Origin: an uncultured Atopobiaceae bacterium
GTDB taxonomy: Bacteria; Actinomycetota; Coriobacteriia; Coriobacteriales; Atopobiaceae
NCBI GenBank assembly: GCA_947631545.1
Contig: CANRLS010000011.1
Location: forward strand, 1 to 32,489
Direction: 5' to 3'
Length of the DNA stretch: 32,489 bases
Shown: positions 1 through 32,489 of the stretch, in pieces
How positions within the stretch are numbered: the stretch's first letter is position 1
Layout of the letters: the number at the start of each line of letters is the position of its first letter
The notes under the pieces: model-generated
Database searches by the model: none
The model's input: the letters and a program-made list of their open reading frames with translations, nothing else
Told to the model about the DNA's origin: nothing
Translations under genes and position numbers: made by a program

Positions 1-3000
1 GCGTCGCCATCGTCACCGAGGTGACGATCGGCAGCACGACGCCGCTGAACGTCTACGCCGTCTGGGCCATCGATTCGAACGGCAATGGAGAGCCGGACTA
101 CAGCGAGACGGTCACGCTCGCCTACGACGCGAACCAGCCGGCCGATAGGGATTGCTCTGTGGCGGGCGTGCCCAGCCCCCAGACGGCGGCCCTCATCGAC
201 GGTTCGGTGACGGTCCCGAGGACGATCCCCACGTGCACGGTGACGGACGGCAAGGCCGCGCTCGTATTCCTGGGCTGGTCGTGGACGGATCACGACGCCG
301 TCTACACGAAGACGAGCGAGGCGCCGAAGGACTACATCAGCGCGGCTGACGTGCTCGCAGGCAAAGAGATCAACGTGAGCGATATCACGTCTGGCCACAA
401 CACGCTCCACGCGCTCTGGGCCGAGGACACCGGCCCGTGCGGCGCACCTGACGGCACGCCCGACGTGCTGCAGTACAGCCGCTCGCTCACCTACACGCCG
501 GGCATCGGCACGGGCGACAGTAAAGCCGAACCCGTCACCGAGGGCACGAAGGTGCAGCTCAAGAGTGCCACGGGTAGCGATGGCCTGGGCATGACCGCGC
601 CTGCGGGCGATGCGGGCAGCACGGTGATCTTCGCCGGCTGGACCGAGGACGTCACCGACTACATCCTGGGCAAGGACATGACCGCGCTCCAGGTGCAGGT
701 CATGAGCGCCAAGCTCAAGCGGACGGGCGAGCTCTTCACGATGCCCGGCAAGGACACGACGCTGAACGCTGTCTGGGCCTACGACACCAACGACGACGGC
801 ATTCCCGACTTCAGCCAGGATAAGGCGTATCTGAACTACGTCTACGACTACTCGCTGGCGGAGAGCCTCGGTGCGAGCGCTCCGCCGCAGAGCGTGCAGT
901 TCCTCGTGGGGCAGACGAACATAGCGCTCTGGAACATTGCCGAGAACAATGACGGCAAGTCCTGGACATGCACGCTGGTCGAGGGCCCGAGCGTCTTCGT
1001 GGGCTGGACGCTGCACCGCGACTTTGGCTCTCAGGTGCTGGGCGAGGACGCGGATCCGGGCGATGACGGCTTCGGTGGGAAGCTCATCACAACGATCGAG
1101 AAGATCGAGCACGATACGACGGTCTACGCTGTCTGGGCGCTCGACACGGATGGCGACGGCACGCCCGATCACGGCGAGCGTGATGTGAAGCTCGAGTACT
1201 ACCAGTGCACGAGCGATACCCCCGCTTCCGAGTACACAATAGTTAAAGAGGTCACTGGTCTCGTGAGCGGCAAGAGCTATCCACTGCTTCCCGGCAAGGA
1301 CGATGGCGGCGCTCCGCTGAAGAAGACCTACACGATCATCGATGCCGATGGTGAATCAGAGACGTTCACCGCCGTCTTCGCCGGGTGGAGCGACAAGAAC
1401 CCGACTGAGGACACTTATGCGTCCGTGACGGATGCGGACGCCAAGGCCCTCTACGCCAAGGGCATCATCCCCGAGAACGAGTACGAGCTCGGGCAGGTGC
1501 TGAGCAACACCATCGTCGGCAAGAACAGCAACACCTACACCATCCCGGTGACCTGCAACGCTGATACGCCCGCCAAGCTCTACGCCATCTACGCGACGGA
1601 CCAGTGGGGCTCCGTCGACGAGGGCCCCGACGGCATCCCCGACTACCTCGAGACGGCGCAGCACGTGGAGTACTACGCAAACGGCGGCGTGGCCGTGAGC
1701 GCTGGCACGCAGGTCGATCCCTCGACGGGCCTCTTCTTCACCTGCATCGACCACCACCAGGCGGGCGGGCGCTACGACCTCATGTCCATCAGCGAGGGCC
1801 GCGAGCTCATCTACCACACCGATGGCGCGAGCTCTGCGAGCACCTATGGCGCGGCCGCCCCGCGCGCGATCGCCCGGGATGACGCCGTCCTCATCGGCTG
1901 GAGCCCCACGGCGTACGAGGGCTTCGTGGAGAGCGAGGCGCAGCTTGACGGGCCGGGCTTCGCCTACCCGCATACGGGCACGGGCCTGGGCATGACGTTC
2001 CAGATCGCGAGCTTCCCTGCCGAGGGCAACGCCACGGCCTATGCGCTCTGGGGCGCCGATGCCAACGGGAACGGCACTTGGGATGCGCGCGAGACGCGCT
2101 TCACCGTGGCCTACGACCTCAACGGCGGAACGGGATCCACGGGGACGCCCGCGAGCCAGACGGGCTACGCGATGCAGGCCATCACCACCGCGACGGGCGA
2201 CTGGACGAGCCAGATCAACCGCATGAGCGGCGTCTTCTGCGGCTGGACGACGACCCGGATCCCGGGCATCGTGAGCCGTGACGGCCTGTACCTGGCGGCG
2301 GATGGCAGCACGGGCAGCATCGGCTCCGGCGACGTGATCGCGGGCGGCGCCGAGTTCACGATTCCCAACAGCGGCGGTGACACGCTCACGCTCTACGCGG
2401 TCTACGGCGAGGACCTGAACGGCAACGGCACCGCAGACCTCTTGGAAGACGGCTATCGCGTGGTCTACCACGCCAATGGCGGCACGGCGGAGACGGGTTC
2501 GGACTTCACGCGAGATTCAAGCGGAGGCTTCTCTTACATCTGCTCGCACCATCACGTGGCGGGCGAGAAGAACGTGGCGCTGCTCTCCGTGAGCGAGCCG
2601 CCGGCCTCGCAGCTGACGAGGAGCGGGTACGTGCTCATCGGCTGGTCGGAGGATTCGGATCCGAAGCTCTGCGAGAACATTGCCGACGAAACCGCAATCC
2701 ATCTCATCGGCCCCAACGCGACCATCACGATGCCCAGTCCCGGTAAGGATCTCGACGTCTACGCCGTGTGGGCCAAGGACGACAACGGCAACCATGTAGC
2801 CGATTACCGCGAGGGCCACGACCTGGGCGTCGAGTACTACGCCAACGGCGGCACGCTGCAGGATGGCGCCTCCGCGGAGTTCTGGAACGCAGCGAGTGGG
2901 CTCTTCTACATCGACTACGGCCACTACCAGCCGGGCGAGACGGATGTGCCGCTCATCTCGGCCAACACGGGCGTGACCTGGATCCATCGCCAGGGCGCGA

Positions 3001-3186
3001 CGCTGCTCGGCTGGTCGCTAAAGCCTGGCATTCGCGTGTGCCAGAACGAGGGTGACGAGCAGCTGGCCAGGCTCATCGGTGCCGTGCCGAAGATGCCCGA
3101 CGACTCGAACGCCCAGGTCTTCGCCGTGTGGGCGGTGGACGACAACGGCAACTTCGTGCCCGACTACGCGGAGCCGAAGAGCCCGG
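1..3186 (+). repeat. Protein-level array of B-repeats ending in acidic DxNxNGxxD loops
   Basis: Nine module ends are visible, each an aromatic YAVWA/YALWG/YAVYG strand followed by an acidic Asn/Asp/Gly loop. Examples are AIDSNGNGEPDY (near base 69), ALDTDGDGTPDH (near 1137), GADANGNGTWD (near 2052) and AVDDNGNFVPDY (near 3132). The loops resemble calcium-binding EF-hand or thrombospondin type 3 loops. Eight GWS/GWT strands alternate with them. The copies are divergent in DNA, so this is an old protein repeat rather than a recent tandem duplication. Confidence 0.75.
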
Positions 3187-3809
3187 ATCCCGGCCACGTT
3201 GACGATGGCGGGCTCACGCCTGGCCCGGACAACCCCGATAACCCGGACAACCCCGATGATCCCGACAACCCCGACAATCCCGACGAGCCCGGCGGCGAGG
3301 ACTCGACCTTCCCGGTGCATAGACTCTACAACCCCAACACCGGCGAGCACCTCTTCACCATCGATGCCAACGAGGTGCGCGTGCTCGCGGGCGCGGGCGG
3401 CCGCGGCTGGAAGTACGAGGGCTACGCCTGGGTCTCGCCCGCGACCTCGTCGCAGCCGGTCCATCGCCTCTACAACCCCAACACCGGCGAGCACCTCTAC
3501 ACCCGCGACGAGACGGAGGTGACGGCGCTCTCGGGCGCGGGCGGCCGCGGCTGGCAGTACGAGGGAGTGTGCTGGTACAGCGACGAGGCCAAGATCGCTC
3601 CGATCTATCGCCTCTACAACCCGAACAACCCCGGTGCCGGCGCGCACCTGTACTCGACGGATGCCCACGAGTACGACGTGCTGCAGCCCAGGGGCTGGAA
3701 GGGCGAGGGCATCGGTTGGTACGCCGCCGGCCCCGGCACGCCCGGCTGGTCGGGCGATCCCGCCTTCCCCGCGTGGGCGCGGGCGATCCTGAGGGCCCAG
3801 GGCCAGTAG
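1..3809 (+). CDS. Large secreted B-repeat protein, 5' end outside window
   Basis: The reading frame is open from the window edge (codons in frame from base 3) to a TAG at 3807-3809, so 1,268 residues are visible and the N-terminus, with any signal peptide, is missing. Most of it is InlB B-repeat-like (Listeria-Bacteroides repeat) modules. Each has a YDANGG or YYANGG-like strand, a GWS/GWT strand seen eight times, and a closing YAVWA-like strand followed by an acidic DxNGNGxxD loop. A DNP-rich linker and three 48-residue repeats of the RLYNPNTGEHL type (resembling DUF5648) follow. No LPXTG motif or C-terminal membrane anchor is present, so attachment, if any, would be non-covalent. B-repeat proteins are generally surface adhesins or stalks; the exact role here is unknown. 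Codon use in places is more AT-rich than in the neighbours. Confidence 0.85.
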   Translation, partial: VAIVTEVTIGSTTPLNVYAVWAIDSNGNGEPDYSETVTLAYDANQPADRDCSVAGVPSPQTAALIDGSVTVPRTIPTCTVTDGKAALVFLGWSWTDHDAVYTKTSEAPKDYISAADVLAGKEINVSDITSGHNTLHALWAEDTGPCGAPDGTPDVLQYSRSLTYTPGIGTGDSKAEPVTEGTKVQLKSATGSDGLGMTAPAGDAGSTVIFAGWTEDVTDYILGKDMTALQVQVMSAKLKRTGELFTMPGKDTTLNAVWAYDTNDDGIPDFSQDKAYLNYVYDYSLAESLGASAPPQSVQFLVGQTNIALWNIAENNDGKSWTCTLVEGPSVFVGWTLHRDFGSQVLGEDADPGDDGFGGKLITTIEKIEHDTTVYAVWALDTDGDGTPDHGERDVKLEYYQCTSDTPASEYTIVKEVTGLVSGKSYPLLPGKDDGGAPLKKTYTIIDADGESETFTAVFAGWSDKNPTEDTYASVTDADAKALYAKGIIPENEYELGQVLSNTIVGKNSNTYTIPVTCNADTPAKLYAIYATDQWGSVDEGPDGIPDYLETAQHVEYYANGGVAVSAGTQVDPSTGLFFTCIDHHQAGGRYDLMSISEGRELIYHTDGASSASTYGAAAPRAIARDDAVLIGWSPTAYEGFVESEAQLDGPGFAYPHTGTGLGMTFQIASFPAEGNATAYALWGADANGNGTWDARETRFTVAYDLNGGTGSTGTPASQTGYAMQAITTATGDWTSQINRMSGVFCGWTTTRIPGIVSRDGLYLAADGSTGSIGSGDVIAGGAEFTIPNSGGDTLTLYAVYGEDLNGNGTADLLEDGYRVVYHANGGTAETGSDFTRDSSGGFSYICSHHHVAGEKNVALLSVSEPPASQLTRSGYVLIGWSEDSDPKLCENIADETAIHLIGPNATITMPSPGKDLDVYAVWAKDDNGNHVADYREGHDLGVEYYANGGTLQDGASAEFWNAASGLFYIDYGHYQPGETDVPLISANTGVTWIHRQGATLLGWSLKPGIRVCQNEGDEQLARLIGAVPKMPDDSNAQVFAVWAVDDNGNFVPDYAEPKSPDPGHVDDGGLTPGPDNPDNPDNPDDPDNPDNPDEPGGEDSTFPVHRLYNPNTGEHLFTIDANEVRVLAGAGGRGWKYEGYAWVSPATSSQPVHRLYNPNTGEHLYTRDETEVTALSGAGGRGWQYEGVCWYSDEAKIAPIYRLYNPNNPGAGAHLYSTDAHEYDVLQPRGWKGEGIGWYAAGPGTPGWSGDPAFPAWARAILRAQGQ
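3228..3290 (+). repeat. DNP-type 9-bp tandem repeat, protein linker
   Basis: Seven successive nine-base units encode Asp-Asn-Pro or close variants (DNP, DDP, DEP). The unit is gac-aac-ccc with third-base changes. It makes a stiff acidic proline-rich spacer between the B-repeat array and the C-terminal repeats. Unit number could vary by slippage. Confidence 0.9.
3315..3746 (+). repeat. Three tandem 144-bp (48-residue) repeats
   Basis: Copies begin at 3315, 3459 and 3603, exactly 144 bases apart. Each begins with (V/I)(H/Y)RLYNPN, continues with GEHL or GAHL, then (F/Y)(T/S)xD, and ends with GW(K/Q)xEGxxW. Copies 1 and 2 are nearly identical over RLYNPNTGEHL and GAGGRGW; copy 3 has an extra NPGAG insertion and loses residues later, so the spacing stays the same. 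The pattern resembles DUF5648, found at the ends of secreted proteins, where a wall- or glycan-binding role is suspected but unproven. Confidence 0.85.
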
Positions 3810-3834
3810 CCGGGCCAAGCCGATTTCGCTGGAA

Positions 3835-3867
3835 GGCGGGGCGGGGCGATCGCGGCTCCGTCCCGCC
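3835..3867 (+). terminator. Possible terminator after the repeat protein
   Basis: GGCGGGG (3835-3841) can pair with TCCCGCC (3861-3867) with one G-U pair, and TTCTCGTT follows. The loop is long (19 nt) and the T-tract poor, so this is tentative. It sits 26 bases past the stop codon. Confidence 0.35.
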
Positions 3868-4133
3868 TTCTCGTTCGCGCCGATCGCGAAGCCAAAGCGC
3901 AGGCGGCGGGGCTGCGCCCAGAGGAGTTTCCTCATACCGACGGGCGCTCGGCGGCGGGGCCGACGGGCATCCTCGTGCGAACGGGTAAGCGGGGGGGCGG
4001 GCGGGGCGTGCGCCGACGCAAAAAGGGGAAGACCGCCCGCGCGTCCGCTCCGGCATGAATGAGCGCTCCGGTGCGACGAATGCCGCCGCTGTCACCGCTG
4101 CGCGACGGATTCCATGCCGGCACCACCGGCGCG

Positions 4134-4141
4134 GCTATCCT
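4134..4141 (+). promoter_or_regulatory. Candidate -10 element of the Nif11-type peptide gene
   Basis: GCTATCCT fits the GCTANNNT pattern that recurs at several transcription-unit starts in this window. It would start transcription near 4148, giving a leader of about 55 nt before the ATG at 4203. No good -35 hexamer is visible. Confidence 0.35.
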
Positions 4142-4202
4142 CTGGGGTGGGTCGCAACCTACGAGCCGGAACGCATCGGCTCACAAGAAGGAGGGATCGT
4201 CC

Positions 4203-4502
4203 ATGAACGAGAACATGAAGGCCATCCTCGAGGCCATCTCCGAAGACGAGGAACTCAAGGCCGAGGCCACGACCCTCATGAGCGAGCTCGCCGCCGCCGA
4301 CGAGGATCGCCCCGAGGTCGTCGCCCGCGTCCTCGTCTTCGCCCACGACAGGGGCTTCGAGCTCTCCGAGGAGGACCTCGTCATCGAGGCGCCGGCGGAG
4401 GGTAGGGTCGAGGACGAGGAGCTGGCGGCCGTCGCCGGCGGGTGCGGTTCCTGCGGAAGCAGCTCCACCGCCATCACCTCCCTCACCTCGAGCGTGATGT
4501 AG
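4203..4502 (+). CDS. Nif11-like leader peptide, orphan RiPP precursor
   Basis: A 99-residue peptide. The start is set by a strong Shine-Dalgarno AAGGAGG at 4188-4194, eight bases before ATG 4203; the same frame is open further upstream but without a ribosome-binding site. Residues 1 to about 65 look like a Nif11-type leader: acidic and helical, with the pattern FAHDRGFELSEEDL typical of the family's end. Next come EDEELAAVAGG, a double-glycine leader-cleavage motif, and then a 19-residue core, CGSCGSSSTAITSLTSSVM. The core holds two Cys, seven Ser and three Thr, the residues that lanthionine- or azole-forming enzymes modify. In the family the leader is recognised by a modifying enzyme and removed by a C39-type protease/exporter. 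None of these is encoded in the window, so enzyme and product are unknown. Neighbours are the repeat protein upstream and murI downstream. Confidence 0.8.
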   Translation: MNENMKAILEAISEDEELKAEATTLMSELAAADEDRPEVVARVLVFAHDRGFELSEEDLVIEAPAEGRVEDEELAAVAGGCGSCGSSSTAITSLTSSVM

Positions 4503-4572
4503 CGCTGCGGCCTCTCTGGGAGCGTTCGCGCCGCATCGCGCGGCGAGACCCGTCGGGCGCTCCATGCTCGCT

Positions 4573-4580
4573 GCTACACT
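4573..4580 (+). promoter_or_regulatory. Candidate -10 element of murI
   Basis: GCTACACT lies 47 bases before the GTG start of murI. The 11-mer GCTACACTGGG (4573-4583) is identical to one directly upstream of cysE (24897-24907), which supports a shared promoter element. No clear -35 is seen. Confidence 0.45.
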
Positions 4581-4627
4581 GGGCCCGATAGCGGTCGAAC
4601 CCACCTTCGTCGTTACCGGGAGGCCCC

Positions 4628-5515
4628 GTGGATCCACGTCCCATAGGCGTCTTCGACTCCGGACTCGGCGGCCTCACGGTGGCCCGCGCCATCGCCACGA
4701 CCCTTCCCCATGAATCGATGATCTACCTGGGCGATACGGCCCGTTGCCCCTACGGCCCGCGTCCCCAGGGCCAGGTGCGCGACTTCGTGCGCCAGATCGT
4801 CGCCTGGTTCGCCCATAAGGACGTGAAGCTCATCGTCATCGCCTGCAACACGGCGACGGCGGCGGGGCTCGACCTGGCCCAGCGGACGCTCGACGTGCCG
4901 GTGCTGGGCGTCATCGTGCCAGGTGCCCGCGCGGTGGTGCAGGCCACCCGCACGCGGCACGTGGGGGTGCTCGCCACGCAGGGCACCTGCGATTCCCTGA
5001 GCTATCCGGAGGCCATTCGCGCGCTCGACGCGGGCGTGAAGGTCTGGCAGGCCCCCTCCGCGCGCGGCGTGGAGGTGGTGGAGGAGCGCCTGGCGTCCCC
5101 GGCCGCGATGGGCAGGGACTGGATGAGCGATCGGGGCGCCTTCGACACGCCCCTCGTGCGCGCCATCGCCGAGGAGGATACGGCGCCGCTCAGGGGCCAG
5201 GGCATCGACGCCGTCATCCTGGGCTGCACCCATTTCCCGCTCTTGAAGGACGAGTACCAGCGAGCGCTGGGGCCGGGCGTTCGGGTCGTGTCGTCGGCGG
5301 AGGAGACGGCGTCGGAAGTGGTCGAGTACCTGGAGCGGGGAGAGGCCTTCGCGCCCGCGATCATGGACGATGCCGGCGGCGGCGAGCCCGCCTACCACTT
5401 CGCCACCACGTCCGATGAGCTGGGCTCCTTCGCCGTGGCGGGGGAATACGTCTTCGGCCGCAAGCTCGCGCTCGTGGAGCATGTGGACGAGGGCCTGCTG
5501 GAGCGTCTCGGCTAG
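4628..5515 (+). CDS. murI: Glutamate racemase
   Basis: Converts L-glutamate to D-glutamate for peptidoglycan synthesis in the cytoplasm, without a cofactor, using two cysteines. The 295-residue product shows the family motifs in order: GVFDSGLGGLTV (residues 7-18, with Asp10 and Ser11), YLGDTARCPYG (33-43), IACNTAT (71-77, first catalytic Cys73) and ILGCTHFPLL (197-206, second catalytic Cys200). Length is slightly above the usual 260-290. The start is GTG at 4628, preceded by GGGAGG at 4618-4623, and the palindrome GTGGATCCAC spans the start codon. rdgB follows after a highly structured 88-base gap; murI and rdgB are also near neighbours in Bacillus (racE to rdgB). Confidence 0.96.
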   Translation: MDPRPIGVFDSGLGGLTVARAIATTLPHESMIYLGDTARCPYGPRPQGQVRDFVRQIVAWFAHKDVKLIVIACNTATAAGLDLAQRTLDVPVLGVIVPGARAVVQATRTRHVGVLATQGTCDSLSYPEAIRALDAGVKVWQAPSARGVEVVEERLASPAAMGRDWMSDRGAFDTPLVRAIAEEDTAPLRGQGIDAVILGCTHFPLLKDEYQRALGPGVRVVSSAEETASEVVEYLERGEAFAPAIMDDAGGGEPAYHFATTSDELGSFAVAGEYVFGRKLALVEHVDEGLLERLG

Positions 5516-5516
5516 C

Positions 5517-5577
5517 GCCGAGCGGCGCCAAGTCGGTGGATCCGTGCGACGGATCCACGCGAAGGCGCCGCGTCGGC
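5517..5577 (+). other. Two-helix structured intergenic element between murI and rdgB
   Basis: An outer helix of 13 pairs forms between 5517-5529 and 5564-5577, with one bulged base at 5572. An inner perfect 10-bp helix, GTGGATCCGT (5536-5545) with ACGGATCCAC (5549-5558), is closed by a GCG loop. Six-base and five-base strands separate the helices. The element starts one base past the murI stop codon and has no T-tract, so it is not a classical terminator. It could be an mRNA stabiliser or processing signal, a structured regulatory RNA, or a copy of a dispersed palindromic repeat. Confidence 0.7.
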
Positions 5578-5603
5578 CCGTCGATTGCTGGAAGGGAACC
5601 TAC

Positions 5604-6239
5604 ATGAGCGAGCCATCACCCGACGCAAGGAAGCGCCTGGACCTCGGCGACACCGTGGTCGTGGCAACCGGGAATCCCCATAAGGTGACCGAGATCGCGG
5701 CCATCCTCGGCAGGGCCCTGCCAGCGGTGCGCTTCGTCGCCATCTCGGAGCTGGGGGACTTCCCCGAGCCCGTGGAGGATGGCGATACCTTCGCCGCCAA
5801 CGCCCGCATCAAGGCGCTCGCCGCCGCGCGCGAGACGGGCCTCGCGGCCGTGGCCGACGACTCCGGGCTCTGCGTGGACGCGCTCCGCGGCGAGCCGGGT
5901 GTGATGAGCGCTCGCTGGGCCGGCGTCCATGGCGACGATCCCCGCAACAACGCCAAGCTCATGGCCGCCATGGAGGGCGTGCCCGAGGAAGAGCGCACTG
6001 CCCGTTTCCGCTCGGCCGTCTGCCTCGTGGCGCCGGATGGCGAAGAGCTCATCGGCGAGGGGGCCTGCGAGGGCATGGTGGGGTTCGAGCCCCGGGGAAC
6101 GGGGGGATTCGGCTACGATCCGCTCTTCTGGCCCGACGAGACGCCCGGGAAGACGATGGCAGAGCTCGCACCCGACGAGAAGAACGCCATCTCGCACCGC
6201 TTCCACGCCCTCGAGGCGCTCGCGGCGCAGCTCGCCTAG
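5604..6239 (+). CDS. rdgB: RdgB/HAM1 family XTP/dITP pyrophosphatase
   Basis: Hydrolyses non-canonical purine triphosphates (dITP, XTP) to the monophosphate plus pyrophosphate, keeping deaminated bases out of DNA and RNA. The 211-residue protein shows VVVATGNPHKVTEI near the N-terminus (TGNPHK at 22-27), the metal-binding VADDSGLCVDAL (83-94), GFGYDPLF (168-175) and the terminal SHR (197-199). The start at ATG 5604 is chosen because GAAGGG (5591-5596) precedes it at good spacing; the open frame runs further upstream into murI without motif support. It ends three bases from the stop codon of the convergent nagB. Confidence 0.95.
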   Translation: MSEPSPDARKRLDLGDTVVVATGNPHKVTEIAAILGRALPAVRFVAISELGDFPEPVEDGDTFAANARIKALAAARETGLAAVADDSGLCVDALRGEPGVMSARWAGVHGDDPRNNAKLMAAMEGVPEEERTARFRSAVCLVAPDGEELIGEGACEGMVGFEPRGTGGFGYDPLFWPDETPGKTMAELAPDEKNAISHRFHALEALAAQLA

Positions 6240-6242
6240 CGC

Positions 6243-6968
6243 TCAGCACATCGAGAGGGCCGCCTCGTCCGCCACCACGACGCAGTTGGTGTGCAGCTGC
6301 AGGATGGACGCGGTGCAGTGGGGCGTCACAGGGCCCTTCAGCATGTCGTAGACCGCTTGGGCCTTGTCCTCGCCCGAGACCGCCATCACGATCATGCGGG
6401 CCCGCATGATGGTCTGCACGCCCATGGTGTAGGCCTGGCGCGGCACTTGGTCGGCGTTCTCGAAGAGGCGCGCGTTGGCCTCGATGGTCGATTCGGTGAG
6501 GTCCACGCACTGGCAGCCCTTTGAGAAGCTCTCGCCCGGCTCGTTGAAGCCGATATGGCCGTTTCGTCCCAAGCCAAGAAGCTGCAGGTCCATGTAGCCG
6601 GCGTCGCGCACGAGCTTGTCGTACTCCGCGCAGGCCACCTCGGCGTCGAGATTCGCGCCCTCGGGGATGTGGGTGTTCTCGGGCTTGATGTCGATGTGGT
6701 CGAAGAACGTATGGTTCATGAAGTAGCGGTAGCTCTGGGGATCGTCCTTGGTGAGGCCGCGGTACTCATCGAGGTTGTAGGTGGAGGTCTCGGCGAAGGT
6801 GACGTCGCCCTTCTCGTACCATTTGATGAGCTGCTCGTAGGCGCCGATGGGCGTGGTTCCGGTGGCGAGGCCGAGGTTGCAGTCGGGCTTCAGGATCACC
6901 TGTGCCGAGATGATGTTGGCGGTCTTGCGGCTCATATCGTCGTAGTCGCGCGTGCAGATGACCTTCAT
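6243..6968 (-). CDS. nagB: Glucosamine-6-phosphate deaminase
   Basis: Converts glucosamine-6-phosphate to fructose-6-phosphate and ammonia, feeding amino sugars into glycolysis. The 241-residue product has the phosphate-binding LATGTTPIGAYEQL (34-47), the LDEYRGL segment (66-72, catalytic Asp67) and GLGRNGHIGFNEPG (132-145, His138 and Glu143). Position 136 is Asn where E. coli has Asp141; I recall the same GxNGHIGFNEP form in Gram-positive NagB. The start at 6968 is supported by AGGGGAG just upstream on the minus strand; the frame could extend to 7073 but the extension matches nothing. It is transcribed alone, convergent with rdgB and divergent from veg. Confidence 0.96.
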   Translation of the reverse strand: MKVICTRDYDDMSRKTANIISAQVILKPDCNLGLATGTTPIGAYEQLIKWYEKGDVTFAETSTYNLDEYRGLTKDDPQSYRYFMNHTFFDHIDIKPENTHIPEGANLDAEVACAEYDKLVRDAGYMDLQLLGLGRNGHIGFNEPGESFSKGCQCVDLTESTIEANARLFENADQVPRQAYTMGVQTIMRARMIVMAVSGEDKAQAVYDMLKGPVTPHCTASILQLHTNCVVVADEAALSMC

Positions 6969-7195
6969 GGGGGCTCCCCTCAGCGCTTGGCGGCGCAGAT
7001 CGCAGATGCACTTAGGTAAGGTATTCCCCATAGCCGCCCGCATCCGCTCGCCTCCGAATGGTCGTTCGGCCATGGCGGCGAGTCCCGAGCAATGGAACCG
7101 GGATAGCGCCTGAGTATCCGCTGTCGTTGGCGCAGGATCGGCACCGCTCTGGTAACGTAGGAATTCTTGGAAGGTACTCGACTGTTTGGAGTCCC

Positions 7196-7486
7196 ATGGA
7201 GAGCGACACCAGCTCCGTCAATCGCATCGATGCCATCCGCGAGGAGATCGCCTCGCTCACCGGATCGAAGGTATTCGTCAAGGCCAACCTCGGCCGCTCG
7301 CGCATCATCGAGCGCACGGGCCAGCTCATCGAGTCGCATCCCTCGCTCTTCGTGGTGGAGGTCGAGGAGGGGCGCGGTCGCAAGGCGCGCCAGTCCTATC
7401 AGTACGTCGACGTGCTCACCAACACGGTGGAGCTCACGGATCCCGAGACCGGCGAGTCGCTCCTGGAGGCCATGAAGAGCGAGTAG
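7196..7486 (+). CDS. veg: Veg family protein
   Basis: A small 96-residue protein resembling Bacillus Veg. Shared features are KVFVKANLGRSRIIERTGQL, ending in the IERxG motif, a SHPSLFVVEV strand, and the closing SYQYVDVLTNTVEL strand, consistent with a small beta-barrel fold. Veg affects biofilm-matrix gene expression in B. subtilis, but its molecular activity is not settled. The ATG at 7196 follows GGAG (7189-7192) at short spacing; the frame upstream is open but unsupported. ispE starts 40 bases later, and veg also lies close to ispE in Bacillus, so the two are probably co-transcribed. TAACGT at 7153-7158 is a weak -10 candidate. Confidence 0.88.
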   Translation: MESDTSSVNRIDAIREEIASLTGSKVFVKANLGRSRIIERTGQLIESHPSLFVVEVEEGRGRKARQSYQYVDVLTNTVELTDPETGESLLEAMKSE

Positions 7487-7526
7487 ACGCCGTTCGCGCT
7501 CGCTGGCGACGCCACCGCCCTTCGCC

Positions 7527-8393
7527 ATGGAAACGGTCATCCTTCGCGCCCCGGCCAAGGTGAACTTGGTCCTCTCGGTCTCTCCCGAGAGGGACGCGAC
7601 GGGATATCACCGGGTGCGGACGGTTCTCGCCGCGCTCGATTTCGCCGATCGCGTGACCTGCGCGCCATCCGACGCGCCAGAGCTCTCATGCTCGGCGGCG
7701 ATTCCCGTTCCCTGTGACGAGAACCTCGCTTGGAGGGCGCTCATGGCTATGGCCGACGCCTTCGGCCGAGAGCCGAACGTCCGCATCCGGCTCGAGAAGC
7801 GCATACCCATGCAAGCCGGCCTCGGCGGGGGCTCGAGCGATGCCGCCGCCGTCATCAGGGGCGTGGCCGGGCTCTGGGGCATCGGCGCCGACGACCCCGA
7901 GCTCGTGCGGGTGGCGGCGAACCTCGGGGCCGACGTCCCGTTCTTCCTGGGGCCCTCCTGCGCGATCCTGGGCGGAAGGGGCGATGCGCTCGAGCGGGCG
8001 CTGCCGAGGCCCGAGTGCTCGGCGGTGCTCGTGCGCGCAGAGGGCGCCGGGGTCTCCACTGCGGCCGCCTATCGCGCCTTCGACGCCTACGCCGTGGAAC
8101 CGGGCTTTCGCCCGGCATCCTGCGAGGCCATGGTCGAGGCTCTGGAGGGCGCCTCGCCCCGTGCCATCGCGGCCTCCCTCGCGAACGACCTCGAACGGGC
8201 GGCCGTGACCCTTGACCCCACGGTGGCCGAGGCGCTCGGATGGCTCCGCGGCCAGCCCGAGGTCCTCGGAGCCCAGGTCGCGGGATCGGGGAGCGCAATC
8301 TTCGGCCTCGTGGCCTCCGCCGATGGGGCGCAGCGCCTAGCCGAGGCGGCCGCGGCCGCCGGCTATTGGTCCCAAGCGACAGCCTTCGTCTAG
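7527..8393 (+). CDS. ispE: 4-diphosphocytidyl-2-C-methyl-D-erythritol kinase
   Basis: GHMP-family kinase that phosphorylates CDP-methylerythritol at the 2-hydroxyl with ATP, the fourth enzyme of the MEP isoprenoid pathway. The 288-residue protein has RAPAKVNLVLSV (7-18, Lys11), the glycine-rich ATP loop MQAGLGGGSSDAA (95-107) and GADVPFF (134-140, Asp136). The start is ATG 7527, without an obvious Shine-Dalgarno, 40 bases downstream of veg, so translation may depend on coupling or on an unstructured start. ispD and ispF, for the steps immediately before and after, lie about 16 kb downstream. Confidence 0.96.
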   Translation: METVILRAPAKVNLVLSVSPERDATGYHRVRTVLAALDFADRVTCAPSDAPELSCSAAIPVPCDENLAWRALMAMADAFGREPNVRIRLEKRIPMQAGLGGGSSDAAAVIRGVAGLWGIGADDPELVRVAANLGADVPFFLGPSCAILGGRGDALERALPRPECSAVLVRAEGAGVSTAAAYRAFDAYAVEPGFRPASCEAMVEALEGASPRAIAASLANDLERAAVTLDPTVAEALGWLRGQPEVLGAQVAGSGSAIFGLVASADGAQRLAEAAAAAGYWSQATAFV

Positions 8394-8416
8394 CCCGAGC
8401 CCTTGGTTCGGGTTTT
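8394..8416 (+). terminator. Terminator after ispE
   Basis: CCCGA (8394-8398) pairs with TCGGG (8408-8412) and TTTT follows directly. The stem is short, but its place just past the ispE stop codon and ahead of a convergent gene fits a terminator. A second inverted repeat (CCGGTC 8454-8459, GACCGG 8465-8470) could serve the minus-strand gene but has no T-run. Confidence 0.55.
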
Positions 8417-8474
8417 GGCCAGGGCGTTCCGCTTTGGTTTTCGCGAACGGGCCCCGGTCCTCGCGACCGGTCTC

Positions 8475-9833
<1,359 letters not shown>

Positions 9834-10185
9834 GGTTCGCCTTTCGTTTGCGGGTGCGTGGGGCAGGCCGATGATACTGGAATCTCCGAGCGCTCCGGCG
9901 CTCGCGTCCCGGGGCCCGGCGAGAGCGTGCCGAAGCCAAAGGAGCGCTTCGGATTGCGTCCGTAGCGCTCCAATGAGCGTGGCATATATCTCTCACCGCC
10001 TATTTCGCGCCGATTGCAGGTGTTTCCTTGCGTTGGCGCGAGAGATGGACGTTTCATGGACGGTGACTGACAACCGCTCGACATCCCGGGGCCACCGGGG
10101 CCGGGAGGGTGTCTCCCAGGCCCGGAAGCACCGGGTCGCTGTCGAGCAGGCATCCCCGGGATGCCTGAAGAAAGGGGTAATGGCT
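9834..10185. promoter_or_regulatory. Divergent regulatory region of the glucan locus
   Basis: These 352 bases hold no gene and must contain the promoters of both the GH13 gene and the transporter operon. Inverted repeats are dense: CGAGCGC/GCGCTCG (9887-9904), CCGAAGC/GCTTCGG (9930-9936 with 9946-9952), CCCGG/CCGGG (10121-10135) and a near-perfect palindrome at 10147-10167. Candidate -10 boxes are TATCAT on the minus strand (9871-9876) and TATATC on the plus strand (9985-9990), neither with a good -35. No regulator gene is in the window. Confidence 0.5.
10147..10167. promoter_or_regulatory. Perfect 10-bp inverted repeat ahead of the transporter operon
   Basis: CAGGCATCCC (10147-10156) and GGGATGCCTG (10158-10167) are perfect reverse complements around a single base. 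The repeat lies just before the Shine-Dalgarno AAAGGGG (10171-10177). As DNA it looks like a dimeric-repressor operator; as RNA it would fold next to the ribosome-binding site. Which applies cannot be told from sequence. Confidence 0.5.
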
Positions 10186-11508
10186 ATGAGCACGAAACTC
10201 ACGCGGAGGGCTTTCCTGGGCGCCACCGGCCTCGCGTCGCTCTCGCTTGCCGCTTGTGGCGGCCAGCCGAGCTCGAGCAGCGGTGACTCCGGCGAGCAGA
10301 CCGCGTCTGGCAAGGGCTCGGTCTATTGGCTCAACTTCAAGCCCGAGATCGACGAGACCCTCCAGAGCCTCGCGAAGAGCTACACCGATCAGAAGGGCGT
10401 TCCGGTGAAGGTCGTCACGGCTGCCTCCGGCACCTATGACCAGACCCTCACGTCCGAGATGGACAAGTCCGAGCCGCCGACCCTCTTCGTCATCGGCAAC
10501 CAGGCCGCTGTGAAGACGTGGGGCGACTACGCGATCGACCTCTCCGGCACCAAGATCGACGAGGAGTGCAACACCGACGACTTCAACCTCTATGACGCCG
10601 ACGGCAAGCTGGTCTCCCAGGGCTACTGCTACGAGTGCTTCGGCATCATCGCCAACCCCGACCTCATCACCAAGGCCGGCCATGACGTGAACCAGATCAC
10701 GGACTTCGACACCCTGAAGACCGTCGTCGAGGACATCCACAGCCGCGCCGGCGACCTCGGGTTCGATGGCTTCGCGCCCGCCGACATGGACGATTCCAAC
10801 AGCTGGATCTACACCGGCCACCTCGCGAACCTCGACTACTACTACGAGTCCCGCGATGCCGGCGGCTGGAAGGAGACCCCGGCCACCATCACCGGCCAGT
10901 ACCTCCCCAACTACAAGAACCTCTACGACCTGATCATCAACAACTCCACCGTGGCCCCCAACACGCTGGCCACCGGCGGCCATGACCCGCAGACCACCTT
11001 CATCGATGGCAAGACGGCCTTCATGCTCCAGGGCTCCTGGTCCTATCCCGATGTCTCCGCCAAGGTGGCCGACGCCCAGATGATCCCGTACTACGGCGGC
11101 GTCGAGGGCGAGCAGAACGCCGGCCTCAACTCCGGTACCGAGAACTGCTGGGCCGTGAACAACAAGGTCTCCGAGGACGACCAGAACGCCACCATGGACT
11201 TCATGGTCTGGCTCGTCACCGACCCCGACGCCTCCAAGCAGATGGTGGCCCAGCTCGGCACCATGCCGTTCACGAACTCCCAGCCGGGCGACAACACCTT
11301 CCTGAACGACGCTGAGGAGCTCAACTCCGCCGACAAGTACACGATGACGTGGGACTTCAACTACCAGCCCAACGTCGACGAGTACCGCAAGGCCCTCGTG
11401 TCCGCGCTGAACCAGTACGACTCCGATCCCTCCGACGCCAACTGGAGCTCCTTCCAGACCGCGTTCGTCGAGGGTTGGGCCAAGAACTACCAGGCGGTCA
11501 ACGGCTAA
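10186..11508 (+). CDS. Sugar ABC transporter substrate-binding lipoprotein (Tat-type signal)
   Basis: A 440-residue family 1 extracellular solute-binding protein. The N-terminus carries a twin-arginine motif TRRAFLG (residues 6-12) followed by a hydrophobic stretch and the lipobox LAAC with Cys24, then a Ser/Gly-rich tether. It would be exported folded by Tat and lipid-anchored to the outer face of the membrane. ATG 10186 is preferred over ATG 10180 because AAAGGGG (10171-10177) is eight bases from the former and only two from the latter. Two permeases, malQ and an ATPase follow, so malto-oligosaccharides are the likely ligand; that is inference from context. A hairpin terminator after the stop would make this the most abundant product of the operon. 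Confidence 0.92.
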   Translation: MSTKLTRRAFLGATGLASLSLAACGGQPSSSSGDSGEQTASGKGSVYWLNFKPEIDETLQSLAKSYTDQKGVPVKVVTAASGTYDQTLTSEMDKSEPPTLFVIGNQAAVKTWGDYAIDLSGTKIDEECNTDDFNLYDADGKLVSQGYCYECFGIIANPDLITKAGHDVNQITDFDTLKTVVEDIHSRAGDLGFDGFAPADMDDSNSWIYTGHLANLDYYYESRDAGGWKETPATITGQYLPNYKNLYDLIINNSTVAPNTLATGGHDPQTTFIDGKTAFMLQGSWSYPDVSAKVADAQMIPYYGGVEGEQNAGLNSGTENCWAVNNKVSEDDQNATMDFMVWLVTDPDASKQMVAQLGTMPFTNSQPGDNTFLNDAEELNSADKYTMTWDFNYQPNVDEYRKALVSALNQYDSDPSDANWSSFQTAFVEGWAKNYQAVNG

Positions 11509-11529
11509 GATCCGCAAACCTCGGTCCTG

Positions 11530-11566
11530 AAGCCGGGGCGGGCCCTCGGGCCTGCCCCGGCTTTCT
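11530..11566 (+). terminator. Intercistronic terminator after the binding-protein gene
   Basis: AGCCGGGGC (11531-11539) pairs perfectly with GCCCCGGCT (11554-11562), extended by an A-T pair at 11530/11563, and TTTCTCT follows. It lies between the binding protein and the first permease, so it probably lets only part of transcription through. Confidence 0.8.
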
Positions 11567-11599
11567 CTATCAGGCCATTCTCGTGAGAGGAGTACGTGC

Positions 11600-12499
11600 A
11601 TGGCCAAGTCGCTCAAAGCGAACTCCATCCGGAGCGCGACGCGACGCTGGTTCTGGCTGTTCCTGGGCCCGGTCGTGGCCGCCTTCATCATCGGTTTCGT
11701 CTGGCCCTTCATCCAGGGCATTTACCTGTCGTTCTGCAACTTCCGCATCACGGCCGACGCCGAGTTCGTGGGCATCGACAACTACGGGAGGGCGCTCTCC
11801 GACCCCGCGTTCCAGTATTCGTTCTGGTACACGGCGCTCACGGCCATCGTGAGCCTCGTCATCATCAACGTGCTCGCGTTCACCGTGGCCTACCTGCTCA
11901 CCAAGAAGATCAGGGGCGCGAACCTCTTCCGCACGGTGTTCTTCATGCCCAACCTCATCGGCGGCATCGTGCTCGGCTACATCTGGTCGATGATCTTCGA
12001 CGGCATCCTCTCGGCCTACAACACATCGATCCTGCTCGACACCACGCTCGGCTTCTGGGGACTCATCATCGTCATGTGCTGGCAGCAGATCGGCTACATG
12101 ATGATCATCTACATCGCCGGCCTGCAGGCCGTGCCGGCCGACATGCTCGAGGCGGCCGAGATCGACGGCGCCACGAGCATGCAGACCCTCTTCAAGGTCA
12201 CCATCCCCAACGTCATGCCGTCGATCACGATCTGCGTGTTCCTGTCGCTCACCAACGGCTTCAAGCTGTTCGACCAGAACCTCGCCTTGACCGGCGGCCA
12301 GCCCTACATCATCCAGCCCGATGGCTCCACCATCAACACGACGCAGATGCTCGCGCTCACGATCTACAACACGTTCTACACATCGAGCACGGCATCGCGA
12401 GGAACCGCCCAGGCCATGGCCGTGATCTTCTTCGTCCTGGTCGCGGGTCTCGGATTGGCGCAACTCGCCTACACGAGGAAGAGGGAGGTGCAGCAGTAA
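11600..12499 (+). CDS. Sugar ABC transporter permease (MalF/UgpA type)
   Basis: A 299-residue integral membrane protein with about six hydrophobic segments; the first spans roughly residues 18-45. The EAA loop that docks on the ATPase is visible as EAAEIDGA (184-191). It forms the membrane channel with the next gene product. ATG 11600 is preceded by GAGAGGA (11585-11591). The stop codon is directly followed by the ATG of the second permease. It lacks the long extra N-terminal region of E. coli MalF, as is usual for Gram-positive transporters of this class. Confidence 0.94.
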   Translation: MAKSLKANSIRSATRRWFWLFLGPVVAAFIIGFVWPFIQGIYLSFCNFRITADAEFVGIDNYGRALSDPAFQYSFWYTALTAIVSLVIINVLAFTVAYLLTKKIRGANLFRTVFFMPNLIGGIVLGYIWSMIFDGILSAYNTSILLDTTLGFWGLIIVMCWQQIGYMMIIYIAGLQAVPADMLEAAEIDGATSMQTLFKVTIPNVMPSITICVFLSLTNGFKLFDQNLALTGGQPYIIQPDGSTINTTQMLALTIYNTFYTSSTASRGTAQAMAVIFFVLVAGLGLAQLAYTRKREVQQ

Positions 12500-13363
12500 A
12501 TGCCTGAGAGGATCAAAACGCTGGCCTCCAAGCACCGCGGCCTCGTCGTGGTCTCGGTCATCATGGCCATCGTCTGCGTCATCTGGGTGCTCCCGGTCGC
12601 GGCCGTCATCCTGAACGCGTTCAAGTGGAACACCTTCGTCAAGACGGATACCTTCGCGCTCTGGAACGCCGAGAACTTCGCCGGATGGTCCAACTTCATA
12701 ACCGGCGTCACCTTCGGCAACTACAACTTCTGGCTCGCCGCTTGGTACTCGACGTTCATCACCATCGTCTCGACGTTCCTCATCCTGCTCTTCTGCTCGA
12801 TGGCGGCCTGGTACATCACCCGCGTGGACTCGATCTGGTGCAAGATCATCTACTACCTGTGCATCTTCTCGATGGTCGTCCCGTTCCAAATGGTCATGTT
12901 CACGCTCTCGAGTACGGCAGACCAGCTCAAGCTCAACACCCCGTGGACGATCCCCATCGTCTATCTGGGCTTCGGCGCGGGCCTGGCCATCTTCATGTTC
13001 GTGGGCTTCGTGAAGTCCATCCCCGTCGAGATCGAGGAGGCCGCCTCCATCGACGGCTGCGGCCCGGTGCGCACGTTCTTCTTCGTGGTGCTGCCGATGC
13101 TGCGCTCCACGCTCATCTCCGTGGGCATCCTCGAGATCATGTGGGTCTGGAACGACTACCTGCTGCCGGTGCTCGTGCTCGACATCAACCAGTACCGTAC
13201 GATCCCCATCCACATCCAGTACCTCAAGGGCTCCTACGGCACGGTCGACCTCGGCGCGACGATGGCGCTCATCCTCATGGCCATCATCCCGGTCATCGTG
13301 TTCTACCTGGCCTGCCAGAAGTACATCATCGCCGGCGTGGCCGCCGGTGCGGTCAAGGGCTAA
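12500..13363 (+). CDS. Sugar ABC transporter permease (MalG/UgpE type)
   Basis: A 287-residue partner permease with about six membrane segments; the first is near residues 15-40. The EAA loop reads EEAASIDG (179-186), the docking site for the ATPase. Its ATG begins on the base after the upstream stop codon, so translation is coupled. malQ follows 13 bases after its stop. A heterodimeric channel with the upstream permease is inferred from the family and the adjacency. Confidence 0.94.
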   Translation: MPERIKTLASKHRGLVVVSVIMAIVCVIWVLPVAAVILNAFKWNTFVKTDTFALWNAENFAGWSNFITGVTFGNYNFWLAAWYSTFITIVSTFLILLFCSMAAWYITRVDSIWCKIIYYLCIFSMVVPFQMVMFTLSSTADQLKLNTPWTIPIVYLGFGAGLAIFMFVGFVKSIPVEIEEAASIDGCGPVRTFFFVVLPMLRSTLISVGILEIMWVWNDYLLPVLVLDINQYRTIPIHIQYLKGSYGTVDLGATMALILMAIIPVIVFYLACQKYIIAGVAAGAVKG

Positions 13364-13376
13364 AGGGGGAGCGTCC

Positions 13377-14887
13377 ATGGAGAGGTCCAGCGGCATCGTC
13401 CTGCCCGTCTCGTCGCTCCCGTCGCCCCATGGCGTGGGGACGTTGGGGCAGGATGCCCGAGACTTCATAGACTTCCTGTCCCAGGCCGAGCAGGCCTGGT
13501 GGCAGGTGCTCCCGGTGGGGCCGACGAGCTACGGCGACTCGCCCTACCAAAGCCCCTCGGCCTTCGCGGGCAACCCCTACTTCATCGACCTCGACTCGCT
13601 CGTCGATGCGGGGCTGCTCTCAAAGCGCGAGGTGAGCGCCTACAAGTGGGGCGATGACCCCGCCAAGGTCGATTACCAGGCGCTCTACAAGAGCCGCATG
13701 AAGGTGCTCGCGAAGGCCTGCGAGCGCGGCTGGGAGGACGACCGCGAGAAGGTCGAGGCCTTCGCCAAGGACAACGAGAACTGGATCTACGACTACGCGC
13801 TCTTCATGGCGGTGAAGAAGCACTTCGGCATGAAGTCCTGGATCGAGTGGCCCGAGGAGGACATCCGCCTCCACAAGCCCGAGGCCATCCGCGCCTACCA
13901 GGAACGGCTCGCCGATGACGTGAGGCTCTACACCTACGTGCAGTACCTGTTCTTCTCGCAGTGGGAGTCGCTCAGGGCCTACGCCCGCGGCAAGGGCGTG
14001 GGGATTATCGGCGACCTCCCCATCTACGTGGCGCTCGACTCCGCCGACGTGTGGGCCGAGCCCTCGAGCTTCCAGCTCGACGAGAACAACATCCCCACCG
14101 AGGTGGCGGGCGTGCCGCCCGATCAGTTCACGGCGGACGGCCAGCTCTGGGGGAACCCCCTCTACGACTACGACGCCATGCAGGATGACGGCTACAGCTG
14201 GTGGATCCACCGCATGGGCGGCGCCTCCAAGCTCTACGACGCGGTGAGGGTGGACCACTTCCGCGGCTTCGAGAGCTTCTGGGCCGTTCCCTACGGCGAG
14301 AAGACCGCTCGCGTGGGCCGTTGGGTCAAGGGCCCCGCCATGAAGCTCCTCGGCGTGCTCAAGGCCCACTACCCCGACCTCGTGGTCATCGCCGAGGACC
14401 TGGGCTACCAGACGGAGGAGGTCCACCAGATGGTGGCCGATTCCGGCTTCCCGGGGATGCAGGTGCTGGAGTTCGCCTTCGACGCGCGCGATGGCGACGG
14501 CAACCTGCCCTTCACCTACGAGCGCAATTGCGCCTGCTACACCGGCACCCACGACAACGTGCCGGTGATGGGCTGGGCGCACGAGGCCGCACGGAGCGAC
14601 GTCGAGTGGGCGCTGGAGTACTTCAACTGCGCGGACGAGGACGAGATCAACTGGGCGTTCCTCCGCGGCGGCATGGAGAGCGTGGCCGACTTCTTCGCCG
14701 CTCAGATGCAGGATTATCTGGGGCTCGGGTCGGAGTCCCGCACGAACACCCCCGGCATCCTGGGGGGCAACTGGCAGTGGAGGCTCCTACCGGGCCAACT
14801 CACGTCCGAGTTTGCCAATCGGATCGCCGACCTCACCCGACTCTACGGCAGAAGCGCGAAGCTCTATGGAAGGAGCGCGAGGCACTG

Positions 14888-14888
<1 letters not shown>
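13377..14888 (+). CDS. malQ: 4-alpha-glucanotransferase
   Basis: A 503-residue GH77 amylomaltase that transfers alpha-1,4-glucan chains between malto-oligosaccharides and frees glucose, in the cytoplasm. Family landmarks are SPYQSPSAFAGNPYFIDLD (55-73), GIIGDLPIYVALDSADVW (209-226), RVDHFRGFESFW (291-302, nucleophile Asp293), VVIAEDLG (336-343, acid/base Glu340) and TGTHDN (389-394, Asp393). ATG 13377 is preceded by GGGGGAG; an earlier in-frame start at 13347 lies inside the permease gene and is unlikely. The last residues are a duplicated heptad, LYGRSAK then LYGRSAR, encoded by a 21-bp tandem repeat. The gene sits inside a sugar-transporter operon, directly linking uptake to processing. Confidence 0.97.
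14841..14882 (+). repeat. 21-bp tandem duplication at the malQ 3' end
   Basis: Copy 1 is 14841-14861 and copy 2 is 14862-14882; they differ at five or so positions. Together they encode LYGRSAK and LYGRSAR. Copy 2, but not copy 1, contains AAGGAG (14870-14875), which precedes the ATG of the next gene at 14888. Confidence 0.8.
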
Positions 14889-16084
<1,196 letters not shown>

Positions 16085-16105
16085 GCCCTGGGAACGCAGA
16101 CCTCG

Positions 16106-16153
16106 GGCCGCGAACGCGGCCTTGAGGGGCCCGCTCCAGGGGGCGGGCCCCTC
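16106..16153 (+). terminator. Tandem hairpins ending the glucan operon
   Basis: Hairpin one is GGCCGC (16106-16111) with GCGGCC (16116-16121) around a GAAC loop. Hairpin two is a perfect 11-bp stem, GAGGGGCCCGC (16124-16134) with GCGGGCCCCTC (16143-16153), followed by CCTTATGG. The T-tract is poor, but the stem strength and position after the last gene support termination. Confidence 0.7.
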
Positions 16154-16171
16154 CCTTATGGAACGGCATCT

Positions 16172-16179
16172 GCTACGAT
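16172..16179 (+). promoter_or_regulatory. Candidate -10 element of tRNA-Pro
   Basis: GCTACGAT fits the recurrent GCTANNNT pattern and lies 40 bases before the mature tRNA 5' end, leaving a short leader for RNase P to remove. No good -35 is visible. Confidence 0.45.
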
Positions 16180-16219
16180 GCTCACTGTTGGCGAGGGTCG
16201 CTCCTGTTTGTCAACGAAA

Positions 16220-16296
<77 letters not shown>

Positions 16297-16306
16297 GCCA
16301 ACACCA

Positions 16307-16335
16307 GGGGCCCGGGGCTTCGCGCTCCGGGCCCC
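16307..16335 (+). terminator. Terminator after tRNA-Pro
   Basis: GGGGCCCGG (16307-16315) pairs with CCGGGCCCC (16327-16335) around an 11-nt loop; only TT follows. It lies ten bases past the tRNA 3' end. Confidence 0.6.
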
Positions 16336-16367
16336 TTCGCGTGGAAGGCGCTTGGCCAGGGCGCTGG

Positions 16368-16375
16368 GCTAGACT
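16368..16375 (+). promoter_or_regulatory. Candidate -10 element of the MTA phosphorylase gene
   Basis: GCTAGACT fits the GCTANNNT pattern; initiation near 16382 would give a leader of about 58 nt. TTGGCC at 16352-16357 is too close to serve as its -35. Confidence 0.4.
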
Positions 16376-16439
16376 TCAGGGCGGTGACGCGGGGGCTCCG
16401 GCGCTCCCGTGCGGATCGAGAGGCGAGAGGACGCTTTCC

Positions 16440-17249
16440 ATGGCACAGAACCTTCCCCAGGCGGAGATCGGCATCTTCGGGGGCTCGGGCTTCTATTCGC
16501 TCTTCGATGGCGATTACGAGGAGGTTCTCCTCGACACCCGCTTCGGGCGCCCCTCCGACGTCTACACCATCGGAACCATCGCCGGCCGCAGGGTGTGCTT
16601 CCTGCCTCGCCACGGACGCGACCACTCCATCGCGCCCGCCGAGGTGAACTACCGGGCGAACCTCTACGGCATGCGCGAGCTCGGCGTCAGCCAGGTGCTG
16701 GGGACGTGTTCGGTGGGATCGCTCTCGCTCGACGTGCATCCCGGCGACGTCGTGGTCTGCGACCAGTTCGTGGATCGCACGAACGGCCGGAGGGACACGT
16801 TCTTCACCCACGACCAGACGCTTGCCGTACAGCACCTCTCGTCGGCCGATCCCTATTGCCCCACGATGCGCAAGGTCGCCGTCGAGTGCGCCCGCCGGCA
16901 GGGGCTCCAGGTCCATGATGGCGGCACCGTCGTGACCATCCAAGGGCCGCGCTTCTCCACCAAGGCCGAGAGCGAGTGGTTCTCCAAGATGGGCTGGACC
17001 GTCGTCTCGATGACGGCCTATCCGGAGGGGTGGCTCGCCCGCGAGCTGGGGATGCACTACGCCAACGTCTCGCTCGTCACCGACTACGATGCCGGCCTCG
17101 GCGAATTCTCGGCGGTGACCTGGGAGGACGTGCAGAGGGTCTTCGCCGAGAACATCGAGCACGTGAAGGCGCTCGTCGCAGCCATCGTGCCCGAGCTCCC
17201 CGAGGCGCCGGCCTGCGACTGCGCCGCCTCCCGCGACCTCATCCCATAG
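16440..17249 (+). CDS. mtnP: S-methyl-5'-thioadenosine phosphorylase / purine nucleoside phosphorylase family
   Basis: A 269-residue MTAP/PNP-family enzyme. It uses phosphate to split methylthioadenosine into adenine and methylthioribose-1-phosphate, recycling the by-product of polyamine and autoinducer synthesis. Motifs are IFGGSGFYS (12-20, phosphate loop), LPRHGRDHSIAPAEVNYRAN (55-74), TIQGPRFSTKAES (166-178) and VSMTAYPE (189-196, purine/ribose site), with VTDYDAG (213-219) closing the base pocket. ATG 16440 is preceded by GAGAGG. Related enzymes that prefer inosine or methylthioinosine cannot be excluded. The C-terminus carries Cys259-Asp-Cys261, a CXC pair like the one described in some archaeal MTAPs. 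The gene stands alone between tRNA-Pro and the tatA promoter. Confidence 0.88.
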   Translation: MAQNLPQAEIGIFGGSGFYSLFDGDYEEVLLDTRFGRPSDVYTIGTIAGRRVCFLPRHGRDHSIAPAEVNYRANLYGMRELGVSQVLGTCSVGSLSLDVHPGDVVVCDQFVDRTNGRRDTFFTHDQTLAVQHLSSADPYCPTMRKVAVECARRQGLQVHDGGTVVTIQGPRFSTKAESEWFSKMGWTVVSMTAYPEGWLARELGMHYANVSLVTDYDAGLGEFSAVTWEDVQRVFAENIEHVKALVAAIVPELPEAPACDCAASRDLIP

Positions 17250-17411
17250 GGCGTGGGGCGCGCTCGCTGCCTCGGGCGCCGGCGCGGCAGAGCGGGCATC
17301 GGGGCGCAGGCGGCGTCCGGGGCCGACGGGGGAGCGAGCGGATTCGGCTCGTCCCAAAATACCTATGGGTTTATGGGGATTATGGACGGTCGGCCATCCA
17401 CTTTGATGTGT

Positions 17412-17440
17412 TTGTGATGCCCATCTGGGCTTTGTATACT
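17412..17440 (+). promoter_or_regulatory. Sigma70-type promoter of tatA-greA
   Basis: TTGTGA (17412-17417) and TATACT (17435-17440) are separated by exactly 17 bp in a locally AT-rich stretch. Initiation would be near 17447, about 54 bases before the tatA start codon. It is one of the two best promoters in the window. Confidence 0.75.
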
Positions 17441-17500
17441 ATGCGACGCAAGAAAGCTGCTGGCCCTGCAATCCGGGGCCGCTTTGCAGAAGGAGCATTC

Positions 17501-17734
17501 ATGTTTGGTGGACTCGGCGTCCCTGAGCTGCTGATCATCCTCGTCGTGGTGCTGCTCATCTTCGGCCCCAAGAACCTTCCGAAGCTCGGCTCCTCGCTGG
17601 GCAAGACGGTCAAGAACATCCGCGAGGGGATGAGCGCCGGCTCCGACGCGCCCGAGCCCGCCAAGATGGAGGCCACCGACGCTGCGGCCGACGCAGCCAC
17701 CGCCGCCTCCGCCGACACGTCTGACGAGGCCTAG
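17501..17734 (+). CDS. tatA: Sec-independent protein translocase TatA
   Basis: A 77-residue TatA-family protein that multimerises to form the pore for folded twin-arginine substrates. An N-terminal membrane helix (about residues 7-21) ends in the conserved FGP, followed by KNLPKLGSSLGKTVKNIREG, the amphipathic helix. An Ala/Asp/Glu-rich tail comes last. ATG 17501 has a strong Shine-Dalgarno, AGAAGGAG (17488-17495). TatC is not in the window. greA begins three bases after its stop. The Tat-type signal of the binding protein at 10186 is a plausible client. TatA and TatB are hard to tell apart by sequence; the short length favours TatA. Confidence 0.92.
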   Translation: MFGGLGVPELLIILVVVLLIFGPKNLPKLGSSLGKTVKNIREGMSAGSDAPEPAKMEATDAAADAATAASADTSDEA

Positions 17735-17737
17735 CCC

Positions 17738-18211
17738 ATGCCCGACCAGCAGGAGTTCCTCCTCACGCCCCAGGGCCATGCCGAGCTCAAGGAAGAGCTC
17801 GCGTGGCGCGAGGGCGAGAAGACCAACGAGATCACCGAGGCCATCAGCACCGCCAAGGCCTTCGGCGACCTCTCCGAGAACGCGGAGTACGACGCCGCCC
17901 GCGACGAGCAGGCGCGCAACGAGGATCGCATCGCCGAGATCAACTACATCCTCAACCATGCCCGCGTGGTCGATACCACCGACATCTCATCGGTCTCCCT
18001 CGGCTGCAAGGTCACGGTGAGGGAGGGCGAGGGCGAACCCGTGGTCTTCGAGATCGTGGGCACCACCCAGACCGATTCGCGCGCTCGGAAGATCTCGAAC
18101 GAGTCCCCGCTCGGCGCAGCGCTCATCGGCCGTTCGGTGGGGGAGACCGTGGAGGTCGCCACCCCCAGCGGCGCCCTGCGCGAATACACCGTCGCGAAGA
18201 TCGAGCGTTAG
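17738..18211 (+). CDS. greA: Transcription elongation factor GreA
   Basis: A 157-residue factor that enters the RNA polymerase secondary channel and stimulates cleavage of backtracked transcripts. The coiled-coil tip reads AFGDLSENAEYDAARDEQ (41-58), with the two catalytic acidic residues Asp44 and Glu47. The C-terminal FKBP-like domain contains the SPLGAALIGRSVGE segment. It starts three bases after the tatA stop, so it is translated from the same transcript. A hairpin at 18256-18281 may end the unit before lysS. Confidence 0.96.
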   Translation: MPDQQEFLLTPQGHAELKEELAWREGEKTNEITEAISTAKAFGDLSENAEYDAARDEQARNEDRIAEINYILNHARVVDTTDISSVSLGCKVTVREGEGEPVVFEIVGTTQTDSRARKISNESPLGAALIGRSVGETVEVATPSGALREYTVAKIER

Positions 18212-18255
18212 GACGGCCAACGAGGCGCAACGGATACAGAGACCGCATCACGAGG

Positions 18256-18281
18256 CGCCCCGGACCTTAGGCTCTGGGGCG
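18256..18281 (+). terminator. Possible terminator between greA and lysS
   Basis: CGCCCC (18256-18261) pairs with GGGGCG (18276-18281), followed by TTCCCTT. The 14-nt loop can form a small inner CC-TTA-GG pairing. Confidence 0.45.
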
Positions 18282-18326
18282 TTCCCTTAGGCAAGCGGAA
18301 GCGAACGAATGGAGCGGAGAGCCGCC

Positions 18327-19868
18327 ATGGCCAACGATACGGAGAACCGCCAAGCGATGCCGGACGCCCAAGGGGGCGCCGCGGATGAGCGCGCCATGCG
18401 CCGAGCCAAGCGCGAGGCGCTCCTGGGGGCCGGCGTCGATCCCTATCCCGCCACCTTCGACCGCGGGCTCGCCGGCGACGGCTTCGGCGCCGTGAGCGCG
18501 GAGCTGGAGGAGCGGTTCGCCTCGCTCGCCGACGGCGATTCGTCGGGTGATGACGCCACCGTGGCCGGCCGCGTGCGCGCGATCCGCAACCAGGGGAAGG
18601 TCATGTTCATCGTCCTCGAGGATGCCACGGGGCAGATCCAGCTCTTCTGCCGCAAGAACGTGGCGAGCGAGGCCGCCTGGGCGCTGCTCTCGGACCTCGA
18701 CGTGGGCGACATCGTGAGCGCGACGGGCGAGGTGGTGCGCAGCCGCAGGGGCCAGCTCTCCGTGAGCCCCCGCGAGGCGACGCTCCTCTCCAAGGCGCTC
18801 CGCCCCTTGCCCGAGAAGTTCCACGGCCTCGCCGATCCCGAGACCCGCTACCGCCAGCGCTACGCCGACATGATCAGCAGCCCCGAAGTGCGCGAGACCC
18901 TCGTCAAGCGCTCGAAGATGATCTTCGGGCTCAGGGCCTACATGGATGCCCAGGGCTACCTCGAGGTGGAGACCCCGATGCTCCAAGAGACCCTCGGCGG
19001 CGCCAACGCCAGGCCCTTCAAGACCCACCACAACGCGCTCGATACCGACTTCTACCTGCGCATCGCCACGGAGCTCCACCTGAAGCGCCTCGTGGTGGGC
19101 GGCATGGGCAAGGTCTACGAGCTCGGTCGGCAGTTCAGGAACGAGGGCATGGACGCCACCCACAACCCCGAGTTCACGAGCCTCGAGGCCTACCGCGCCT
19201 ACGCCGACCTCGAAGACATGAAGGCGCTCTGCCAGGGGATGTTCGTCGCGGCCGCGGAGGCGGTGAACGGCACCTCGAAGATCGTCTACCAGGGCACCGA
19301 GATGGACCTCGCAAGGCCCTGGGAGAGCCGGAACCTCCTCGACCTCGTGAGCGAGCGCGTTGGGTGCGCGGTCACCCTCGACACGCCCGTAGGGGAGCTC
19401 CGCGCCCTGAACGAGCGCTTCGGCCTGGAATGGCAGCCCTCCTGGGGCGCCGGGCGGCTCGCCTTCAACCTCTACGACGAGCTCGTGGAGGCCAACCTCA
19501 CCGGCCCAGTCTTCGTCTGCGGCTACCCGGTGGAGGTCTCGCCGCTCGCCAAGCGCCTTGCGGAGGACCCGCGCCTCACCCACCGCTTCGAAGCGGTCAT
19601 TTGCGGGCATGAATACGGCAACGCCTTTGCGGAGCTCAACGATCCCGTGGATCAGGAGGAGAGGTTCCGGGCGCAGGTGGCGGCCAAGGCCGCCGGCGAT
19701 GAGGAGGCCATGGAGTACGACGCCGACTACATCCGCGCCCTGGAATACGGCATGCCGCCCACCGGCGGCATCGGCGTGGGCATCGACCGTATGGCGATGC
19801 TCCTCACCGACCGCCCATCCATCCGGGACGTCGTGGCCTTCCCCGCCATGCGCCCCGAGAAGCGCTGA
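18327..19868 (+). CDS. lysS: Lysyl-tRNA synthetase, class II
   Basis: Charges tRNA-Lys in the cytoplasm. From ATG 18327 it is 513 residues, matching the usual length of about 500. An N-terminal OB-fold anticodon-binding domain precedes the class II core. Motif 1 includes YRQRYADMISSPEVRETLVKR, motif 2 FRNEGMDATHNPEFTSLEAY, and motif 3 GIGVGIDRMAMLLTDRPSIR. The chosen start has GGAGAG (18316-18321) upstream; ATG 18309, six codons earlier, has a weaker signal and cannot be excluded. clpC follows 38 bases later without a terminator, so the two are probably co-transcribed, echoing the lysS-clpC neighbourhood in Bacillus. Confidence 0.96.
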   Translation: MANDTENRQAMPDAQGGAADERAMRRAKREALLGAGVDPYPATFDRGLAGDGFGAVSAELEERFASLADGDSSGDDATVAGRVRAIRNQGKVMFIVLEDATGQIQLFCRKNVASEAAWALLSDLDVGDIVSATGEVVRSRRGQLSVSPREATLLSKALRPLPEKFHGLADPETRYRQRYADMISSPEVRETLVKRSKMIFGLRAYMDAQGYLEVETPMLQETLGGANARPFKTHHNALDTDFYLRIATELHLKRLVVGGMGKVYELGRQFRNEGMDATHNPEFTSLEAYRAYADLEDMKALCQGMFVAAAEAVNGTSKIVYQGTEMDLARPWESRNLLDLVSERVGCAVTLDTPVGELRALNERFGLEWQPSWGAGRLAFNLYDELVEANLTGPVFVCGYPVEVSPLAKRLAEDPRLTHRFEAVICGHEYGNAFAELNDPVDQEERFRAQVAAKAAGDEEAMEYDADYIRALEYGMPPTGGIGVGIDRMAMLLTDRPSIRDVVAFPAMRPEKR

Positions 19869-19906
19869 GACTGGAATCAACCGTCCATAAGGGGGGACGA
19901 AGGAAT

Positions 19907-22501
19907 ATGTTCGACAAGTTCACCGAGAAGGCACGCAAGGCCATGTCCCTCGCGCAGGCCGAGGCCCGCTCGCTGGGTCAGAGCTTCGTGGGGACGGAGC
20001 ACCTGCTCCTGGGCCTCATCAAGCAGGAGGACGGCATCGCCGCCCAGGCCCTGGCCAAGCTCGAGATCACCTACGACGAGACCCTCGCCGTCGTGCGGGA
20101 CATCACCTCCACCGAACCGGAGGAGGTGCCCGGCGGCCACATCCCGTTCACCGCTCGGGCCAAGCACGTGCTCGAGGGGGCCTTCCGCGAGACCATCGCC
20201 CGCGGTCAGACCTACATCTCCACCGAGCACTTGCTCCTGGGACTCGTGCGCGAGGGCAGCGGCGTCGCCATGGAGGCGCTCTCGCGCATGGGCGTCTCCG
20301 GCGATGCCGTGCGCAACGCCGTGAACGAGCTCATCGCCCAGTCGCCCGACGCCCGTGGCCAGCGCCAGCAGCCCACGAACGTCCGCATGGATCCGGTCAT
20401 GGGGCCGGGCCAGGCGCAGGACGACGGCAAGAGCCTCCTCCAGGAGTTCGGCCGCAACCTCACCCAGCTCGCGAGCGAGGGCAAGCTCGATCCCGTGATC
20501 GGGCGCGACCTCGAGGTGGAGCGCGTGATGCAGGTCCTCGCCCGTCGTCAGAAGAACAACCCGCTCATCCTGGGCGATCCGGGCGTCGGCAAGACGGCCA
20601 TCGCCGAGGGCCTGGCGCAGCTCATCGCCTCCGGCACGGTGCCCGAGGTCCTGCGCGGCAAGCAGATCTGGACGCTCGACGTGGCGGCCATCGTAGCCGG
20701 CTCCAAGTACCGTGGCGAATTCGAGGAGCGCCTGAAGAAGGTCATCGCCGAGGTCATGGAATCCAAGACCGATATGCTCTTCATCGACGAGATCCACACC
20801 CTCATCGGCGCCGGATCGGCCGAGGGCTCCGTGGATGCCGCCTCGATCCTGAAGCCGCCCCTCTCCCGCGGCGAGATCCAGGTCATCGGCGCCACCACGG
20901 CCGACGAGTACCGCAAGCACATCGAGAAGGACTCCGCCTTCGAGCGGCGCTTCCAGCCCATCAACATCGGCGAGCCCTCCATCGACGACACCATCGTCAT
21001 CCTCCAGGGGCTCCAGGAGCGCTACGAGCAGCACCACCATGTGCGCTACACCCCGGAGGCCATCGAGAGCGCCGTCCTGCTCTCGAGCCGCTACATCCAG
21101 GATCGCTTCCTGCCCGACAAGGCCATCGACGTCATCGACGAGGCCGGTGCCCGCACCCGCGTGCACAAGGTCATCGTGCCCGACGAGATCCAGGAGGTCG
21201 ATGCCGAGCTGGAGCGCGTGCGGGAGGAGAAGGCCCGCGCCGCGAGCGCCCAGGAGTTCGAGCTCGCCGCGCGCCTTCGCGACGAGGAGAACGAGCTCAC
21301 CGAGCGTCGCGACAAGCTCGAGGAGGAGTGGCACGCCGAGCTCGACGCCAATATCGCCGAGGTATCGGCCGAGGACATCGCCGACGTGGTCTCGTCGATC
21401 ACCGGCGTGCCCGTCTCGAACCTCACCGAGGCCGAGACCTCGAAGCTGCTCCGCTGCGAGGAGGTTCTCCACGAGCGGGTGATCGGTCAGGACGAGGCCG
21501 TGAGCTCGGTGGCCCGCGCCATCCGTCGCTCCCGCTCGCCCCTGAAGGATCCCCACAGGCCCGGCGGCTCGTTCATCTTCCTCGGCCCCTCGGGCGTGGG
21601 CAAGACGGAGCTCGCCAAGAGCCTCGCCGAGTTCCTCTTCGGCTCCGAGGACGCCCTCATCACCTTCGACATGTCGGAGTACATGGAGAAGTTCAACGTC
21701 TCCAAGCTCGTGGGCGCGCCCCCGGGCTACGTCGGCTACGACGAGGGCGGCGAGCTCACCAAGGCGGTGCGCCGCAAGCCCTACTCGGTCGTCCTCTTCG
21801 ACGAGATCGAGAAGGCCCATCCAGACGTCTTCAACGTGCTCCTGCAGATCCTCGACGAGGGGCGCCTCACCGACGGCCAGGGCCGCAAGGTCGACTTCTC
21901 CAACACGGTCATCATCATGACCTCCAACATCGGCGCCCGCGAGATCGCCACCACCACGCCCATGGGCTTCGGCGCCACGGGCAGCGAGGGCCTCTCCCAC
22001 AAGGAGATCAAGTCCCGGGTGAACGCCGAGCTGAAGCGCCTCTTCCGGCCCGAGTTCCTCAACCGCGTGGACGAGATCGTCGTCTTCTCCTCGCTTGGCA
22101 AGGACGAGCTCCGCAAGATCGTGGACCTCATGGTCTCCGACCTCCGCGACCGCCTCATCGCCGAGGGGATGTCGATCGAGCTCACCGATGCCGCGCGCGA
22201 CAAGATCGCCAAGGACGGCACCGATCCGGTCTACGGCGCGAGGCCGCTGCGCCGCGCCATCCAGACGCTCGTGGAAGATCCGCTCGCCGAGAGCCTCCTC
22301 GAGGGCAAGTTCGGGCCCGGCAACGTCATCCTCGTGGACGTGGCCGACGGCGAGCTCGCCTTCGAGCCCACGGAGGGAGAGATCCCCGAGCGCCGGAAGC
22401 GCGAGACGCTCTCCAAGCAGCAGGCCCGCGAGACCTGGCAGCCCAACCCCACGAAGCCCGCGGCGGCGCCGGCCCAAGATGGCCAGAGCGCCCAGGAGTG
22501 A
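19907..22501 (+). CDS. clpC: ClpC-type AAA+ chaperone subunit of Clp protease
   Basis: An 864-residue unfoldase that feeds substrates to ClpP. Order: two N-terminal Clp repeats (residues 1-145, each with a TEHLLLGL signature), AAA1 with Walker A GDPGVGKT (223-230) and Walker B MLFIDE (290-295), and a UVR-like coiled middle domain (about 425-480, [14 protein letters not shown]). Next is AAA2 with Walker A GPSGVGKT (560-567) and Walker B VVLFDE (628-633), and a short disordered tail. The middle domain separates it from ClpA and the longer ClpB. GAAGGA lies just ahead of ATG 19907. In Bacillus clpC sits behind ctsR-mcsA-mcsB; none is present here, and no CIRCE or CtsR box was seen in the 38-base gap. 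Confidence 0.96.
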
Positions 22502-22513
22502 CGGGGAAGCACG

Positions 22514-23587
22514 GTGCCCGTGAGCTACACCCAGCAAGACGGAGCCGCGCTCGCCGCGCGCTTCGACGTCGCCAAACGCATGACCGCCCCCGGGACGCCG
22601 CTTCGGCGCGCGCTCGACATGATCGTCGCCGGGCACCTGGGGGCGCTCATCTGCGTTGGGGACGTCGAGAGCGTCATCGCCGCCGGCCACGACGGCTTCC
22701 CGCTCGACATCCAGTTCTCGGCCAACCGGCTCTTCGAGCTCTCGAAGATGGACGGCGCCATCGTCATCGACGATGACCTCACGCGGATCTATCGCGCGAA
22801 CTTCCACCTCGATCCCGATGCCTCCATCCCCACGGCCGAGACCGGCATGCGCCACCGCACCGCCGCCCGCATGTCCGAGATCACCGATGCCGTCATCATC
22901 TCGATCTCGGAGCGTCGCCAGGTCGTCCACGTCTACATCGGCGGCACGCCCTTCGAGATCCGCACCGTGGCCGAGAACATGGCGCTCGTCAACCAGCTGC
23001 TCGTCACGCTGCAGTCCACGCGCCAGGCCCTCGACCGCAACCTCCTGCGCCTCACCTCGCTCGAGCTTGACAATTACGTCACGCTCGCCGACGTGGCCCA
23101 GATCTTCAGCTACTTCGAGGTGCTCATGACGGCCGCCGACGAGCTGGACGACCTCATCAGCCAGCTCGGCGACGAGAGCCGCATCATCGCCATGCAGAGA
23201 GAGCAGCTGCTGGGAGGCATGGACGAGGAATACGACCTCATGATTCGCGACTACGCCCGTGATTCCTCCGAGGCCAACGCCCGCAAGGTCAGAAACGCCT
23301 TCCATGCCATGGACGACCAGGCGTTCCGCGACCTCGCCCTCGTGGGAAGGATGCTCGGCTACGAGAACCTCAGGGAGGATTCCATCGTCTCGCCGCTGGG
23401 GCTCCGCACGCTGAACCGCGTGTCGGTGGTGCGCCATGGCCTGGCCGACAAGATCGTGGACGAGTACGGATCGCTCCAGGAGCTCCTCGACGACATCGAC
23501 AACCCGGCGCGCCTGAGGGACACCGGCGTCCGCGAGCCCACGATCCTGGCCGACAGCCTCTTCCGCATGAAGGAACGGCGGGGCTAG
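22514..23587 (+). CDS. disA: DNA integrity scanning protein DisA, diadenylate cyclase
   Basis: Makes cyclic di-AMP from two ATP and scans DNA for branched intermediates. The 357-residue protein has the DAC-domain motifs DGA (80-82) and RHRTA (113-117), a helical linker, and a C-terminal helix-hairpin-helix DNA-binding region around LQELLDDIDNPARLRDTGV. The start is GTG 22514, with GGGGAAG upstream, 12 bases after the clpC stop. radA, which lies between clpC and disA in Bacillus, is absent here. ispD follows three bases after the stop, so the genes are an operon. Confidence 0.96.
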   Translation: MPVSYTQQDGAALAARFDVAKRMTAPGTPLRRALDMIVAGHLGALICVGDVESVIAAGHDGFPLDIQFSANRLFELSKMDGAIVIDDDLTRIYRANFHLDPDASIPTAETGMRHRTAARMSEITDAVIISISERRQVVHVYIGGTPFEIRTVAENMALVNQLLVTLQSTRQALDRNLLRLTSLELDNYVTLADVAQIFSYFEVLMTAADELDDLISQLGDESRIIAMQREQLLGGMDEEYDLMIRDYARDSSEANARKVRNAFHAMDDQAFRDLALVGRMLGYENLREDSIVSPLGLRTLNRVSVVRHGLADKIVDEYGSLQELLDDIDNPARLRDTGVREPTILADSLFRMKERRG

Positions 23588-23590
23588 GCC

Positions 23591-24361
23591 GTGGCGTCGC
23601 CCCAGGCCATGCCCGAGCTCCGGGCCCTGCAGGAGACGGGCCCAGCCGATGCCGCGGCCATCGTGGTCTGCGGGGGCGACGGCATCCGGTTCGGCCGCAT
23701 GGGCGGAAAGACCCTGGCGCCCCTCTGCGGGCTTCCCTTGGCGGCCTGGGCCGTGGTGGCGGCAGCGAGCGCCCCGTCGATCGCGCGCGTGGTGGTGGTC
23801 TGCCGCTTCGGCGACGAGGCCGAGCTGGTCGACGCCTTCTCCGGGCTGCCCATGGTGGGGGAGCTGCTCTTCGCCCGCGCCGGGAGAACCCGGCAGGAGA
23901 GCGTGCGCGCGGGGCTCGCCTGCATCGGCGCGCAGACGGAGCTCGTCTCCATCCACGATGGCGCTCGGCCCCTCGCGAGGCCGGCCCTCTTCGAGTCCAC
24001 GCTCTCGGCCCTTCGCCACGATGCGGCCCTCTCCGGCGCCATCGCCGCCTATCCGGCCACCGATACGCTGAAGCTCTGCGAGCGCGGCATCGTCCTCGAC
24101 ACGCCCGACCGCTCGCTCTTCTGGTGCGCCCAGACGCCCCAGAGCTTCCGCGCGGAGCATCTGCGGCGCGCCTTCGAGGCGGCCGACCGGGAGGGTTGGC
24201 AGGTCACCGACGACGCGAGCCTCGTCGAGCGCTGGGGAGGCCGGGTCCTCTGCGTCGAGGCTCCCCACGAGAATCTCAAGGTCACGTATCCCGAGGATCT
24301 GGCCATGGCCGAGGCGCTCCTCTCCGAGCGCCTGAGCGGCGAGTGGGGGGCGGGTCTCTGA
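23591..24361 (+). CDS. ispD: 2-C-methyl-D-erythritol 4-phosphate cytidylyltransferase
   Basis: Couples MEP to CTP, the third step of the MEP pathway. The 256-residue product shows a divergent nucleotide-binding loop, VVCGGDGIRFGRMGGKTLAPL, where most family members read AAGxGxRM...KQ. Other landmarks are normal: HDGARP, ATDTLK, CAQTPQSF, TDDASLVE and NLKVTYPEDLAMAE. The start is GTG 23591, three bases after disA. The stop TGA overlaps the ispF ATG (TGATG), so the two are translationally coupled. The N-terminal extension and altered loop are the only oddities; function is well supported by the remaining motifs and the ispF neighbour. Confidence 0.92.
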   Translation: MASPQAMPELRALQETGPADAAAIVVCGGDGIRFGRMGGKTLAPLCGLPLAAWAVVAAASAPSIARVVVVCRFGDEAELVDAFSGLPMVGELLFARAGRTRQESVRAGLACIGAQTELVSIHDGARPLARPALFESTLSALRHDAALSGAIAAYPATDTLKLCERGIVLDTPDRSLFWCAQTPQSFRAEHLRRAFEAADREGWQVTDDASLVERWGGRVLCVEAPHENLKVTYPEDLAMAEALLSERLSGEWGAGL

Positions 24362-24855
24362 TGCGCATCGGCACGGGCATCGACGTCCACGCGCTGGTCT
24401 ACAACCGGCCGCTCGTCTTGGGCGGCGTGAGGATCGACTCGCCGATGGGCCTCGAGGGGCACTCCGACGCGGACGTCCTCACCCACGCCCTCATGGACGC
24501 CCTGCTCTCGGCGGCGAGGCTCCCCGACATCGGCGAGCTCTTCCCCGAGGACGACGACGCCTACGAAGGCGCCGACTCGCTCGAGCTCCTCAAGCTGGTC
24601 CGCCGGATGGTGGCCGAGGCCGGCTTCGCGATCGGGGACGTGGATCTCGCCCTCTGCGCCCAGACCCCCAAGGTCTCCCCCTACAAGGAGCGGATCCGCG
24701 CCACTCTCGCAGGCGCGCTGGACGTGCCCGTGGCGTCCGTGGGACTCAAGGCCACCACCTTCGAGCATCTGGGCTTCGTCGGCAGGGGGGAGGGGATCCT
24801 CGCCATGGCGGCCTGCATCCTCTGCGACTCGCTCGGTGGGGGCGAAGGGCGCTAG
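24361..24855 (+). CDS. ispF: 2-C-methyl-D-erythritol 2,4-cyclodiphosphate synthase
   Basis: Cyclises CDP-methylerythritol 2-phosphate with release of CMP, the fifth step of the MEP pathway; the family is a zinc-dependent homotrimer. At 164 residues it is of normal length. The metal ligands are Asp8 and His10 in GTGIDVHA and His42 in the HALMDALL segment, with EGHSDADV (32-39) just before. The C-terminal signature reads KATTFEHLGFVGRGEG. Its ATG overlaps the ispD stop by one base. It probably ends the operon that began at lysS; cysE then has its own promoter. Confidence 0.96.
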   Translation: MRIGTGIDVHALVYNRPLVLGGVRIDSPMGLEGHSDADVLTHALMDALLSAARLPDIGELFPEDDDAYEGADSLELLKLVRRMVAEAGFAIGDVDLALCAQTPKVSPYKERIRATLAGALDVPVASVGLKATTFEHLGFVGRGEGILAMAACILCDSLGGGEGR

Positions 24856-24896
24856 GGCCGTCGCCGCCTCCGGATTCGGGCGCGGCGCTTCGAGCG

Positions 24897-24904
24897 GCTA
24901 CACT
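24897..24904 (+). promoter_or_regulatory. Candidate -10 of cysE giving a leaderless mRNA
   Basis: GCTACACT ends seven bases before the cysE ATG at 24912, exactly where the transcription start should fall, and there is no Shine-Dalgarno between. The 11-mer GCTACACTGGG is shared with the murI upstream region. No clear -35 is seen. Confidence 0.55.
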
Positions 24905-24911
24905 GGGTCCC

Positions 24912-25607
24912 ATGTTCAAGCGCATGAAAGAGGACATCGCCGCCTACCGTGACCGCGATCCGGCGGCCACGGGCTCCAACCTCTACATCTACCAGAACGC
25001 GCCCGGCATGCGGGCCATCTGGGCCCATCGACGCGAGCACTGGCTCTGGGAGCATGGGATGAAGTCGCTCGCGCGCTACCTCTCGACCCGTGCCCGTCGC
25101 AAGTTCGGGGTCGAGATCCACCCCGCCGCCACCATCGGGCGCCGCTTCGTCATCGACCACGGCATGGGCATCGTCATCGGCGAGACCACCGTCATCGGCG
25201 ACGATTGCATGATCTACCAGGGCGTCACGCTGGGAGGCACCGGCAAGCAGACCGGCAAGCGCCATCCCACGCTCAAGAACAACGTGGTGGTGGGCGTGGG
25301 CGCGTGCGTCCTCGGCGATATCACGGTGGGCGACAACGCCAAGGTGGGCGGCGGCGCCGTGGTGGTCAAGGACGTGCCCCCCAACTGCACCGTGGTGGGC
25401 GTGCCGGGCCATGTGACCACCAACTGCGGCGTGCGCGTGCGCCGAGCGATCGACGACATGCCCGGTCCCGAGACCCATGGCCATCGCCAGTACCTGCCCG
25501 ACCCCATCGATCAGACCATCACGATCCTCGAGGCCCGCATCCAGCAGCTGGAGCGGCGCCTCGCCAGCTACGAAGGAGAGGGGAGTGGCGATGATGCCGG
25601 CGTCTAG
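24912..25607 (+). CDS. cysE: Serine O-acetyltransferase
   Basis: Acetylates serine with acetyl-CoA to O-acetylserine, the first step of cysteine synthesis. The 231-residue protein has a helical N-terminal domain and a left-handed beta-helix of hexapeptide repeats (about 70-170). Asp82-His83 in IDHGMG and His118 in KRHPT match the E. coli catalytic Asp157-His158 and His193, and GVTLGGTGKQTGKRHPT contains the acetyl-CoA loop. The C-terminus is a Gln/Glu-rich helix rather than the cysteine-feedback tail of E. coli. The ATG has no ribosome-binding site and appears leaderless. It overlaps cysS by 17 bases, coupling cysteine supply to its tRNA synthetase. Confidence 0.95.
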   Translation: MFKRMKEDIAAYRDRDPAATGSNLYIYQNAPGMRAIWAHRREHWLWEHGMKSLARYLSTRARRKFGVEIHPAATIGRRFVIDHGMGIVIGETTVIGDDCMIYQGVTLGGTGKQTGKRHPTLKNNVVVGVGACVLGDITVGDNAKVGGGAVVVKDVPPNCTVVGVPGHVTTNCGVRVRRAIDDMPGPETHGHRQYLPDPIDQTITILEARIQQLERRLASYEGEGSGDDAGV

Positions 25608-27117
25608 CCCCGAGGGAGCGGCACTCAAGATCTTCGATACCCAGCGCCATGCCAAGCGAGAGTTCGTCCCGCGCGAGGCGGGCAAGGTCGCCATGTACGT
25701 CTGCGGCCCCACGGTCTACGACCAGATCCACATCGGCAACGGCCGCACCTTCGTGGCCTTCGACGCCATCCGTCGCTACCTCGAGGCCAAGGGCTACGAC
25801 GTCACCTTCGTCCAGAACCTCACCGACGTGGACGACAAGATCATCAACCGGGCGAACGAGGAGGGCCGGAGCGCCGCCGAGGTGGCGAGCGAGTACTCCG
25901 AGGCCTTCCTCGAGCAGATGCGCCGCATGGGCGTGGAGCCCCCGAGCATCCAGCCCCGCGCCACCCAGGAGATATCCGCCATGCAGGAGCTCCTGACGGA
26001 GCTCATCGAGAAGGGCAAGGCCTATGTGACCGATGCCGGCGACGTCTACTTCTCGGTCTCGTCCTGCCCCACCTACGGGGAGGTGTCGGGCCGCAAGGTC
26101 GAGGACCTTCGCGCCGGCGCCCGCGTGGAGGTGGGGGAGGATAAGCGCGCGCCCGAGGACTTCGCCCTCTGGAAGGCCGCCAAGCCCGGCGAGCCCTCGT
26201 GGGAGAGCCCCTGGGGCCCGGGCCGTCCCGGCTGGCACACCGAATGCGTGGCCATGGCCAATCGCTACCTGGGCGTTCCCATCGACATCCACGGGGGCGG
26301 ATCGGACCTGGTCTTCCCCCATCACGAGAACGAGGACGCCCAGGCCGAGGCCGCCTGGGGAACGCCCCTGGCGAACCTTTGGATGCACTCGGGCATGCTC
26401 CGCGTGGACGGCGAGAAGATGTCCAAGAGCCTGGGCAACTTCCATACGCTGAAGGAGGTGCTCGACGCCTACCCGGCGGACGCCCTGCGCCTCCTCTTCC
26501 TCCAGACCCATTACCGCTCGCCTTTGGACTTCTCCTTCGAGAGGCTGGACGGCGCGGTGGGCGCCTGGGAGCGCATCAGGAACACGGTCTCCGCGCTTCT
26601 CTGGGCCGGCCGAGACGATGCGCCCGAGCCGCCCTCCGAGGAACCCGAGGGCTCAGAGGCGCCGACGGTGGATCTGGCCGATGCCACCGCGGAGGCCCGC
26701 GAGGCCTTCTTCCGCGCGATGGACGACGACTTCAACACCGCAGGCGCCCTGGGGGCGCTCTTCACCCTCGCCACCAAGGCCAACACCTACCTCGGAGAGG
26801 TGGGCGACGGCGCTCAGCCCAACGTCGCCCGAGGGGCGGCCGAGACCCTTGTGGAGCTCTTCGGCGCGCTTGGCATCGCCGTGGGGCCCGCCGAGGCGGA
26901 GCTTCCCCGGGAGCTCGTCCCTCTCGCCGCCGAGCTCGCGGACTTCCGGGGGGCCTCTCCCGAGGCGGCCGGACAAGCGCTCATCGAGGCTCGCGCCGCG
27001 GCCCGGCGGGCCAAGGACTGGGCTGCGGCCGACGCCATCCGCGACCGCATCGCGGCCCTCGGCCTCGTCGTCGAGGACACGCCCTCCGGCTCGCGTATCG
27101 TCGCCAAGGGGGCCTGA
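25591..27117 (+). CDS. cysS: Cysteinyl-tRNA synthetase
   Basis: Charges tRNA-Cys. The 508-residue class I enzyme has YVCGPTVYDQIHIGNGR (36-52) with the HIGH-type motif HIGN (47-50) and zinc ligand Cys38. The zinc-site segment WHTECVAMA (215-223) and HHENEDAQAE (244-253) follow, then KMSKS (276-280) and a helical anticodon-binding region. Starts at GTG 25585, ATG 25591 and ATG 25594 are all in frame; ATG 25591 is taken because GGGGAG (25580-25585) lies at suitable spacing. It overlaps the cysE end by 17 bases. In Bacillus the next gene is mrnC (Mini-III RNase); here rlmB follows directly. Confidence 0.95.
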   Translation: MMPASSPEGAALKIFDTQRHAKREFVPREAGKVAMYVCGPTVYDQIHIGNGRTFVAFDAIRRYLEAKGYDVTFVQNLTDVDDKIINRANEEGRSAAEVASEYSEAFLEQMRRMGVEPPSIQPRATQEISAMQELLTELIEKGKAYVTDAGDVYFSVSSCPTYGEVSGRKVEDLRAGARVEVGEDKRAPEDFALWKAAKPGEPSWESPWGPGRPGWHTECVAMANRYLGVPIDIHGGGSDLVFPHHENEDAQAEAAWGTPLANLWMHSGMLRVDGEKMSKSLGNFHTLKEVLDAYPADALRLLFLQTHYRSPLDFSFERLDGAVGAWERIRNTVSALLWAGRDDAPEPPSEEPEGSEAPTVDLADATAEAREAFFRAMDDDFNTAGALGALFTLATKANTYLGEVGDGAQPNVARGAAETLVELFGALGIAVGPAEAELPRELVPLAAELADFRGASPEAAGQALIEARAAARRAKDWAAADAIRDRIAALGLVVEDTPSGSRIVAKGA

Positions 27118-27119
27118 GC

Positions 27120-28055
27120 ATGCCGGCGAAGCGCGGCACGGGAAAGCGGGGACGCGGGAGCGGCCCCTCCCACGGCAGGCCCGGGGGGAGGCCGCCCGTC
27201 AAACGGACTCGCCAGAACCCTCGGCCGCGGTCGGCCGGCCAGCGCCCGAAGGGCGGCCCGCTCGGTGTGACCGGTGACATCGTCGAGGGGAAGCGGGCCG
27301 TCGCCGAGGCCCTCGAGGCGGCCGTTCCCGTGCGCCGCGCCTTCGTGGCCGCCCGATCCCATAGCCAAGACCCCGCCATCGCGCGGATGCTGAGGGAGCT
27401 CGAAGAGGCCGGTATCGAGGTGGAGGAGGTCTCCCGGGCGAGCCTCGACGCCATCTCCTACCACGGCGCCCATCAGGGAATCGCCCTCGAGGTGGAGCCC
27501 TACGGCTACGCCGACCTCCACGAGCTCGTAGCGCTATCGGGAACGGGCGATGCCCTCATCCTCTGTCTGGACCACGTGGTGGACGAGGGCAACCTCGGAG
27601 CCATCGTCCGATCGGCCGAGTGCGCGGGCGCCTCGGGCGTGGTGATCCCCAACCGAAGGGCGGCCGGTGTGGGGCCCGGCGCCTACAAGACGAGCGCCGG
27701 CGCCCTCGCGCATCTGAAGGTGGCCCAGGTGCCCAACATGGCCACGGCTCTGGAGGACCTCAAGCGCGCCGGGTTCTGGGCCGTCTGCGCCACCGAGCAT
27801 GCCGAGGAGACGCTCTGGGACGCCGACCTGTCCGGTCGCGTCTGCGTGGTGATGGGCTCCGAGCGCGACGGCGTGAGCCGGCTCGTGCGGGAGCACTGCG
27901 ATGACGAGTGCCGCCTGCCGCAGATGGGGGCCATAGAGTCGCTGAACGTGGCCCAGGCGGCGACGGTCTTCTGCTACGAGTGGCTTCGGCAGACCGTCTG
28001 GGCAGAGCCCGCGGCCGATGGGCTCCGGGGCGCCGCGCCAGAGGACTTGGGATAG
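27120..28055 (+). CDS. rlmB: 23S rRNA (guanosine-2'-O-)-methyltransferase, TrmH/RlmB family
   Basis: A SPOUT methyltransferase that, in the RlmB family, 2'-O-methylates G2251 of 23S rRNA. The 311-residue product begins with about 45 residues of Arg/Gly/Pro-rich basic tail, probably RNA-binding and disordered. A substrate-binding domain (about 47-125, GDIVEGKRAVAEAL) and the knotted catalytic domain follow, with DEGNLGAIVRSAECAGA, VVMGSERDGVSRL and LPQMGAIESLNVAQAATV. The ATG lies two bases past the cysS stop. Related TrmH-family enzymes with other RNA targets cannot be excluded, but the cysS-rlmB-rae1 order supports RlmB. Confidence 0.92.
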   Translation: MPAKRGTGKRGRGSGPSHGRPGGRPPVKRTRQNPRPRSAGQRPKGGPLGVTGDIVEGKRAVAEALEAAVPVRRAFVAARSHSQDPAIARMLRELEEAGIEVEEVSRASLDAISYHGAHQGIALEVEPYGYADLHELVALSGTGDALILCLDHVVDEGNLGAIVRSAECAGASGVVIPNRRAAGVGPGAYKTSAGALAHLKVAQVPNMATALEDLKRAGFWAVCATEHAEETLWDADLSGRVCVVMGSERDGVSRLVREHCDDECRLPQMGAIESLNVAQAATVFCYEWLRQTVWAEPAADGLRGAAPEDLG

Positions 28056-28089
28056 GCCCCGGGACGGGCCTTCGCGAAAGGGCGATCGG

Positions 28090-28674
28090 ATGGCCAGAGG
28101 CTCCAAGCTCCCGCTGCTCGTGGTGGACGGCTACAACGTCCTCCACGCCTCGGACGCCTACCTCGGGCTCGTGGACGAGGTGGAGCCCGGCGTGGGCCAG
28201 CTCTCGCTGGATCCCTTCGACAGGGCCCGCGAGCGGCTCCTCGCCGACGTGGCCTCCTTCGCGGAGGGGAGCTACGAGGCGGTGATCGTGTACGACGGCG
28301 CGTCCAATCGGAGCCGAGAGCCCCGAGAGCGCCTCTCGGGCGGCGTCAGGGTCGTCTTCTCACGGGCGGGGAACTCGGCCGATTCCGTGATCGAGGCGCT
28401 CGCCACCGAGGCCCGCGAGGCGGGCAGGGAGGTGCTCGTCGCCACCTCCGACGCCACCATCCGATCGACCACGTTCGGCCCGGGCGTCTCCTACCTTTCG
28501 AGCCGCTCGCTCGTGGGCGAGGTGGCGGCCATCGACGCCGAGCGCGAGCGCGACCGCGACCTCGCCCCCCACATGCGCATGGCGCTGGGAGACCGCCTGA
28601 GCCCGGAGAGCCTGGCCGCCCTCGATCGCTTCATCGAGCCGAACGGCGGACGGGCGAGCGGGAAGGGGCGCTAG
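28090..28674 (+). CDS. rae1: NYN-domain endoribonuclease, Rae1/YacP family
   Basis: A 194-residue PIN-like NYN (YacP) protein. In Bacillus, Rae1 cuts certain mRNAs on the ribosome. Acidic metal-binding residues of the fold are visible in LLVVDGYNVLHA (Asp13, Asn16), VIVYDGAS and ATSDATI. SRAGNSADSVIEAL is the conserved family segment before the central helix. ATG 28090 has AAAGGG upstream, 34 bases after rlmB. The place right after rlmB matches Bacillus yacO-yacP. The next Bacillus gene, sigH, is absent; a tRNA follows instead. Function is inferred from family and context. Confidence 0.88.
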   Translation: MARGSKLPLLVVDGYNVLHASDAYLGLVDEVEPGVGQLSLDPFDRARERLLADVASFAEGSYEAVIVYDGASNRSREPRERLSGGVRVVFSRAGNSADSVIEALATEAREAGREVLVATSDATIRSTTFGPGVSYLSSRSLVGEVAAIDAERERDRDLAPHMRMALGDRLSPESLAALDRFIEPNGGRASGKGR

Positions 28675-28690
28675 GGGAGGAGCCGTCGAT

Positions 28691-28720
28691 GCCGGATGCC
28701 GCTCGAGCGCGCGATCCGGC
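28691..28720 (+). terminator. Hairpin after rae1, possible terminator
   Basis: GCCGGAT (28691-28697) pairs with ATCCGGC (28714-28720), and an inner GCTCGAGC palindrome may extend the fold. No T-tract follows, so termination would not be by the classical route. It sits between the cysE-rae1 unit and tRNA-Thr. Confidence 0.4.
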
Positions 28721-28755
28721 CATGGGCGCAGCGCCCCGCTCCCCCGCATCGATGC

Positions 28756-28763
28756 GCTACCAT
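28756..28763 (+). promoter_or_regulatory. Candidate -10 element of tRNA-Thr(TGT)
   Basis: GCTACCAT fits the GCTANNNT pattern and ends nine bases before the mature tRNA 5' end, so the primary transcript would begin about three bases upstream of it. Confidence 0.5.
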
Positions 28764-28772
28764 TCGCTCCGC

Positions 28773-28847
28773 GCCGATGTGGCTCAACGGTAGAGCAACT
28801 GATTTGTAATCAGTGGGTTGCAGGTTCGATTCCTGTCATCGGCTCCA
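28773..28847 (+). tRNA. tRNA-Thr (anticodon TGT)
   Basis: Acceptor GCCGATG (28773-28779) pairs with CATCGGC (28837-28843), discriminator T, encoded CCA (28845-28847). The anticodon arm ACTGA-TTTGTAA-TCAGT gives TGT at 28805-28807, reading ACA. The T-arm CAGG-TTCGATT-CCTG is canonical. A strong terminator follows ten bases later. Confidence 0.96.
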
Positions 28848-28856
28848 GGGCCTCCG

Positions 28857-28887
28857 ACGGGTCGGGCGACGGCGCCCGACCCGTTTT
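28857..28887 (+). terminator. Strong terminator after tRNA-Thr(TGT)
   Basis: A perfect 12-bp stem, ACGGGTCGGGCG (28857-28868) with CGCCCGACCCGT (28873-28884), closes on a four-base ACGG loop and runs into TTTTGT. It separates this tRNA from the tRNA-tuf operon. Confidence 0.9.
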
Positions 28888-28931
28888 GTCGGTTCTGTGG
28901 AGTATGGATACGCCCGGCTGGGTGGTCTACG

Positions 28932-28960
28932 TTGACTTGGACTCGGCGGCACCGTATCAT
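28932..28960 (+). promoter_or_regulatory. Sigma70-type promoter of the tRNA-tuf operon
   Basis: TTGACT (28932-28937) and TATCAT (28955-28960) are spaced by exactly 17 bp. Initiation near 28967 leaves a leader of about 58 nt before tRNA-Tyr. It is the best -35 match in the window, in line with a highly expressed unit. Confidence 0.85.
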
Positions 28961-29025
28961 CGTCCGTTGCGCTGGCGGCGGGATTTCGCCCGGACGCTGG
29001 CGTGGAGCTTGAAAGACGGAAACAG

Positions 29026-29110
29026 GGGAGCGTGCCAGAGCGGCTAAATGGGACGGGCTGTAAACCCGTTGGCTTTGCCTACCTAGGTTCGAATCCTAGC
29101 GCTCCCACCA
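29026..29110 (+). tRNA. tRNA-Tyr (anticodon GTA)
   Basis: Acceptor GGGAGCG (29026-29032) pairs with CGCTCCC (29100-29106), discriminator A, encoded CCA (29108-29110). The anticodon arm ACGGG-CTGTAAA-CCCGT gives GTA at 29060-29062. A long variable arm (TTGGCTTTGCCTA region) is present, as expected for a bacterial class II tRNA-Tyr; total length is 85 nt. Confidence 0.96.
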
Positions 29111-29115
29111 TCCGT

Positions 29116-29191
29116 GCCCGTGTAGCTCAGTCGGTAGAGCACCTCGTTGGTAACGAGGAGGTCACCGGTTCAAGTCCGGTCGCGGGCTCCA
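29116..29191 (+). tRNA. tRNA-Thr (anticodon GGT)
   Basis: Acceptor GCCCGTG (29116-29122) pairs with CGCGGGC (29181-29187) with one G-U pair, discriminator T, encoded CCA. The anticodon arm CCTCG-TTGGTAA-CGAGG gives GGT at 29149-29151, reading ACC and ACT. It lies five bases after tRNA-Tyr, on the same transcript. Confidence 0.96.
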
Positions 29192-29207
29192 TCAAGCTTC
29201 AGACCAT

Positions 29208-29284
29208 GGCGGTGTAGCTCAGTTGGTCAGAGCACGCGGTTCATACCCGCGGCGTCACTGGTTCGAATCCAGTCACCGCTACCA
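29208..29284 (+). tRNA. tRNA-Met (anticodon CAT), elongator type
   Basis: Acceptor GGCGGTG (29208-29214) pairs with CACCGCT (29274-29280), with a terminal G-U pair, discriminator A, encoded CCA. The anticodon arm CGCGG-TTCATAC-CCGCG gives CAT at 29242-29244. The anticodon stem lacks the three G-C pairs of initiator tRNA, so an elongator is likely. A lysidine-modified tRNA-Ile(CAT) cannot be fully excluded from sequence. Confidence 0.9.
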
Positions 29285-29368
29285 GGCAACGAGCGGCACG
29301 GGCGAGAGCCCGTGCCGCGGACATAGCACCAGGGGTTCGAAGGGCCCCGCCAGAAGGAGGTTCGGCTA

Positions 29369-30559
29369 ATGGCCAAAGAGAAGTTCGAACGCACCAAGCC
29401 GCACGTGAACATCGGTACGATCGGTCACGTCGACCACGGTAAGACCACGCTCACGGCCGCCATCACCAAGGTCCTCTCCGAGACGCCCGGGTGCAAGGCC
29501 GACTACACCGCCTTCGAGGAGATCGACAAGGCCCCCGAGGAGCGCGAGCGCGGCATCACCATCCAGATCGCGCACGTGGAGTACGAGACCGAGAACCGTC
29601 ACTACGCTCACGTCGACTGCCCCGGTCACGCCGACTACATCAAGAACATGATCTCCGGTGCCGCCCAGATGGATGGCGCCATCCTCGTCATCGCCGCCAC
29701 CGACGGCCCGATGGCCCAGACCCGCGAGCACATCCTTCTCGCCCGTCAGGTGGGCGTGCCCTACATCATCGTCTACCTCAACAAGTGCGACATGGTCGAC
29801 GACGAGGAGCTCATCGACCTCGTCGAGATGGAGACCCGCGACCTCCTCTCCGAGTACGACTTCCCCGGCGACGACCTCCCCGTCATCCGCGGCTCCGCGC
29901 TCGGCGCCCTCGAGGGCAACGAGCTCTGGGTCGACTCCGTCCGCGCGCTCATGACCGAGGTCGACAACTACATCCCGACCCCCACGCGCGACAACGAGAA
30001 GCCCTTCCTGATGGCCGTCGAGGACGTCATGACCATCTCCGGCCGCGGCACCGTCGCCACCGGCCGCGTGGAGCGCGGGCAGCTCCGCCTCAACGACCCC
30101 GTCGAGATCGTGGGCCTCAAGCCCACCGAGACCTCCGTGGCCACGGGCATCGAGATGTTCCGCAAGACCATGGACTTCTGCGAGGCCGGCGACAACGTGG
30201 GCATCCTGCTCCGCGGCATCAAGCGCGAGGAGATCGAGCGCGGCCAGGTCATCTGCAAGCCCGGTTCGGTGACCCCGCACAAGAAGTTCACGGCCGAGGT
30301 CTACGTCCTCACCAAGGAGGAGGGCGGCCGCCACACGCCGTTCTTCAACGGCTATCGCCCGCAGTTCTACTTCCGCACCACCGACGTCACCGGCAACATC
30401 TCGCTCCCCGAGGACACCGAGATGGCCATGCCCGGCGACCACGTGACCATCACCGGCGAGCTCATCTACCCCATCGCCATGGAGCAGGGCCTGCGCTTCG
30501 CCATCCGCGAGGGCGGGCACACCGTGGGTGACGGCCGCGTCGCGACCATCATCGAGTAG
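29369..30559 (+). CDS. tuf: Elongation factor Tu
   Basis: Delivers aminoacyl-tRNA to the ribosome as the GTP complex. The 396-residue protein has the P-loop GHVDHGKT (19-26), the switch I segment [19 protein letters not shown] in switch II, and NKCD for guanine specificity; domains 2 and 3 follow. The Ile after GITIx is the form I know from actinobacteria (E. coli has GITINT). Residues associated with elfamycin binding ([27 protein letters not shown]) look wild type, so no resistance is suggested. A strong Shine-Dalgarno, AGAAGGAGG, precedes ATG 29369. It is co-transcribed behind three tRNAs, as E. coli tufB is behind four, and rpmG follows 17 bases later. Confidence 0.98.
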
Positions 30560-30576
30560 AGGCGGGAAGGCAAACC

Positions 30577-30726
30577 ATGCGAACCCTGGTCACCCTTGCC
30601 TGCACGGAGTGCAAGCGTCGCAACTACACCACCACCAAGAACAAGGCGATCACGCCCGACCGCCTCGAGCTCAAGAAGTACTGCCGGTGGTGCCGCACGC
30701 ATACGCTCCACAGGGAGACCCGTTAG
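30577..30726 (+). CDS. rpmG: 50S ribosomal protein L33, zinc-binding form
   Basis: A 49-residue ribosomal protein, found by reading between tuf and tRNA-Trp. The translation has CTEC (Cys9, Cys12) and CRWC (Cys36, Cys39), the four-cysteine zinc ribbon of the C+ form of L33, and the family core [17 protein letters not shown] lies ahead of ATG 30577. Bacteria often have a second, cysteine-free copy induced on zinc starvation; whether this genome does is not visible. The place before tRNA-Trp and secE is typical of actinobacteria. Confidence 0.96.
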
Positions 30727-30749
30727 CATAGGCAGCGCAAGGCACGCAC

Positions 30750-30826
30750 ACCCCAGTAGCTCCAATTGGTAGAGCGGCGGTCTCCAAAACCGTTTGTTGT
30801 GGGTTCGAGTCCTACCTGGGGTGCCA
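30750..30826 (+). tRNA. tRNA-Trp (anticodon CCA)
   Basis: Acceptor ACCCCAG (30750-30756) pairs with CTGGGGT (30816-30822), discriminator G as expected for Trp, encoded CCA (30824-30826). The anticodon arm GCGGT-CTCCAAA-ACCGT gives CCA at 30784-30786. It lies 23 bases after rpmG, with no promoter visible between, so it is probably cut from the tuf-rpmG transcript. Confidence 0.96.
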
Positions 30827-30835
30827 GCTAGTACC

Positions 30836-30873
30836 ACCGGTCTCCCTGAGTCAAACCAGGGAGACCGGTTTTC
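30836..30873 (+). terminator. Strong terminator between tRNA-Trp and secE
   Basis: A perfect 13-bp stem, ACCGGTCTCCCTG (30836-30848) with CAGGGAGACCGGT (30857-30869), around an eight-base loop, runs into TTTTC. The secE start codon is only 35 bases beyond the stem. Confidence 0.9.
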
Positions 30874-30904
30874 ATCAGCGAGGATCGCGAAAGGCATCGA
30901 GGCG

Positions 30905-31285
30905 ATGGCGAAGAGCAAAGGCGGACAAAGGGCGAGGCGCCAGGCCCGGCAGGCCAAGAGGGCCAGGGCCGAGCAGCAGCTCGCCAACGTGGCCGCGGCG
31001 CAAGGGAGCGCGGAGGGATCCAAGAAGACCGCCGTGCGGAAGCAGCCCAAGGCTCAAGCGCCCAAGGCGCAGACGTCCGATAAGCCCGGTGCCGGCAAGC
31101 GCTTGGGCAACTACCTCCGCGAGGTCAAGACGGAGCTCCGCCGCGTCGTGTGGCCGAGCCCGAGGGAGCTGCGCAACTACAGCATCGCCGTCATCTGCCT
31201 GCTCATCGTCTTCGGCATCGCGGTCTGGCTCGTGGACTCCGGCGTTGTGGCCGTCCTCATCGGATATTCGGGATTGAGGGGCTAG
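30905..31285 (+). CDS. secE: Preprotein translocase subunit SecE
   Basis: The essential small subunit of the SecYEG channel. The 126-residue product has a long basic, Lys/Arg/Ala/Gln-rich N-terminal tail (1-75), then the conserved amphipathic YLREVKTELRRVVWPSPREL, and one membrane helix near the C-terminus. An open frame extends upstream through tRNA-Trp, but ATG 30905 is chosen because translation cannot sensibly start inside the tRNA and the MAKSK beginning is typical. GAAAGG (30889-30894) may be the ribosome-binding site. nusG follows four bases after the stop, the usual pairing. Confidence 0.94.
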   Translation: MAKSKGGQRARRQARQAKRARAEQQLANVAAAQGSAEGSKKTAVRKQPKAQAPKAQTSDKPGAGKRLGNYLREVKTELRRVVWPSPRELRNYSIAVICLLIVFGIAVWLVDSGVVAVLIGYSGLRG

Positions 31286-31289
31286 TCCC

Positions 31290-31832
31290 ATGGCCAAGCG
31301 CTGGTACGTCATCCACACCTATTCGGGCTACGAGAACAAGGTCAAGGACGACCTCAAGCATCGCATCGCCAACTACGGCATCGAGGACCAGGTGGTGGAC
31401 ATCAAGATACCCACCGAGACGGTCACCGAGATCAAGGAGGGCGGCAAGCGCGAGGTCAAGGAGGCCAAGGTCTTCCCCGGCTATGTGCTCGTGCGCATGC
31501 AGGTGGACGACAACTCGTGGTCCGTGGTGCGCAACACGCCCGGTGTGACCGGCTTCGCCGGCATCAACGGCAAGCCCACGCCGCTCACCCGCGAGGAATA
31601 CAACAAGATCATGCGCCGGACCGAGCCCGCACATGCCGTCCAGCCGCGCCAGACCACCATCGACTTCGAGGTCGACGACCCCGTCCGCGTGGTCTCGGGG
31701 CCGCTCGAGGGCTTCGATGGGCTCATCTCCGAGGTCAACCCGGAGTCCGGCAAGCTCAAGGTCCTGCTCACCATCTTCGGGCGAGAGACGCCCGTCGAGC
31801 TGGGCGTGGAGCAGGTGACATCGCTCGTCTAG
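31290..31832 (+). CDS. nusG: Transcription termination/antitermination factor NusG
   Basis: Binds RNA polymerase near the clamp, affects pausing and Rho, and links transcription to the ribosome. The 180-residue protein has the NGN domain (KRWYVIHTYSGYENKVKDDL at the start, VFPGYVLVRM and NTPGVTGF later) and a C-terminal KOW domain (DDPVRVVSGPLEGFDGLISEV). It lacks the acidic N-terminal extension of many actinobacterial NusG proteins, so it is of plain length. It begins four bases after secE and is co-transcribed with it. Confidence 0.97.
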   Translation: MAKRWYVIHTYSGYENKVKDDLKHRIANYGIEDQVVDIKIPTETVTEIKEGGKREVKEAKVFPGYVLVRMQVDDNSWSVVRNTPGVTGFAGINGKPTPLTREEYNKIMRRTEPAHAVQPRQTTIDFEVDDPVRVVSGPLEGFDGLISEVNPESGKLKVLLTIFGRETPVELGVEQVTSLV

Positions 31833-31860
31833 GGTGCCACCGGCAGCAACGAGGAAATCA

Positions 31861-31892
31861 CCACCCGTCCGGTGAGGGACGCTTCTGGGTGG
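31861..31892 (+). promoter_or_regulatory. Bulged hairpin upstream of rplK
   Basis: CCACCC (31861-31866) pairs with GGGTGG (31887-31892) and GTCC (31867-31870) with GGAC (31877-31880), leaving a six-base bulge (31881-31886) on one side. It lies in the nusG-rplK gap. Ribosomal protein L1 regulates L11-operon mRNA in several bacteria through a bulged helix; this could be such a site, but I cannot match a defined L1 consensus. Confidence 0.4.
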
Positions 31893-31928
31893 CCGAGGGA
31901 ACGAAGAGACGTACAGGAGGGCTCAGAT

Positions 31929-32357
31929 ATGCCCAAAGAAGTAGTGGCCTTCATCAAGCTGCAGATTCCCGCAGGCCAGGCAAACCCCGCGCCTCCCGTG
32001 GGCCCGGCGCTCGGTGCCGCCCAAGTGAACATCATGCAGTTCTGCCAGGCCTTCAACGCAGCCACCAAGGATCAGGTCGGCGACATCATCCCCGTCGAGA
32101 TCTCGGTCTACGACGACCGCACCTTCGACTTCGTCACCAAGACGCCGCCTGCGGCCCAGCTCATCAAGAAGGAGCTCCACCTCGAGCATGGCTCAGGCGT
32201 GCCGCAGACCGACAAGGTGGGCCAGCTCACCCAGGAGCAGCTGACCAAGATCGCCGAGATCAAGATGCCCGACCTCAATGCCAACGACATCGAGGCGGCC
32301 AAGAAGATCGTGGCGGGGACGGCGCGCTCGATGGGCGTCACGATCGCCGAGAACTAA
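31929..32357 (+). CDS. rplK: 50S ribosomal protein L11
   Basis: A 142-residue protein of the ribosomal stalk base and GTPase centre. The N-terminal domain carries the proline-rich switch [17 protein letters not shown], where thiostrepton-type antibiotics act. The C-terminal RNA-binding domain includes [13 protein letters not shown] 31929 follows AGGAGG (31915-31920) at eight bases; the upstream extension of the frame is unsupported. Normally rplA follows. The 132 bases left in the window (32358-32489) show no gene start, only short inverted repeats such as CGTAC/GTACG (32470-32482). Confidence 0.97.
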
Positions 32358-32489
32358 GGACTGGGGAGACCGGCGGACGCGTCCTGAGCGCATCCGGAAC
32401 GTCTGTACCGTCTACGGAAGCAAGGGACGTTTCGGGGTGCCTTAGATTGGCGGGATATCGGAGGCGCGGCGTACTTGGTACGTGAGCCT

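Follow-up and report, generated by a model that had tools for sequence, protein, structure and literature searches.

A dispersed set of Nif11-type precursor peptides with a common leader and variable cysteine-containing cores, and a candidate radical SAM maturase, in an uncultured Atopobiaceae bacterium

In the genome of an uncultured Atopobiaceae bacterium (1.74 Mb on 136 contigs, 98.4% complete, GC content 67%), a short gene encodes a peptide that is built like a RiPP precursor. Gene content and GC suggest that the organism is a gut-type member of the Coriobacteriia. The gene lies in a stretch of 32,489 nucleotides (the window; contig C11), in which, as a first-pass annotation had correctly stated, no RiPP enzyme was found. 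Its neighbours are a gene for a DUF5648 repeat protein (21-3809) and murI (4628-5515). How could a product be made from such a precursor, and is one made at all? We consider it probable, if well short of assured, that the gene belongs to a dispersed, natural-combinatorial family of Cys-crosslinked peptides, on which a radical SAM maturase would act in trans and for which an NHLM system would serve as exporter.

The precursor gene and its same-leader relatives

The gene (4203-4502, + strand) encodes a 99-aa peptide with the following features.

4188..4194, + strand: Shine-Dalgarno sequence AAGGAGG, 8 nt before the ATG; comparable purine-rich sites occur in the paralogues
4203..4442, + strand: Nif11-like leader of 80 aa, MNENMKAILEAISEDEELKAEATTLMSELAAADEDRPEVVARVLVFAHDRGFELSEEDLVIEAPAEGRVEDEELAAVAGG, opening with the ATG at 4203 and ending in DEELAAVAGG; 66-76% identity to the leaders of the four other intact paralogues
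4437..4442, + strand: double-glycine codons, the predicted C39 cleavage site; homology to the paralogues stops here or up to 4 codons further on
4443..4499, + strand: core peptide of 19 aa, CGSCGSSSTAITSLTSSVM, with only the N-terminal Cys and a second one in common with the cores of the paralogues
4500..4502, + strand: stop codon TAG

The mechanical open reading frame opens earlier, at 4059 (147 aa). The likely start is 4203, since all intact paralogues with the same leader begin at the Met of MNEN. Between 3800 and 4700, scans revealed neither a sigma-70 promoter nor a terminator on the + strand, and an Rfam scan of the window yielded tRNAs only. The upstream repeat protein (1262 aa) is of the surface type, with List_Bact-like repeats (weak matches) and the DUF5648 domain at its C-terminus (E = 1.1e-42); it is probably cut off at the contig start.

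The TIGR03798 leader_Nif11 profile matches residues 3-80 with E = 4.4e-7 and 30.0 bits (curated cut-off 32.3), and the Pfam Nif11 profile scores 13.2 bits on the leader (cut-off 23.8). Judged from sequence, the gene is a genuine RiPP-type precursor and chance is excluded, because the same leader recurs in the genome (93-172 bits) and homology breaks near the GG codons. The ribosome-binding site, the Nif11-like leader, the GG site and a 19-residue core with two Cys, seven Ser and three Thr are as the first-pass annotation described them. Its term "orphan" does not hold: nine loci in the genome carry the leader or part of it.

Five of these loci are intact and free of frameshifts (the window gene, C108a, C59, C1a and C1b), one is interrupted by a contig end (C108b), two are truncated and one is a leaderless core. 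A model of the window-type leader recovered seven of them, on C59, C108 (two), C11 (the window), C1 (two) and C31, the C31 copy being devoid of the first part of the leader. At position 55839 of C2 lies a short-leader copy in which IPEAPAEGKVEDEELAVVAGG precedes the core CSCGFLYFT. The leaderless core is located 3' of the second C1 gene (C1:43027-43049; stretch L013, about 9547, - strand), where DEPLALVAGG is followed by CSYCQDNFIQYCVAAAG (core DEPLALVAGGCSYCQDNFIQYCVAAAG); C31 and C2:55839 are similar remnants that retain part of the leader. The same-leader precursors are spread over at least six contigs, apart from the exporter operons.

In every one of the nine cores, Cys occupies position 1 or 2, and at least one more is present. 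The patterns in the intact genes are CGSC (window), CGS..C (C108a), CGGC..C (C59), GCGDHC (C1a) and C..C (C1b); those of the incomplete loci are GCDTSC (C108b), GCGDC (C31), CSC (C2) and CSYC..C (leaderless core on C1).

A TIGR03798 search of the genome at E<=10 gave 13 matches, three of them above the cut-off, including those on C10 (39.5 bits) and C18 (33.2 bits), and all align as one family. The C10 locus (stretch L009, 9658-10585) consists of two tandem gene copies with identical 48-residue cores containing three Cys, with no adjoining enzyme recognised. On C93 (stretch L015, 1-4543), six or more short-leader GG peptides with different cores follow one another; a near-repeat of one of them, VSSEAGLTMASDSRLNMGNIRPKPRIKGH, lies shortly before the NHLM operon of C2 (stretch L019, 10586-10837). 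On C78 (stretch L080, 958-1488), as in stretches L095 and L113 of congeners, a Nif11-like leader precedes a long amphipathic Gly/Lys-rich core (GNIFSDLWSGIKKAGEDLWGGVKK...), the product of which looks like an unmodified helical bacteriocin.

Conserved leaders, variable cores and their junctions

Orthologues of the window gene were found neither in the five congeners nor in 134 further genomes of the family, nor in viral contigs; the genome_contigs collection likewise contained none and gave a single match, to a leader end in Methylovulum. Among the 140 family genomes, the window-type leader is confined to the source species, and conservation was assessed on the paralogues for that reason. Mean pairwise protein identity among the five intact genes is 72% for the leaders and 27% for the cores, shuffled cores giving 20%. 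The pattern that the first-pass annotation had asked about in orthologues, a conserved leader with a variable core, is borne out by these paralogues. The leader closest to that of the window gene is that of C108a (76%). Between diverged copies, leader dN/dS is 0.58-0.77, indicative of moderate constraint. In blastn comparisons of the window gene with those paralogues of its genome that keep the leader end, the match stops at 4444-4454, no more than 4 codons past the GG codons.

The sharpest junction was seen in C1a and C1b, which are neighbours on a 97-kb contig. They share 333 nt without a difference, of which 104 nt lie upstream and 229 nt form the start of the leader. The identity ends 8 nt before the GG codons, and beyond it the cores are unrelated (GCGDHCEQIHEGLVF in C1a, CTDDLHEYCGSLAY in C1b). 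Point mutation is not a plausible source of this pattern, which would be accounted for if a promoter-leader segment had been copied and joined to another core. The repeated block, which has a few differences at its edge, has its start within the final codons of the gene preceding C1a (VIIDVQDSE stop), so that C1a is the likely source. Similarities of leader ends between C1b and C108a and between C1a and C31 are too short to prove gene conversion.

New members of the family may thus arise when a promoter-plus-leader segment is copied ahead of another core and joined to it around the DEELAxVxGG codons. The corresponding pattern was observed in one pair, C1a and C1b; by extension, it may apply to the other members. 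A more speculative proposal, to which we give little credence, is that the truncated and leaderless cores (C1:43027, C31 and C2:55839) form a silent store, and that recombination at the DEELAxVxGG codons places promoter and leader before a stored core and switches the exported radical-SAM peptide, as in silent-cassette systems.

Nif11 genes occur in all five congeners (5-17 matches each), most of them in another group, with the conserved core CVIIGAVKGCGCF. Since that group keeps its core, core exchange is not general to the Nif11 genes of the genus. In congener stretches L083, L084 and L085, several genes with this CVIIGAVKGCGCF core form tandem clusters; in the window group, by contrast, the cores vary.

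Candidate maturases and exporters

The first-pass annotation had proposed that the enzymes reside elsewhere in the genome and had made its reading depend on their presence there. Candidates are indeed present: a radical SAM-SPASM protein adjoins two same-leader precursors, and two NHLM C39-peptidase ABC exporters are encoded as well. Of the genes it named, those for radical SAM-SPASM enzymes, C39-ABC exporters and further peptides with the same leader were recovered, and those for LanM and YcaO were not.

The SPASM extension TIGR04085 is found above cut-off in four proteins of the genome. One of these, a 506-aa protein, is encoded on C108 directly downstream of the two precursors on the same strand, about 50 nt from C108a, with C108b further upstream. 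It contains the Pfam domains Radical_SAM (E = 2.6e-20) and SPASM (E = 7.9e-7), the CxxxCxxC motif in the form CNCNCRHC and the SPASM motif CX2CX5CX3C in the form CAACEHVLSCVGGC. Its best sequence match in the PDB is SkfB (6efn, E = 2.8e-13). Its NCBIfam scores lie below all listed equivalog cut-offs, the best partial matches including the sactipeptide maturase StsB and the nif11-class maturase 3. In an AlphaFold2 model (pLDDT 83.9, pTM 0.84), the N-terminus folds into a beta3-alpha3 domain resembling an RRE. SkfB, SuiB and CteB make up the top seven Foldseek matches of the model, over 424-496 columns. These three enzymes are RiPP maturases and carry RRE domains. A Pfam search of the maturases for a PqqD/RRE domain gave no match; from the model, an N-terminal RRE is predicted for the C108 enzyme.

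The C108 enzyme is not certain to be the partner of the window peptide, as three further radical SAM proteins (C18, C37 and C43) have the same N-terminal domain, which brings the number of candidates to four. On C18 (stretch L010, 7983-9812), a divergent Nif11 gene adjoins the radical SAM protein, a pair also kept in congeners; the cysteines of its SPASM motif are partly lost. Caution about the substrate of the C108 enzyme stems mainly from its orthologues in three congeners (58% identity), which lie tail-to-tail with a different GG peptide; the main substrate of the enzyme may therefore be a peptide that does not carry the window-type leader. Plasmid records contained only distant radical SAM proteins. 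A separate radical SAM-SPASM protein, encoded on C36 (stretch L027, 3-1145), belongs to the ACGX system (TIGR04340, 522 bits, cut-off 400).

Both C39-peptidase proteins of the genome (C2 and C34) are of the NHLM C39-protease/ABC type. The C2 pair scores 902 bits for NHLM ABC1 (cut-off 853) and 725 bits for ABC2 (cut-off 709) and is accompanied by a partial HlyD-like partner; a similar pair on C34 does not reach the cut-offs. Across the family (n = 140), an NHLM-type match occurs in 31 of 32 Nif11-positive genomes (leader match E<=1e-5) and in 20 of 108 Nif11-negative genomes (Fisher p = 1.8e-16, not corrected for shared ancestry and with an exporter threshold that lets in some ABC2 and partial matches). 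The one Nif11-positive genome that has no match is 69% complete.

Based on these observations, the following sequence of events is proposed. The ribosome makes the 99-aa precursor, seen as an intact open reading frame with a ribosome-binding site. The common leader would then be held in trans by the N-terminal RRE of the C108 enzyme, since the leader of the window gene matches those of the two precursors upstream of that enzyme. The enzyme would crosslink the core via Cys, most likely by thioether bonds like those of sactipeptides or ranthipeptides, as suggested by the conserved Cys and the SkfB/SuiB/CteB-like fold. Finally, an NHLM C39-peptidase ABC exporter would cut after GG and export the product. 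For the window peptide itself, we infer modification, action in trans, GG cleavage and export alike. We think it very probable that the product of the window gene is exported after removal of its leader and belongs to a functional family; modification by the radical SAM enzyme we hold to be somewhat better than an even chance. Counting against the proposal are the lack of an enzyme near the window gene and the score of its leader under the TIGR03798 cut-off, and the richness of the window core in Ser and Thr is left unexplained by it.

Alternatives and relation to known systems

The first-pass annotation had drawn attention to that richness; an emphasis on Ser/Thr and lanthionine was not upheld. 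Nif11 leaders serve LanM in cyanobacteria (PMC2887384), and with ten Ser/Thr and two Cys the window core could pass for that of a class II lanthipeptide. However, profile searches of the 98% complete genome at E<=10 gave no match to the LanM dehydratase domain (DUF4135) or the LanC-like domain, and both Cys of the window core sit at its N-terminus. The C1a core contains no Ser or Thr, which excludes lanthionine as the common modification; in this set of cores, Ser/Thr richness is peculiar to the window copy and Cys is the constant feature. The lanthipeptide reading is thus largely refuted and very improbable. A thiazole/oxazole-modified peptide (LAP/TOMM) was rejected, since no real YcaO was found in the genome; the only match covers 23 positions (19.5 bits, cut-off 25.7) inside a 1597-aa open frame. 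A more serious alternative, which we nevertheless regard as unlikely, is that the window peptide is leader-cleaved and exported but otherwise unmodified, with at most a Cys1-Cys4 disulfide, and that the radical SAM enzymes serve other precursors. It would fit the presence of NHLM exporters, the GG-type peptides without adjoining enzyme elsewhere in the genome, the association of the C108-enzyme orthologues with another peptide, and the fact that no maturase was recognised beside the window, C59, C1, C31 or C2 copies. It accords less well with the position of C108a and C108b, whose leaders are most akin to that of the window gene, directly upstream of the enzyme, and with a Cys pattern that is kept in all nine cores while all else changes. 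We think it improbable that the window gene and its paralogues are degenerating copies of a formerly functional precursor and yield no product today, as might be read from the two truncated copies and the leaderless one, the only moderately low dN/dS of the leader and the lack of orthologues in other species: the window copy has its ribosome-binding site, start, leader, GG and stop, none of the five intact copies is frameshifted, and the GG site and the Cys at core position 1 or 2 are kept in all.

The radical SAM-modified, exported family that we favour has several known counterparts. Haft et al. (2010; PMC2887384) have already described Nif11 precursors (N11P) that have undergone paralogous expansion, vary in their cores and occur with NHLM exporters; for Eggerthella lenta, they mention Nif11 peptides adjacent to an exporter of this type. 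The present set shares with the N11P (TIGR03798)/NHLM (TIGR03794/03796/03797) system the leader homology, the ELxDEELxxVxGG end, the paralogous expansion, the variable core after GG and an exporter in the genome; it differs in that the leader scores just under the cut-off, no cyclodehydratase or LanM was found and the precursors lie away from the exporter operons. As in the system of Haft (2011), one radical SAM-SPASM protein is the sole enzyme that comes into question beside the precursors on C108 and on C18. Unlike in that system, the C108 enzyme is weak on TIGR04103 (51 bits, cut-off 725), and no enzyme adjoins the window gene. With SkfB, SuiB and CteB the C108 enzyme has in common the RRE-like N-terminal domain, the CxxxCxxC radical SAM domain and the SPASM domain; it is closest to SkfB by sequence and near all three by fold, at about 13-20% identity in the structure alignments.

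The nine loci resemble the prochlorosins (ProcA/ProcM) of marine cyanobacteria in several traits: a common Nif11-type leader, unrelated cores, dispersed genes and, as proposed here, few enzymes acting in trans. In contrast to that system, the candidate enzyme is a radical SAM protein rather than LanM, a Cys follows just after GG in all copies, and the loci number about nine; prochlorosin precursors number dozens. For the prochlorosins, too, recombination has been proposed to contribute to diversity (PMC10783134). In the literature searched, no account of a comparable set with a radical SAM enzyme came up for this group of bacteria, though one may exist.

The C1a/C1b pair provides a clean natural junction, an identical leader followed by an unrelated core, that marks where cores swap. 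Should the C108 enzyme prove to accept the whole set of nine cores, peptide engineering could make use of it as a tolerant crosslinking enzyme. Natural combinatorial RiPP biosynthesis, in which one leader serves many products, would with this family extend from the cyanobacterial LanM to a candidate radical SAM maturase in what is apparently a gut actinobacterium.
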